Shown: piece after piece, positions 1-64,000 of the stretch | How the letters are laid out: each line of letters opens with the position of its first letter | Numbering within the stretch: the stretch's first letter is position 1 | Assembly (NCBI GenBank): GCA_937892945.1 | Contig: CALBIL010000059.1 | Coordinates: forward strand, 49,457 to 113,456 | DNA: 64,000 nt | Origin: an uncultured euryarchaeote | GTDB taxonomy: Archaea > Thermoplasmatota > Poseidoniia > Poseidoniales > Poseidoniaceae | Reading direction: 5' to 3' | Program-made: the position numbers and the translations under genes | The notes under the pieces: model-generated | Database searches by the model: none | Seen by the model: the letters and a program-made list of their open reading frames with translations, nothing else | What the model was told of the DNA's origin: nothing

Positions 1-1
1 G

Positions 2-373
2 ACCCCGAATGGTGAACCTGAAACTCGGGACCACCGTTTCGAGTTGAGTGCGTGCCCTCCGCCTCAAAGTTCAGTGCTTCTGTCACATCCGACGGACGAT
101 GACGCGCTTGAATGGATGCCCCGATATCTCGAACGAGGCGTTGTTCTTTGGATTGGTGTGGCATGGCCACGAAGTTTCAACGGCCCTGTCGATGTTCAAG
201 TTATTCTTCGTGATGATGATGGAATCGTATTAGAATCTCAGGTGATTCGAACGATGATTCGGCGTAGTGCAGGGAGTCAAACTCAAAATCGAATCCGAAA
301 ATTAGAGGCTGCTCGGCGACATGGTGAGTTGCCTTTACCAACGCTTCTTTTCGACAACGAAACGACCGATTGA
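2..373 (+). CDS. hypothetical protein, C-terminal part (frame open to the left window edge)
   Basis: Frame upstream of the listed start (pos 44, TTG) has no stop back to position 2; ends TGA at 373. Confidence 0.5.
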   Translation, partial: TPNGEPETRDHRFELSACPPPQSSVLLSHPTDDDALEWMPRYLERGVVLWIGVAWPRSFNGPVDVQVILRDDDGIVLESQVIRTMIRRSAGSQTQNRIRKLEAARRHGELPLPTLLFDNETTD

Positions 374-431
374 ACTTATTTCACCCTCTCGAACAGCATC
401 TATTTCTGGAGGTCGCTTAAGCGCGTTGCTT

Positions 432-2096
432 ATGGATGGGGTGCACTTGGGGGAAATTACCGGATGTGGGACCTTGGAAGCATGGGATGTCATCGTACTA
501 GGCGACGGGCCCGCGGCCCTCCGTTCAGCAGCAGAGGCTGCAAAGCAAGGCGCCACAACACTCGTTCTTTCAGTGAACGCACTTGGTAGTGACACTCATC
601 TCGCTCAAGACGGGCTCGCAGCCCCGCTTCAAGAATCCAATAACCGGGGCCATCGCGAAGATACGATTCGTGCAGGTGTCTACTTGAACGACCAAGACAT
701 TGTCGCCTCACGAACTGCAGGAGCAACTCGGCAAGTGGATTTGCTTGAACGGTGGGGTGTCAATTTCCGACGCGATGCACATGGGCTCCCATCAGCTCGA
801 AAAGCACCGGGGCATGCCATGACACGTAACATAGATGCAGGTGATGCGACCGGTCGTGAAATCCAACAAATTCTGGAAGAGCAATGCATGCGGCATGGTG
901 TAATTCGCCGTGGTGACCACCTCCCTCTTTCTTTGATTCATACCAACCAATCCATCAGTGGAATTACAGTGGTCGATTTAGTCAATGGCCGCATTTCAGC
1001 GCTGCAAGCAAAAGCAGTCATTCTTGCGGATGGAGGATTTGAAGGTGCCTTTAGCCATGGTGCAGTTGGCCTCGGACTTGATCTTGCCCTCCGTGCTGGA
1101 GTTTCATTGCGCGATTTAGAATTCATTGCTCACACGCCTCTTGGAATTAAAGATACCAACATGATTTTGCCACTTGGCCTTCTTCATGATGGCGCAACAT
1201 TGCACGAAGCAAACGGAAACGATTTGGAAATTGGCGAAGGGGGACTCGATGCAATGTGCCAATCAGTTTCAAATGCTTTTCAGCCGGTTCTCGATGCCCG
1301 AAATTTGGGCGATTCTTCGAAGTGGTGGGAAGCAGTATTCCGCAGTGTTCTACAACGAACTGGCGTTGATTTGACACGACAAACCATCGAAGTTGAGGTT
1401 CGTCCATATGCGACCATTGGCGGCGTATCTGTCGATGAATGCGGACGTGCAATTCTCTCATCTTGGTCTCGTTGGTTCACTGGATTGTATGCCGCCGGCG
1501 ATGCATCATGTTCAGGATTCCATGGCGCAGACCTTTTGCCTGGTAATCAAATGCTTGATTCTCTACTTGGCGGAGCAGCAGCAGGAACTCACGCAGGTGA
1601 ATGGGTTCAAAAGCGTAAATTTTCCAATGCTCACGCTGCTCACGACGCAGAACAATCTGCTCAAGCTGACCATGCCGCTGTTTCAGAGCATGATGAAGAA
1701 GGCGTGGTACGTGTAGGACATGTTGTTTCGAAAATCCGAGATACAGTTCGAAGCGCTCTCGGTTTCAGTCGGAATGCAGCAGGACTTGAATCCGCTATTG
1801 AGTCCTTAGAATCTGCAGGGATTCTTGCAGAATCTATTCACGCTGACCAATCATCTCTGATTGCAAACACAAACATCGTCGAAATTGCACGTGCTCAGGC
1901 ATCAGCTCGCCTCACCCTCGCATCTGCTCATGCAGCACTTGCTCGAAGTGAATCTCGTGGTTGCCACCACCGCAATGATTTCGCAGAACCAAATGAAGAA
2001 CACCTGACACACTACACTGTAAATCAAACCGGAGATGTGAAAACATTGGCTCTACGAAAGAGTAAGACTGGTAATTGGATTTTACCCCCTCAATAA
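432..2096 (+). CDS. FAD-dependent oxidoreductase, succinate dehydrogenase/fumarate reductase flavoprotein / L-aspartate oxidase superfamily (divergent)
   Basis: Rossmann FAD motif DVIVLGDGPAALRSAAEAAKQG; NIDAGDATGREI; C-terminal LYAAGDASCSGFHGADLLPGNQMLDSLLGG; internal ATG at 432 chosen to limit overlap with upstream ORF. Confidence 0.7.
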   Translation: MDGVHLGEITGCGTLEAWDVIVLGDGPAALRSAAEAAKQGATTLVLSVNALGSDTHLAQDGLAAPLQESNNRGHREDTIRAGVYLNDQDIVASRTAGATRQVDLLERWGVNFRRDAHGLPSARKAPGHAMTRNIDAGDATGREIQQILEEQCMRHGVIRRGDHLPLSLIHTNQSISGITVVDLVNGRISALQAKAVILADGGFEGAFSHGAVGLGLDLALRAGVSLRDLEFIAHTPLGIKDTNMILPLGLLHDGATLHEANGNDLEIGEGGLDAMCQSVSNAFQPVLDARNLGDSSKWWEAVFRSVLQRTGVDLTRQTIEVEVRPYATIGGVSVDECGRAILSSWSRWFTGLYAAGDASCSGFHGADLLPGNQMLDSLLGGAAAGTHAGEWVQKRKFSNAHAAHDAEQSAQADHAAVSEHDEEGVVRVGHVVSKIRDTVRSALGFSRNAAGLESAIESLESAGILAESIHADQSSLIANTNIVEIARAQASARLTLASAHAALARSESRGCHHRNDFAEPNEEHLTHYTVNQTGDVKTLALRKSKTGNWILPPQ

Positions 2097-2135
2097 TTCT
2101 AAAACATCTGAATTTTGGTGAACTACTGAAAAGGG

Positions 2136-2594
2136 ATGCCATCTAGCAAGGCCATGGCCGAGCCAACATTGTTCGACCGAATCTTGAATAAAACACTTCC
2201 ATCTCACAAAGTCGCTGAAGATGAATTATGGTATTCTTTCTTAGATATTTTTCCGCGACGAGAAGGCCACGCACTTATCATTCCAAAGCAAAGTGTTCAG
2301 CGCCTTTCTGATCTTTCCACGCCTATGAGGAATGCTTTATTTGCTGGGGTAGTTGAAGTTCAAAATATTCTTTCGAAGTATTTCGAAACAGATGATTTCA
2401 CAGTTTGTATTCACGACGGCCCGTTGGCCGGCCAAGAAGTTTCACACGTACACGTGCACGTCATACCTCGCCATTCAGGTGATGGGGGCTCTACCTTACA
2501 GGCGATGTGGCCGCATGCTCCTCCGATGGGCGAGGAAGCAGACCATGGCATATTGCATACACTTTCTATGAATCTCCAAGAGGTGATACTTTGA
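2136..2594 (+). CDS. HIT family protein (histidine triad nucleotide hydrolase)
   Basis: HIT motif HVHVHVIPRH; start could be 2154. Confidence 0.85.
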   Translation: MPSSKAMAEPTLFDRILNKTLPSHKVAEDELWYSFLDIFPRREGHALIIPKQSVQRLSDLSTPMRNALFAGVVEVQNILSKYFETDDFTVCIHDGPLAGQEVSHVHVHVIPRHSGDGGSTLQAMWPHAPPMGEEADHGILHTLSMNLQEVIL

Positions 2595-4213
2595 CGAATC
2601 CACAAGACTCAACCCATACAGATCATCACGGTGAAGATTTGCCTGTACTTTCAAAGTCGGCAACGAAGATGAAAATGGATAAATTATTATCAACACCGAT
2701 GCCATCATTCGACGGGACCACTCCTGGTTCCTTTGTTTGGTCGAACATAGCGTACTGGATCGCTCGCCGAATCCTTGCAGTTCAGTTTCGAACCAGTGAA
2801 GTCACAGGTATCAAAACATTACCTCTGGACCGAGGTAATCTCTGTTGTGGATGGCACACGAATGGCCTCATAGATCCATTACAAATCGTACTTAAACATC
2901 CAAATAATTTCGTAATGGGGGGACGCCATGATTTGGTAACTCGTCCACTTCTCGGTTGGTGGACTCGAAAGTTAGCAGTACAACCTGTAGTTCGCAAAGC
3001 AGAACTTTTACGAGGCGGGTGCAGTGAGGAAGAAGCGACACAAATCAACGGTCGTTCACTTTTGATGTTGGCTCAAGGGATTTCAGCAGGCTTTGGCTGT
3101 GTGCTGTTTCCCGAAGGCACCAGTCACAACGATTCATCGATGTTGCGTTTTCGAACCGGACCATTTCGTACTGTTTTTGCTGCAGCCGCCATTGCAAAAG
3201 CAGAGGGTAAGCCGATTCCAGCAGTGATTCCAACGGGCTTGCATTTTAGGAGACGTGACCATTTTCGAACTGATGTGTGGATTGAATACGGCCCACCACA
3301 CACCATTCAAGCAGAAGAGATTCCAAACGACCTTGTCGAAGCAGTATCCCAAGGGAATTGGGTTGAACCTGCGGCAGAGAATGTCTTTGCTCTTCGGGAT
3401 GCTTTACGACTCAAACTCGTACCACTCACTCCAAACACGCATGATTGGAATGAATACAACGCCCTCCATATTTTGGGACACGTCGAGTCTCGGAGGGCGA
3501 ATCAACCTCTTCGTTCATGGAAGCAAGAAGTCGAAGCTGCACGGGCTTTCCGCATCTTATTGCAGGTGCCTTTCTCCGATGAACAGATTATTGATAATTC
3601 GGAAATACCCGCTATCACAAACCCAGTTATTACACCAGCCAAAGCCGTTTCAGGATTATTGCAAGCACGACAACTGGATGGCCGAGACCTCAATGTATCT
3701 GGTACTGATTTACGTAAAGTCCGCCCTCTACGAGTTTTACAGAAATTAGCTAGGTTGCCGTTTTTATTGACCTTACTGCCGATGTTCTTGTTCTGCTTCA
3801 CCCCTCAAATAGCAGTCGGGAGGCTTCTCGGCGATTCAACCGATGAAGGAGTCGATGCTCGAACTTCATATCAGTTTCTGGCAGCAATGTTTGGCTCTCT
3901 CATGTTTTGGCCTTTTATGGCATTGGGAGCATTAGGGATTGAACACATGTATCATGATTCGGTAGAATCACTTATCGGTTTTGATTGGCATTCCATATAT
4001 GGCTCCTCCTCGCTCCATATGACAGCGGCAATGGGCACATTCCTTCTCGCTCTGTTCCCGTGTTTTTGGCTCAGTGGAAGGACTTCTGTTTTGTTATGGG
4101 ATGATTGGTGCGACTTCCAACGTGCTCTTCGCCGTTTGAAATTCGATAAAACAAATCGCCAAAACCTTCGCGGGGCATTGAAAAACCTTCATGCTGAGAT
4201 GGATGAACTCTAG
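2591..4213 (+). CDS. GPAT/PlsC-like acyltransferase with C-terminal membrane region
   Basis: WHTNGLIDP and LFPEGTSHNDSSMLRFRTGPFR acyltransferase blocks; TTG start overlapping the HIT stop (TTGA). Confidence 0.7.
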   Translation: MTNPQDSTHTDHHGEDLPVLSKSATKMKMDKLLSTPMPSFDGTTPGSFVWSNIAYWIARRILAVQFRTSEVTGIKTLPLDRGNLCCGWHTNGLIDPLQIVLKHPNNFVMGGRHDLVTRPLLGWWTRKLAVQPVVRKAELLRGGCSEEEATQINGRSLLMLAQGISAGFGCVLFPEGTSHNDSSMLRFRTGPFRTVFAAAAIAKAEGKPIPAVIPTGLHFRRRDHFRTDVWIEYGPPHTIQAEEIPNDLVEAVSQGNWVEPAAENVFALRDALRLKLVPLTPNTHDWNEYNALHILGHVESRRANQPLRSWKQEVEAARAFRILLQVPFSDEQIIDNSEIPAITNPVITPAKAVSGLLQARQLDGRDLNVSGTDLRKVRPLRVLQKLARLPFLLTLLPMFLFCFTPQIAVGRLLGDSTDEGVDARTSYQFLAAMFGSLMFWPFMALGALGIEHMYHDSVESLIGFDWHSIYGSSSLHMTAAMGTFLLALFPCFWLSGRTSVLLWDDWCDFQRALRRLKFDKTNRQNLRGALKNLHAEMDEL

Positions 4214-4262
4214 CATCTGAAAAAGGGTGCTCTTCAAACGAGAGGAGCGTTTGCCCTTCATC

Positions 4263-4910
4263 ATGGCGAGTGAGGAAGTGATTCTCAAAATCCGTAAATG
4301 GGTCGAACAAGAACGACTCGTGGCAAAAGAGCAAAAAGATCCACGCGCAGAGATTCATTTGCTTATTCGTTACCCTCAAGGCCCGCAAGGGCACATGTTC
4401 GCCGTTGTAATTCCAAAAGGGCGAGATCTCGTTGCCGTTTCAAGTATGACGCGAGTCGATGAAGGCCAACAAAAAGAAATGGCGAATCATATGAAAGAAG
4501 ATAACGATACATGGCTCGAATGGATTCACGATGTCCGTCTTCAATTAATTCGTACCAGTGTCGATTGGGGGATTCACATGGGGCATCAAGGGGACCAAAA
4601 AATAGGGCCTCTTCAAGCATTTAATGTGAGTTTACCTCTTTGGTTTGACGGCTTAACGAAAAACGAATTTATGCACACTCTCCGAAGACTGTGGCTCGCC
4701 AAACTTGGTATTATTCACGAAATTAAATTCACACACGGCCCTGGTGTTGGAAAGCCAGGACCAGTCGATGACTGGGTGAAAGCTAAACAGGAAGGAAAAG
4801 ACGTTTCTCCAGTGTCAAACGAAGACCCGGACCAGTCGACACATCACGAAATCGAATTCGATGAAAAGATGTCCTTTGGCTCTGGTTTTGATCCTTCAGA
4901 ATGGGCTTAA
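4263..4910 (+). CDS. conserved hypothetical protein (possibly DUF2299-like)
   Basis: ORF; ATG at 4263; ends ...FGSGFDPSEWA. Confidence 0.6.
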   Translation: MASEEVILKIRKWVEQERLVAKEQKDPRAEIHLLIRYPQGPQGHMFAVVIPKGRDLVAVSSMTRVDEGQQKEMANHMKEDNDTWLEWIHDVRLQLIRTSVDWGIHMGHQGDQKIGPLQAFNVSLPLWFDGLTKNEFMHTLRRLWLAKLGIIHEIKFTHGPGVGKPGPVDDWVKAKQEGKDVSPVSNEDPDQSTHHEIEFDEKMSFGSGFDPSEWA

Positions 4911-5019
4911 TGCCTCGATTCTGGCATCTGGTCATTAAATTTAAAAAATGACTTGAAAGAGTTGCTATTAAGTAGCATGAGGCTGTGCTTTTTTTCAGTA
5001 TCACCTTGGATGTGTATTT

Positions 5020-8000
5020 ATGGGTCAAAAAATAAAGTCAGTCAGCCTTGTATCAATTATGTTGCTCTCCGTCCTTTCGACGTTGTTCTTGACAACTCTT
5101 ACCGCCACAGCAAATACTGTTGTCATCACCGATGCGATTCAAATCGTTGACGGTGGAACTTCAGCAGATACACAAACTGCAATCGGCTCAGACAGTGAAG
5201 GAAACGTTCACGTCGTGTGGGCTCGCAATAACCTCCATCTTTACTATTCCATGATTTCCCCTCGTGGTGAAACATTGATTGATGCGACCCAAATTACGAA
5301 CCCTGGTCTTCACAAAATCTGGCACCCTGATATGGTTGTCGATGACAATGACAAAGTCCACGTCGTGTGGGCCGACAAGTCGGGCCAACACAAAATTGTC
5401 TATACTGTTCTCAACCCATGGGCAGCGGCAATGGATGGATCTGCTTCTGACGACGGGACCCTCTCTGCAATCAACGATCACGTTGTATCAAGCCGTGCTC
5501 AAAACCGCGATTGGCCAGCAATCGATGTCGACAGTCAAGGCGGCATTCACATTGCTTGGGAAGACTCGTATGACGAACTCGGCCGTTTCTTCAACCAACC
5601 TCAAATCTACTACACCATGCTCAGCCCAGATATCAGCACAGGCTCAGTTATCACGAATTTCGATGACACCTTACTCACGCCGGTTATCGGGCACAAAGGA
5701 CACCCCGACATCGTCGTCGATGCGAACGATTACGTTCAAATCGCTTGGGACGATACACGTGGTGGCAAGGTCGAATTGAACTTCATTGTCGACACATCTG
5801 GTTCAATGTATTCCGAGTGGGCAGATATCTGCACAGTGGTTTACGGCGGAAACTTTGCTTCTGGTGGATACTTCCAAGGTATTAAGCCAATGCTTGAAAC
5901 TGCAAACATGACCGTTTACGAAACAATTTACGGTCTTGGAAACACACTCCCGGGTGCAGCGAGCACGGGTAACTGTGCTGGATACAATCAAAACGCAGGC
6001 CCTCGAACAACCGCTCTTGGACAATTCCCAGGTGACGATTCTGGTGGAATCCGCAAGTTGCCGGGTACTGTTTACAACGGAAACACCTATTCTGGGTACT
6101 CTGGCGAAGATTGGGGCCCGGGAAGTAACTGGGCTTGTTTGTCTTGGAAAGATGCATCTGGCAATGTCCCAGGTAACCCTCCAACACAAGACGATCACAA
6201 GTGGAACCCGAATGCTACCAAGATTGTCATCCCAGTTTCCGATGAAGGTCCTAAAGACGGCGACCCATCTCAACAAGCAGATGACCTGACCGCTATTGAA
6301 GAGGCTCACGATAACTGTATCAATGCTGGTGTCATTCCAGTCGGCCTCTACGGTCAAGGCTACGGTGGCGCTGGAAACATCCAATCCCATTTCATGGACC
6401 TTGTCCAATGCCCGAACAGTGTTGTTTCAACTTCAACCCGTAACTGCCCGGGCAACACACTCCGAAATTCTGACGCCGGCGGTCAAGCCTACGAATTCCC
6501 ATCGGGATCCGGCGGTAGCAACGCAATGGCTCTTCTGGTCGAAGCAATGGTCTACATCTCGACCAACAACTCCCGTGAAATCTACATGTCCGTTCTTGAC
6601 CCCTATGGTAAGATGAACAACGACCCAACATGGACGCCCGGCGCATCTGGCCACTCAATCGTTAGTGGTTCATATGCCGAAGATACCGGTGCTGGTGCAG
6701 ACGGTCACCTTGTCGTTGTCAACGACACTCGAGTCACGATTGATGACGCGTACTCTTTCCACCCTTCAATCGGCGTAGACATGCAAGGCAACACGCACAT
6801 TGCTTGGATGGACGGCCGGAACTATGGTTTCGAAAAGGGCGTCAATTACGAAGTCTTCTACACCAAACTTCGCTTGCAAGGCGCAGGTGCTTGGGATGGA
6901 GCAGATGAAGGACTTTCCACCTACGCAATTAAGAAAATTCAGGACACTCCAATTTCAAACGTCGAAACAAACGCTGGACTCCCAGGTAACCGCCCATACG
7001 GCGGTAACTCTGTTTTCCCTGCTCTTTTGACCGACGATCAAAACAACATCCACATAGCTTGGGTTGATTCAGGAAACGCAACAGCAGATGAAGAAATCCT
7101 CTACACCCGTTTGAATTCTACCGACCTCACTGGGCCTGGTATTACTGCATTAGATTCTTGGGAAGCCGTTGCAGTCACTTCCTGGGCAAGTAACAAACTT
7201 GGCCCAAATTCAGGCAGCCAACCAAGCATTGGAATGCCTCCAGCATTCTCCAATGACTTGGGCAGTGGTGCGCATATTGCTTGGTCCGATAGCAACAAGT
7301 GCAGTGAGGAGGCCAATAACAATCGCTTTACGATTTGTTATTCACACGTCCTCACTGGTCAAGTCGATGTTGAATTCCAAGATGGAGAAACATTCTATCA
7401 CGTGATTGAACCCGGAGAACAAACCATCTACAACATGACAATGAACAATTCGACACCAGGTCCAAAAGACCTCGTCGCAGACACGTTCGGACTCAACATC
7501 TCTGGAGTCCCTCAGAATTGGACGGCGACATTGTTCTTCGCCGACAACCACACAACCATCATGCCAGATACCGCCATCTTCCTTGAGGGTGGAGAAGATA
7601 TTCGCTTCTACATGCGCATTCGTGCTCCATCTGTTTACCAAGCTGATGCAGACCAACTTGCCGATATTACAGTGACTGCGAAATCGTACAAAGATCCTGC
7701 GATTCAATCTGATATTATTACCCGTACGCTCATGGACGTCGTGCACGGAATAAACCTCGATACTTCACACAGTATGGCTGATGTTGAACAAGGACAAACA
7801 GCGATTTTCTCGATTACAATTACCAATACGGGGAACGTCAATGACCGATTTATCTTCTGGGACCCATACACTTTGGAAGGCCAGCAAGAATGGCTCTTGC
7901 CGTTTAATTGGGGCGTTACTTTCCCGACCAGTGTTGAATTAGACCCTGGGCAGTCGGTGACAAAGAACCTTGAAATTCTTGTCCCAACTTCCGAAGATCC

Positions 8001-10107
8001 CGGCGCGTTTGTGATTTATCTCAAAGGTTGGTCCGAAGGTGAACCGATTAAATCCATCGAAAAAGGAACGTATGATGTTCTCGAACTCGGAGTATTCGTA
8101 TCCATTCGTTCAACTGGAAACATCGTCATGGAAATATTTGATACCAGTGAATACGTTGACCCCGGAGAATGTGCGACCTATCCAATTGATGTCACTAAGA
8201 ATTTCGATTCTGGAAATCTAGTGTTTGTGACCCCAGGTGCGCCTGATGTGAAACCAGACACCATCTCGATGGATGCATGGAGAGTCGATAACTGGGTTTT
8301 GACCCTTGACTTCTCCAATGCCCCCGGCGGTAACTCCGAGGACATGAGCGAACCAAGAGCTTGGACTATCCCTCCAGGCGCAGAGTTCGTCACTTACGAA
8401 GTTAGCGTAGAAGTTTGTGCTCCAACGGGCGCCTCTGCCGGTCTTGGACCTGCAGTGATTCTCAAAGCATACCTCGACGGATACCCACGGATTTCAGCCT
8501 CAAAGATTCTTTCAACCAACGTCAACCACGTGTACTCCCTGATTGCAGATGCTGGCATTGCTGATGAAGATATGATGACGCTCAATGGCCAAGAAGTCCT
8601 TCCAGTGAATCCTGGTCAACAAATCACTCTACCAACCACGGTTATGAACCTCGGCAACGGACCAGATCGGTTTGATTACCGTCTTGCTCGTGTGACTGAC
8701 CCAGCAGGCGTTGATGTCATTTGGGACATTGAAGTTCCCCGTGAAACACTTAAGGAATTATCCCGAGATACCGACCAACTTTTCGAGATTAACATGAATG
8801 TTCCAGAACAAGTTGAAGCAGGCGTATACATGGTTGTCTTCCAGACCTTCTCTGAAGAATCATATCCCGATTACGAAGGCCGACTTACTCGACTACGCTA
8901 TACCCAGTCTATCCCGGTTTATGTTCAAGAATTCTATGACATGCAGATCAGTATGGACGCAACAGTCGATAATGCCATCAAGACTTCTGCCCCAGGACGC
9001 ATTGTTCGTTTTGAATTGAACATCACCAACAATGGAAACGTTCCTGATTGGCCAACACTCAACAATCACACTGCTAACCGTGATGGTGAAGCATTGATTT
9101 GGAGTGAATTACCTGGCATGGGCGCACTTGATGGTTGGGCTGTCGAATGGCGCTTGGTGAAGCAAATTGGAACCGACTTGACAACCGAAGAAGAATGTGA
9201 AACGGTTGCCTCAATCGCCACAATCACTGGAGATGAAGACGCAGCAATCGACCCCGCCACAGTCTTTGCTGATTTGAGTGATCGTTGCGTTTATCTCGAA
9301 TCTGATGATCGGTATTTCATGCCAATGATGGACCCTTACACGACTTACCCGGTTGTAGCGATTGTTAATATCGCACCTTCCGCAAAACTCGATACCCGTA
9401 GCATTGGCCTCAAGGTCGTTTCAAAGATGGGCAATATGCTCGAAGGTGGCGACCACGATGATTCACCATCCTGGGCTGCTGAGAATCTCGATACCAATGA
9501 ATTTGTAGTCACACTCCGATTGCGCGCTCCAAACTTGGTTATTTCTCAGGTTACTGCATCTGATTTCGTTGGTGATGTTGATTCAACCATCCCAATACGG
9601 GTTGTTCTACAAAACAACGGAAATACACATGCAACGGATATTGAAATTGTCCTGTGTGAGTATCCAGATTCTGATGTTGACACGCTCAATGAGATTAAGA
9701 AGAATGGATGCGCTGATGAAAACATCGTCATGCGTCAAGTCATTGGAGCTCTTCTTGCCCCCGACGATTCTGAAGATTACAAGGAAATCGAATTGGTACT
9801 CCTCTATCCAGTATCAGCAGGTAGCCATGGCGTCTATGTCGTTGTTGATCCTTCCAATTCTATCGTTGAAACACAAGAAAGTGATAACATCAAACGTGTA
9901 GAAAATGAGTTGAAATCAAGCGGCGGTATTTTGGACGTTGCAGGTGAAGTCGTTGGTAAAACAGCCCTTCCATTTGCAGTGATTCTCTTGACACTCGCAT
10001 TGTTCGGCGTGGTTTTCCTCGTTGGACGTGGACGACGACAAGATGTCCTGGACCGAAAGGCTGAGCAATCTTCTCTTGTATCGGTCTTGGCCGGTAGTGA
10101 GTCCTGA
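5020..10107 (+). CDS. giant secreted/surface protein: signal peptide, propeller-like HIAWxD repeats, VWA domain, NEW3/CARDB-like domains, C-terminal TM anchor
   Basis: N-terminal hydrophobic signal; repeated HPxIxVDxxxxxHIAWxD motifs; MIDAS-like VDTSGS; terminal FAVILLTLALFGVVFLVGRGRR. Confidence 0.85.
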   Translation: MGQKIKSVSLVSIMLLSVLSTLFLTTLTATANTVVITDAIQIVDGGTSADTQTAIGSDSEGNVHVVWARNNLHLYYSMISPRGETLIDATQITNPGLHKIWHPDMVVDDNDKVHVVWADKSGQHKIVYTVLNPWAAAMDGSASDDGTLSAINDHVVSSRAQNRDWPAIDVDSQGGIHIAWEDSYDELGRFFNQPQIYYTMLSPDISTGSVITNFDDTLLTPVIGHKGHPDIVVDANDYVQIAWDDTRGGKVELNFIVDTSGSMYSEWADICTVVYGGNFASGGYFQGIKPMLETANMTVYETIYGLGNTLPGAASTGNCAGYNQNAGPRTTALGQFPGDDSGGIRKLPGTVYNGNTYSGYSGEDWGPGSNWACLSWKDASGNVPGNPPTQDDHKWNPNATKIVIPVSDEGPKDGDPSQQADDLTAIEEAHDNCINAGVIPVGLYGQGYGGAGNIQSHFMDLVQCPNSVVSTSTRNCPGNTLRNSDAGGQAYEFPSGSGGSNAMALLVEAMVYISTNNSREIYMSVLDPYGKMNNDPTWTPGASGHSIVSGSYAEDTGAGADGHLVVVNDTRVTIDDAYSFHPSIGVDMQGNTHIAWMDGRNYGFEKGVNYEVFYTKLRLQGAGAWDGADEGLSTYAIKKIQDTPISNVETNAGLPGNRPYGGNSVFPALLTDDQNNIHIAWVDSGNATADEEILYTRLNSTDLTGPGITALDSWEAVAVTSWASNKLGPNSGSQPSIGMPPAFSNDLGSGAHIAWSDSNKCSEEANNNRFTICYSHVLTGQVDVEFQDGETFYHVIEPGEQTIYNMTMNNSTPGPKDLVADTFGLNISGVPQNWTATLFFADNHTTIMPDTAIFLEGGEDIRFYMRIRAPSVYQADADQLADITVTAKSYKDPAIQSDIITRTLMDVVHGINLDTSHSMADVEQGQTAIFSITITNTGNVNDRFIFWDPYTLEGQQEWLLPFNWGVTFPTSVELDPGQSVTKNLEILVPTSEDPGAFVIYLKGWSEGEPIKSIEKGTYDVLELGVFVSIRSTGNIVMEIFDTSEYVDPGECATYPIDVTKNFDSGNLVFVTPGAPDVKPDTISMDAWRVDNWVLTLDFSNAPGGNSEDMSEPRAWTIPPGAEFVTYEVSVEVCAPTGASAGLGPAVILKAYLDGYPRISASKILSTNVNHVYSLIADAGIADEDMMTLNGQEVLPVNPGQQITLPTTVMNLGNGPDRFDYRLARVTDPAGVDVIWDIEVPRETLKELSRDTDQLFEINMNVPEQVEAGVYMVVFQTFSEESYPDYEGRLTRLRYTQSIPVYVQEFYDMQISMDATVDNAIKTSAPGRIVRFELNITNNGNVPDWPTLNNHTANRDGEALIWSELPGMGALDGWAVEWRLVKQIGTDLTTEEECETVASIATITGDEDAAIDPATVFADLSDRCVYLESDDRYFMPMMDPYTTYPVVAIVNIAPSAKLDTRSIGLKVVSKMGNMLEGGDHDDSPSWAAENLDTNEFVVTLRLRAPNLVISQVTASDFVGDVDSTIPIRVVLQNNGNTHATDIEIVLCEYPDSDVDTLNEIKKNGCADENIVMRQVIGALLAPDDSEDYKEIELVLLYPVSAGSHGVYVVVDPSNSIVETQESDNIKRVENELKSSGGILDVAGEVVGKTALPFAVILLTLALFGVVFLVGRGRRQDVLDRKAEQSSLVSVLAGSES

Positions 10108-10119
10108 TTCGGCAGAACC

Positions 10120-10983
10120 TCACTCCTTCTTTCGAGGAAGTGAGCCAAGCCAGAATCGGAGGTCGGAGTTGTTTGGAACAGCGATGACATGCCCAGCACG
10201 ATCTGATAACTGTCGTTCAAGCCGGCTTCGAACCTCATCGAGTAGGGTTGCCATTTCGCTTTGCCCGAGTTGTAATTCTCTACGCAAATCGGTAAGGTCC
10301 AACTTACGTTCAGGCGCTTCGATAATACTGTGAACCATGGTTCGTTGTTGGTAATGGTCAAAATCGGCATCAACTCCTGCAGATATACGGTTTCGAATGT
10401 GCTGATGCAAAGCAATAACAGCATCTCTCTGAGCATCGATTCCTTCGAGTACGCCGTTGAGGTGCTGAATGTGAGCCATCCCTTCGCCAACAGAGATTTT
10501 CTTACGCCCGCTTACGGATTTAACGACCTGCTCAGTCGTAGCAGGCAAACGATTGGAGAGTCGCATTGGACCTCCTGCTGGTAGGCTTCGTTGTTCGCAA
10601 AGGAATAAGTCAGGCCCGAGGTCAATCCGTAAAGAAATCGATTGCTGGACACTGTAAATGGTCCTTGGAGGCCCGCCTTTCTCACTTGCTACTTTCATTT
10701 TGGTTACAAAATTTCCACGCTCTAATTCGCGTAAATGTTTGACAATTGCTTGCTGACTCACATTGAGTAAATCAGCAAGTTGCATAGGGTAGTGTGGTTC
10801 ACGAACTAACCGCTCGAGAATCTGCCGGCGTAGCTTGTTTTGAAGCAGGGTTAGGGCGGTGTCAATATCTTCCACACTGGTCAACTCGGAGTTAACTAGA
10901 CATAACCACCCTTTGAATCCGTCGCTCGATACAAACCTCTTCCACCTCAATGAGGGAAGCTTTACAGTTTCCACTCTGCTCAT
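10120..10983 (-). CDS. winged-helix (ArsR-like) transcriptional regulator
   Basis: LLQNKLRRQILERLVREPHYPMQLADLLNVSQQAIVKHLRELERGNFVTK HTH; true start may be TTG 10884 or GTG 10875. Confidence 0.75.
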   Translation of the reverse strand: MSRVETVKLPSLRWKRFVSSDGFKGWLCLVNSELTSVEDIDTALTLLQNKLRRQILERLVREPHYPMQLADLLNVSQQAIVKHLRELERGNFVTKMKVASEKGGPPRTIYSVQQSISLRIDLGPDLFLCEQRSLPAGGPMRLSNRLPATTEQVVKSVSGRKKISVGEGMAHIQHLNGVLEGIDAQRDAVIALHQHIRNRISAGVDADFDHYQQRTMVHSIIEAPERKLDLTDLRRELQLGQSEMATLLDEVRSRLERQLSDRAGHVIAVPNNSDLRFWLGSLPRKKE

Positions 10984-11070
10984 TCAACAAAGGTATCGAG
11001 AACTTGACGAATGTAAATGAGAGAAAAGCGATCAGCATGCAACCTAACTTGAAGACAGTCCGACAGGTCT

Positions 11071-12105
11071 TCACAATTCGTCCCAAGCCGACCAATTATC
11101 AGAGCCAGTCTTCTCCTCTTTCGTTTCGGTTTTTTTTGAGCGAGAAGGTAGGGTAGGAGACTTCCGAGTTTCGTTGGTACCCCCAGTATCCCAATCTGAA
11201 ATTTCAACAATATTTGCGACAGGACGTTCGACTGCTTTTGTGGTGGGTGTCGGTGAATCAGCAAAAGGGTCATCGACCTGAGGGACTTTTTCAGGAGCAT
11301 CCCCTCGCATGAAAGCATAGACTTGTTCAGTTGTCATGAGGGTTCCTTGCATAACATCCTTCGACCCATCAACAAACCCATCATCATTTTCTGTGATTTC
11401 TCCTTCGTCTTCATTCTTAGCACCCATGTAAAGTGGGCTGTTCACATCATGTAATGCTGCTAACATTTCTTCTTGAGTTTCAAATGATTGAAGTAATTCC
11501 TCATCCCGGCTGATTACTCTTATTGAGCCATGAATCGCATGACTACGGGCTGAATAGGCCAGTATACCAGCGAGAGGGAGGAAAAGAAAACCTAAGCAGC
11601 ATATTCCGAATCCAAACACCAATCCACTCGACTCCAGGAGTTTAAATTCTTGCCAATCGGAAATCGGTACAATCCAAACCGTTTGGCTTTCACATCCTTC
11701 ATTACACGTACTTTGAGCAAGGATTTCACCATTTTCTTCAACGTTCCATTCTTCATGGATTTCAAAAGCCACTCCATCGGAAGGCATTGGAGCCCAATCC
11801 GAAAAACACGATTTTGGTGAAAGGTCTTCAGTCGCTGCAGCAGAGCCATCAATTGGAGTTAAGCTGACCGTCATGTCTCCCTTGCCTTCTAAGACAATGG
11901 CCATATAGCAACCCTCCTCTTGAACATCAAAGGTTACTGAGTTCTCTCCTTCAATTTCAGCGATGGATAGTATTCTTGGGTCGTAAACCGAATCAATTGT
12001 CTCTTTTTGTGTAGAAACAAGTATGGTTCCAATGACGAGGAAAAGAGCACCTAGAATTGCCAAGCGCGAAGCCCAAGGGGACTTTTGCGATGCCCCCTCT
12101 GCCAT
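11071..12105 (-). CDS. hypothetical membrane protein (two TM segments, acidic cytoplasmic tail)
   Basis: Hydrophobic segments ASRLAILGALFLVIGTILV and LVFGFGICCLGFLFLPLAGILAY. Confidence 0.7.
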   Translation of the reverse strand: MAEGASQKSPWASRLAILGALFLVIGTILVSTQKETIDSVYDPRILSIAEIEGENSVTFDVQEEGCYMAIVLEGKGDMTVSLTPIDGSAAATEDLSPKSCFSDWAPMPSDGVAFEIHEEWNVEENGEILAQSTCNEGCESQTVWIVPISDWQEFKLLESSGLVFGFGICCLGFLFLPLAGILAYSARSHAIHGSIRVISRDEELLQSFETQEEMLAALHDVNSPLYMGAKNEDEGEITENDDGFVDGSKDVMQGTLMTTEQVYAFMRGDAPEKVPQVDDPFADSPTPTTKAVERPVANIVEISDWDTGGTNETRKSPTLPSRSKKTETKEEKTGSDNWSAWDEL

Positions 12106-12147
12106 GGTCTATCCTCAGCCTTCTTCCTCAATGAATCCTTGCGCAGA

Positions 12148-13245
12148 TCAAGCCAATCCTAATTCGGCTAATTTCTCCGGTAAGTAGGTTTCAGTTACGA
12201 AATCTAAACCGTATTTAGCTAACGATTGTTGTTCAGCTTTCTTTCCGAGTTCCAACATCATGTTGATTTGTTCTTGCCACCAGCTGTCGGCAAATCTCGG
12301 GTCAGTGAGTTCGGCATTCAATGCCTCAACATCCTTCTTTGACAAATCGTCACTTGGCAACTCATACGCAACAATATCATCCGCAGTAATACCAAGATAG
12401 GTCGCAGATGGCGTTGCCAAATATTCGGAAATGTGTGCAGTTTTAATAGCACCATAAGCAATCGAAGCAAAAATACGGAAGGACCACGGATCACCGTCAA
12501 GGAAGACAACAACTGGTAAATCCCATTCTTCACTCATCCGTTTCATGATACGTCGAGTCGAACGAGCTGGTTGTCCTTTGAGATGCAATAATCCACAACG
12601 GTACTGCTCATCAAATCCATTTTCAATTAAACGGTCAAACATACCACCAGTCTCTATGGCCATGATGAAATCAATATCATGCTCAAGCAGTTCAATCTTC
12701 TCCAATTCCACGTTATACGGTACGCCGTATCCTGAATCGCCAACGTCATCTCGCGCATTGATTCGCATCCATTCACCACGTCGGTTCCGTTCACGTAGAG
12801 TCAAGTTTCCAATCATACGAGCACCGTCTTCTTCAGGACGTAATTTGAAATCTTCACGCAAACATTTCGTTACAATTTCCAAATCTTCAGCCAAGTTGTT
12901 GGAATCATTTTGGCTTCCAAATTTACCCATTCCCCATCCTTCGGAAATATAGTACATTTCTCTCAAGGTTGAAGATTTTCCAGCATCCAACATTTCCTCG
13001 ATGAATTCAACGACGTGTAACGTTCGAAGTAATTGTTTGGCCGAACCTAGACTGGTTGCATCGCGCACTGATTGTTTTTTGCCGTATTTGTATACACCGA
13101 GTTTTTTGTCAAAACCGATGTTGGTTTTTGTCCGCACAGGTAGTGTCATCGTAGGAGGTTCACCTTTGATGATTCGGTCATACATTTCTGCAACGACTTT
13201 ATGCATTGCAGTTTTTGTTTCTTCTGCGGTGTGTGTACGAGCCAT
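12148..13245 (-). CDS. top6A: DNA topoisomerase VI subunit A (Spo11-like)
   Basis: STLREMYYISEGW catalytic Tyr region, VVFLDGDPWSFRIF toprim DxD; adjacent to subunit B. Confidence 0.93.
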   Translation of the reverse strand: MARTHTAEETKTAMHKVVAEMYDRIIKGEPPTMTLPVRTKTNIGFDKKLGVYKYGKKQSVRDATSLGSAKQLLRTLHVVEFIEEMLDAGKSSTLREMYYISEGWGMGKFGSQNDSNNLAEDLEIVTKCLREDFKLRPEEDGARMIGNLTLRERNRRGEWMRINARDDVGDSGYGVPYNVELEKIELLEHDIDFIMAIETGGMFDRLIENGFDEQYRCGLLHLKGQPARSTRRIMKRMSEEWDLPVVVFLDGDPWSFRIFASIAYGAIKTAHISEYLATPSATYLGITADDIVAYELPSDDLSKKDVEALNAELTDPRFADSWWQEQINMMLELGKKAEQQSLAKYGLDFVTETYLPEKLAELGLA

Positions 13246-15341
13246 CAGACTTCACCTCCAAAGAGGGTACGTTGACCTTCTGGCGGAGCTACAGCCGGCT
13301 CAACTGTTTCTTCAACAGGTGTCTCTGAAACTTGCTCGGATTCCATTTCAGATTCGCTCATCGATTCAGTATCTGGGGAATCAATACCGCTCTCATCTAA
13401 GATTTGTTCTTGACGACGAATTTCTTGAAGGAACTTCTCATCCATCTTCGTTGCCCCAATAACATCTTGAGATCCTCGGAACAAGACTTCGGTTTCTGTC
13501 CAGTCACCGCGTTCTAATCCACTAAGACTGTAGGCAATTATTTTCTTTTCACCAGGTTGTAGTGATTCAAGTTTCCATGCCCATACGCCAAGAGCTTCCT
13601 TTCGGCCTCCGTTTTCATTGTTCTCTATCTTAGCCCCCGACTTTTCAGGCCAAGTTGCAAGTATTGTGTAGGCTCGAACTCGACTTGTATAATTGAATAA
13701 TATAATCTCGACATCCGTTTGCTTTGTTTGCTTATTCCACTCTGTTGTAGTTTCTGAAATAACCGCCGACATAATCTTCGTGATTGAACCCGAGAGTTCC
13801 GGTACCGGCCGGTCAAGGATTTCAGCAGACTTCTTTGCAATAGCAGGGAGAATATCATTGATGAGTTCGAACTTTTCCTTCGTCTTCGCCATTTTCTTCT
13901 TCTTTTCAAGATGTTTCCGCAAGCCTCGGCCCATTTCGAGCATTGCCTTTCTACCCTCTTCCATGACTTCCGCATTATCGGCAAGAGCTTCTTTAGCTTC
14001 AGAAGTAAATTGAACGTTTGTACTGGCAAGGTGAACTAAAACCGCAGCAGGCCCTTTCGGAACCCCTCTCCCACCAGCTTGATCGAGTCCATATTGACGC
14101 CAGTCTACGCTTTCGATTGCCTTGGTGAGTAAGCAACCGCCCTGTTGGTACATCAAAGGAACACGGTTCGCAAACCGAAGAATCTCAACTGGCTTATCAC
14201 CAGCCATATCGCCTCCAAAAATCAATCCAACTTCAATTTGGAAGGGGTTTCCTTGTGTTACACTTGGAACACGTGTGAGTGTCGATACGAAACGAGAGTC
14301 AATGGTTTTGGATAGGCCCTTCTTGATGAGCAGTTCTTCGATTGGTGACAAACAATTCGTTGGAGGTTTGAGTAATTTAACAGGCATTCCATTGAACACA
14401 CGTTCGCCTTGGAAGGCTTCTAAGAGGTGACGAATATCATCTCCTTTTACGGTCTTCATCTTTCTTGTTCCTGCAATGTCTGCCGCTTCACATAATTCTT
14501 TACGAGCACGGTTGGTTACTCCTGAGAAATTGTTCAATAAGAAATGGTTCACATTCAAATCATTTGATTCAGCCACCATTCGTTGTAATTGGCCCAACTC
14601 AATACCATGAGGGTGGGGTTTGATGCTCTCGACTTTTGTCGGGAGTCGTTCAGTAACTCGAGTCCAATGATGTTTTTCTCCATCGGGATCGATAAAAATA
14701 ATTTCTGCGTGCGGGTTGACGATACTGGTCATGCGAAGATATTGCCAAACACTCTGCCTCCCTTTCTGGTATTTTGCCTTCATTTCAGCAGTTACTTCAG
14801 TGCCATGTTCTTTTCCAGAGCCATCTTCATTATACCAAATTTCACGACCAGCATTTGCTTTTGTGGCTTTATTTTTTCGAGTATCAAGTCCAATATCAAC
14901 AAAAGCAGCAGTCGGTTCCGTGGCAATTTTTGAGCGCACGTGGGTCGCTCGCCCAGTGGTTAATTGACAATACATGACTACGCCAGTAATTCCAATCCCT
15001 TGTTGTCCACGAGATTGCCGGATTGCGTGAAATCGTGAACCGAAGAGAAGTTGTCCGAAGACCTTCTCGATGCTCTTCTGAGGTATGCCTGGCCCATTAT
15101 CTTCGACAACCATTCGAATGATGTCCTTATTTGCATCAACTTTAGTGATTTGAATTCGAATGGTTGGCAGAATGCGAGCCTCTTCGCATGCATCCAACGC
15201 ATTGTCAACTGCTTCCTTTACTGCAGTGATGAGTGAACGGGCTAACGAATCAAACCCGAGAAAGTGCTTATTCTTTTCAAAAAACTCAGAAATTGCAACC
15301 TGCTTTTGATTTGAGGCGAGTTTTTGTGCGATGCCAGTCAT
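13245..15341 (-). CDS. top6B: DNA topoisomerase VI subunit B
   Basis: GHKL motifs EAVDNALDACEEA, VEDNGPGIP, GQQGIGITG; overlaps top6A by 1 nt. Confidence 0.93.
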   Translation of the reverse strand: MTGIAQKLASNQKQVAISEFFEKNKHFLGFDSLARSLITAVKEAVDNALDACEEARILPTIRIQITKVDANKDIIRMVVEDNGPGIPQKSIEKVFGQLLFGSRFHAIRQSRGQQGIGITGVVMYCQLTTGRATHVRSKIATEPTAAFVDIGLDTRKNKATKANAGREIWYNEDGSGKEHGTEVTAEMKAKYQKGRQSVWQYLRMTSIVNPHAEIIFIDPDGEKHHWTRVTERLPTKVESIKPHPHGIELGQLQRMVAESNDLNVNHFLLNNFSGVTNRARKELCEAADIAGTRKMKTVKGDDIRHLLEAFQGERVFNGMPVKLLKPPTNCLSPIEELLIKKGLSKTIDSRFVSTLTRVPSVTQGNPFQIEVGLIFGGDMAGDKPVEILRFANRVPLMYQQGGCLLTKAIESVDWRQYGLDQAGGRGVPKGPAAVLVHLASTNVQFTSEAKEALADNAEVMEEGRKAMLEMGRGLRKHLEKKKKMAKTKEKFELINDILPAIAKKSAEILDRPVPELSGSITKIMSAVISETTTEWNKQTKQTDVEIILFNYTSRVRAYTILATWPEKSGAKIENNENGGRKEALGVWAWKLESLQPGEKKIIAYSLSGLERGDWTETEVLFRGSQDVIGATKMDEKFLQEIRRQEQILDESGIDSPDTESMSESEMESEQVSETPVEETVEPAVAPPEGQRTLFGGEV

Positions 15342-15484
15342 GGTATTCCTCCAACACAGGTCCTCCTTTGTCCCAATGACATCGGGCCTTTGTGGTAAGC
15401 AACCTTGTCGACCGACGGTTTTTAATGTCTAAGACCGAACATCATCAACGGACTTCCTTTTTCAGGACTTTCAGTCCTTCCAAA

Positions 15485-17473
15485 TTAGTTAAACAACTCT
15501 TCATGCCATGAAGTGATTGTGCCCATGAAAGCAGAAGCAGCCACAGTCAATGGGCTGGCGAGATAGAGTTTACCAGGCCCTGAACGTCCTTGGAAATTTC
15601 GATTGATTGCCGACACTGTCACCTGTTCAGGCGTGATAGAAACGCCTGGACCGGCACCAATACAAGCACCACAGCCCGGGTCGATGAGTTTGACACCGAC
15701 GCGTCCGAACAAATCATGCCATCCTTCGTTTACAGCCAGGTCTTTTACGATACCAGAGCCGTATTGAATGTAGAAATCCACACCTTCTTTGACAACAAGG
15801 CCGGCATTTTCTGCAGCCTGGCACACTTGAGCATAGTAAGCCACATCATCTGCTTTTCCAGCAGTGCATGAGCCCCCGTAGGCGATATCGATTGAAACAT
15901 CACCAATATCAGTAATGTTTGCACCGTTTGTGGGGTCACTCGGAATTCCTTCATCCGGATTGCCAGGATGAGCAACCATCGGTTGTATCTCTGACATGTT
16001 GATGGTGTGAACTCCACCATGATATTGCGCCCCTTCATCAGGATGAACTGCCCGACTCTTCTGAGTTTCTAAATCTAAATGGGGCTGAGATTTGATCATC
16101 CATTCAAACAGTAAATCATCAGCTTCACAAATACCAGTTCGGCCTGAGCATTCTGTGGCCATGTTACAGAGGGTTGCTCGTTCATCAATCGAGAGGCTCG
16201 TCAGACCTTCTCCACCAAATTCCATACTGCGATTGAGGGTTAATTCTTCACGAGCATGGTCGGCCAAGATGTAGAGGATGACATCTTTGGCGGTACAACC
16301 TGGCACGAGGGTGCCGACTAAATCGAACCGAATCGATTCGGGGACTTTGATTGAAGTAAATCCAGCGCTGATAAGATTGGCATATTCAGTCGCCCCAACG
16401 CCCCATGTGAGTGCATTTGATGCGCCACCCATACAGGTGTGCGAGTCTGTGGCTTGAATGAAATCACCCACTTCAATAAATTCTTCTCGGGCGACCTGAT
16501 GGCAAATCCCAGGCGAAATACCATCTTTAGCAGAGTAATCCCGAACTAAAGTATGTTTTTGAAACTCAACTTGGAGGTCCCGTAAGGTTTGGATTTTATC
16601 CATGTGAGGAACAAATTTAGGATTATGATGAGCATAAAGCAGATGGTCTTCGAACACTGCAAATTTACTTGGGTTTGGTATTGTGTAGTCATCACCGTAC
16701 TCGTTCTGGAGGAATGTATGAACTTGGGCGGTGGTGAATTCATGTGAGTATCCACCTTGGACTTGAGCAATAACGGGGTCATTTGGTTTAACACACTGCC
16801 CTTCTACTTGTCCAACGAGATTACGAGCGATAATCTTCTCAGCCATGGTCATTGGCCGGAGAGGAGTGTCCAATGGCGGAAGTTCGATTTCTCCATTCTT
16901 GAGTGATTTCGCAAAAGCAAACAAGCCGCCTTTCTCGAGAATAATTTGGGTGACTTTATCGTAGCGAGAAGTGAATTCCTCGAGAGCGATCTCTTCGCCT
17001 TTTTGCAACCGTTCGAGCATTGAATGGTCACCCATAATTTGTCCAAGATTGATGTTATTCTGTGCATGAATCGGTGCAAAAGATGCGGCTATGACGATAT
17101 TAATTCCCGCCCAACGTTCGCACTGCGGGGCGGTTTCTCGTGAAGAACCAGTTCCTTTTCGTTGGCCAGAAACAATAACCTCAAAGTTTCCATTCTTGAG
17201 TGCATTTTCATTAAACACTCTTAATCCGTTATGCATTAATCCCGCATACGCATTCTTCGCAATCTCGGCAGGGTCATGATCGAAGCAAACCCATGCAGGC
17301 GTCATGACATCTGTGTTGATGTCATCAAGTAAATCATCAACAGTCAAATCTTCCATTTTCAAATTGAGCCCATCATACAATTGTTGCTTGATGAGTTCGA
17401 GGTCTTTGGTAAGAAAAAGAACCCTTTTTTCAGGGTGGAGGGCGATTTTTGCTGGCGGCCAATTGTCTCTCAT
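15485..17473 (-). CDS. aconitase/IPM isomerase family hydratase with N-terminal swivel domain and C-terminal catalytic domains
   Basis: SGQRKGTGSSRETAPQCERWAGI (swivel) precedes ATDSHTCMGGASNAL, YGGSCTAGKADD and CGACIGAGPG (Fe-S/catalytic). Confidence 0.85.
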   Translation of the reverse strand: MRDNWPPAKIALHPEKRVLFLTKDLELIKQQLYDGLNLKMEDLTVDDLLDDINTDVMTPAWVCFDHDPAEIAKNAYAGLMHNGLRVFNENALKNGNFEVIVSGQRKGTGSSRETAPQCERWAGINIVIAASFAPIHAQNNINLGQIMGDHSMLERLQKGEEIALEEFTSRYDKVTQIILEKGGLFAFAKSLKNGEIELPPLDTPLRPMTMAEKIIARNLVGQVEGQCVKPNDPVIAQVQGGYSHEFTTAQVHTFLQNEYGDDYTIPNPSKFAVFEDHLLYAHHNPKFVPHMDKIQTLRDLQVEFQKHTLVRDYSAKDGISPGICHQVAREEFIEVGDFIQATDSHTCMGGASNALTWGVGATEYANLISAGFTSIKVPESIRFDLVGTLVPGCTAKDVILYILADHAREELTLNRSMEFGGEGLTSLSIDERATLCNMATECSGRTGICEADDLLFEWMIKSQPHLDLETQKSRAVHPDEGAQYHGGVHTINMSEIQPMVAHPGNPDEGIPSDPTNGANITDIGDVSIDIAYGGSCTAGKADDVAYYAQVCQAAENAGLVVKEGVDFYIQYGSGIVKDLAVNEGWHDLFGRVGVKLIDPGCGACIGAGPGVSITPEQVTVSAINRNFQGRSGPGKLYLASPLTVAASAFMGTITSWHEELFN

Positions 17474-17606
17474 GGCTCCCCCTCAAACCCTTTCAAGTGC
17501 TCAGTGTTCATAACCGGTTCGGGAAAAAACTCTCATGAGAAGTGCCGTATTTTCTCTGAAAACGCAGTTTTTCGAGTCCACAAGTTTAACCGTATTGATA
17601 ATTAGG

Positions 17607-17614
17607 TTTAAATA
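17607..17614 (+). promoter_or_regulatory. archaeal TATA-box candidate upstream of tfb
   Basis: TTTAAATA in an AT-rich intergenic region about 80 bp upstream of the tfb ATG. Confidence 0.45.
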
Positions 17615-17695
17615 CAGTTGTGCATCGGTGTATAATAAGGTTCCCTAATCAGTTGAGCGATAAGGCTCGACCAGGGCAAGAGATGAGGAATACAT

Positions 17696-18622
17696 ATGGA
17701 CGAACAACAAGTAGAAGATATCGTAAAATGCAGTGATTGCGCAGGTCGAAATTTAACTCGTGACGAAACCCGTGGCGAAGTCGTTTGTGACGATTGCGGA
17801 TTAGTGTTAGAGGACAACGTAATCGACCAAGGCGCTGAATGGCGTGTGTTTTCGCCGGAACAAGGCGACCAACGTGCCCGTACTGGTGCTCCAATGACCG
17901 TCATGCTCCACGACAAAGGCCTCTCGACAGACATCGACTGGCAAAACAAAGATTACTCTGGAAAGACAATCAATTCCCGTTACAGATCGCAATTCTACCG
18001 AATGCGTAAGTGGCAAAAGAGAAGCAGAGTTTCCAATGCAACAGAGCGAAACTTAGCTATGGCGTTGGCCGAGTTGGACCGTATGGCCAGCCGCCTTGAA
18101 CTTCCAAAGTCTGTTCGTGAAGCAGCAGCAGTCAATTACAAGAAAGCAGTTGACAAGCGTTTGATCCGTGGCCGTTCGATTGAAGGTGTAGCAGCAGCAT
18201 CCCTCTACGCAGCTTGCCGTCAATGTGGTGTTCCTCGAACACTCGATGAAATCGGTCAAGCCTCCCGTACCGGTCGAAAAGAGATTGGTCGCACCTACCG
18301 TTTCATGGTACGAGAACTCAAAATGAAGATCATGCCAACTGGCCCAGAAGACTACATCTCACGATTCTGTTCCGGACTTGGACTCGATGCTGAAGTCGAA
18401 GCAAAGGCTTACGAACTCATCAAAGCAGCTCAAGAGAAGGAATTGACCAGTGGTCGTGGACCAACTGGAATTGCAGCCTCGATCATTTACATCGCTTCGG
18501 TCTTGTGTGGAAAGCGCAGAACCCAACGCGAAGTGGCAGAAGTTGCTGGTGTAACTGAAGTAACCATCCGTAACCGTTACAAGGAACTCATTCAAAATCT
18601 CAATATCGAACTTGATATTTGA
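17696..18622 (+). CDS. tfb: transcription initiation factor IIB (TFB)
   Basis: Zn ribbon CSDC...CDDCG, two cyclin-like repeats ([60 protein letters not shown]). Confidence 0.96.
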
Positions 18623-18654
18623 AACAGAGCCAGTTGAAACCCTGAGGTCTCATC

Positions 18655-20139
18655 ATGGGAAAAGAGCGAACTAAATTATCAGACAATGTCTTCGAGGCAG
18701 TATCTGCTGGAATGGTTGAAGCGTTGAAGCGGGGCACGATTGCCTGGCCTCTTCCTCAACCACCGATGACAGACCCTGACTTTCCGCCTATCTCTCCCGC
18801 CTCCCCTGATTCAGTCATTGAACAAGGGGTTGGGATTTTACAAATGGATCGGGCAATGTTCGAATCGAATCTCAACACAGTTGTCGATTTGATAGTCCCT
18901 CATCGAATGAACCTCAGTGACGACCCATTTACTGTACATCAGAAATGGCTCCATCGACGTATTGACAAAGTTGCTGAAAGCCTTCTGTTCACCGTCACGA
19001 CCGATTGGTTGGCTCAAGCGTTTGACCATACCGCTCCAAACACTGACCGTTGGTGGCTTGCGATTTCTCTTCTCAACGGTTTATCGACCACTCCACATGG
19101 CCAGCCAGTCCACCAAGGATACCACCTCGTCGAATCGATTGCATTGGCCGAACGCCCAGGAACCTGGCATACACAACCTGATGCAGGGCCTCATCAGTCT
19201 GAATGGAACCCTCATGCAGTTCTTCCTCGTAATTCAGGAGTTGTTGCGCATGATGCTGGCGTTACAGCAGCCCGATGGCTGATTGAAAAGTTAGAAAATG
19301 ACTCCCTCGACCGTCGTCTTTTGTTGATGGAATGGGTTCGCCTACTCCTTCAGCGACCAAACCTCATCGAGCCTCTCGGACTTGATTCTATACTTCTCCG
19401 GCGCGCTTCAGACCCTGAGGCTGAAGTTGCAGCACGAGTTACACTTTGTCTCGCCAAGGCGATTGAGTTCAATCGAGACACAGGTCTTGAACTTGCTAAA
19501 CGCCTTCACCAGCGCGATGAACTTCTTATCAAGCGGGGAATGGCCGATGTCCTTACCCGAATGTTCCGCCGTCTTGAATGGGATGCTGTGCCGTTTCTGA
19601 ACGATATGCTTGCCGACCAAGATGAAGGCGTACTCGCTGCTGCCAGTGCAACAGTGGGTGATTTGAGGTTCCTTGACTCGGAACTGTGGGCTGATACCAT
19701 CGCAAAGTTAGCACAACACCCTCTTCCAATTGTTCGACGAAACCTCGTGCCTTTTTTGCGTGATTACATTGAACAATACCCCGAAGATGAACGTCGCCTT
19801 CTTCCTATTCTCTGGCAAGATGGTGACGAAGTTGTTCGTACACGAATGCGTGAACTGTTGATGCGAATGGAAGAGGTATCACCTGACCATTTCGCCGCCC
19901 GCCTTCTTGACTTCAAGAAACAAGGCTGCCCTCTTGAACCACTTTGGGAACCACTCACACTACGTCGACCAGAACGAAGCCGTCTGTGGCAAGCTTGGTT
20001 TACAGGCGAAGGAGAACAACCCACTCTGCCAGAATCTCGCCCAGTCCTTCACAGCGACATGGACGAATCAGGAGAATTACCATCTGTCGAAGATGCACAT
20101 CAAATCTTAGATCAAGAACTCGGCTTCATTGATGATTGA
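18655..20139 (+). CDS. hypothetical protein with HEAT-like helical repeats
   Basis: ORF immediately downstream of tfb; repeated helical leucine-rich patterns (ASDPEAEVAARVTLCLAKAI, ADQDEGVLAAASATVGDL). Confidence 0.65.
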   Translation: MGKERTKLSDNVFEAVSAGMVEALKRGTIAWPLPQPPMTDPDFPPISPASPDSVIEQGVGILQMDRAMFESNLNTVVDLIVPHRMNLSDDPFTVHQKWLHRRIDKVAESLLFTVTTDWLAQAFDHTAPNTDRWWLAISLLNGLSTTPHGQPVHQGYHLVESIALAERPGTWHTQPDAGPHQSEWNPHAVLPRNSGVVAHDAGVTAARWLIEKLENDSLDRRLLLMEWVRLLLQRPNLIEPLGLDSILLRRASDPEAEVAARVTLCLAKAIEFNRDTGLELAKRLHQRDELLIKRGMADVLTRMFRRLEWDAVPFLNDMLADQDEGVLAAASATVGDLRFLDSELWADTIAKLAQHPLPIVRRNLVPFLRDYIEQYPEDERRLLPILWQDGDEVVRTRMRELLMRMEEVSPDHFAARLLDFKKQGCPLEPLWEPLTLRRPERSRLWQAWFTGEGEQPTLPESRPVLHSDMDESGELPSVEDAHQILDQELGFIDD

Positions 20140-20141
20140 AC

Positions 20142-20564
20142 TCATTCTTCTTCTGATGAAGAAGCCAATGGCCCTACGGTGATGAGCCCTACATAGAGTG
20201 CATTGAGAATGACTAAACTTCCAATGAGGGTGAGAAGCATTCCCGTTGGCTCAGGCATCCATTCGTTTCTGTTTGTCCATGTCACCACTTTGACAAAGAA
20301 TAAACATCCGAGTCCAAACAGCAGAACGTTTCTCCATGTTTCTTCGGGAGATGCCCACAAATTGACAGTCGGTGCGATGCCTTTCCGGTCAAAGGCCCAT
20401 CTGAACCAGGCCAGATAAAGCAATGTCAAGCCTACCAATCCGAGCACCCCTCTTGAGAAAGAACGAGAGTCCCAAGGGCCTTCTGGAGTGATATCGATAA
20501 ACGATTGAGCAACACAAAAGACCCCTACAATGGCGAATCCTCGCCACTCAAGAGTTCTGCCCAT
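20142..20564 (-). CDS. hypothetical membrane protein (about 4 TM)
   Basis: Hydrophobic segments; convergent with the preceding gene. Confidence 0.6.
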   Translation of the reverse strand: MGRTLEWRGFAIVGVFCVAQSFIDITPEGPWDSRSFSRGVLGLVGLTLLYLAWFRWAFDRKGIAPTVNLWASPEETWRNVLLFGLGCLFFVKVVTWTNRNEWMPEPTGMLLTLIGSLVILNALYVGLITVGPLASSSEEE

Positions 20565-20616
20565 ATCTCAAGGCAGAAGGGCTACGCTTGAAAGCCTACG
20601 CCATCCAGCAGGTCTC

Positions 20617-21483
20617 ATGGCGGTCGTTCAAGATGCCTTACTGGTTGCAGGAGGTCTTGGGACTCGAATGCTCCCAACCAGCGCATCGGTACCAAAAGAG
20701 GCGCTTCCGCTTGTCGATATACCCGCTCTTATTCACCTTGCTCGTGAAGCAGTCGCTGCAGGAGCACAACGCCTTCACATCATATCCTCGCCAAGAAAAG
20801 ATATGACAGCGTTACTTGGAGACCATGCTTGGCTTCAAGAAAAACGTCCTGAACTTGACCCCCAACTCCTTTCACCGTTTGCTGATGTCGAGGTCTTTAT
20901 CCATATTCAACATGAACCACTTGGTTTAGGAAATGCTATCGAATGTGCTTTAGATGAAATCGATGGGCCTTTTTTGGTCTTACTCGGAGATAATATTTTG
21001 CTTGACCAACATACCTCGCCAAATGCCTTTTCACCTTCCCTGGCAAGTAAGAAGTTGGTTGAAAGTTTTGGAAAGAATGGCCTTCCATGCGTTGGTTTAA
21101 TGGCGGTCCACCCCGATGAAGTTTCCAATTACGGCGTCGTTCGCCAAGAAGGAGCAAGAATTCTTGAAATTTGTGAGAAGCCATTGCCTGAAGATGCTCC
21201 GTCAAACCTTGTACTCTGTGGGCGTTATTTATTCACCTCTGATGCGAAGAGTTTGCTGCAACAGTATGATGTTGAAACGTATGGGGAACTTCAGTCGATT
21301 GCTCTTCAACAACATTGGATGAAAAATGACGGCCTTATTGGCGTCGAACTTACCAATTTCCAATGGTATGATTCAGGTAAACCCTTGCCGTGGCTCCAAG
21401 CGCAAGTCGACCATGCACTCCGTCGCAACGACCTCTCGACTTCATTTAGAGCGTGGCTCCAAGAACGCCTTGCTGAAGATTAA
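20617..21483 (+). CDS. nucleotidyltransferase, UTP-glucose-1-phosphate uridylyltransferase-like
   Basis: DALLVAGGLGTRMLPTSASVPKEALPLVDIPALIHLAREA; EICEKPLPEDAPSNLVLCGRYLF. Confidence 0.88.
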   Translation: MAVVQDALLVAGGLGTRMLPTSASVPKEALPLVDIPALIHLAREAVAAGAQRLHIISSPRKDMTALLGDHAWLQEKRPELDPQLLSPFADVEVFIHIQHEPLGLGNAIECALDEIDGPFLVLLGDNILLDQHTSPNAFSPSLASKKLVESFGKNGLPCVGLMAVHPDEVSNYGVVRQEGARILEICEKPLPEDAPSNLVLCGRYLFTSDAKSLLQQYDVETYGELQSIALQQHWMKNDGLIGVELTNFQWYDSGKPLPWLQAQVDHALRRNDLSTSFRAWLQERLAED

Positions 21484-22025
21484 CGCTGGCCAGGTTTCCA
21501 AAAGGAAAGTGGCACGGGCTGTTCACCTTGCGCTTTACGAAGTGCCAAATGATCGGCGCGCTCATTCCAACGATAGCCCCGGTGAGCTTTGACATGTTCC
21601 CATGTCAGGGTTCTAAGTTCAGAAACTGCATCCCAGAGAGATTGAACATGAGCCACTAATTCCCGATTCGCTTTCGCTTTCCATGCACCACAAGCAAGAT
21701 TGCCAGCGTATTGGGAATCTGCGCGAATGACTGCAGCATCATTTCCTCCTTCGACTAAGAGCCATCGCAGGGCTGCAGCAAACGCGGACAATTCAGCCGT
21801 GTTGTTTGAGCCGACTTCTGCTCCGATGAAATGTTCCATATCATGTTGTGTTACCACGACATCAGCAAACTCTTGATGAAGCTCACCACTTCTTTTCCCT
21901 AAGCCAGTGTCTCCAATCACGACCACAACCGACCAAGCAGCAGGTGTATTTTGATCAACGTTCTGGTTGCCAAGGCAGGAGCCATCTACATAGAGGCTCC
22001 ATTTATGATCAGGCACACGCTTCAC
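21480..22025 (-). CDS. rnhA: ribonuclease H (RNase HI family)
   Basis: YVDGSCLGNQ, NNTAELSAFAAALRWL, IRADSQYAGNLACGAWKAKANREL, HRGYRWNERADHLA. Confidence 0.88.
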   Translation of the reverse strand: MKRVPDHKWSLYVDGSCLGNQNVDQNTPAAWSVVVVIGDTGLGKRSGELHQEFADVVVTQHDMEHFIGAEVGSNNTAELSAFAAALRWLLVEGGNDAAVIRADSQYAGNLACGAWKAKANRELVAHVQSLWDAVSELRTLTWEHVKAHRGYRWNERADHLALRKAQGEQPVPLSFWKPGQR

Positions 22026-22405
22026 TCGCCAATCTCTGCTTTGTAACCGGCAGCATCCATCAACACGGACACCGCATTCGGGTCATCTAAAGTCATCCGA
22101 ACAATCCAACCCTCTCCATATGGGTCGGTATTCATGAGTTCAGGTGCATCATCAAGTGCATCATTTACAGCGGTAATCTTTCCAGCGAATGGAGCAAAAA
22201 TTGGTGAAGCGGACTTCACAGATTCAACGATTGCAAATTCTTCCATGTCAGTGAGGACTTCTCCCTCGCCGGGGAGTTCAATATAGACGATATCGGTAAG
22301 TGAATGTTGAGCATAGTCTGTAATTCCAATGACAACTTCATTTCCATCGATGCGTAACCATTCATGCTCTTTAGTGTAGTATTGTCCTTCTGGAATGTCG
22401 CTCAT
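22022..22405 (-). CDS. gcvH: glycine cleavage system H protein
   Basis: YYTKEHEWLRI; lipoyl-lysine motif VESVKSASPIFAPFAG; start ATG at 22405. Confidence 0.94.
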   Translation of the reverse strand: MSDIPEGQYYTKEHEWLRIDGNEVVIGITDYAQHSLTDIVYIELPGEGEVLTDMEEFAIVESVKSASPIFAPFAGKITAVNDALDDAPELMNTDPYGEGWIVRMTLDDPNAVSVLMDAAGYKAEIGE

Positions 22406-22619
22406 CTCGTCCGTCTCCGATTTGTCGAATAGCTCGCATTTGATGAAGTCACCGATTGGAACATTTCCTGTTTTTTTCGATTCTGCATACTTCGAACCAT
22501 TGCGTATGCCCACAGTTCACACAAAACGCAGTTTTCACCTTCAAACGCGTCGCGGTTCTTATTAGGAGATGGAATCCGCTTCGAAATGAAGTCAAGCGAC
22601 TTCAAGGGATGGGACCCTC

Positions 22620-22976
22620 ATGAGTAGAGCATTTAGAGAAGGCATAGCCAAAAACAAAAGAATTCACGCACCGATTCGTCGAAGGAGTTGGAGCCCAGTT
22701 AGAGATCTCCAAGGTTTGAAAACTCGAACCCAAACAATTGGCTCTCAAATGGGGCCACTCGTTGAAATTCCTGCAATGGTTCGAATTGAAAATGAACATT
22801 GGGTTTTCGAACGTATCGAAGAAGGTGTTCTTTACAACCTCACACACAAACTCATTCTGCATGATGATGAAGGCGAGAAAGTGATTGGTGGTACAACTGA
22901 TATGCGAACTGCAATGAAAGTTGCACAATGCATGGCACAAAAAGAAAACCGAATCATTATGATTCAACCTCTTTGA
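22620..22976 (+). CDS. conserved hypothetical protein
   Basis: Intact ORF between divergent and convergent neighbours. Confidence 0.6.
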   Translation: MSRAFREGIAKNKRIHAPIRRRSWSPVRDLQGLKTRTQTIGSQMGPLVEIPAMVRIENEHWVFERIEEGVLYNLTHKLILHDDEGEKVIGGTTDMRTAMKVAQCMAQKENRIIMIQPL

Positions 22977-22985
22977 AACAGAGTT

Positions 22986-23177
22986 TCAGAACAGGTCAAG
23001 AATCCAAGAGACGACGCCTTGATTAACAAGGTAGAAAAATGTTCCAATACCGATACATGCTGCATATACTTGGAACGGAGTAATCTTCCAAGCATCTTCA
23101 GATTCTTCATCGAAATATCGAATAAGACCTGCAGCCTGTTGAATACCGCTACCATCGGATTTCTTCTTTGAAGCCAT
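22986..23177 (-). CDS. preprotein translocase subunit Sec61-beta (SecG)
   Basis: AAGLIRYFDEESEDAWKITP followed by a single TM, typical archaeal Sec61-beta. Confidence 0.88.
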   Translation of the reverse strand: MASKKKSDGSGIQQAAGLIRYFDEESEDAWKITPFQVYAACIGIGTFFYLVNQGVVSWILDLF

Positions 23178-23233
23178 GTGGACCAATCTCTGCGAGTTGC
23201 CACCCCTTTATCAACGCGACGCGGCCACGAAAA

Positions 23234-24100
23234 CTACTCTTCTTCATCATTTATGGTTAAATCAACGAAGGAAACCCCTGTATCGGTTGTCTCGAGGTCA
23301 AGAATCTGCCCTTGAGGGATTTCATACGGATCTCTCGCCGAATGCAAAACACTGCCATCAGGGTCTGCTTCGATGAAATATGCCTCAGCCCTCGCCACAG
23401 CTCGTTCGAACCCAGGGGCATTACCGTCCGCTAGAGCCCCTCTGGCCACTTCCAAATCAAAGTGGGCATGCTCGACGGCCTTCTTGGCCTGTTTCACGTT
23501 CCATTCCTCCGAATCCGGTGTATTCACCATTCGCTTCTGCACCGCTTTTCCTTGTTCTTCAACCATGAATATGTGTTCATCAAACACAGAGCGAGCCGTT
23601 TCAAAGGCTTTTTTCCAAGCCTCTTCATTGGATTCAGGAGACACATCAGCTCCTTCCTTGGCGAGATACTTCCGTGCCGCCGAGATGTGGGAAAATTCCC
23701 ACGGGCGATGTCCAAGCGATGCGGAAAGGTCGAACAGTAATCGAGCGTATGATTGCGGTGAACCTTTGAGCACAATTCGGTTGAGATACCCCGAATTGAA
23801 TAAACCAAAGCCCCAGTAAGCGTCCGAGGAGATAATCAAACCCAATCCTCCGCTTTGGGTCTGAAATTTCCATTTCTGTTCATTGAATTGCGGTGGTTCA
23901 GAAAAGTGAGGCGTTTCGGGGTGTTCGAGATAGGCCAAAGCATGCGTGGCAACATCTCCGAGGTAAACCACCTTACTCGGTAAACTGAATGATTTTGGTC
24001 TCAAAAACCCAGTGTCGTTTTCAACCCGATGATTGGCTTTTGCCTGGCCTACTTGAGCATAGACTACGAGTGTCCCCCCACCATACTCTCGGTTGCTCAT
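23234..24100 (-). CDS. conserved hypothetical protein
   Basis: Start MSNREYGGGTLVVYAQVGQAK at 24100; upstream ORF extension is antisense to the next gene. Confidence 0.65.
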   Translation of the reverse strand: MSNREYGGGTLVVYAQVGQAKANHRVENDTGFLRPKSFSLPSKVVYLGDVATHALAYLEHPETPHFSEPPQFNEQKWKFQTQSGGLGLIISSDAYWGFGLFNSGYLNRIVLKGSPQSYARLLFDLSASLGHRPWEFSHISAARKYLAKEGADVSPESNEEAWKKAFETARSVFDEHIFMVEEQGKAVQKRMVNTPDSEEWNVKQAKKAVEHAHFDLEVARGALADGNAPGFERAVARAEAYFIEADPDGSVLHSARDPYEIPQGQILDLETTDTGVSFVDLTINDEEE

Positions 24101-24203
24101 GATACTCCGGCTCCTCCACACACCATCAATTCGCCGCCTTGTGACAAACTGGTGGAGAGAAGAATTGATGAGTCTCACCCGCCATGGAGGGATTGGTGAG
24201 CCA

Positions 24204-24740
24204 ATGGCTGTAGAGGGTAATTCAAAAATCGACGCGTTAACAGCACTTCCAGGCATTGGAGCAGCAACTGCAAAAAAACTGGTCAGTGCAAAGATTGATT
24301 CAGTCACAAAGGTTGCTTCTGCAAGTTCTAAAAAACTCCAAGATGCTGGCCTTAGTGCTGCGATTGCAAAGAAAGTAAGTGCTGCTGCTAAGATGGCCGA
24401 CAAAGCCTCGGGTGCGGCAAAGAAAGTCGCCTCAAAGGCAAAGGCGGCGACCAAATCTGCCGGTAAGAAGTCCTCTTCTACTGCTAAAAGTACTGTGGCA
24501 AAAGCAAAGGCGGCTGCCAAGAAAGCAACAGTCGCCACCAAGTCAGCATCGAAGAAGGCCGCCTCGAAAACAAAAGCCGCTGGAAAGAAAGTTTCAACGA
24601 AAGCATCGGAAGCCAAGAAATCAACTCTTTCCAAGGTCAACCATACCGTCAAATCCTCCAAATCTTCTGATGGAAGAAAAGGGTCAACGCTCCGAGTGCC
24701 ACGCAAAGTAACCGATATGCCATGGTTCAATAAAAAGTGA
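24204..24740 (+). CDS. helix-hairpin-helix protein with histone H1-like Lys/Ala/Ser-rich C-terminal tail
   Basis: IDALTALPGIGAATAKKLVSAKIDSV HhH; AKKVASKAKAATKSAGKKSSSTAKSTVAKAKAAAKKATVATKSASKKAASKTKAAGKK tail. Confidence 0.85.
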   Translation: MAVEGNSKIDALTALPGIGAATAKKLVSAKIDSVTKVASASSKKLQDAGLSAAIAKKVSAAAKMADKASGAAKKVASKAKAATKSAGKKSSSTAKSTVAKAKAAAKKATVATKSASKKAASKTKAAGKKVSTKASEAKKSTLSKVNHTVKSSKSSDGRKGSTLRVPRKVTDMPWFNKK

Positions 24741-24797
24741 AACTCTTTCACGAAAGAAAGCGCTAGCATTGAATACCGCCTTGGCGCACAACATTTC

Positions 24798-24980
24798 ATG
24801 CCTCGGCGAAAGTACGGTCGATTGAGAAAAACCGTCGAAATGCCGTCAAAAGAAAAATGCTCACGGTGCCGTTCGGGTAAATTTTGTCCAATTGAAGGCC
24901 ACAGTGGGCAAGAGATCAAACCACATCGCGAATGGACCGGCCCAACCTCTATCAAAAAGCGAAAACAAAAGCGCAACTGA
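24798..24980 (+). CDS. small basic Cys-containing hypothetical protein
   Basis: 60 aa ORF, CSRCRSGKFC motif, basic C-terminus KKRKQKRN. Confidence 0.5.
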   Translation: MPRRKYGRLRKTVEMPSKEKCSRCRSGKFCPIEGHSGQEIKPHREWTGPTSIKKRKQKRN

Positions 24981-24981
24981 T

Positions 24982-26079
24982 TCATTCAATGCCGATCGAA
25001 CTGGTTGATGGCGTGGTCTCGATGAGTTCTTCTTTCCCATGCATGGTTGCAGCTGCAGCCGCCTCGATCGTTTCACGTGTTGCTTGAGCCCGATGATAGA
25101 CTTCACGTAATGTTTGGTCAGAAATTTCAAGATAAACACGAGTCGTCGCAATACTGGAATGACCAAGGAGACGTTGAATTGTAACTAAATCGGCTCCTCG
25201 TTCCAACAAACCAGTTGCAAAATTATGCCGCAAAACATGCGGTGTCAATTTCCCCTTTGGAAGCCCTGCTTCGACAGCGAGTGAATCCATCAGGCGTTGA
25301 ACGCCACGTGGTTGTAGGCGTCGACCTGCAGAATTCAGGAGAAAGGCAAAGTCATCATCGCGAACACGAGCATCTCGAATCGGAATCCAGGCATGAATAC
25401 GTGCAAGAGTTCTTCGTGTAAAGAGTACTAATCGGTCTTTGTCACCTTTCCCGCCATAGACGCGAGCCGAACCATCTTCGAGATCGATGTCATTTCGATC
25501 AAGGTTGCATACTTCACTGACTCGTAAGCCAGTGTCAAGCATCATTGTAACAACGATTGAGGCTACGGGGTTTTCACTTCTTGCAGAGGCATCCAAAACC
25601 ATCGACATCTCTCTTCGGTTCAAAGTACGAGGAAGACGTTTTCCAGTTCGTGCTCGAACCAAATGATCAGGCCAACGGTGCCCGAGCCATTTGAGGAGAT
25701 GTCGAGCAGCAGCGAGACGTGCATTGTACGTAGTTGGTCGCAAGTCCGATAATCCATGTGTCCATCGGTCCATTCGTCCACTGAGAGGTTCCATTCGTTC
25801 TGCTAATTCATACACCGTTGTTGCTTGGTATTCCGCTTCACTCAGAACATTTTCTCCGGGAAGAGTTGTTTCAATTAAGGCACGTAAACCACTGGCATAG
25901 GACTTTTGAGTATTCAGCGATTTATTTTCAGCCTTAAGCGTCTGCATATAACAGACGAGCCAAGGTAAATCTTGCATGTGAATAAGTCGCGGCGGAAGCA
26001 CAACTGAGGCATCATTGAGCCGTAGTTGGCTCGGCCTCAAAGCCTTGCGATTTCGCTCCTCTCCTCTCCGTGTGTTCAT
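24982..26079 (-). CDS. tyrosine recombinase XerA/XerC/D-like
   Basis: MLDTGLRVSEVCNL, HVLRHNFATGLLERGADLVTIQRLLGHSSIATTRVYLE (R..HxxR..H..Y). Confidence 0.92.
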   Translation of the reverse strand: MNTRRGEERNRKALRPSQLRLNDASVVLPPRLIHMQDLPWLVCYMQTLKAENKSLNTQKSYASGLRALIETTLPGENVLSEAEYQATTVYELAERMEPLSGRMDRWTHGLSDLRPTTYNARLAAARHLLKWLGHRWPDHLVRARTGKRLPRTLNRREMSMVLDASARSENPVASIVVTMMLDTGLRVSEVCNLDRNDIDLEDGSARVYGGKGDKDRLVLFTRRTLARIHAWIPIRDARVRDDDFAFLLNSAGRRLQPRGVQRLMDSLAVEAGLPKGKLTPHVLRHNFATGLLERGADLVTIQRLLGHSSIATTRVYLEISDQTLREVYHRAQATRETIEAAAAATMHGKEELIETTPSTSSIGIE

Positions 26080-26081
26080 TG

Positions 26082-26180
26082 GCGTTCACCGCCTCCCGCC
26101 TAGGGCGGGTGTGCATCCCGTGCTCCGTAGAGCAGAAGGGAAGAAGACGGACTCCCATATCAAACCACCGCGCGTTCACC
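26082..26180. other. GC-rich intergenic segment with two perfect hairpins and a 9-bp direct repeat (candidate ncRNA/recombination site)
   Basis: CCCGCC-TAG-GGCGGG (26095-26109), TGCTC-CGTA-GAGCA (26121-26134), GCGTTCACC at 26082 and 26172. Confidence 0.4.
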
Positions 26181-26224
26181 TGAAACAGCAATCGAGAACA
26201 CCCCCTCTCTCCAAACGCCGAGCA

Positions 26225-27466
26225 TCAAGCATTTGTTTCTTCAGCAGAAGATTCGTTGAAGTCTTTCAGTGGCTCGTCGAGCATTGCTTGACGAAGAGAG
26301 GCTCTCAGTTCGGTAAGTTCACCGTAACAAATCAGCACATCCTCGTATCGTAATTGAAGTTCATTCGATGGATTCCACAATAAACTGTTGTCACGAGAAA
26401 GAGCAAAAACGGGGATATCGGCCTTTGATTTGAAAACACTTGCAAGTGTTTGGCCAACGAATTTTGGATGGTTACGAATTTGAAGCGAGAGGACTCCAGC
26501 GCCAGGGACCGTCCGGAGTAATTGGTCAAGATCGACTTCTGCAAAAGCAGTTTCACTTGTGACATAATCAATAATTTCTCCAGCGACATTAACGCCACTT
26601 GCTTTCTCGATACCTTCGAGCCCAGGGGAGGAATTGACCTCAAGAACCAACGGGCCATTTCTCGATTCAAGTAAATCAACGCCAGCAATATGCAGTCCAA
26701 GGACCCGTGCTGCTCGGCATGCAGCCTCTTCGAATTCTTTTGGCAAATCTACGTTTTCAACCGTTCCGTTGAGGTGATAATTACTCCTAAATTCTCTTCC
26801 ACGTGCGCGTCGACGCATACTCGCAACGACGCGGTCTCCAACTACAAATGCCCGAACATCTTTACCATGAGATTCAGCAATGTATTCTTGAATCAAGATT
26901 GAACGGCCAGTAAGTAGCAATCCTTGGACAAGATTACGAGCTTCTCGAATGGTATGACGCAAAAACACACCTTGTCCTTGAGTTCCTTGTGTGACTTTGA
27001 TCACAACAGGTAATCCACCGACAAAATCAACTGCAGTTTCAACATCAATGATGTCACGAACATAGGTGGTACGAGGTACGGGGATTCTGTTTCGAGCGAG
27101 AATTTGCGTTGCATGGAGTTTATCTCGACTTTGAAGAATACCCGTTCCAGTGTTTGCAGTCCAGATTCCGAGTTGTTCAAGATGGCGGAGAACGGCAACA
27201 CCATGTTTGGTGATGGAATGTCCTATGCGCGGAATTACTGCGTCAAAATCGAATAACTCGCCGTTGTGTAAAATATCAATCATGCCATCAGCAACGAATA
27301 ATGAAAACTTCATTGGGTCTGCAACATAAGGGTCCAATCCCCGTTTCCGGGCCTCTTCGACCAATCTTCTGGTACTGTAGAGGCGTGGGCCTCTTGAGAG
27401 GATGGCAATACGAAGGTCGACATCACGCGATGCCCCCTCCGTATTCTTCACGCTATACTCCTCCAT
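26225..27466 (-). CDS. RimK-like ATP-grasp ligase with C-terminal TrkA_C (RCK_C)-like domain
   Basis: LPVVIKVTQGTQGQGVFL, DVRAFVVGDRVVASMRRRA, LVLEVNSSPGLEGIE; C-terminus SLQIRNHPKFVGQTLASVF...IPVFALSRDN...LRYEDVLICYGE. Confidence 0.87.
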   Translation of the reverse strand: MEEYSVKNTEGASRDVDLRIAILSRGPRLYSTRRLVEEARKRGLDPYVADPMKFSLFVADGMIDILHNGELFDFDAVIPRIGHSITKHGVAVLRHLEQLGIWTANTGTGILQSRDKLHATQILARNRIPVPRTTYVRDIIDVETAVDFVGGLPVVIKVTQGTQGQGVFLRHTIREARNLVQGLLLTGRSILIQEYIAESHGKDVRAFVVGDRVVASMRRRARGREFRSNYHLNGTVENVDLPKEFEEAACRAARVLGLHIAGVDLLESRNGPLVLEVNSSPGLEGIEKASGVNVAGEIIDYVTSETAFAEVDLDQLLRTVPGAGVLSLQIRNHPKFVGQTLASVFKSKADIPVFALSRDNSLLWNPSNELQLRYEDVLICYGELTELRASLRQAMLDEPLKDFNESSAEETNA

Positions 27467-27520
27467 GCCTGACGAGATTCAGTCGCGCCTTTCAAGTGCT
27501 CGCTTGAAATCGGAGTTAAC

Positions 27521-28519
27521 ATGACCGAAGCAGTGGCAGTGGGCGTTCGTGAAAAAACCACTCCCGATGTTGACCAAGAGGAAATTGAAGAAACCCTCAC
27601 TTTGGACCAACGTAAAGAGGAATTAAAAAAGTCGCGCTGGAATGTGTTTTTGTGGCTTGGCATCGCAGTTTTGATGTTCACATTTGCGCTTTTCCCAATG
27701 CCATTTAGTGCCGATTATGATGACTTTAGCAATTCAGTTGAGAAAGATATTGGATTTGTATGGGGTCCTTCTTTACCCGGTGATGATTTGTTCGATGCCC
27801 CCCTTCATCTGAACGTGTTGGCATCGAATCCACCGACTCATTCAGAGATACGCCTTGATGCATACGTGATTAAACAAACCAATTGCCAACAAAACCTCGG
27901 AGTGTTCACCGAAGAAGCAAAACTTGGAACAAATCACGCTTATCAATACCAGTTCATTGATTCCTTAATTGAAGGTGAAGAATATACCTTCAAATTTTCA
28001 GTTGACCCAGGGCAATATTGTGTCATTGTTCAATATTTCAACGAGACAAGCGGTGAAGTGGATAAAACCTCGGTTAACGACATGTCTCTTAAGGGGCAAA
28101 TGTGGCCAAATCAAGTGATTGGTGGTCTCTTCGGGATAATCTGCCTTTCCTTGTCAGCGTTCGCCTTTATTGGAGCCCAAAAGCACGGCGCCCATGTCAA
28201 ACGAATTCTTGAAAACGGTGACGAATCAACTGAAGAAAAAGTACTGGCCTCCCTCACCGGTGCACGGGTTGCAGCCGGCCCAACCGGTCCTCCAAGCCCA
28301 GGTCCTGATGGCCCCCCACAAGCTGATGAAGCACCGATGGCACAGGCAATAGAGCCCGCTGAAGAAATCGCTCCAGTGGCATCAGAACCCGTTTCCTCCG
28401 AAGCCATCTTCGAACCGGCAGAAGGTGGATATTTCTTCAAGAAATTATCAGACGGTAGTTACGAGCAAACGGTGTATGTTCAAAATGCCGATGGATCTTA
28501 TACCCCCCATGAAGGCTAA
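27521..28519 (+). CDS. hypothetical two-TM membrane protein
   Basis: TM segments VFLWLGIAVLMFTFALFPMPF and QVIGGLFGIICLSLSAFAFIGA; C-terminal GGYFFKKLSDGSYEQTVYVQNADGSYTPHEG. Confidence 0.7.
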   Translation: MTEAVAVGVREKTTPDVDQEEIEETLTLDQRKEELKKSRWNVFLWLGIAVLMFTFALFPMPFSADYDDFSNSVEKDIGFVWGPSLPGDDLFDAPLHLNVLASNPPTHSEIRLDAYVIKQTNCQQNLGVFTEEAKLGTNHAYQYQFIDSLIEGEEYTFKFSVDPGQYCVIVQYFNETSGEVDKTSVNDMSLKGQMWPNQVIGGLFGIICLSLSAFAFIGAQKHGAHVKRILENGDESTEEKVLASLTGARVAAGPTGPPSPGPDGPPQADEAPMAQAIEPAEEIAPVASEPVSSEAIFEPAEGGYFFKKLSDGSYEQTVYVQNADGSYTPHEG

Positions 28520-28616
28520 CCGTACCTTCACGAGAGCCAAAAACTCGGGTTTTAAGAGGCACAATTGGGGTCATACTTGAAAGGGAAAGGCGACAGGCCT
28601 AGGTGAGGGTTTGGTG

Positions 28617-30794
28617 ATGTCGGACGAGCAAACATCTTCTTTGACAGTTGCAAAACTCAAAGCATTATGCATCCTTAATGATTTACCCACTGGTGGGAAA
28701 AAATCAGATTTGGTCGAACGCCTGCTCGACTCCGGCCTTTCAAATCAAGAAATCGGGCTCCCCTCAAAAGCCAAGATTCAATCCGTTTCAAAGCCCAAGA
28801 AAGAGGAGGCACTGGAAATCGAACCAGAAGAACAAATTGTTCTTTCGATGGAAGATGAAGATACCATCACTCCTCCTAAAAAACAAGATGCTGTAGAGGT
28901 TGATGATCAGTCCGGGGAAGAAAATATTCTTGATGCCGAGATATTAGATGGGGAGTTTGTTGATGACGACTCTCCTGCAGTTGTAAAGAAAACGAACCCT
29001 AAAGCCGTAAAAAAACAGGTACGCGAAGGCCCTGCCACCCTCCTCGACCTCATTCAAAAACCACAAGTTGCTGCAGTTCTGTTAACATTGATTATCATCG
29101 GCGCGGGCGGCTATTATTATTTAGACAACCAACTTGATTCATTTACTGCTGAACAACTCCGATATGGCGACAGTATGCAGTACCAAATTACCGGTGATGA
29201 AAATGGCCTGGCCACCTTCCTTGCTACAGAAGGCTTTGTCGAATTGGTCATGGACCAACTTGAAACCGATGACGATATTTGTAAAATTTCTCTTGACTTT
29301 GGTGGCTCAGGCAGTCTTTCCATCACTGATGGTGGTACGAGCGAATTAGTCAATGAAGGAGGCTCAACTGACCGATTAGGAGCAGTACGTGTGGTTGGAG
29401 GCATGGGTGCAGAGTGGCTTGCCGTTGAAACAATCAATACGAATTCTTTGAATCCATTCCGTGTTCACCGCCATCTTTCTGTAGGGAGCATCTGTGAATT
29501 CGGAGCGATCACTGGTTCAGGGACCGCAGACCTTTCTTCGACAAAGTACATCGAACTACGAAATCAAGATACGAAAGCAACAGAGTTGAATTGGGGGTTC
29601 GACCTCCCTTCTCCAATTGGCAAATACCAGGGAACGACGGTGAGTTATGGCGTTGGAGGATTACTCGGCGGACTTGAGACGCTTGCGCCAGGGCTCGCTT
29701 TAATGATGCAACCTGTAGAAATACAACACTTATTTGCAAACGACCTCATTGACAAAGAAGCCACGGGAAGTAATCTTGGATGGGATTGGCGCGTTATCGG
29801 CATCGATGAATACGGAGGAAAACCTGCTTGGAAAATTGTCGCTACACACCACGATATCGAAGCATATTGTTTAGGCTCTGCAACGATGAATTTGTGGGTT
29901 GAAGAAGGAAACCCTTGGGCAGCAAAACAAACAGTCGATGTTTTGATTTCAGAGGAGCAAACCGGACAATCAGGCTGTTCTCCAGCCTCTCAATTACTGA
30001 ACGATTATGTCTTGCCTGAAGGAGAATTAGAATTACACCACACCTTTGCCAAGACCTCATTGACTCGAGGACAAAAGCAACTGGACCTTGGTTTGACGTA
30101 TGCTTCTAAACCTCAAGCGAATCAACTCGGTCCGTCAAACAGTGAATTAGAAGCATGGAGTGAATATGAACTTCATATGCCCGATGATTCAACGCTTCGT
30201 CAGCACACCTTTGAAAATGCTCTTGCCTGTTTCGAAGAATGGCCAAACACAATTGCCCCTGGAGCATCCAGAGCCCTTCAAGAAAACGGCTACATTTGGC
30301 GCGGTACAACCCAGCAGATTTCGTCATCCGTATCGCAGTGGAACCTTTCCTGGGTGGCCTCCGATGAACAAGCAGGATGGGTACAATTCAATCTCACTGG
30401 AGTGCCAAATGCAGAAAATTGCCAATACGACAAAAGAGGCGACTTAGATTTGACCGCTTTCAACCGGGATTCAATCCCCAATACATTCAATATTACCGCA
30501 CTTGAATCATGGTTTTCAGAGTCATCTCGCTATGATATGTTGTCTGGCTCAGAACGCTTTTTTACCGCTTCAGGTGACTATCAAGATGATGTACAGGTAG
30601 GCTACTTAATCGCAGTCCCAGGGAATGACATCGGTTCAATTCTCTCACAAATCGGCGATGGCGGAGATGGAGCAGTCACTCTTGATCTTTCACGAACATG
30701 GGATGAAAATGGGGAACACAAACAATTGAATCTTATTGCGGATGCGGCAGAAGGCCGACTTATTGGTTGGAGTCTGATTACCAATCCAGTGTAA
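28617..30794 (+). CDS. SAP-domain membrane protein with large C-terminal extracytoplasmic region
   Basis: SLTVAKLKALCILNDLPTGGKKSDLVERLLDSGL = SAP; TM VAAVLLTLIIIGAGGYYYL; start TTG/GTG/ATG cluster at 28611-28619. Confidence 0.78.
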   Translation: MSDEQTSSLTVAKLKALCILNDLPTGGKKSDLVERLLDSGLSNQEIGLPSKAKIQSVSKPKKEEALEIEPEEQIVLSMEDEDTITPPKKQDAVEVDDQSGEENILDAEILDGEFVDDDSPAVVKKTNPKAVKKQVREGPATLLDLIQKPQVAAVLLTLIIIGAGGYYYLDNQLDSFTAEQLRYGDSMQYQITGDENGLATFLATEGFVELVMDQLETDDDICKISLDFGGSGSLSITDGGTSELVNEGGSTDRLGAVRVVGGMGAEWLAVETINTNSLNPFRVHRHLSVGSICEFGAITGSGTADLSSTKYIELRNQDTKATELNWGFDLPSPIGKYQGTTVSYGVGGLLGGLETLAPGLALMMQPVEIQHLFANDLIDKEATGSNLGWDWRVIGIDEYGGKPAWKIVATHHDIEAYCLGSATMNLWVEEGNPWAAKQTVDVLISEEQTGQSGCSPASQLLNDYVLPEGELELHHTFAKTSLTRGQKQLDLGLTYASKPQANQLGPSNSELEAWSEYELHMPDDSTLRQHTFENALACFEEWPNTIAPGASRALQENGYIWRGTTQQISSSVSQWNLSWVASDEQAGWVQFNLTGVPNAENCQYDKRGDLDLTAFNRDSIPNTFNITALESWFSESSRYDMLSGSERFFTASGDYQDDVQVGYLIAVPGNDIGSILSQIGDGGDGAVTLDLSRTWDENGEHKQLNLIADAAEGRLIGWSLITNPV

Positions 30795-33700
30795 TTACTT
30801 CCATCGGTTGGTCTCCCAATCGTTGCTTGGAGGTGGTGCATACTGACTCATTTGTGCCAAATCCGGAGCTGTTGGAACATCAGCATATTTCGGCGGTGGA
30901 ATAAACAACGGTGGTGCTTGCTTTGGTCGTACTTGTTGCCGCGAAGTAGAATTTTGCCGTCGAGAAAACAAAAGTATTACGGTAAGTAAAACCACGGTAC
31001 TTCCAAGTGCCATTATCATGGTGTTTGAGTCAAAACCCCAAGCATTCTCATTGGTTTGAAGAGCCCCTTCATCGTCGGTTTCTTCGATAACAGGCGGGTG
31101 CCATACAGTGTAGGTCACCAGCCATTTGATTTCGATAGACCCGGTATTGTCGGAAAGAACGACTTTGAGTTCATAGGGCCCTACTGTACCATTTAAAGCG
31201 CAAAGTTCTTGAGAAAAGGGGCTCGTTGGTGACTGACAATCATGGGGGACTTCTCCCCAAAAAAGCCCCTGGCCAATCATTGACTGATTTCGATACCACT
31301 GAGATGTAAGGTTGAGTCGTTGAATTGCCAGAGCATCAAGGTCGAGAATCACACCGAGGTCAAGAGATTCATTGGTGGCATTGAGCAATATACTTGTCTC
31401 AAAGGGCATCACAATAATCCAGTCAGACCGGTTAATTCCTTCATCGACCTCTCCGTCACAATTTTCATCTACGCCATTCCAATCCTCGATTGCATTCGGT
31501 GAACGGCTTGAGTCGTTATCGTCACAATCCAAGAACCATCGGAAACCATCTTGGTCAGCATCAGGATCAGGGACAAATGGATTCGTAAGAGTCGTAATGA
31601 CTTCAGTCCCATCTCTCAAACCATCATCATCGGTATCTGCATCAAATGGATCCGTTCCTGTTTCGAGAAATTCAACAAGGTCGAGCAGTCCATCCGCATC
31701 CGCATCCGTGCCGATGAATGTTTCATCTATTTCCTCATCACAATTGTTATCGATTCCATCTAAGATTTCTTGTGCATTCGGGAATATGCTTGCATTGGTA
31801 TCATTGCAATCTGTGAACCAATAATATCCATCCATATCAGAATCATTGTCTTTAACTAAAGGATCAGTCAGATGAATTAATACTTCTTGTCCATCATTCA
31901 AGAAGTCCCCATCGGTATCAGATGTCGAAAGATTGGTTCCATAGATATGGAATTCTCCATAATCCGAGAGTCCATCATTATCTGTATCGGTTGCATTGAA
32001 TCCTTCATCCCATTGCCCATCGCAGTTGTCATCGATTCCATTGAGTACTTCCAGGGCACCTGGGTACACCATGGCGTTTGTATCATTACAATCTTCAAAC
32101 CAATAATAGTCATCAATATCTGCGTCAGGGTCAGGTATCAGGGGGTTGGTCCCATAGAGCAGGACTTCTTCCCCATCGAGTAACAAATCATCATCGGTAT
32201 CGTTATCCAAAGGATCGGTGCCATTGACGTAAATCTCTACTCCATCCGATAAGCCGTCTCCATCTGTATCTGCGATTAACGGGTCAGTGCCATACACCAG
32301 CACTTCCGCTCCATCATCGATGGAATCATCGTCGGTGTCGTAATCTTCAGGGTCGGTACCATAAATCTCCGTTTCATTGGCGTTTGTGAGGTTATCACCG
32401 TCTGTATCAAGGTCGATTTCAGTACCATACAGAATCAATTCCCATGCATCAAGCGACCCAGTATCACCGTTTCCTTGATCTTCAACAGTAAGCGTCCATT
32501 CCCCGCGACTGTCTTCATCCCAATGGTGAACGGTTGAAAACCGCCAGTTATCGTAGTTGTTCCCGCTATCATCATGCTTTTCTGAAAGAACACTTTCTGT
32601 TCCGTCAGGGCTCGTTAAAATTATTTCTAAGTCTCCGCGAAATGCGTGAGGAATGTCGACGATAACGTCTACATTTTCAATCAGGATTGCTTCGGAAACC
32701 GTGACGTTAACAGATACGAGATTCGCACTGTTATCTGGAATATCACATTGAATACAATCCAATGTACCTGAAGTTGTTGAAGTTTCATTCGCAACGGAAA
32801 CCCACGTCGCAGCCATAGACACAGCAGCCCCGGCATCGATCACGCCGTAGCCGTATTTGTGGCTCACATCATGGTTGGCGCCATTGATGTTCCATGACTG
32901 GTCTGAAGCATCATTTTGTCGAGAGGTCAAGACCAAAATATGTTGCACATCTCTCCACGACAAGTTTGCGTTTGCCTCTAACATCAATGCTATAATGCCA
33001 GAAACAAGAGGAGTTGCAGATGAAGTGCCCCCAAAAGTATCGGTATAGTCGTTATTGGTATACCCTCCAGAGCCTTCAATGTCTGTCGTAGTAATGCCTT
33101 CATTATCACCGTTTGAAGGAGAGGCAACCAAGATATTAGCACCCGGTTCAGCATAGTAGGATTGGTCACCATTGTGCGACACCGCAGTCACTGCAATGGT
33201 GTACCTTAGATTCGCGTATCCATCATAATTTGAATTATCATCACCGGTTAACCCATTGCCTGCTGCCCATGTGATGATATTCCCTAATCCATTTCGGCCC
33301 AACAAAGCATCGTTTTCCATTGCTGCAAGCATCAGTGGTCCGGGAGCTTCAAGCGTTTCTCCATTGTCGCTTGGCCCCCACGAATTTGAATAAATATCGA
33401 TGTTTTGACGCTCATGGCCAAGCGCTGAAGATTCACGGACATCGGTAGTGCTACAGGAAATTAACTGTAATCCGGCGAGTCCCGCTTCAGGGGCCGATCC
33501 ACTGACTCCAATGTTGTTGTTACCAACACCGGCAGCAACGCCGGCTGAGGCTGTCCCATGTGCATTATTCGAAGAGGGAGTAGGGTCCGCATCGTTATTA
33601 CAAAAATCATAATCGAGCGTCGATTCGTAATAATTATCCAAATCAGGGTGGTTCCAATCAAGGCCATCATCTACGATTCCGATGACGATACCTGCGCCTC

Positions 33701-34223
33701 TGTAGGTATTCCAAGCTCCTGTAATATTGACATCTTCACCACTTATCCCACTCGATTGTCCTGTGTTTTGAAGGTGCCACTGGTCAGGAAACTTTGGGTC
33801 GTTGGGCACCCAACGCGGGAGCATTTCCTGCTCTACCAAAGGATAGGCAGCCTCAATATCTCCATTCTCTCGGAGTTGAGTGAAAAGTTCGGGAGCAGTG
33901 GAAGGGTTGACATCAACAATCCATGCACCGGCTAGTTCTTTTGCAGGCTCACCAGCATACTCCGATGCAATGATGACCCATTGGTTCGCAGACTCTAATT
34001 GCGTTTCTGAATAGATTGAAAGGTCGCTTTTATGGGCGAGAGCCGCCTGAATTACGGGGGAATAAGAATCGACGATCCGTTCATCACTTGCTTCTAATAC
34101 TTCAGTTTCGAGAGATTCAGAAGAAAGAGAAGTAAATGCGCTTACCATTGGTGAGAGCAATGAACATACCAGTACAAACAGTATTGCACAAGTGCGCATA
34201 CTTCCTTGTCGAGCCTGTTCCAT
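30795..34223 (-). CDS. secreted subtilisin/kexin-like serine protease with P-domain, TSP3 and MopE-like repeats, C-terminal TM
   Basis: Triad VGIVDDGLDWNHPDL / NAHGTASAGVAAG / GGTSSATPLVSG; P-domain; DTDGDGLSDGVEI repeats; three DCNDTN...NGIDDNCDGQWDEG units; C-terminal TM. Confidence 0.92.
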   Translation of the reverse strand: MEQARQGSMRTCAILFVLVCSLLSPMVSAFTSLSSESLETEVLEASDERIVDSYSPVIQAALAHKSDLSIYSETQLESANQWVIIASEYAGEPAKELAGAWIVDVNPSTAPELFTQLRENGDIEAAYPLVEQEMLPRWVPNDPKFPDQWHLQNTGQSSGISGEDVNITGAWNTYRGAGIVIGIVDDGLDWNHPDLDNYYESTLDYDFCNNDADPTPSSNNAHGTASAGVAAGVGNNNIGVSGSAPEAGLAGLQLISCSTTDVRESSALGHERQNIDIYSNSWGPSDNGETLEAPGPLMLAAMENDALLGRNGLGNIITWAAGNGLTGDDNSNYDGYANLRYTIAVTAVSHNGDQSYYAEPGANILVASPSNGDNEGITTTDIEGSGGYTNNDYTDTFGGTSSATPLVSGIIALMLEANANLSWRDVQHILVLTSRQNDASDQSWNINGANHDVSHKYGYGVIDAGAAVSMAATWVSVANETSTTSGTLDCIQCDIPDNSANLVSVNVTVSEAILIENVDVIVDIPHAFRGDLEIILTSPDGTESVLSEKHDDSGNNYDNWRFSTVHHWDEDSRGEWTLTVEDQGNGDTGSLDAWELILYGTEIDLDTDGDNLTNANETEIYGTDPEDYDTDDDSIDDGAEVLVYGTDPLIADTDGDGLSDGVEIYVNGTDPLDNDTDDDLLLDGEEVLLYGTNPLIPDPDADIDDYYWFEDCNDTNAMVYPGALEVLNGIDDNCDGQWDEGFNATDTDNDGLSDYGEFHIYGTNLSTSDTDGDFLNDGQEVLIHLTDPLVKDNDSDMDGYYWFTDCNDTNASIFPNAQEILDGIDNNCDEEIDETFIGTDADADGLLDLVEFLETGTDPFDADTDDDGLRDGTEVITTLTNPFVPDPDADQDGFRWFLDCDDNDSSRSPNAIEDWNGVDENCDGEVDEGINRSDWIIVMPFETSILLNATNESLDLGVILDLDALAIQRLNLTSQWYRNQSMIGQGLFWGEVPHDCQSPTSPFSQELCALNGTVGPYELKVVLSDNTGSIEIKWLVTYTVWHPPVIEETDDEGALQTNENAWGFDSNTMIMALGSTVVLLTVILLFSRRQNSTSRQQVRPKQAPPLFIPPPKYADVPTAPDLAQMSQYAPPPSNDWETNRWK

Positions 34224-34230
34224 ATTAGCA

Positions 34231-34932
34231 CTACCTCTCTTCTGTTGGCAATTGGCCAGATAAGCGAAGAGCAAGTGCTTGCAGCGTTTCATCGTTCTTT
34301 TTCAAGGTCCGAATATATCTTGCAATAGTGTGGTTGGATTGAGCGAGGTCATCAATGGAGCCCACCCATTCCAGGGATTGGCTCGGGCGTGTTAAAGATG
34401 CAGAATCTGAAGAATGAACACTCCAAACCGAACAACCACTTCCGTCTTCAGATGCAGTCTGCAAGCACCATTGCTGCGGTAATGGAGATGCTTTGCACTT
34501 CAGAGAATGCCTTTCTGTGAACCGAACAAGACAATCATGTTCGATATACGGTGCTCCCATTTCCTCTAAGGCTTGTCGGGATTGCTCATCCTCGGCCCCC
34601 AATTGAAACCATACCAGTGGGAAGTCATCACGCTCAAAACGAATTATGAGTTTACGGATAACTGCCCGTGAACGTTCTGGGGCGAGGAACAAAACCACGA
34701 CTTTTGGTATGACTCCCTCATCGAGTTCAGGCCGTATCGGAAACCCTTCAATTGTAGCGCCTCCATCGTTGATATGAATCGGCGCAATAGCCCATCCGCG
34801 TCCTTTCAATTCAGACACAGCAGAATGAGCTGGCCGTTCTGTGTTGAGGCCAGCACCGTAGATATGAATGACATCAACCGAGGACAAGGTCGATGTGAGT
34901 TTGATAATATCGCCTTCATCCCGAGAATCCAT
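34231..34932 (-). CDS. CoA-binding domain protein (YccU-like)
   Basis: VIHIYGAGLNTERPAHSAVSELKGRGWAIAPIHI; FPLVWFQLGAEDEQSRQALEEMGAPYIEHDCLVRFTERH. Confidence 0.65.
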   Translation of the reverse strand: MDSRDEGDIIKLTSTLSSVDVIHIYGAGLNTERPAHSAVSELKGRGWAIAPIHINDGGATIEGFPIRPELDEGVIPKVVVLFLAPERSRAVIRKLIIRFERDDFPLVWFQLGAEDEQSRQALEEMGAPYIEHDCLVRFTERHSLKCKASPLPQQWCLQTASEDGSGCSVWSVHSSDSASLTRPSQSLEWVGSIDDLAQSNHTIARYIRTLKKNDETLQALALRLSGQLPTEER

Positions 34933-35034
34933 ATTCCACAATTTCACCGTTCCCCTTATCAAAACTTGTACAAGCACAGTCATCACCTGTAACTCATCTA
35001 TATGTTTCAAGACACCAAACCCCCAGCACACTCC

Positions 35035-35976
35035 ATGGCAGACCTAACGCGCCCCCCGCATGACCGGGGTCATGAGTTATGGACTGCTGAAGAAGGACCT
35101 TCTCGCTTGCTTTTAGGAAGTATTGACCGATGGGTGGGCGCTTTACTTGCTGACGATGGAATAAATATGCCTTTCATGGGGGGTTCACAGAACATCAACG
35201 CAACTCTCTTTGCGCGTGCTGATGGAATCATTGTTGGTACTGCAGCCGTGGACCATATGCTGCAAATCTGGGCACCATCCTTGAAAATATCATGGATGGC
35301 TAGTGACGGTAAAAAAGTGTCACAGGATGACGAAATTGCTCTTCTTTCAGGAGACCGAGAAACCCTTCTTGCTATGGAACGCAGCATTCTAAATTTGTTG
35401 GGGCAACTCTCTGGAATTGCAACTGAAGCAAAACGTTGGTCCGCTCGGGCTCCTGGTCAAATTGCTTGTACTCGAAAAACAGTATGGGGCCTGCTCGACA
35501 AATGGGCCGTCCATCTTGGCGGTGGATTGACGCATCGTTTGAACCGAGACGACGCCAAAATGTTGAAAGAAAACGACCTCGCCTCAATGTATGATGATGT
35601 AGATACACATGCAAGCCGTATCGTCGCCTACTTGCAAGAAGTATCTGCGAATGATTGTGGAGCTTTCCTTGAAATAGAGGTTCGAGAAGACAAAGAAGCC
35701 ATTCTGGCTGCTGCGACTTGGGCTCAACGTGAAGGAGAAACTCTCCCGAAATTGGTCATTATGTTGGATAATTTTGGACCTACTCGAAGTCGTGAAATTG
35801 TAACCCAATTAGTTGAGATGAATCTACGAGACCATATTTGCCTTGAAGCAAGTGGTGGAATTGTGTACGATCAACTCGATGACTGGCATGAAAGCGGAAT
35901 CGACGTCCTTTCAACAAGTGCAGTCAATCGAGGCGTTTCACCGCTCGATATTTCGATGATTGTCGATGGTGCTTGA
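35035..35976 (+). CDS. nadC: nicotinate-nucleotide pyrophosphorylase (carboxylating)
   Basis: MERSILNLLGQLSGIAT, CTRKTVWGLLDKWAVHLGGGLTHRLNRDDAKMLKEND, EASGGI. Confidence 0.9.
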   Translation: MADLTRPPHDRGHELWTAEEGPSRLLLGSIDRWVGALLADDGINMPFMGGSQNINATLFARADGIIVGTAAVDHMLQIWAPSLKISWMASDGKKVSQDDEIALLSGDRETLLAMERSILNLLGQLSGIATEAKRWSARAPGQIACTRKTVWGLLDKWAVHLGGGLTHRLNRDDAKMLKENDLASMYDDVDTHASRIVAYLQEVSANDCGAFLEIEVREDKEAILAAATWAQREGETLPKLVIMLDNFGPTRSREIVTQLVEMNLRDHICLEASGGIVYDQLDDWHESGIDVLSTSAVNRGVSPLDISMIVDGA

Positions 35977-35985
35977 GGGAACACA

Positions 35986-36753
35986 ATGACCGAAATCGCT
36001 GCAGACCCTAGTCACCCACGGTATCAATCCTTGTTGATGCGCCATCGTCTCGAAGAAGCCGAGAAAAAGGGAATGCTTGCCGGGAGTGCACTGATTGCAC
36101 ACGGTAGAGGCGAGGCATTCGATTACTTACTTGGGGAACAAACGATTCCAAGTGCATTAACAGCAACGAAGCAGGCGCTCGCTCTTTTGTCATCAGCAAA
36201 ACGCCCGGTGATCAGTCTCAATGGAAATGTCGTTGCTCTTGCTGGTAAAGAAGTGCTTCACCTCGCGCATCAACTCAAATGCCCTGTTGAAATCAATATC
36301 TTTTACCGAACACCAGAACGAATGAAAGCACTCCTTCTTCATCTCAATGAAATTAAACAACAAGAAAAATTGGATGTCGAAATACTCGGTGCTGAACCGG
36401 ATGCCCGAATTCCAGGGCTTGAAGGCCCTCGTGCCAAGTGTACAAAACAAGGGATTTTTGAATCGGATGTACTTCTTGTCCCTCTTGAAGATGGTGACCG
36501 TTGTGAGGCTTTAGTGGCCATGGGGAAACATGTTCTTGTCATTGATTTGAATCCTCTTTCGCGAACAGCTCGAATGGCATCTGTGACCATTGTAGACGAA
36601 TTATCTCGGGTGATCACAAACATGAACCAAATGCTTCGTTCTGATAACGCGGTCCAACCTGCCGAAAACTATCAAAACACTCAAATTATACAAGATGCGT
36701 TCTCTCACATCGCATCTTTTCTTTCCTTGGAAGGAAAAAAACAAGATGCATAG
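35986..36753 (+). CDS. 4-phosphopantoate--beta-alanine ligase (archaeal phosphopantothenate synthetase)
   Basis: HPRYQSLLMRHRLEEAEKKGMLAGSALIAHGRGEAFDYLLGE; VLLVPLEDGDRCEAL; IDLNPLSRTARMASVTIVDE. Confidence 0.9.
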   Translation: MTEIAADPSHPRYQSLLMRHRLEEAEKKGMLAGSALIAHGRGEAFDYLLGEQTIPSALTATKQALALLSSAKRPVISLNGNVVALAGKEVLHLAHQLKCPVEINIFYRTPERMKALLLHLNEIKQQEKLDVEILGAEPDARIPGLEGPRAKCTKQGIFESDVLLVPLEDGDRCEALVAMGKHVLVIDLNPLSRTARMASVTIVDELSRVITNMNQMLRSDNAVQPAENYQNTQIIQDAFSHIASFLSLEGKKQDA

Positions 36754-36756
36754 AGC

Positions 36757-36794
36757 GTATTTGAGGCAGACTGCATCTGCGCTAAGATACTTAG
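36757..36794. terminator. hairpin at convergent junction (bidirectional terminator candidate)
   Basis: GCAGA-CTGCA-TCTGC flanked by GTAT...ATAC, plus CTAAG-ATA-CTTAG. Confidence 0.4.
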
Positions 36795-37975
36795 AATGTG
36801 TTTTGCAACTTTGTTGCAAGTCGAGCAGCAATACTTTCTCCAACACTTGAACATGAAGCATCGCCGCCCAAGTCATAGGTGAGTCCTTTTCCATCTCGCA
36901 AATGGTCAGCAACACTTTCGTCGATAAGACTGCCAATTACAGTCAATTCATCATCGTTATTTTTACGACCCAGCCAGTTCATCATCAACTGAATTGAATT
37001 GATACTTGCAATTGGATTGACTTTATTCATCCCTGCATATTTTGGGGCCGAACCGTGAACGGGTTCAAAGAATGCGTGATCATCTCCTATGTTTCCAGAT
37101 GCAGCCATGCCCATTCCACCTTGGAGGACAGCACCCAAATCAGTTGCAATATCCCCGAACATGTTTGAAGTCACAACGACATCGTAACTCTCAGGGCTTC
37201 GAGTGAGCCATTGAGTAAACGCATCGATGTATCCGTAATCGAGTTCCGTACCTGGGTAATCTGTAGCCACTTTGTCGAACGTTCGTCGGAATAACTGACA
37301 TCCACGGGTTACGTTGGATTTATCGATACATGAAACGCGCTTTTGACCATCGATTGGTGCTCCATCTCGTGTTTCAGCAATTTCGAAACCCATCCGAATA
37401 AGGCGTTCACTACCATGTTCAGAGATTGGACGTGGATCGTAAGCAACTTCACCTTTCAGGCCAGGGAATGTCATTTCCGGAGGTTCGTAAGGTGGGCGAC
37501 CCATGGCACGGTCAGCACTGCGTCGAAGAAGAGAATGATACAATCCTTCTGTGTTTTCCCGTAGAATGGTCATGTCAACCAGTCCTGGCTGCCAGATTTG
37601 AGTAAATTTGCCATGAACTTTGTGTGGAACTCCTTCATAGAGTTTGATTGGTCGAAGATTCGCATAGAGATCCAAGCCACTTCGTAGTCCAAGAATAACT
37701 GAGCCACCAGCGAGGTCGCCGTTCGGGAGGGTTGCGCCAGGATAGCCAATTGCTCCGAGATACAAAGCATCGACATCTTCGCGACAGAAATCAAATGATC
37801 CTTCGGCCCACTCTTCTCCAGTTTCAAGGTAGTGTTGGCCACCGCATTGAATGACCGTTTGCTCAAAACCTTGGTTTGTATGTTGTTCAATCGTGTCGAG
37901 AATTCTTTGAGCCTCAAGTGCAACTTCTCGACCGGTTCCGTCGCCCGGCAATATTCCTATACGATAGTCTGCCAT
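36791..37975 (-). CDS. isocitrate/isopropylmalate/tartrate dehydrogenase family protein
   Basis: RIGILPGDGTGREV, RENTEGLYHS, DKSNVTRGCQLF, VVTSNMFGDIATDLGAVLQGGMGMAASGNIG, FEPVHGSAPKYAG. Confidence 0.88.
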   Translation of the reverse strand: MADYRIGILPGDGTGREVALEAQRILDTIEQHTNQGFEQTVIQCGGQHYLETGEEWAEGSFDFCREDVDALYLGAIGYPGATLPNGDLAGGSVILGLRSGLDLYANLRPIKLYEGVPHKVHGKFTQIWQPGLVDMTILRENTEGLYHSLLRRSADRAMGRPPYEPPEMTFPGLKGEVAYDPRPISEHGSERLIRMGFEIAETRDGAPIDGQKRVSCIDKSNVTRGCQLFRRTFDKVATDYPGTELDYGYIDAFTQWLTRSPESYDVVVTSNMFGDIATDLGAVLQGGMGMAASGNIGDDHAFFEPVHGSAPKYAGMNKVNPIASINSIQLMMNWLGRKNNDDELTVIGSLIDESVADHLRDGKGLTYDLGGDASCSSVGESIAARLATKLQNTF

Positions 37976-38200
37976 GTTTTTTCGCATGGGTAACCCCTAC
38001 ATGAACGCGCCCCCTTTTATCAAAGGCCCTCCCGATTCAACGACTTCTTCATTTGAGCCGTTGGCCATCCCACGAGGTATGTGTCCAGTGCAGTCTTCCT
38101 TTGGAGAGAGTATGAGAGGCGTGCATGGGTTCTGCAATGGAATCCAAGGTCCCCCTCAAACGAGAGGTTTCATAGGCCGTCATCAGTGAGAGTAGGTAAT

Positions 38201-38848
38201 ATGAGTGACAAACATCACAAGGTTTCCGAGGGGCACATTGCTGTCGATCAAATGCCAGAAAAGGTGCAACGCTTGGTCGAAGTTATGAGGGGCGTCAATC
38301 CGACTTGGAGTCTTGAAAAATGGCTGACAGAGCAAGCGGCCTTGGCCCTTGAACTGATTTCCATCGATTTGTCACGTGAAAAAGTGATTATAGAACAAAG
38401 ATTACACCGACTTGAAGCGATAGGACGGCGATTAGACGTACTTGACGATCAAGATAATGACCCCTTTCAACGTAATATCTTCGATTGTTTCGACCTTGAA
38501 GTCGACCCGAGTTTGAACGGCCTCGGAAAGCGAACGGCAAACAGTGAGGATAGCATTGAACTTACGAGAAATGCCGAGATTGTCATGCATCCTGCTAACA
38601 ATTTTCTCGAGTTACTACCCGATGAGGAAAGTGACGACCCCCTTCTCGCTGTTGTATGCCAAATGTTACTCATACATGTGGAAACTGAACTCTCGCAAGG
38701 ACAACAGTGTGCAACGCTTGAAACGATATTCAAACACTTGAACTCCAGCGGTATTAGTCCAGAGGAAATCGACGAGGCACTGGACCATTTACTCATGAAT
38801 GGCACCTTAATTGAAATCGATGACGACTGTTTCGTTCCAATGAGCTGA
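38201..38848 (+). CDS. hypothetical protein
   Basis: ORF with ATG at 38201; C-terminal helical, winged-helix-like region (inference). Confidence 0.55.
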   Translation: MSDKHHKVSEGHIAVDQMPEKVQRLVEVMRGVNPTWSLEKWLTEQAALALELISIDLSREKVIIEQRLHRLEAIGRRLDVLDDQDNDPFQRNIFDCFDLEVDPSLNGLGKRTANSEDSIELTRNAEIVMHPANNFLELLPDEESDDPLLAVVCQMLLIHVETELSQGQQCATLETIFKHLNSSGISPEEIDEALDHLLMNGTLIEIDDDCFVPMS

Positions 38849-38887
38849 TTCCGACATCTTGACAGGAAAGTACTTCTTGGGCGTTCT

Positions 38888-39202
38888 ATGGCCACTAAAA
38901 AAGAAGGCGCAAAGCGCCTTCTCGACACTTTGGATTCAAAGGGTAAGTTGCAAAACAGACTTCGGTTTGCGATCAGCCAAGGTGTACTTTTGAGTATTCT
39001 CATCGGTTACTTCACGGAACAATGGCGTTTTGGCCTAGCAGCTCTCCTTTTATTCGGCTTATTGATTCAATTTTCATTTGAAAGAATGAAAAACAGTATT
39101 GAAGCAAGTCAGATTCAAGCAATTACAGACCTCGGTTGGAAAGATACTTCACTTTCCGATGAAGAGTACAGGGTTCGCCTCATGAAGGTACTCAATGGAT
39201 GA
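38888..39202 (+). CDS. hypothetical membrane protein
   Basis: ORF; two hydrophobic segments; overlaps next ORF by 4 nt. Confidence 0.55.
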   Translation: MATKKEGAKRLLDTLDSKGKLQNRLRFAISQGVLLSILIGYFTEQWRFGLAALLLFGLLIQFSFERMKNSIEASQIQAITDLGWKDTSLSDEEYRVRLMKVLNG

Positions 39203-39909
39203 TGATTCCCATGCAAGATCCGAGTGCTTACTTTCTTCAGCAGTATCGGTTTGAAACTTCAAGAAAGCAACAGTTGCGTTTACGTGTTTTCGTTCTCATT
39301 GTTTCGATACTCATTCTTGGGGCAGTTGGATGGTTCAACTCATCGCTCTCTCTCTCTCTGACGATTGTATTCCAAAGTATAGCAATCGGAAGTGTACTTC
39401 TCTTGGCTTTTTCAGCACAAAGAAAGGCCATTGAGCGGCAAGATGCACTCTTTATGTTGCTTGAAGTCGACCCAACTTTACTCGAACAATCAAATCGAAT
39501 GGAACTGGCTTTTCAAGCTGTACAAGCTGGAGATTTACAATCAATCCAAGTTTCGAAAACACAGCGGCGTAACCGTGGTTCGGATGAAAAAGGATTCACT
39601 TCAGGCCGAACTGAGTCACATTTCGATACTTTGCAACCCCGAAGAGATGCAGCTCTTTCTGAGTCATCCTATGAGGGGCTTGAAGATGATTTACGCCCAT
39701 CTGAACTTTTAGTGAATGAAGCCAATGCCCGATATGGCGAAAAAGCCCAACAGCGATGGCAAGACGCTGAATCCAAAGACATCGACCTCATTGAATCGGG
39801 TGTTGAAAAGTTAGGTGATTTAGTTAAAACGGATTGGTTTGAGAAGAATGCAAAGGATGGCGCAGTCCAAGATTTAATCGATTCTAAAACCACTGACCAA
39901 GAATATTGA
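39199..39909 (+). CDS. hypothetical membrane protein
   Basis: ORF; two TM segments (LRVFVLIVSILILGAVGWF; LSLTIVFQSIAIGSVLLLAFSA). Confidence 0.6.
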   Translation: MMIPMQDPSAYFLQQYRFETSRKQQLRLRVFVLIVSILILGAVGWFNSSLSLSLTIVFQSIAIGSVLLLAFSAQRKAIERQDALFMLLEVDPTLLEQSNRMELAFQAVQAGDLQSIQVSKTQRRNRGSDEKGFTSGRTESHFDTLQPRRDAALSESSYEGLEDDLRPSELLVNEANARYGEKAQQRWQDAESKDIDLIESGVEKLGDLVKTDWFEKNAKDGAVQDLIDSKTTDQEY

Positions 39910-39945
39910 GGCAACCCCAATAACTACGACTGCCTCGGATGAGGT

Positions 39946-40704
39946 ATGATGACCAACGCCATCTTGGTTGCTGGTGGTCGAGGAAGCCGGTTGTATCCTT
40001 TCACGAGATACACCCAGAAAACCCTCTTGCCATTGTACAACCGTCCGGTGATTGATTTTGCCTTAGCCACAATCCGTCGCGCTGGTGTCAAAAACATCAC
40101 CATTATTTCAAACGAATTCATGGGGCAAATCGCTCAACATGTGGGTGGAGGATTTGAGGATGAGAAAATTCACTATGTGCTCGAAGAAGAACCCCTCGGC
40201 GTTGGCCATGCCCTCAACCTCGCTCGCTCATACAATCAAGATTGTCGTGTTCTCGTGTACTTTTCTGACAACATTACAACCCTTGAGCTGACCGATGAAG
40301 TGAACCGATTCAACAGCACTGAGAAAGAACCTGGTTGTGTATTGCTCGCACGTGAAGAGCAACACCCAGAAGCATTCGGAGTCGCAGTTCTTGATGAAAG
40401 TGGAAATGTCATAGACATTGTCGAGAAACCAGAGAATCCTCCTTCGAATCTTGCGATTGGAGGAATCTATCTGTTTGATGAAAACTTTTGGGCGTATTTG
40501 GATTTAGCAATGTCGCGACATGGTGAGCACTTTTCCATTTCGGATGTTACCCGTCAATACATACAACTCGGTAAGGCAAAACTCCTCTCGGTCGGAGAAG
40601 AAACATGGGTTGATTGTGGTACGCCAGAAACCCTCCTACTTGCGTCTCAAATGGTCAAAGATGGTAAATTAAATCCGAACCCGCACCGAGAACCCTCACC
40701 GTAA
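39946..40704 (+). CDS. sugar-1-phosphate nucleotidyltransferase (RfbA-like)
   Basis: [69 protein letters not shown]. Confidence 0.9.
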
Positions 40705-40751
40705 AACCCCTTTACCAATTCCTTCATATCGGTGTGCATGACCCTTTGACC

Positions 40752-41576
40752 ATGAAGGTCGGCATTATCGGCGCAGGAATGGTCGGAGGCGCCATCGAGA
40801 TTTGTTTCGCAGATGCCCATGAATTGTTTGTTCACGACCCTGCACGAGGCACCCAGTTATCCGATGTAACGGATCATGTAGATTTTGCATATATTGCTGT
40901 ACCAACTCCTCCGCACCCCGATACCGGGGCGTGCGATACTCGTATTGTCGAGAGCGTTTTAGATGAATTGCCGGCTGGTTTCACTGCAGTCATCAAGAGT
41001 TCAGTTGTTCCTGGAACTACTGAATCGTACCACGAACGTTATCCACACCTCAAAATCGCTTATTCCCCGGAGTTTTTGGTTGAACGTCAACGCCTCGAAG
41101 ACTTTGCAAATCAGGACTTACTTGTCTGCGGAACACACCATGCTGATGTTGCAGAACGGGTTTTCTCACAACACAAAGAAGCCGGCGTACTCCGCCAAGA
41201 AAATCTTTTCCATGTCACCCCAACACAAGCTGAATTAGTCAAATACACCAAAAACACATTTTATGCAATGAAAGTAATTTTCGCCAACCAGATGTATGAT
41301 ATTTGCCAGGGAATGGGTGAAGATTGGTACACAATTCGGGACATGATTACTGCCGAACAAGCCCAGCCAATTGGCCCTTCTCACCTTGATCCGATTTTCG
41401 GACTTAACCGCGGCTTTGGCGGTAAATGCCTTCCGAAGGATTCACAGGCTCTTGGCGTATTAGCAGAATCGTTGGATTGTAAATACGAATTTATGGATGC
41501 GATTCAAATTGACAATTCTAAACTTCGCAATGTATTGACGGGGAAACCCAGCGATGTCATTACAAATGACGATTGA
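40752..41576 (+). CDS. UDP-glucose/GDP-mannose dehydrogenase family protein
   Basis: [80 protein letters not shown]. Confidence 0.9.
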
Positions 41577-41586
41577 GGATACCACG

Positions 41587-42012
41587 ATGAATCGTCCCAA
41601 AGTAGCAGAAGTTCTTCCAAGAGGAACGTTGCAACGTTTTGGAATAGCCGGTGGATTCAACACCTTTCTGTTCTGGGTCATCTGGGAGATTCTTCGCTCA
41701 ACTTTCCTTCTTGATCTTCTCAACGAAACGGCGATGTGGTCGATTTCGTGGGCCATTTCGAGTATATTCGCTCATTTTGTTCACCGAACTTTTACATTCG
41801 ATGGCCGGAAGAATGTCAAGAATACCATTCTCGGAGCGCTTTCCGTCTATGCCTTTGGAATGGCAGGCTCAACCCTTTCGTATGATGCTCTGATTACTCT
41901 TTTTGATGTACCAATTCGGTTGATATTCCTCATTAACATGCTTGGCTGGGGACTGTTCACTTGGGCCACAATGCGATGGTTTGTCTTCGGATATACTTCT
42001 GAAGAAGAGTGA
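41587..42012 (+). CDS. GtrA-like membrane protein
   Basis: LQRFGIAGGFNTFLFWVIWEIL...FVHRTFTF...NMLGWGLFTWATMRWFVFG; four TM. Confidence 0.8.
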   Translation: MNRPKVAEVLPRGTLQRFGIAGGFNTFLFWVIWEILRSTFLLDLLNETAMWSISWAISSIFAHFVHRTFTFDGRKNVKNTILGALSVYAFGMAGSTLSYDALITLFDVPIRLIFLINMLGWGLFTWATMRWFVFGYTSEEE

Positions 42013-42013
42013 A

Positions 42014-42421
42014 TTATACAGCGTGTGTTTCAATAAGATCGAACGGAATTATTTCTAATGCCTTTTGATGTGTAGATTCCATATCGATAGGGCACGCAGT
42101 TCCTGCATTGACTGCGTCGAGCCATGTGCGTGCACAAACGCACCACGAATCTCCAGGTTTGAGTCCCGGAAATCCATGAACGGGCATGGGCGTAATCAAA
42201 TCATTTCCCTTTGCCAAAGCATAGTTTAGAAATTCTTCAGTAACGACGCAACAAACGGTGTGTGAACCTCGGTCGTTGGAGTCGGTGTTACATTTCCCGT
42301 CCCGATACCAACCCGTCATTGGTGCACAGGAACATGTGTCGAGCGGCTCTCCAAGAACATTGAGACTTTCATCCATGCCACAAGCACACATCCCTCTGCC
42401 ATCAAGTCTTGCTTTCAGCAT
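42014..42421 (-). CDS. DUF2237 family protein
   Basis: NVLGEPLDTCSCAPMTGWYRDGKCNT...GSHTVCCVVTEEFL...GNDLITPMPVHGFPGLKPGDSWCVCARTW. Confidence 0.85.
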   Translation of the reverse strand: MLKARLDGRGMCACGMDESLNVLGEPLDTCSCAPMTGWYRDGKCNTDSNDRGSHTVCCVVTEEFLNYALAKGNDLITPMPVHGFPGLKPGDSWCVCARTWLDAVNAGTACPIDMESTHQKALEIIPFDLIETHAV

Positions 42422-42524
42422 TGTCAAAGAGTGATACTTGGCAGATTTCCTTTCTGCTAAGAACCCCCTTACCAGATGCAGATTCAGCGTTGGGTTCTAA
42501 GTCTATGTCGAATACGCAGGTGTA

Positions 42525-42956
42525 ATGCTACCGGATACAGTACACAAACTCCCTCGTGAAGAACGTTTTGCTTATGCTCGTTTACTAGCGTTTATGGCAA
42601 GGGTTGACAATGAATTAACCGTTGATGAGATGGCTATGTTTGAGCAGCGACTCGGTACAGCCCTCCTCTCCCCCCCGCAACGAAAAATGATTCGTAACGC
42701 TTTGAAGTCCCCTCCTTCTTTAGAAGAATGTCTTTCGGCAATGGGTGAAGAAACTGGACGACTCGCATTGCGAGATGCAACTTTGATGGCTGCTGCTGAT
42801 GGCACTGTTGATGAAGATGAGCGCGAAGTATTGGAATCGATTGTCGAACATTTCGGACTCGCTTCAGATTCTGTTGAACAACTGCTCAAGTGGACTGCGA
42901 AAGGTTACCGTTGGATGCAAGAAGGATACGATATCCTCAACGAGATATCGGAGTGA
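42525..42956 (+). CDS. TerB-like protein (copy 1)
   Basis: LLAFMARVDNELTVDEMAMFEQRL; LRDATLMAAADGTVDEDEREVLESIVEHFGL. Confidence 0.7.
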   Translation: MLPDTVHKLPREERFAYARLLAFMARVDNELTVDEMAMFEQRLGTALLSPPQRKMIRNALKSPPSLEECLSAMGEETGRLALRDATLMAAADGTVDEDEREVLESIVEHFGLASDSVEQLLKWTAKGYRWMQEGYDILNEISE

Positions 42957-43387
42957 ACTCCGTGTATCTCGACCTTGCAGTGGATTTCGCTCAAGAAGAT
43001 GTCAAAGGATATGCCGAAATCATGGTCATTGTCGCTTCAGCAGATGGCTCTCTGGTTAAAGAAGAACTTGCCATTATTGAAGCACTCATGGGGCGTTGTA
43101 TGATGCACCCTGAAATGAGAGTTGATATCCGGAATTTACTTGAGAATCCCCCGTCACTTGACTTGGTAGTATCGAAATTAAATCCTGTGGTGTTGAAGAT
43201 TGCTTTACGAGATGCAATTCTTGTTGCAGCTGTTGATGGGGAATACGACAAATCGGAGTTAGAAATCATCAAAACCCTCGCAAAAGCGGCCGGAGTTGAT
43301 AAAAAAGAACTCTCGGCTTTGTTTGAATGGATAAAAACGGGTTGGGAATGGCATAATGAGAGTTTTCAGCATCTCGGACTTCTTTGA
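42953..43387 (+). CDS. TerB-like protein (copy 2, tandem paralogue)
   Basis: IMVIVASADGSLVKEELAIIEALM; LRDAILVAAVDGEYDKSELEIIKTLAKAAGV; GTG start overlaps copy 1 stop (GTGA). Confidence 0.7.
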   Translation: MNSVYLDLAVDFAQEDVKGYAEIMVIVASADGSLVKEELAIIEALMGRCMMHPEMRVDIRNLLENPPSLDLVVSKLNPVVLKIALRDAILVAAVDGEYDKSELEIIKTLAKAAGVDKKELSALFEWIKTGWEWHNESFQHLGLL

Positions 43388-43412
43388 AAACCTGTTTTTC
43401 GGCTCTTTTTTG

Positions 43413-43464
43413 GACCCTTGAAACAAGGGTCACATTCAAACCGGAAAAGCCAGCCCGCTGGTTT
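43413..43464. other. two adjacent hairpins between the TerB pair and the methyltransferase gene
   Basis: GACCCTTG-AAA-CAAGGGTC (43413-43431) and CCAG-CCCG-CTGG with flanking pairs (43447-43464). Confidence 0.45.
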
Positions 43465-43475
43465 GGGTGGGGTGA

Positions 43476-45470
43476 ATGCAGAGCGGAGTAAGCGGATGGT
43501 ATGCACGACTAGACCGATGTCTCGGCGACCGTACCGAACAAATTCATATTTGGCTTGCTGCGTGGGAACAATCCCTTCTCGTTCACCAACCAATTGCCGC
43601 ACTTCTCCCCGAAGATTGGCCAACTCTCCCTGCAAATCTCTTGACCGACCCGGGGCATGTCCTTGACCACCTTTTAGCCAGGCATGACGCAGAGGCCGAC
43701 GGCCGCTCTCCTCGTGGCGCACATCCAACCCCTCCACGTTTAGCAGATGCAGTCATCGCTTCCGAGTTATTGGAAAGTTTGACGCGCCCAAAAGCCCCAG
43801 TTCAAACCTCTTCGATGCATTTGAGCAATCTCCCTCCCGGTTTCCAGCAACATCTCGAAAAACTCAACCTGCCTCAACATGTTCAAGAAACTGAAGTCGA
43901 TGACGAGTCTGAGTTTGAACGCGTTGAACTCGGCCTTCGGACACTCAGTGGAATCCCTCTTCCAGTCGCAGATACTTCATGCGGTGGCGGAATTTTCCAT
44001 GCACGCTTGATCCGACGTCATGCAGAAAACCACAGTGACAGCACCATTGAGCGGAAAGTCGCCGATACCAAAGCACTCCTTTCATCCTTCCAACTCCTCG
44101 ACAATGACGAATTAGTCGTAACTTCAACACGACAACGCTTGCTGCTTGAGTGTATCCGTTTTGATTTGGTAAGTTTGAAATCAAACAAACCCGGATGCCT
44201 CCCTCGAAAAGAAGCCGAACAGTTGCTTGAACAAGCAGTTCGTCAAGGCGATACTTTGCAAGGCGGTTGGCCTTGGTCTGATGCACCTCGACTCATCGTC
44301 ACCAATCCGCCTTGGTTGAGAATCAAAGACCGATTCCGTGGAATGGAAGAGGGAAGTAAACTTCGACGAGAACTCGGGGAACAATTGCGAGCGCTCTCCG
44401 ATGATGGTGTTCCACGTTTCTCGACAATGCGAGGCAATGTCAACCTCTATCGGCTGTTCATCGAACGCGGATTACAAATTTTGGAACAAGGCGGGCGTCT
44501 ACGGTTAATCGCTCCCGACAGCATTCTTCGTGAACAATCATCCCATCCGCTTCGCCAACTGCTTGTCGAAGGACATGGCTGGAGTGAGATTTGGGCTATT
44601 GAAGAAGCAAACCATTTGTTCCCTGGAATGACGCAAGGTGTAGCAGTTCTCGGCATCACTGCGAAACAAGAAACAGAGAAGCTTGTCATTCATGGCCCAA
44701 TCAGCCGTGCTGATTTACGCCGTGACCAAAGTGGTCTTTCCAATCGCGTTCCTTCTTTTGAGATGGAGAAAGAGCGTTGGGTTGCTTGGGCGAAAGATAC
44801 TTGGGCTATTCCTCGTTTGCCACGAGACCGTGTCGAACGTAAACAAACACTCCACATTCTTGACCATCTTGCGAGCCTCCCTCGAATGGGAGAGCAGCAA
44901 CACGCCATTGCAACCAACGGGCATACCATCCGTGTACGCGTTGGCGAAATCGACCAAACTGCACATTCAAAGTCGATTGAAACATGGGTCAAAGGACGTG
45001 GCTCCCGGCCGTTTATTCGTGGCGTACACTTTTCTGAAGATGAAGATGGCCAAGTGTTCGTCCGCCATCCAGCGTTCCGAACAGATATTCCATCAAGGGC
45101 TAACGAGCGCCAACTCGCTATGTGGTGTGGGAGTGCTGAACCGAAATACGGCCCACGTCTTGCTTGTCAAGCCATTGTGAATGCTCATCAAGAACGCCGC
45201 CTTCGCTGGGCAGTCATTCCAGCAGGATGCGTGCTTGGAAACAGCGTGAATCATATCGAACTGCATTCAGAGATTCAAGAACGCCTTATCCGAGACCATG
45301 GTACACTCGAGAAAGCACTTCACTGGATGTGTAAATTGTTGAATGCTAAAGATCTTGACGAATGGGCTCGCGCTTGGTCTGCCAATAACAACGTCAATAA
45401 TTACGAATTAGAAATGCTCCCAGTTGAAACTACATCGGAAATGCCGGAATTAGTGCTTTCAGTTCAGTAA
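43476..45470 (+). CDS. Eco57I/PglX-like N6-adenine DNA methyltransferase
   Basis: Motif I-like ADTSCGGGIF; motif IV LIVTNPPWLRIKDRF; RGNVNLYRLFIERGLQILEQGGRLRLIAPDSILREQSSHPLRQLL. Confidence 0.8.
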   Translation: MQSGVSGWYARLDRCLGDRTEQIHIWLAAWEQSLLVHQPIAALLPEDWPTLPANLLTDPGHVLDHLLARHDAEADGRSPRGAHPTPPRLADAVIASELLESLTRPKAPVQTSSMHLSNLPPGFQQHLEKLNLPQHVQETEVDDESEFERVELGLRTLSGIPLPVADTSCGGGIFHARLIRRHAENHSDSTIERKVADTKALLSSFQLLDNDELVVTSTRQRLLLECIRFDLVSLKSNKPGCLPRKEAEQLLEQAVRQGDTLQGGWPWSDAPRLIVTNPPWLRIKDRFRGMEEGSKLRRELGEQLRALSDDGVPRFSTMRGNVNLYRLFIERGLQILEQGGRLRLIAPDSILREQSSHPLRQLLVEGHGWSEIWAIEEANHLFPGMTQGVAVLGITAKQETEKLVIHGPISRADLRRDQSGLSNRVPSFEMEKERWVAWAKDTWAIPRLPRDRVERKQTLHILDHLASLPRMGEQQHAIATNGHTIRVRVGEIDQTAHSKSIETWVKGRGSRPFIRGVHFSEDEDGQVFVRHPAFRTDIPSRANERQLAMWCGSAEPKYGPRLACQAIVNAHQERRLRWAVIPAGCVLGNSVNHIELHSEIQERLIRDHGTLEKALHWMCKLLNAKDLDEWARAWSANNNVNNYELEMLPVETTSEMPELVLSVQ

Positions 45471-45593
45471 TCAAGCAAACTACGGCCCACTTCTTTCGTT
45501 ATTGCAATCTCCCAAGACTGCATTGGAGTGCAACATCATTTATTACTGATAAGCCACTGCATTGACCGTTAGCGATTATTCGTGGTGAGTTAT

Positions 45594-46175
45594 ATGGGAA
45601 TTCATCCAAAGATCGGTATAACGGGCTTACCTCGTAGCGGCAAATCTGCCGTAATGGAAAAAGTCCTCGAAATGCTTCAAGATGAGCGAACCCGTGAAAT
45701 CAAGATGCGGGGTAGTTTAACCGAAGCACCGATCATCGGTGGGATGCGAACCGAGCCTATTTTAGACGGTAGTGAACGACTTGGGTACAGTGTATTCGAC
45801 ATCGTAACTGGTGAAAATGCGATTATGGCTCACAAAGATATCGATTCACGTCTTCGTGTTCTCGGATATGGAATTGACACAGAAGCCTTGGAACGAATCG
45901 CTATCCCTGCAATTGAATTTGCTCGAGATGAGTGTGAAGTTTTGGTTATCGATGAAATCGGGAAATTTGCTGTAGAAAGTGAAGCATTTGTTAATACTGT
46001 CCGCAGTGCCCTTGAAGTCGACAAACCAACTCTGTTGACACTTCACAAGAAAAGTCGCCATCCGTTGTTGCAAGACATTCGTCGCCGTGATGATGGTCGT
46101 ATTCTAGAAGTTACACCGGTGAATCGGGCATTACTCCCTTACAAAATTCACAAGTTGATGAGAGAAACCTACTGA
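45594..46175 (+). CDS. THEP1-like nucleoside-triphosphatase
   Basis: P-loop GITGLPRSGKSAVM; Walker B VLVIDEIGKF. Confidence 0.85.
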   Translation: MGIHPKIGITGLPRSGKSAVMEKVLEMLQDERTREIKMRGSLTEAPIIGGMRTEPILDGSERLGYSVFDIVTGENAIMAHKDIDSRLRVLGYGIDTEALERIAIPAIEFARDECEVLVIDEIGKFAVESEAFVNTVRSALEVDKPTLLTLHKKSRHPLLQDIRRRDDGRILEVTPVNRALLPYKIHKLMRETY

Positions 46176-46223
46176 GCCGTTGGTTGCCGTTGGGTTCATT
46201 GCCTTGTTCCTCTACGCAGGTCT

Positions 46224-46562
46224 ATGAGCACCCCATCCGATGCAGCATCGTCGCTTTTGCTCGGCACTGGAATCGGATGTTTTCTTATCACTGGCTTTGG
46301 ACTTGTTCAAGGACGAATGGATTTTGAAACCATGAGTATCGGATGGCTCTTTCCTCTTCTCGGCGCTTTACTGATTTTACTACCGAAATCTCTTCGTTCC
46401 GAAAGCGGTCTCTTGTCAGAACTCTTTCCCGATGAAGATGACGAGATGATGTCTGAACGAGTACGAAGTGAAATCGAAACTACGGTGAAAGATGGAAGCG
46501 TAAGTTCTGCATGGGCAGAATTAGAAACAGCCGTACTTGAATCGGAATTGAGTGAAGAATGA
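46224..46562 (+). CDS. hypothetical membrane protein
   Basis: Small ORF with two hydrophobic segments. Confidence 0.5.
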   Translation: MSTPSDAASSLLLGTGIGCFLITGFGLVQGRMDFETMSIGWLFPLLGALLILLPKSLRSESGLLSELFPDEDDEMMSERVRSEIETTVKDGSVSSAWAELETAVLESELSEE

Positions 46563-46567
46563 AAGTG

Positions 46568-46582
46568 AGGGTAAGGCACCCT
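46568..46582. terminator. hairpin at convergent junction
   Basis: AGGGT-AAGGC-ACCCT between stop codons of convergent genes. Confidence 0.35.
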
Positions 46583-48096
46583 TATTCCTCTTCCAAAATT
46601 TGCTCAGAGTCGTTGTCACTCTGCGTGATGTGGAGAGTAAGCCCGATGCTTGCCATTGCACCAGGTATCCAGCCAAACCAAAGCGAAGCAAGAAATGGTT
46701 CATCCAAAGATAATGGAAGTAGAGCACACATTATTGTGATGAAAAGAACCGGATACAATACGAACGAATAGGAAGGCGAAGTAACATCACGTTCGATGAA
46801 CCATGGAGTAAGAGATGACCATGGTAAAGCAAGCCAAATTGCTGGAATTAAAAACAGGGCGAAAGGCGTAAACAGGCAAAGGACGATTGGAGAGGACATA
46901 AGTGTCATTTTCATCCACCATATTTCCGGTCGCGGAGCTGCATCGAATCCAAGTGCAGGTAAGAATTGAACCAACAGCATGACTGAAACGGCGACTGCAG
47001 CTATCCAAAAACCATACACATACGATCCAAAGCCAGTGCCAAAAATACCAATTTCATTGAGATGGAGTGGCGTCAAAACAAGAACCAGAAGTGCCATAAT
47101 CGCAGCTAAAACGAGCATACCCCAACTTCGCCCCTCTCCATGATTGAGTTCAGATTCTATCCGAACTGCTGGTTGAATGATAGTGGCTAAGCAAACGCCC
47201 AAGTGAAGCATAAGGATAAGCGGTAAAAGAAGGCCAATTTCCGGAATCTTTCCCAACCAATCATCATCGATTTCAGCCGTCATTGAAATCCAAACAATGG
47301 TCGTTGAGGCCAAGACCAGTACTTTGTTTCGAGCTCTATGTGCAAGTGTTTGAAAATTATCTCCGGCAAAAAACAACGTCGAAACTGCAAATATTTCTCC
47401 ACCAAACATCGTCAACCCTCCAAAAAGAAGGAGTGGTACAAGCGTGTGCAAAGATGGAACGGCTCCGATTGGATTGAGAGGGAATGTACTTGGAGAATAA
47501 TAGGCAGATTCAGGGAAAAGAGTGGTTGAGAAAAGCAGGAGAGCCAACCCGGTAAACATCATCATTCGGTTGCGAAAACTTTGCCGCAAATTGCTTCGTG
47601 CATTTGCTATACTTGGTAAGTGTCCAGAAAACAATGTGAACACAACGATCACCAGAGCAATACATTCAACGCCTCCATTCCCAGTCAGCATCAATCTCAA
47701 ATCGCTCAAAGAAAATTCACCAGGTCCCATGTATTGTGCAATCTCGATATGCGTCATGTCACGCTGAATCAGAGCGTTGAGCCGAACTATGAGCATCAGC
47801 AACAATTGGACTGGGGGTAACCAGCGTATGAAAAAAATCGCTTTCACCCAGAACGGGGAATTCTTCTTTTCAGCATATTTTTCTACTGCCTCGTAGAAAA
47901 TCCATGCGAAGAGCCCGAACACGAACAGCGGCAAAAACCACGGCATTGTGTCCCCCAACATGTTTGAGCCGTGGGGTGCAAAGCCCTTGAGGATGGCGGA
48001 AGCAAGATAGAGAGGAGCCAAGACCCACACACATGGGCCGCGACCAATGGCAAGAACAAGATTTGCTGGTTGTAGCGCGCGATACACCTTTAGCAA
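46582..48096 (-). CDS. multi-spanning membrane protein (Yip1-like possible)
   Basis: Many hydrophobic segments; start may be internal (47961), since the long form overlaps the divergent gene. Confidence 0.65.
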   Translation of the reverse strand: MLKVYRALQPANLVLAIGRGPCVWVLAPLYLASAILKGFAPHGSNMLGDTMPWFLPLFVFGLFAWIFYEAVEKYAEKKNSPFWVKAIFFIRWLPPVQLLLMLIVRLNALIQRDMTHIEIAQYMGPGEFSLSDLRLMLTGNGGVECIALVIVVFTLFSGHLPSIANARSNLRQSFRNRMMMFTGLALLLFSTTLFPESAYYSPSTFPLNPIGAVPSLHTLVPLLLFGGLTMFGGEIFAVSTLFFAGDNFQTLAHRARNKVLVLASTTIVWISMTAEIDDDWLGKIPEIGLLLPLILMLHLGVCLATIIQPAVRIESELNHGEGRSWGMLVLAAIMALLVLVLTPLHLNEIGIFGTGFGSYVYGFWIAAVAVSVMLLVQFLPALGFDAAPRPEIWWMKMTLMSSPIVLCLFTPFALFLIPAIWLALPWSSLTPWFIERDVTSPSYSFVLYPVLFITIMCALLPLSLDEPFLASLWFGWIPGAMASIGLTLHITQSDNDSEQILEEE

Positions 48097-49823
48097 ATCT
48101 TGCTAAGAATTTAGGTTATGACTTCGATTCTTGGATTCAATCAGCGACGACCTCTCTTCCAGAAACGCTCCGTGTCACTCGCTCTCGCCATGATAAAGAT
48201 TGGACTGAAGCACAACTCCGTGAACTTGGAGGTCAACCTCTTCCTTGGGCTGAAGACGGCTTTGCTTGGCAAATGCCCTTTGCACGTGGCCAAGCACCCG
48301 ATGAACGGAGTAAGTATATTCTAAGTTTACTCCATGATTCAGGCCGAATTACACGCCAAGAAGCTGCGAGTATGCTCCCAGTAGTTGTCCTCGCCCCTCA
48401 ACCGGGCGAATTAATATTGGATTTATGTGCAGCTCCCGGCTCCAAAGCAACTCAAGTCGCTGAAGCAATCGCACCAAGTGGTGTTGTTGTTGCAAACGAG
48501 CCAATATCGGGCCGAGTCAACATGCTGGTCTCGAACAGAGGGCGCCTCTCGACGACAAACATGCTCATCAATCAACAAGACGGCCGACATATTGGCCGTA
48601 TCCCTCCGCCTGGCTACGATGGAATTGTTGCCGATGTTCCTTGTACCGGTTCTGCAACAACCCGAAAAAACAGAAATGTGTGGTGGAAGTGGTCGCCAAA
48701 AGAAAGTCGTACTTTATTCCGTTTACAGGTTGAAATCACCGTTAGAGGAGCCAGTCTTTTACGACCCGGTGGCAAATTAGTCTATTCGACTTGCAGCATC
48801 GACCCGTGCGAAAACGAGGCAGTCGTTGCTCAGTTGTTGCGTAAATTACCGTATCTGGAACTCGTTGAAATTGATGAATCAAAACTAGAAGGATTGAAAC
48901 TCCGTCCGGGACTTACCGATTGGGATGCGCTCGATGAACAGGGTGAACCACTCCCAAGAGGCGACGAAGTTGCTGAAACAACATTTCTCCAACCTGCTCA
49001 CATGAGTCCAGCAGCTCGTCTTCATTGGAATGACTTACTGGATGAAGAAATCGATGAAGATACTGAAGTTCGCATTCAATCAGAACTCGCCAAATGCCGC
49101 CGTCTTGTCCACCATGATAACGACACAGGTGGCTTTTTTGTTGCCTTGTTCCGCCATCGCCCAGACGCAACTCCGGAAGGAATTGCGAGATCATTCATCC
49201 GAACTCGAAAATCCTCCCTCCATTCTGAGTGGGTGCCTTTGGTTCTTGACCAGCCCCAAACAACCCGTCACACGATCTATGCAGCGAAAACCGAAACCAT
49301 TGATGAAGCAAAAACAAGATACGGTTTGGACGGAGAAGGTTTGTCTTGGTGGACTCGAGGTAAGCGTTTGAACATCGCTCCAAAAATGGTCGAAGAACGT
49401 ATTTTTAATCAAAAATGCCCAAATAAACGCGGCAATTTATGGCCTGAAGGAACCTTCCACCCACTCAAATTAATCCATGTCGGTTTACCCGCTTTCACCA
49501 AGAAGCGAGATGCTTGGCGTTCTCGTCAAGAAGCAGTTCCGGCCCTTCAATCACTTATTACTGAGTCGAAGCACAGTATTTCGAATGAAACATTAACTCG
49601 ATTACTGAAGGGTTGGGCTCCAATGATTGAGGACTATAACAGTGAATTTGAACCCATTGAAGTCGATGGCCCACTCCTGCTTTCCAGCCAGTTGCCAAGC
49701 GGCGAGGCTCTTGTTTCAGCATGGGCTGGAGCGCGTTTGACTTTGATGCTGGATGAAAAAGGCAGAGATATTCTACGCCTCAAACTTGGTATGCCTTTCC
49801 AAGTTGATGACGAGGAAGAGTGA
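48033..49823 (+). CDS. NOL1/NOP2/Sun (NSUN) family RNA m5C methyltransferase
   Basis: LDLCAAPGSKATQVAEAI; VADVPCTGSATTRKN; LVYSTCSIDPCENEAVV. Confidence 0.9.
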   Translation: MGRDQWQEQDLLVVARDTPLANLAKNLGYDFDSWIQSATTSLPETLRVTRSRHDKDWTEAQLRELGGQPLPWAEDGFAWQMPFARGQAPDERSKYILSLLHDSGRITRQEAASMLPVVVLAPQPGELILDLCAAPGSKATQVAEAIAPSGVVVANEPISGRVNMLVSNRGRLSTTNMLINQQDGRHIGRIPPPGYDGIVADVPCTGSATTRKNRNVWWKWSPKESRTLFRLQVEITVRGASLLRPGGKLVYSTCSIDPCENEAVVAQLLRKLPYLELVEIDESKLEGLKLRPGLTDWDALDEQGEPLPRGDEVAETTFLQPAHMSPAARLHWNDLLDEEIDEDTEVRIQSELAKCRRLVHHDNDTGGFFVALFRHRPDATPEGIARSFIRTRKSSLHSEWVPLVLDQPQTTRHTIYAAKTETIDEAKTRYGLDGEGLSWWTRGKRLNIAPKMVEERIFNQKCPNKRGNLWPEGTFHPLKLIHVGLPAFTKKRDAWRSRQEAVPALQSLITESKHSISNETLTRLLKGWAPMIEDYNSEFEPIEVDGPLLLSSQLPSGEALVSAWAGARLTLMLDEKGRDILRLKLGMPFQVDDEEE

Positions 49824-51067
49824 ACATTATGCGAACTCAAGTGTTCCTCATTTTGATGTTCTTGAGTATCCTTGCAGTCCCCTTCGCTTCTCCCGAAGAG
49901 AGTGGAGAATTGAACCTCGTCGCTTCCAAACCTCTCCCCGAGCAAAGCAGTTCCGAAACAGTCATTCATGAGAACTTCCTTTCCCAAGACGGGCCTTATG
50001 AGGTCAAGAATACACCCGGTATAGTACACCTTTCTTGGTGGAAATGGAGTGAAGAAACCAATTCTGATTGGCCGGATGATGATGCACAGTCTCGTCTTGG
50101 TGAATTAGGCCTTGAAGATGGAACAGTATCTCTGTTTAACGAGGCTCAAGGGGACAATCTAACGCTTGATGAGGGGCTTCTTTTGGGCCGTCAACATTCG
50201 CGTGAACAGCAAATACTGGCCTTGGACGGGTCAATCGAAGTTGTGAGCAATGAATACAATGAATGGTTTTTACGTTTCCCAGTTGAAATGACTCCATTGA
50301 TGAATTTGAGTGAAAACACCGTGCTCTATTTCTTTATCACCGAAGATGATGCTACAGACAATCATGGACGTGAAGCGACTCATTTAGTTCGCGACATGAA
50401 GCCCGAAATTGGATTTTCAAACATGCAAGGAAACACGACTGAAACAGTGTGGGAAATTCCACCTGAGCATCTGCTTGCTGCAGGTATTGATTTGGAATCC
50501 AATCCATACGGCTGGCATATTACCTTGGCTTTTTTTGGTGAAGCTGAAGGTGACGACACCAATCGATTACTTGCTTTGTACCACACATCTCTTCCAACTC
50601 GGTGGGAAAACAGCACTGCTGGACATTTAGCCCTTCCAGTGTTTTTACTCATTTTCGCCAGTGTTCTTGCATCTGGGGCAGTTGGTAGTGCGATGAAAAG
50701 GGAAAAAGGCATGCCTAAATTGAATGCAGAATGGGCTGCTGGGAGCCACCTTGCTGCCCATTTCACGTTCCGGGCAGGCAATCAAAAGGTTACGCTTAAA
50801 TCCTGTGAATCTGAACCTCCTTGGCAAATCAAAGGCGGATTTAAAAACAAACGAATCGCTCCACATTCAGAACTCGAATTCACCCTTCGATTCAAAGAAC
50901 GGTTTGATACTGACTGCCAAATTTCTTTGGCTCTTGAAGTCGAAGAACTTGGAACTTGGACTCAATACCTCCGCCTCTCAACTCCACCTCATCTTTCAAC
51001 AAAGAATGGGCAAAGTGTTGAAACCAATGAACTCGAAGCATCGAATGGTGAACCCAATGAATCTTGA
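49820..51067 (+). CDS. secreted/membrane-anchored hypothetical protein
   Basis: N-terminal signal TQVFLILMFLSILAVPFASP; TM LALPVFLLIFASVLASGAVGSAM. Confidence 0.65.
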   Translation: MNIMRTQVFLILMFLSILAVPFASPEESGELNLVASKPLPEQSSSETVIHENFLSQDGPYEVKNTPGIVHLSWWKWSEETNSDWPDDDAQSRLGELGLEDGTVSLFNEAQGDNLTLDEGLLLGRQHSREQQILALDGSIEVVSNEYNEWFLRFPVEMTPLMNLSENTVLYFFITEDDATDNHGREATHLVRDMKPEIGFSNMQGNTTETVWEIPPEHLLAAGIDLESNPYGWHITLAFFGEAEGDDTNRLLALYHTSLPTRWENSTAGHLALPVFLLIFASVLASGAVGSAMKREKGMPKLNAEWAAGSHLAAHFTFRAGNQKVTLKSCESEPPWQIKGGFKNKRIAPHSELEFTLRFKERFDTDCQISLALEVEELGTWTQYLRLSTPPHLSTKNGQSVETNELEASNGEPNES

Positions 51068-51515
51068 TGAAACCGACCGTGCGCTCTTGGCTGCTATGCT
51101 TGAAGATGCTCGAACTAGTCAACGAGCGCTAGCACGCAAGGTTGGAATAGCCCAAGGAACAGTTCTCAATCGTATTCGGCGAATGGAAGAGGCGGGCATC
51201 ATCAAAGGCTACAGCGTAATCCTCGATCCAGCTTCAATGGGCTGGACGATGACCATCATGGCGGGACTCCGTATCCTCAAAGGAAGGATGATCGATGTTC
51301 AGACTAAAATCGCCGCAGATCCTCGAGTTTTTGCCGTGTACGATGTAACAGGTGAATGGGATTCGATGGTTCTGGCACGCGTCAAGGACCGAGAAGATCT
51401 TGATAACCTCACAAAGACAGTCTTTACGCTTGAAGGCGTTTCACGCTCGTTTACCCATGTCGTGCTCAATACAGTCAAGGAAGACGGCATGCCTAAACCG
51501 CCTTCAAAGTTGTAA
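51057..51515 (+). CDS. Lrp/AsnC family transcriptional regulator
   Basis: LDETDRALLAAMLEDARTSQRALARKVGIAQGTVLNRIRRMEEAGIIKGYSVILDP; VYDVTGEWDSMV. Confidence 0.9.
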   Translation: MNLDETDRALLAAMLEDARTSQRALARKVGIAQGTVLNRIRRMEEAGIIKGYSVILDPASMGWTMTIMAGLRILKGRMIDVQTKIAADPRVFAVYDVTGEWDSMVLARVKDREDLDNLTKTVFTLEGVSRSFTHVVLNTVKEDGMPKPPSKL

Positions 51516-51516
51516 T

Positions 51517-52005
51517 TTACGAGTTGAATTCGCCAGGGTCTTCTTGCTCGATAAAAGGTGACAGTTCGACATCATAACTCTTCAACGATTCGACGACACG
51601 CGTTTCTGGTTTCAGCGCTTTCAACAATTGATTGCGTAAGATATGGCACACCTTCACATCGAGACTTTCAAGGCGCTGAGTAAGCGTTTTTTGTAACCGA
51701 GTACCAGTACGATCCCAATCCATGAGGAGGCAAATACTTGGTCCACCATCCGGGTTGCGCGTGCCGTAATTCTCGTACAAGTATGTGATAAAACGGTCTA
51801 AGTCCCAGCCCCTATTGAGAACTTCAAGCGGCCCAACAAATCCGAGAACTTCCAGAGCAGCACGGTCGCGTTTCCCCTCGAGAACGACCGGCCAATTGTG
51901 TTCACGGTTTTTTTTACGCGCCTCACCTAATGCCGAACCTGCAAGAGCAAACCGTTCTGCGGCATTACCACTGCCGAGTGGTGAGCGATGTTTTTGGTCA
52001 CGCAT
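51517..52005 (-). CDS. toprim domain protein
   Basis: PVVLEGKRDRAALEVLG; ICLLMDWDRTGTRL (DxD). Confidence 0.75.
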   Translation of the reverse strand: MRDQKHRSPLGSGNAAERFALAGSALGEARKKNREHNWPVVLEGKRDRAALEVLGFVGPLEVLNRGWDLDRFITYLYENYGTRNPDGGPSICLLMDWDRTGTRLQKTLTQRLESLDVKVCHILRNQLLKALKPETRVVESLKSYDVELSPFIEQEDPGEFNS

Positions 52006-52326
52006 TCATTCTTCCTCCAAGTATGTCCCAAGCAATTGAATTAATGCGTCCGAGGATATGCTTTCAATTCGTATTTTCTTACTTCTTGACGCTGCCCCAC
52101 TTACGATCTGCAATTGGCTTTTGGGGATTTCAAGTGAGGTGGAAAGGACATGTAAGGCTGCGGTATTGGCTTTTCCTTTTTCCGCTTCAGCACGAACAGC
52201 AACCGTCAATCGCCCCCGCCATTCATTGAAGCCAACAATGCCCTGTCTTTTCGCTCCAGGCTGAACTTCGACATCGAGTATTACCGCTCCGTCCAATGTG
52301 GATTGAACGCCCGTGGAAATCGCCAT
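52006..52326 (-). CDS. DUF167 (YggU) family protein
   Basis: AILDVEVQPGAKRQGIVG...RLTVAVRAEAEKGKANTAALHVLS; directly follows the next stop/start in minus orientation. Confidence 0.85.
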   Translation of the reverse strand: MAISTGVQSTLDGAVILDVEVQPGAKRQGIVGFNEWRGRLTVAVRAEAEKGKANTAALHVLSTSLEIPKSQLQIVSGAASRSKKIRIESISSDALIQLLGTYLEEE

Positions 52327-52545
52327 CGAATCAATCAATGAATGCCCGTTTATCAACCTGCCATCTGACTGCGATATCTCGTATTTCGGGCAGATGTGCC
52401 AATTTGAACGCCTTAGGCATTTTTTTAATGCTTGAAAACCATCCCGTAAAGACATGAAAGTTGAACGACAAATATGTCGCGCAGCACCTTGTATTCCACA
52501 AGGGTTTAAGTTCGGTACCATCGGCCCTAATATTGAGGATAATCT

Positions 52546-53529
52546 ATGCCTGCTGAAGACACTGTTTTCAATGTCGTGTATGACAAATATATGTTTTGGA
52601 GTATCCTCGTGGGTGTCTTCACCTTTGGATGGATGTTTATCGCTATGCTGCGCTACCGCGACGGTGTAGAGCCTGTTGAGAATTTAGAAAAGTACCACAT
52701 CGAAGTTGGTTCTTTTCCCGTTGATAGCCACAACACAAAACTGGAAGTCGCCTTCTATTTACTGCCAACGATTCTTGTTGTTTGGCTCACAATGATTGCT
52801 TTGGCCTCAAACTATTCCGCATGGACCATTCCAAGCGATGAAGATACCTTCAATGTCGATGTTATCGGCAAGCAATGGTTCTGGGAATTCCACTATCAAG
52901 AAGAACTTACGTGGGAAGATGACCCAAGCATCACGTACGTCAATGTTGATTGGTCTGCAACTGATCTTACAGTCGATACTCGTGGTTCCGAGGCTACGAA
53001 TGTAACCGTCGAAATAGACGGCGTAAAATTCGATTATGCCGTAGATTTAGTTGCGGAAATGGCTTCGATTTCAGATTTCTATCTGGATGTTAATCTTCAC
53101 AGCGTCGTTACTGTCTATGACGCCAATGACGTTTTACTTCACACCTGGGAACACCTTCCTGTCGGCACTATTCTTTCAACTGCTGGCGGTGAAAATTTGA
53201 TCATCCCTTGCGATGAGAGTTCTACTTTGGACCTCTATTCCCGCCCACACGACGACTCTAATCCAGCCTATGTCGGCGTTCAACACGCATTCTGGTTGCC
53301 AGAATGGGGCGTTAAGGAAGATTTAGTCCCTGGACTTGAGGCGGGTACAGTTATGACGTTCATGCCGGATGATGCGGGTACTTTCCCGATCCGCTGTGCA
53401 GAATACTGTGGCCTTTACCACTCGAAGATGGTTGGATTCATCGACATCGTCGCTCGTGATGGTGCATCATGTGCAGCCGACACGGGAATTAAGAAAATGG
53501 ATACCGGCGGCGATGGAGGCGGGTACTGA
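52546..53529 (+). CDS. coxB: cytochrome c oxidase subunit II
   Basis: GKQWFWEFHY; GVQHAFWLPEWGVKEDLVPG; CuA motif CAEYCGLYHSKM. Confidence 0.93.
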   Translation: MPAEDTVFNVVYDKYMFWSILVGVFTFGWMFIAMLRYRDGVEPVENLEKYHIEVGSFPVDSHNTKLEVAFYLLPTILVVWLTMIALASNYSAWTIPSDEDTFNVDVIGKQWFWEFHYQEELTWEDDPSITYVNVDWSATDLTVDTRGSEATNVTVEIDGVKFDYAVDLVAEMASISDFYLDVNLHSVVTVYDANDVLLHTWEHLPVGTILSTAGGENLIIPCDESSTLDLYSRPHDDSNPAYVGVQHAFWLPEWGVKEDLVPGLEAGTVMTFMPDDAGTFPIRCAEYCGLYHSKMVGFIDIVARDGASCAADTGIKKMDTGGDGGGY

Positions 53530-55868
53530 TGTACAAGCGACTCACACTTCTTGCTCTCGTGCTGGTCATGCTTGTAGCAGCTCCACAATTCGAGGCTATG
53601 CCTACTGGGATCGGTAGTGCGGCAGACGGCGGATGCAGCTGTCACGCAGGTGCTTCACCTGACACGAACGTCATCGTAACCGGATTGCCGGGCTCTTTCA
53701 ATGCAAGTGAAACCTATGCCTTCACAGTAACCGTTCAAAACGAGGTGATGGAACTCTACAACGATGGCGTCATCGAAGAAGATGGCACTGGATGGAATGG
53801 CCGTGCAGGTGGATTTAGAATCCTTACCACTGGCGGCATGGTTTCGACCGTCAATGAATCACTCAGCCACGAGATGGACGGCGGACTCACGCATACAACA
53901 GAAGGAAATACCGTTCGTACTTGGGATTTCGAATGGGTCGCTCCTGCTGATGACTCCAAAGTTGTCGATTTCACCATTTACGGTAACGCCGTCAACGGAG
54001 GGGCCGGTGCTGGTGGCGATTATTGGAATCAAGCGGACCTTTCTATTCCTGGATTGAATGCTGACGATACCGGACCAAGTGCTCGTACTTTGGTTGTGCT
54101 TCTTACTGCTATTGGTCTTTCACTCGGTATGGTTTTGCTTGGTGTCCTGTGGGTCTTCTACACTCGCTCTCCTCAAACATTCACCATTGCAAAGTTCTGG
54201 TCGTATCTCAAGCCTTGGTTGACGACCACAGACCACAAAGAAGTCGGAATTCTTTACTTCTTGTTTGGATTTACATTCTTCCTTGTTGGTGGAGTGTTGG
54301 CACTTCTGTTCCGTATTCAACTTGCTTTACCCGAGAACACATTCTTGACCGAGACCGAATACAACTCTTTCTTCACTCTTCACGGAACGACCATGATTTT
54401 CTTGGCTGCTATGCCAATGATTGCTGGTTTCATGAACTATGTTTTACCGCTTCAAATTGGTGCAAAGGACCTTGCTTTCCCTCGAATTAACGCCATGGGT
54501 CTTTGGCTCTTGGTGTTCTCAAGTCCCTTGATTTACACTGGAATTTGGTCTGGTGAAGGAGCCGATATCACATGGGTCATGTACCCTCCATATTCTTCTT
54601 TGACAGAAGGTAGCCTTGGCGCAGAAATGGCCCAATACGGCTCGAACCCCGGGACAACCGCTTTCCTCTCTGGAATGCTGATGCTCGGAGCTTCTTCGAC
54701 GCTTGGTGGTGTCAACTTCATCACCACGGTATTCACCATGCGCGCCCCCGGCGTTGGATGGATGAAGATGCCACTGTTCTCATGGTCAGTCTTCGTCAGT
54801 GTGTTCATGCTCTACATGTCTTTGCCTGCATTCATTATCGGTGTGGCGTTCCTGTTATTCGACCATACCATCGGAACGGTGTTCTTCACCTCTGGAGGAG
54901 ACAGTTTACTGTTCCAACATCTGTTCTGGTTCTTCGGACACCCTGAAGTCTACGTGGTGATTGTACCGGCCTTTGGTATTGTCTCTGAAGTGTTAGCAAC
55001 CAGTGCTCGTCGTTCGATCTTCGGTTACAAATCAATGGTCTTTGCAATGGCGGGTATCGGAATTGTTGGTTTCATTGTCTGGGGCCACCACATGCTCACT
55101 TCGGGAATGGACCCCTTCTGGCGTGCCGCATTCATGATTACGACCATGGCTGTTGCGATTCCGACGGGCGCGAAAATCTTCAACTGGTTGATGACGATTT
55201 GGGGCGGTAGCCTTGTCATGCGCACCCACACTCTGTGGTCGCTTGGATTCCTCATCACCTTCACCCTTGGTGGAATCTCTGGAATGTTCTTCCCTGTTGC
55301 CGGCATGGACATGCACTTCCACGATTCTTACTTCGTTGTTGCTCACTTCCACTATGTCTTCATCGGCGGTACTGTCTTCGCTCTTTTCTCTGGTGTGTAC
55401 TACTGGTACCCAAAGGCTACTGGCAAGAAACTCGATGAGACGCTTGGTCTGTGGCATTTCTTGATTGGGTTCTCAGCATACAACGCTACGTTCTGGCCAA
55501 TGCACGCCCTCGGTATTATGGGCATGCCTCGCCGAACACACAGTTATACTGTGGAAAGTGGCTTTGCAGAATACAACATGGCCATCAGTATCTTTTCTTT
55601 CATCTTCGGATTAAGTCAACTGCTCCTCGTGTGGAACATCATCAAGTCAAATAGACACGGTGAGCCTGCTGGTAAAGATCCATGGGGCGGATGGTCACTC
55701 GAATGGGCAACAACCTCTCCGCCACCGACTCCATCCTTTGATATCATTCCAACTCAGGGCGATATGAACATCAAGTATGGTCACCACGATTCTTCAAAGG
55801 TAGCCATTGGCGATACATTATGGAAAGCGAAACCCAAGGCCATTGTGATCAAGGAGGCGGAAGAATGA
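53529..55868 (+). CDS. coxA: cytochrome c oxidase subunit I with N-terminal signal peptide and choice-of-anchor-V/Reeler-like domain
   Basis: HLFWFFGHPEVYVVIVPAFG, WGHHMLTSGMDPF, HDSYFVVAHFHYVF; N-terminal GGCSCHAG...VTGLPGSFNASETYAFTVTV...GGFRILTTGG. Confidence 0.94.
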   Translation: MYKRLTLLALVLVMLVAAPQFEAMPTGIGSAADGGCSCHAGASPDTNVIVTGLPGSFNASETYAFTVTVQNEVMELYNDGVIEEDGTGWNGRAGGFRILTTGGMVSTVNESLSHEMDGGLTHTTEGNTVRTWDFEWVAPADDSKVVDFTIYGNAVNGGAGAGGDYWNQADLSIPGLNADDTGPSARTLVVLLTAIGLSLGMVLLGVLWVFYTRSPQTFTIAKFWSYLKPWLTTTDHKEVGILYFLFGFTFFLVGGVLALLFRIQLALPENTFLTETEYNSFFTLHGTTMIFLAAMPMIAGFMNYVLPLQIGAKDLAFPRINAMGLWLLVFSSPLIYTGIWSGEGADITWVMYPPYSSLTEGSLGAEMAQYGSNPGTTAFLSGMLMLGASSTLGGVNFITTVFTMRAPGVGWMKMPLFSWSVFVSVFMLYMSLPAFIIGVAFLLFDHTIGTVFFTSGGDSLLFQHLFWFFGHPEVYVVIVPAFGIVSEVLATSARRSIFGYKSMVFAMAGIGIVGFIVWGHHMLTSGMDPFWRAAFMITTMAVAIPTGAKIFNWLMTIWGGSLVMRTHTLWSLGFLITFTLGGISGMFFPVAGMDMHFHDSYFVVAHFHYVFIGGTVFALFSGVYYWYPKATGKKLDETLGLWHFLIGFSAYNATFWPMHALGIMGMPRRTHSYTVESGFAEYNMAISIFSFIFGLSQLLLVWNIIKSNRHGEPAGKDPWGGWSLEWATTSPPPTPSFDIIPTQGDMNIKYGHHDSSKVAIGDTLWKAKPKAIVIKEAEE

Positions 55869-57175
55869 GCGGACACGGAGCGCACGTTGAGAACGGAATT
55901 TGGATGCGCGCAGTCATGATGGGAGGAATTCTCCTTACGATCGGTGTTCTGTTGTTTGCAACGCTTGGCGTTGCCATGGCCGATGTGAAGCACGATACTT
56001 GGGCAGAGTTGGAAGATGATTATCATCATGAAGAAACCGTACTCGCAGCACAAGACAATATATCTGCACACGATGCTAAAGAACTTGAACATCTTCACCA
56101 CGAGGTCGAACAAGCTCATCTCTCGTACTTGTCGTATCGAGTCTCTGGAATCACCATTCTCTTGATGTCTATTGCATATGCTTCCTTCATCGGTGTTGGT
56201 GGTTTCCTTAACGCAAGTAAATCAAACGCTGATGACGACCATGGCGACGACCATGGCGATGAGTATGGTGGCGACCACCACGGTTCTGCTTCACCAATCA
56301 TCTTTGCTTTCGGTATCATGCTCTTTTTGGCAGGATTCCCAGACTTCGTCATCGCTTGTAAGGCGTTGTTGAATGCCAGCGTCACTGCGGACCTCGGTAT
56401 GCTGACTTTGAGTTTAGTTGGCTTGTTGACCATTGTTATCGCCGTTTCGAACTGGTGGTTCGAAGATTTACCTTTCACGGGTGCTGGTGAACAAATTGCA
56501 ACATCATATCCCTTTGAAGGCGAACATATCCGTAAGGCTGGATTATGGGTCTTCATTATGTCTGAGATTATGGTTTTCGCAACCTTCTTTTCTTCCTACC
56601 TCCGTATGCGGACTGAATGGTGTACTGATTGGGCAATCCGTGATGGCGTTGAAGCCTGTAAGGATGTCCCAGAAGGAACGGTTGTAACCGCATCGGATTT
56701 ATTGCGATATGATTTTGCAACTTTACTTCCAGGTGCAATCAATACCTTTGCTCTGATCATTTCATCCTATACGATTGTCTTGGCATTGAAGACTGCACGT
56801 AACACGAAATGGGAAGCACCTACCGGCTTCATGGGCAAACTCATGCCAACCCGAAAGGCAGCAATCCGCAACTATCTGATTGCAACTCTCATGCTTGGTT
56901 CGTTGTTTATCGTTCTCAAACTTGTTGAATGGAGCCATTTGGTTGCAGAGGGCTTCGACATCGGAACCGTTCAAGGTTCCATCTTCTACATCGCTACGGG
57001 AGCACACGGGCTGCACGTCTTCATTGGCTTGCTGGTTATGTTGTATCTCGTCTTCAAGGCTGACACGGTAGGCTTTGATGAAGACAATGCACAGGGGATT
57101 GAATACTTCGGTCTCTACTGGCACTTTGTCGACTTGGCTTGGGTAGTTATCTTCCCGGCATTCTATCTGTACTGA
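55865..57175 (+). CDS. coxC: cytochrome c oxidase subunit III
   Basis: IRKAGLWVFIMSEIMVFATFFSSYL; IATGAHGLHVFIGL; YWHFVDLAWVVIFPAFYL. Confidence 0.92.
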   Translation: MSGHGAHVENGIWMRAVMMGGILLTIGVLLFATLGVAMADVKHDTWAELEDDYHHEETVLAAQDNISAHDAKELEHLHHEVEQAHLSYLSYRVSGITILLMSIAYASFIGVGGFLNASKSNADDDHGDDHGDEYGGDHHGSASPIIFAFGIMLFLAGFPDFVIACKALLNASVTADLGMLTLSLVGLLTIVIAVSNWWFEDLPFTGAGEQIATSYPFEGEHIRKAGLWVFIMSEIMVFATFFSSYLRMRTEWCTDWAIRDGVEACKDVPEGTVVTASDLLRYDFATLLPGAINTFALIISSYTIVLALKTARNTKWEAPTGFMGKLMPTRKAAIRNYLIATLMLGSLFIVLKLVEWSHLVAEGFDIGTVQGSIFYIATGAHGLHVFIGLLVMLYLVFKADTVGFDEDNAQGIEYFGLYWHFVDLAWVVIFPAFYLY

Positions 57176-57184
57176 GGTGATTAA

Positions 57185-57547
57185 ATGGGCGAACACGTTG
57201 AATTTATGGGCAAAGACATCTACTTCTGGAACTTTCTGGTGTTGATGTTTTTCACTCTTTTCGAAGTCGGTGCAGTCTTCTACGATACTGTCCCTGGAAC
57301 TGATATAGCGATTACGAAAATGACGGTCTGGATCATTTTGATTGTCGTTGGTATCGTCAAAGGATTCGGAATCGCAGCTTTCTTCATGCATTTGAAAGAC
57401 GACCCTCGCATCTACACCCGAACCGCACTGTTCCCAGTGCTCTTCGTTATTCTGATGCTCTGGGGTATTGGATTGTCAAACCCTGCTGGTGTCACTGATC
57501 TTCCAAGTTGGTGTACACCGAACTGGGACTATGCAGAGACGCGGTAA
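57185..57547 (+). CDS. cytochrome c oxidase subunit IV (prokaryotic type)
   Basis: Three TM segments; IVKGFGIAAFFMHLKDDPR; position after coxC. Confidence 0.8.
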   Translation: MGEHVEFMGKDIYFWNFLVLMFFTLFEVGAVFYDTVPGTDIAITKMTVWIILIVVGIVKGFGIAAFFMHLKDDPRIYTRTALFPVLFVILMLWGIGLSNPAGVTDLPSWCTPNWDYAETR

Positions 57548-57601
57548 GCCAATTGCATAGCCGGCAAAGGTTTGATAGACTCCACCTCTCGGATATTTAC
57601 T

Positions 57602-59149
57602 ATGGACAAAGGTAGATTCATCACCGTCGTGATGGCCGGCTTACTTCTCATTGCTTCTACGCCCTTATCTTCCGCATACAAAGGCCATCAGTTATCACGC
57701 GCAGAAGTTCTTGACTTTACCCTCACAGATCAACATAATGAGAACTTCACTTTTTCTCAAAGCCTCTCCGAAGTTCATGTCGTCGCATTCATTTTCACGC
57801 GCTGTATCGATGTGTGTCCAGTGATTACCCAATCTCTCAAATTAGTTCAACAAGGTCTTTCAGAGTCCGATGCAGAAGAAGTTCAATTCATCTCTATTTC
57901 TGTTGACCCGCGTTATGATACGCCTGAGCGGCTCTCGGAGTTCACGGCCCTTCACGGCGTTGAATGGCCTCATTTAACCGGTGATTCATCCCTTCTAACC
58001 GATGTCTACAACTCCTTTGGCGTTCTTGTTCAAGAAGATGTGATCCAAGCACACATAGCAAACTCTGAACCGACTGTTACTTTTGTTGACTCGTCCGGGA
58101 ATACAAGTGAAATGATGTGGGAGCCAACCGGTTGGACAATGAATGAAATCATCGCCGAAGAAGCAAACTGGACAGTGAATGCATCCTATGGTCAGTACGG
58201 GCACTTTGTTCAATCCATCAACGGTATCGACTCACCCGCTGATTGGTCTTGGTATTGGGCTCTGAATACATTCAACACTTCATCTGAGGCTTGGGAAGAA
58301 TCTATGCTCGGAATTGATGCTGTTGACGCATTGGAAGAACAACACCTCCTTTGGGCGGCATCGACTTCGAATGTTTCGCTGATACCGGCGCCTCTGTTGA
58401 ACGACACCCAACCTTCTGTGGAGATTCTGTATCCGGACAACACAACTGAGCATCATTCGCTTCAAGCCGATTTCAATGCCTACCACCTTACGAAAGGCGC
58501 TTTTTCTGGTGCTGGATTGAACGCTTCATTTTCGAACGACCCTACCTATGGTCATTTTGTAGAAGCACTCGATGACGTCAACAGCCCCAGCGATTGGTCT
58601 TGGTATTGGTCGATGTACGTCTGGAATACGAGCAGTGCAGGATGGGAAACTTCAATGCTTGGTGTCGACGATTTCGTTGAACCTGGCTACATTGCTTGGG
58701 CACCAAACAGTACCAAAATTTCTGAAATCCCGATGCCTAAATCTCTTGAACCTAAAGACCAAATGGCCCCCATTGTCTGCAATGGTAACGGTTGGGAAAT
58801 GGGTACAGGTGACGGAAAACACTGCATGTGTGATGAGGGCTATGAGTGGGGCGAAGATGACCGCTTGTCTTGTATTAGCAACGGAGAGGTCGACATTGAT
58901 TTTACAGTCGGCCATTCAACGATTACCTACATCATGGATGGGATGAAACCCAAAATCGCTTGGACTGGCGACTCATGGAAAGCCGATGATTTCCGAGCAG
59001 ACCTCGAACAAGTCATATCCTCTCAGTCCTCTTCTTCGGATTCCGAAGGAGCGTTGCCGGGCATGACGTTGCTTGCAGCTGTTTCAGGCTTAAGCCTCGC
59101 TGCAATCATCGTACACATTCGCTCGAGCGATGAAGAAGATGAAGCGTAA
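57602..59149 (+). CDS. SCO1/SenC-like copper chaperone fused to two DUF4430-like repeats, an EGF-like Cys-rich segment and a C-terminal TM
   Basis: VVAFIFTRCIDVCPVITQSL, FISISVDPRYDTPERL; repeats YGHFVQSINGIDSPADWSWYWALNTFNTSSEAWEESMLGID and YGHFVEALDDVNSPSDWSWYWSMYVWNTSSAGWETSMLGVD. Confidence 0.85.
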   Translation: MDKGRFITVVMAGLLLIASTPLSSAYKGHQLSRAEVLDFTLTDQHNENFTFSQSLSEVHVVAFIFTRCIDVCPVITQSLKLVQQGLSESDAEEVQFISISVDPRYDTPERLSEFTALHGVEWPHLTGDSSLLTDVYNSFGVLVQEDVIQAHIANSEPTVTFVDSSGNTSEMMWEPTGWTMNEIIAEEANWTVNASYGQYGHFVQSINGIDSPADWSWYWALNTFNTSSEAWEESMLGIDAVDALEEQHLLWAASTSNVSLIPAPLLNDTQPSVEILYPDNTTEHHSLQADFNAYHLTKGAFSGAGLNASFSNDPTYGHFVEALDDVNSPSDWSWYWSMYVWNTSSAGWETSMLGVDDFVEPGYIAWAPNSTKISEIPMPKSLEPKDQMAPIVCNGNGWEMGTGDGKHCMCDEGYEWGEDDRLSCISNGEVDIDFTVGHSTITYIMDGMKPKIAWTGDSWKADDFRADLEQVISSQSSSSDSEGALPGMTLLAAVSGLSLAAIIVHIRSSDEEDEA

Positions 59150-59213
59150 GCCTCATATTGAACAGTCATCCGACCTGTACATGCGATAACGGGGTGTTCC
59201 ATCCCGACTTCTT

Positions 59214-59296
59214 GCCGAGATCGCATAGCCCGGTATTGCGGTGGACTTGAAATCCACTGTCCCTTGGACTCGGGGGTTCGAATCCCTCTCTCGGCG
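59214..59296 (+). tRNA. tRNA-Ser(UGA), class II, CCA not encoded
   Basis: Acceptor GCCGAGA/TCTCGGC, anticodon arm GTGGA-CTTGAAA-TCCAC, variable arm GTCC-CTT-GGAC, T-loop TTCGAAT. Confidence 0.93.
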
Positions 59297-59370
59297 CCTT
59301 TGATTTTTACATGGATTTTCCTTAGGGATGAATGGAAGAGTTCTCAAACTAAAGCACCCCTCGGTCAATC

Positions 59371-60855
59371 ATGCGCCGAGGCCGATTCGCCGTCTTACTC
59401 GTCCTCAGCATGGCCCTGGCTGGATGTTTAGGCCCCACAACTGCCTCATGGGGGACAGATAACGGCGCAATCGACGTTCAGTTTTCACCAGAATCAACCA
59501 CGGTTACCAGCGGTTTAGGTTCCGAAAGTACCGAAATCTCAGGTCTTGAAGCAATCGGTTGTTCTTCGGACACCGATGGACTTGGCACAAATTATTCATC
59601 GACAGTTTCCTTTACCGGCTATCTTGCTGCAAGCCAATTTTATTCATCCCATTCCGAATCAACTGGAGCAAGAGGCCTTGACTTCGGTGTAACGACAAGT
59701 GTTGCCATTGAAAGCATGTCTTTCCAGATGGCAAAAGAGGTTGTCGATGGTGAAGGTTCGCGAATTGATGTCAAAAATTGGGATATGCCACTTAGCCCAG
59801 AAACCGGGTCCGGCTCGGTCGACCTTGACGAAATTGACCAAGATTCAGATTCACGCTGGTATATTCTCGGCCTTATTCCAACGACAGAAAACATCCACGA
59901 GGGATTGAATTCTTTGGATGAATGGCATCAAGCAGTGATCATCAACGGTTATTTGGTTCAAATGAATTCGAGTGGAAACTCTCCCGGATATTTCAATGGT
60001 TTTCATACAGCTGAAGAAGATTGTAGTCTTTCAATCGGTACAAATAACAACGAACGAGTCTATGTGTTTGTCACCAGCATTGAATTGAATGGAGCCTCCA
60101 TTAGTTCTGACGGGGAATCGGATGACGAATGGGTCTATGGCGACGTAGCCCTCCTTGGCCGGACAGGATATATTCTGTTTTTCTTGGCTTTTGGAATTGG
60201 TGGTGGAATTGGAGCCTTTCTTCTCTCTAAAATGCTGGTAATGCAAGGAGCGAAATCCACCATGAAGACACTTCTTGGCAAATCGGGCATGGATGCAGTT
60301 AAGCAAGTCAAGAAGGATGTTAAATCAGCAAAATCATCTGGACTCATCTCCCCGAATGAGCGCAAGATGGAAGCGAGAAAGTCTGCTGCAAAAAACCAAC
60401 CTCACGAATCAAAGAGAGCATCTTCTGAACCAGTTATTGCTGGCTTTGATCTCGACAGTGTGCTTTCTGCAAGTCCAAGTGGCGGTCCAACAAACGAATT
60501 TGGCGGTAAGACCTCATCGGTTGTCGCAACTCCCGAATCACAAAAAATAGAACGCGAAACCGCCAATCAACCATCTGTCACGCCGACACCATCGTACTCT
60601 TCGACTCCACCTCAACAGGTTCGTTCAAGCGTGACTTCAATCCAACCTCCGGAGCAGCAGAAAGAACATTTCACGTCATCCGTTCCACCTTCAGTCAAAT
60701 CGTCGGGACCTCCGAAGAAGAAATCTGTTCGAAAGCGTAAAGCATCCCCTCCTCAAGAAGTACAAGTGAGTGAAGAAGTACAACCTGAGCCACAAAAAGA
60801 GACTCGAAAGACCTTTGAAGAACCTGAAGATGATTTCTCAGACTTCTCATTCTGA
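59371..60855 (+). CDS. lipoprotein-like membrane protein with Ser/Pro-rich cytoplasmic tail
   Basis: Lipobox-like LSMALAGCLG; TM GYILFFLAFGIGGGIGAFLLSKM. Confidence 0.7.
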   Translation: MRRGRFAVLLVLSMALAGCLGPTTASWGTDNGAIDVQFSPESTTVTSGLGSESTEISGLEAIGCSSDTDGLGTNYSSTVSFTGYLAASQFYSSHSESTGARGLDFGVTTSVAIESMSFQMAKEVVDGEGSRIDVKNWDMPLSPETGSGSVDLDEIDQDSDSRWYILGLIPTTENIHEGLNSLDEWHQAVIINGYLVQMNSSGNSPGYFNGFHTAEEDCSLSIGTNNNERVYVFVTSIELNGASISSDGESDDEWVYGDVALLGRTGYILFFLAFGIGGGIGAFLLSKMLVMQGAKSTMKTLLGKSGMDAVKQVKKDVKSAKSSGLISPNERKMEARKSAAKNQPHESKRASSEPVIAGFDLDSVLSASPSGGPTNEFGGKTSSVVATPESQKIERETANQPSVTPTPSYSSTPPQQVRSSVTSIQPPEQQKEHFTSSVPPSVKSSGPPKKKSVRKRKASPPQEVQVSEEVQPEPQKETRKTFEEPEDDFSDFSF

Positions 60856-61911
60856 GTGAGGCACGCAGATTTGTACCGCGCCTGGTAAAACTTCCATGTT
60901 CAACGGAGTTGAGCCGATGTTTTCCCCATCAACATTGATTGCAGCAGGAGCTGGTGTTTCGATGGATAAAGTTCTGAATTTGTGGTAATCAACGCGTGGA
61001 TGGAACACATGCCGCCCTTCATTCTTGAGCATTCCAAATGCTTTGAGAACATCTCTGCGGGTCATTTTCTTCAAGATACCAATATCCATCATTCCATCAT
61101 CCAGCGAGGCTCCAGGTGCTAAAGGCAACATCGACCCTCCAGTTTGGCTGTTTTGAATCAAAAAGAGAGTATAATCACCTTTCATCTCTACGCCATCGAT
61201 GGTCAATGTTGCATGCCGGCGATTGTTCGCCATGATGGCCATGAGAATGCCGACGTCGTACCTCATTGGCCCCATCCATCGCATTTTTTCTGCCTTAAGA
61301 GTTGAATCAACACCAAGCCCCCAGGTGACGAGGTTGTGGCTGTATCGAACAGTTCTTCCGTTTTCAGAACCCGGGAGCCCATTGACCATTTCCACTCTCG
61401 CTAAATCGAGGTTCTGACGCGCACCGTGGACAAGGCTGTGAACGGCTTGCTCAGTTGTTGTAAGACGCAAGTCATTGGCCATTGAGTTGCCAGTACCTGC
61501 AGGAATGAGGGCAAAAACATCCCCTCCTTCGGATTGAGCGTTCATTCGTCCTGTGATCACTTCAGATAGACTTCCATCCCCGCCTACAACAGCAAAAATG
61601 TCGCCATCAGATGCATCAATTCCTTGAGCGATTTCACTCAAATGGCCGCTGTAGTCAGAAAAATACATTTCAACCTTTTTCCCTTCTTCCTCGAGTAGAG
61701 TCTTGGCGTACTCGCCAATTTCCTTTCCCTTTCTTTTACCAGCGAAAGGGTTTACCAAAAGGTGAACGCGCGTGATTGGCCTCACTTTCACCGGCTTTCG
61801 TGTAAAAACTTCGGCATAAATCGGTTTGTATGCTCCCTTTTTCCGCTTCGTCGACAGGTCAGGTTCGAACTCAAGAGCAACGGGCGCTCCCCCCGCCTCA
61901 TCGTTTGACAT
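60847..61911 (-). CDS. diacylglycerol/sphingosine kinase-like lipid kinase (YegS/BmrU family)
   Basis: HLLVNPFAGKRKGKEI; DIFAVVGGDGSLSEVITG; ALIPAGTGNSMANDLRL; start ATG at 61911. Confidence 0.88.
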   Translation of the reverse strand: MSNDEAGGAPVALEFEPDLSTKRKKGAYKPIYAEVFTRKPVKVRPITRVHLLVNPFAGKRKGKEIGEYAKTLLEEEGKKVEMYFSDYSGHLSEIAQGIDASDGDIFAVVGGDGSLSEVITGRMNAQSEGGDVFALIPAGTGNSMANDLRLTTTEQAVHSLVHGARQNLDLARVEMVNGLPGSENGRTVRYSHNLVTWGLGVDSTLKAEKMRWMGPMRYDVGILMAIMANNRRHATLTIDGVEMKGDYTLFLIQNSQTGGSMLPLAPGASLDDGMMDIGILKKMTRRDVLKAFGMLKNEGRHVFHPRVDYHKFRTLSIETPAPAAINVDGENIGSTPLNMEVLPGAVQICVPHSE

Positions 61912-62110
61912 GCTTAGAAGAGGTAGGTGTTTGGTTTCAAACCTTCTCTGCTCTTGTAGAATACCTGCTCTATTTGAATTGGGTAGGAAAACATTCACCT
62001 TGCATATCTCGGGGCGAGGTAGGGCAAATACACTTGCAATGGGTCTTTTGCACACAGTGATGGTGAGTTGAAATGCAAGAGGTCTTGAACCCGACCGATG
62101 TGGAAGGAAC

Positions 62111-63148
62111 ATGGCGAGTCTTTGGACTGCGGACGAAAAGGGGTTCATGCAACGGGCTCTGGAAGTCGCAGAACGCGGCAGAGGTAAGGTTAGCCCAAAC
62201 CCGCTTGTTGGTTGTATTTTGGTCAAGGGTGGAGAAGTGATTGCTGAGGGATGGCATGACCACCTCGGAGGACTTCATGCAGAACAAATGGCAATTCATG
62301 ATGCGGAATCAAACGGACATTCATCAAACGGCGCCATTGCTTATGTTACCCTCGAGCCATGCAACCATTTTGGTCGAACCCCCCCCTGCACGGAGGCATT
62401 GATGTGGGCGGGAGTGAAAGAAGTCATTGTGGCTCATTACGACCCGAATCCAACGGTTCGTGGAAAAGGAATTCAAGTGCTTCAAGATGCAGGAATTCAA
62501 GTTCGGCAGGGTCTCATGGAAGCAGAGGCTGCAATTCAAATGCGGCCTTTCTTGCATTGGTGCCAACATCGGCAACCGTTCGTGACAGTCAAAATGGCTG
62601 TGGACGCCCATGGATCGGTTGACGACCGAAGTCTTGAGGCTCAACGTTTCACTTCAGAAGTTTGCCTTGACCGCGTCCATGCACTTCGTAATGAATGTGA
62701 TGCGGTACTTGTCGGGGTGGAAACGGTAGTCCGCGACAACCCCCAATTGACAGTTCGCCGAGTGGAAACAGAACGCCAACCGCTTCGCATCATTCTCGAC
62801 CCGAACCAACGGACTCCAGAAGATGCACTCTTGCTTAATGATGAGCACCAAACTCTTGTAATGGGAAAGCAATTTCATTCCTTACCTGCTCTTCTCAATC
62901 TTTTGGGCGATCAAGAAATCCAGCGCCTCTTGGTCGAAGGTGGCCCGACAACCATTGGCTCTTTTCTCGACCAAGGTTTAGTTGATGAGTTCTATCTCCT
63001 CAACAGTGGAGTCACGCACCAACAGCCAGTGGCTTCGAACATAGATGCCGAACGTCTTTCTTCGGCAGGACTCACTCACACATCAACAGAAACATGGGGA
63101 GAAGAAACCGTTCACGTCTGGACGCGCCACGCCCCAACAGTCCGCTGA
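62111..63148 (+). CDS. ribD: bifunctional diaminohydroxyphosphoribosylaminopyrimidine deaminase / 5-amino-6-(5-phosphoribosylamino)uracil reductase
   Basis: GLHAEQMAI (HAE), VTLEPCNHFGRTPPCTEA; C-terminal reductase LVEGGPTTIGSFLDQGLVDEF. Confidence 0.93.
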   Translation: MASLWTADEKGFMQRALEVAERGRGKVSPNPLVGCILVKGGEVIAEGWHDHLGGLHAEQMAIHDAESNGHSSNGAIAYVTLEPCNHFGRTPPCTEALMWAGVKEVIVAHYDPNPTVRGKGIQVLQDAGIQVRQGLMEAEAAIQMRPFLHWCQHRQPFVTVKMAVDAHGSVDDRSLEAQRFTSEVCLDRVHALRNECDAVLVGVETVVRDNPQLTVRRVETERQPLRIILDPNQRTPEDALLLNDEHQTLVMGKQFHSLPALLNLLGDQEIQRLLVEGGPTTIGSFLDQGLVDEFYLLNSGVTHQQPVASNIDAERLSSAGLTHTSTETWGEETVHVWTRHAPTVR

Positions 63149-63164
63149 TTCTTTTTGACATCAA

Positions 63165-63246
63165 TCGAGACTGCCCAAAGATTCTATTCGGTAGTCTCGA
63201 CGTCTATTCAAGCACTTCAGAGTAAAAATTATACAATTTTACCCTG
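63165..63246. terminator. two hairpins in convergent intergenic region (bidirectional terminator candidate)
   Basis: TCGAGACT...AGTCTCGA (8 bp, 20-nt loop, 63165-63200) and CAGAGTAAAAATT-ATAC-AATTTTACCCTG (63218-63246). Confidence 0.5.
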
Positions 63247-63261
63247 AACAAAGAGATGCTT

Positions 63262-63885
63262 TCATTCCATACCAGACATGTCTGAATTCATGGATTGCGT
63301 ATATCCCGATTGAGGAGCAGTCGCATTGAACCACATGCTGATTTCAGATGCACTGTTCCACAATCCAATCCGGGCGGAAAGAATCGTATTATTTTCAATG
63401 AGTAAAACATGTGGGATCGAAGTGACTGTCAAATTTTCAGATAAGGCTGGAGCATGCAAAAATGGGCGGTTTACGGAACGATTCAGTTCATCTTCAATCA
63501 TAAGTTGCCATTCGGTCATATTCGAACTGTCATTTCCAGCTTGTTTGTTGAACACCAGTAAGTGATTAGGCAGAATCGATTGATCAAGTGCATCTATTGT
63601 TGGTTTACAATGGGTGCACCAAGATGCGGAAAAGTAAGCAACCCAACGCCCACTCCCATTTGCAGATGATTCATTCCAATGCGCTCCGTTTTCATCAAGA
63701 ATATCAAAACTTGGAAGTTCACAACCAACGTGCCATTCGGGTATATTCTCTTCGGAACATACTTCAATTGGACCATCCATCATGTCCATTGAATCGTCAA
63801 CCATCTCCATTTCGGATCCAATACATCCAGAGAGACTACTTAGAGAAAAAAGGAGAGTAAGTAGGTATGTGATTTTTTTCTTCAT
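63262..63885 (-). CDS. thioredoxin-like lipoprotein (TlpA-like)
   Basis: LSSLSGCIGS lipobox; WVAYFSASWCTHCKPTIDAL CxxC. Confidence 0.8.
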   Translation of the reverse strand: MKKKITYLLTLLFSLSSLSGCIGSEMEMVDDSMDMMDGPIEVCSEENIPEWHVGCELPSFDILDENGAHWNESSANGSGRWVAYFSASWCTHCKPTIDALDQSILPNHLLVFNKQAGNDSSNMTEWQLMIEDELNRSVNRPFLHAPALSENLTVTSIPHVLLIENNTILSARIGLWNSASEISMWFNATAPQSGYTQSMNSDMSGME

Positions 63886-63927
63886 CTTAATTCACCATTG
63901 GTCTGATGTTTGTGACATGATGGCTGA

Positions 63928-64000
63928 ATGTATCAACCTATGCTTGTGATTTCGGATGTATCTGATTCAATCGAGATGGTAGAGCGCATTTCGATGGGTA
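63928..64000 (+). CDS. partial hypothetical CDS running off the right edge
   Basis: ATG at 63928, open MYQPMLVISDVSDSIEMVERISMG to end of window. Confidence 0.4.
   Translation, partial: MYQPMLVISDVSDSIEMVERISMG

Follow-up and report, generated by a model that had tools for sequence, protein, structure and literature searches.

Among the genes of the window (the whole 64,000 nucleotide stretch of DNA that was analysed, from an assembly of 2.03 Mb in 100 contigs) is one encoding a membrane protein, here called SAP-TM. The protein has an N-terminal SAP domain, an acidic linker, a single transmembrane (TM) helix and an ectodomain of about 550 residues (Table 1), a layout that was proposed in the preliminary description and is confirmed by Pfam, charge counts, hydropathy and AlphaFold2 (AF2). 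The AF2 model, run on an input alignment of 35 sequences, predicts the helix-extension-helix of the SAP domain (helices 11–20 and 29–38, pLDDT about 66–84), disorder over residues 52–143 (pLDDT below 50), a TM helix at residues 149–170 and a mostly well-folded ectodomain. Orthologs align at the ATG, which rules out a wrong start or a spurious open reading frame.

Table 1. Genes of the SAP-TM locus and segments of the encoded protein, in window coordinates.
Feature	Position	Strand	Basis or remark
XerA-type tyrosine recombinase	24985..26079	-	only PF00589 match in the genome; persistent neighbour
RimK-family ATP-grasp ligase	26228..27466	-	persistent neighbour, between xerA and SAP-TM
Membrane protein directly upstream of SAP-TM	27521..28519	+	in f1, detectable in part of f2
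SAP-TM gene	28617..30794	+	ORF and translation; ATG at 28617, stop ending 30794, 725 aa
SAP domain, residues 7–38	28635..28730	+	Pfam PF02037, invariant columns, AF2 helices
Disordered acidic linker, residues 43–120, net -17	28743..28976	+	charge count, AF2 pLDDT
Linker motif ILDAEI, residues 104–109	28926..28943	+	ortholog alignment columns, pattern count
Basic juxtamembrane stretch, residues 121–150, net +5	28977..29066	+	charge count; kept in f1 only
Single TM helix, residues ~151–171	29067..29129	+	hydropathy; AF2 helix
Ectodomain part 1, residues 174–505	29136..30131	+	AF2, Foldseek, invariant columns
Ectodomain part 2, residues 506–725	30132..30791	+	invariant columns, AF2; no relative found

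The gene neighbourhood and distribution of SAP-TM

The best solved relative of the neighbouring recombinase is XerA, and its best NCBIfam match is the archaeal XerA model at 188 bits, under the strict cut-off of 220. Relatives of the window retain the series xerA, rimK-like ligase, (membrane protein), SAP-TM. Two families of the same order were compared, the window's own (f1) and a sister family (f2). The order xerA, rimK, SAP-TM is present in 18 of the 20 f2 loci, the two exceptions (L072 and L078) starting too close to a contig end. Neighbourhoods were scored by tblastn, with the SAP-TM gene of one locus (L084) detected by alignment instead. The outer flanking genes (S8 protease, nadC, HHH protein and gcvH) were not found in the 20 f2 loci. 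XerA functions in chromosome dimer resolution, and the persistence of xerA beside SAP-TM therefore lends circumstantial support to a role connected with the chromosome. Because SAP-TM is read from the other strand, it does not share an operon with xerA and rimK. Elsewhere in the window, positions 24093–24737 (+) encode a 215 residue, possibly chromosomal protein in which an HHH_5 domain precedes a histone-H1-like tail rich in Lys and Ala. The gene at 30798–34292 (-) encodes a large secreted S8 protease that lacks a SAP domain; it contains a P-domain, TSP3 and MopE-type metal-binding repeats and, at the C-terminus, a TM-like stretch.

Full-length SAP-TM orthologs were found with a whole-protein profile in 57 of 61 Poseidoniales genomes, both families and the window's own genome included. 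The same profile found the ectodomain in none of approximately 135 other genomes of the phylum sample; its non-ortholog matches cover just a SAP domain or a short stretch at the N-terminus, so that no homolog with the ectodomain was found beyond the order. SAP-TM is single-copy, its ectodomain matching no second locus in its own genome, where the only paralogous similarity is through the SAP domain. The nearest named relatives are from uncultured Ca. Poseidoniales and Ca. Poseidoniaceae, at 73–90% identity (7 from a single-protein scan), which places the host among the Marine Group II archaea.

The domains of SAP-TM and their placement

The sole Pfam match in the protein is to PF02037, at 33.4 bits (E 3.2e-8) against a curated cut-off of 23.9. 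When nine non-orthologous SAP domains from Poseidoniia were used to build an HMM, the SAP-TM N-terminus scored 42.9 bits and the highest score among 2000 shuffles of its 150 residues was 6.9, which excludes a chance match. The domain is present in all 35 aligned orthologs. Its residues L14, G27, K29 and R35 are invariant across both families, and with them the G-x-K and R of the SAP signature. The SAP domain is the slowest-evolving part of the protein. Within f1, mean pairwise identity falls from 0.79 in the SAP domain to 0.60 in the ectodomain and 0.38 in the linker; the pN/pS values of 0.19, 0.35 and 0.56, respectively, are to be read as relative only, because of near-saturation at synonymous sites. 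Among solved structures, the best relative is the SAP domain of yeast Tho1, which binds dsDNA and not dsRNA (PMC4909252). The net charge of the SAP domain is +1 in SAP-TM, against +3 in the aligned Tho1 segment.

The linker ranges in charge from -8 to -41 among the orthologs. Despite its fast divergence, the pattern [ILVFM][DE]AE[IVFL] is kept in 33/35 of these, with A107 and E108 of the ILDAEI motif nearly invariant. The motif, a hydrophobic residue followed by [DE]-A-E-[IV], is also seen in other proteins of these archaea, where it lies in the cytosolic tail of an S8 peptidase, of an M28 peptidase and of a P-type metal ATPase. The ATPase (L128, G000:C68; a 905 residue ORF on the minus strand) has no SAP domain, and its N-terminal cytosolic tail has two short stretches in common with the SAP-TM linker, LSLDDDDELETP and EVLDAEILDA. 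Within the window's genome, SAP-TM and the P-type metal ATPase are the only proteins with the motif in an acidic membrane-protein tail. A genome-wide membrane sorting signal was considered and rejected, as only these two of 10 DNA-pattern matches lie in such tails and the others are chance-like.

The 25 residues before the TM helix contain 3–8 K/R in 16/16 f1 rows. The basic patch of the preliminary description therefore holds for f1, but is absent or weak in many f2 members. Likewise, the TM flanks are K/R-rich on the N-side and K/R-poor on the C-side in 16/16 f1 rows and ambiguous in f2. All six invariant Cys of the protein are in the C-terminal region. In the M28 peptidases of the same lineage the SAP domain is N-terminal, ahead of the TM helix, whereas in the S8 peptidases, which have an N-terminal hydrophobic signal, it is C-terminal and follows the TM helix. 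SAP domains are thus predicted to be cytosolic in unrelated membrane carriers of either orientation, wherever the topology is predictable. The position of the TM helix near the N-terminus, its basic N-flank in f1, the ectodomain Cys and the common side of the SAP domain in these carriers together support a predicted topology in which the N-terminus and SAP domain are in the cytosol and the large C-terminal domain is outside. This agrees with the orientation first proposed and contradicts a SAP domain outside the cell.

The ectodomain contains most of the invariant residues of the protein, including Cys 222, 293, 418 and 454 in part 1 and Cys 538 and 602, with several Trp, in part 2; it is inferred from these Cys that the ectodomain probably contains disulfides. 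Modelled alone, part 1 is predicted to be beta-rich (pLDDT 85.6, pTM 0.84). Its best Foldseek matches are DUF1849, DUF1329 and LolA3, with RseB and LmcA lower down, at probabilities up to 0.97 and E 2.3e-4, yet with TM-scores of 0.18–0.30, an rmsd of 18 A and about 10% identity. The model may weakly resemble the LolA-like lipid/lipoprotein-binding superfamily fold, which is offered as a lead only. No LolA/DUF1849-type family HMM in Pfam matches the ectodomain, and in NCBIfam there is a sub-threshold match to another family only; PADLOC and PDB sequence searches likewise gave no known family. No relative of part 2 was found by sequence, and parts 1 and 2 are without profile similarity, which argues against an internal repeat.

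SAP domains across the class

SAP domains are numerous in this class. Nine matches are present in the window's genome, eight of which are over the curated cut-off, and 4–9 copies are found in each of the 32 sampled genomes of the class; of 86 genomes from elsewhere in the phylum, 10 have one or two weaker matches. Pfam verified the domain in two ribosomal proteins, N-terminally in eL32 and C-terminally in eS1/S3Ae, as well as at the C-terminus of an FKBP-type PPIase, internally in Pus10, in a Zc3h12a-like NYN RNase and in M28 and S8 ectopeptidases. It is also present on small membrane proteins whose Zn-ribbon match is below threshold. The domain is often joined to its carrier by an acidic linker, and its net charge ranges from -4 to +6 across the lineage. 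In the window's own genome eL32, eS1 and FKBP have SAP arms (L001, L002 and L003), as they do in the other genomes of the order examined. A 598 residue ORF of the same genome (L009) encodes a soluble protein in which a weak match of 23.4 bits, just below the cut-off, comes after SAP-like stretches. Two S8 ectopeptidases of another genome (L129 and L130, G039), with a cytosolic C-terminal SAP domain, are the mirror image of the SAP-TM layout.

The presence of SAP domains on many unrelated proteins, two of them ribosomal, means that binding to AT-rich DNA should not be assumed. No paper in the open-access literature searched links the SAP domain to Poseidoniales or to Marine Group II, and none describes it on a PPIase, on surface peptidases and on the two ribosomal proteins. 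This class-wide grafting is a separate, unexplained trait of the lineage. A possible common ligand of these domains, whether DNA, RNA or protein, is the key question.

Possible roles of SAP-TM and known systems

It is plausible that SAP-TM tethers nucleic acid at the membrane, since the SAP fold is supported and the domain is placed in the cytosol. The best explanation, put forward tentatively as its probability is somewhat short of even, is a flexible membrane tether with a SAP tip that grips DNA or nucleoprotein, DNA binding being putative. In this reading SAP-TM, a single-copy, order-wide, single-pass membrane protein, would have its N-terminus in the cytosol and its C-terminus outside. The SAP domain, placed at the end of an arm that is long, acidic and disordered, would take a transient grip on chromosomal DNA or on nucleoprotein bound to DNA or RNA, and the gripped material would thereby be kept at the membrane. 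The ectodomain, stabilised by disulfides, could be an anchor in the cell envelope or a responder to the envelope, and may bind lipid or a lipidated partner.

This tether reading is favoured by the presence of the SAP domain in every ortholog as the most constrained region, with its invariant G-x-K and R; by the dsDNA binding of the Tho1 domain and the predicted cytosolic placement of SAP in unrelated membrane proteins; and by the kept order of xerA, rimK and SAP-TM, with the sole PF00589 recombinase of the genome being XerA-like. Against it, a net charge of only +1 and a very acidic linker would disfavour tight DNA contact, the need for DNA tethering is not obvious for eL32, eS1, FKBP and Pus10, and xerA and rimK are not co-transcribed with SAP-TM. 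The main rival to the tether is a docking module with a common non-DNA partner. Here SAP would be a lineage-specific dock for a shared protein or RNP partner (for example polysomes, or translation and quality-control factors) that is recruited to the membrane, without a chromosome tether. The abundance of SAP in the class against its scarcity elsewhere, the variety of carriers (the NYN RNase as well as the ribosomal proteins, FKBP and Pus10, besides membrane proteins) and the near-neutral SAP charge and acidic linker of SAP-TM all suit docking, and the range of charges across the lineage fits a shared fold more than uniform DNA binding. The SAP on ribosomal proteins also leaves RNA or a common protein partner as a possible ligand. 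However, no candidate partner is known, the signature G, K and R are kept, and the solved domains nearest to it come from nuclear proteins, the one from Tho1 binding DNA. Docking is a possible but doubtful explanation.

The ectodomain, being the bulk of the protein and bearing most of its invariant residues, may have an envelope function of its own, with SAP as a localisation tag that confines the protein and has no chromosome function. Ectopeptidases of two unrelated families have the same cytosolic SAP tail, but a tag alone does not account for SAP being the most constrained part, and this explanation is improbable. It is also improbable that SAP-TM is a transmembrane sensor, the ectodomain binding a lipid or envelope ligand and signalling through the cytosolic SAP tail in the style of RseB/RseA or ToxR-type proteins. 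The weak likeness of part 1 to the LolA superfamily, with RseB and LmcA among the Foldseek matches, is in keeping with a sensor. However, the domain model gives TM-scores of mostly 0.2–0.3, sequence-specific regulators are not known to use SAP as their domain, and the long disordered linker offers no evident path for a conformational signal. For the coupling of an external signal to DNA, raised in the preliminary description, no support was found.

A broader proposal, which is unlikely, is that the Poseidoniia have evolved a SAP-based system for organising nucleic-acid machines together with the membrane. The SAP tails of ribosomal proteins, ectopeptidases and the xerA-linked tether would touch the nucleoid or polysomes, as an archaeal counterpart of the HeH/LEM anchors for chromatin at the inner nuclear membrane. 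Marine Group II archaea are uncultured and are described as the most abundant planktonic archaea in ocean surface waters (PMC6461757). How the archaeal nucleoid is held relative to the membrane is largely an open question. SAP-TM may attach the chromosome, or a different nucleic-acid machine, to the membrane and, lying beside the sole Xer recombinase, is a concrete and cheaply testable candidate for such a link.

Several known systems have features in common with SAP-TM. RodZ, ToxR and CadC-type proteins are bitopic bacterial proteins in which a DNA-binding-type domain at the cytosolic N-terminus is followed by one TM helix and a C-terminal domain outside. They share the layout of SAP-TM but use an HTH or winged-helix domain rather than SAP. 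The possible likeness of part 1 to LolA, DUF1849, DUF1329 and RseB would lie in a predicted large beta-sheet with capping helices; TM-scores and identity are low, and no family HMM matches. The SAP domains (PF02037) of Tho1, Hcc-1/CIP29 and DEK are the same domain by HMM and predicted helices, however these are soluble nuclear proteins and no solved SAP match is membrane-anchored as SAP-TM is. The nearest analogue is the eukaryotic family of inner nuclear membrane proteins Heh1/Src1/MAN1, which have a HeH/LEM domain and function in chromatin tethering; in fungi, the HeH domain is able to bind DNA directly (PMC4810098). Like these, SAP-TM is predicted from its sequence to have an N-terminal domain of helix-extension-helix type and a membrane anchor, placed on the chromatin side. 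Heh1/Src1/MAN1 have two TM helices, an MSC domain and both termini in the nucleoplasm, whereas SAP-TM has one TM helix and an unrelated ectodomain, is in the archaeal plasma membrane and has no sequence relationship to them past the SAP-type fold. Neither a second TM helix nor an MSC domain was found in SAP-TM by hydropathy, Pfam or AF2. SAP-TM should therefore be seen as a putative analogue of the Heh1/Src1 family by architecture, rather than a member of it by descent.
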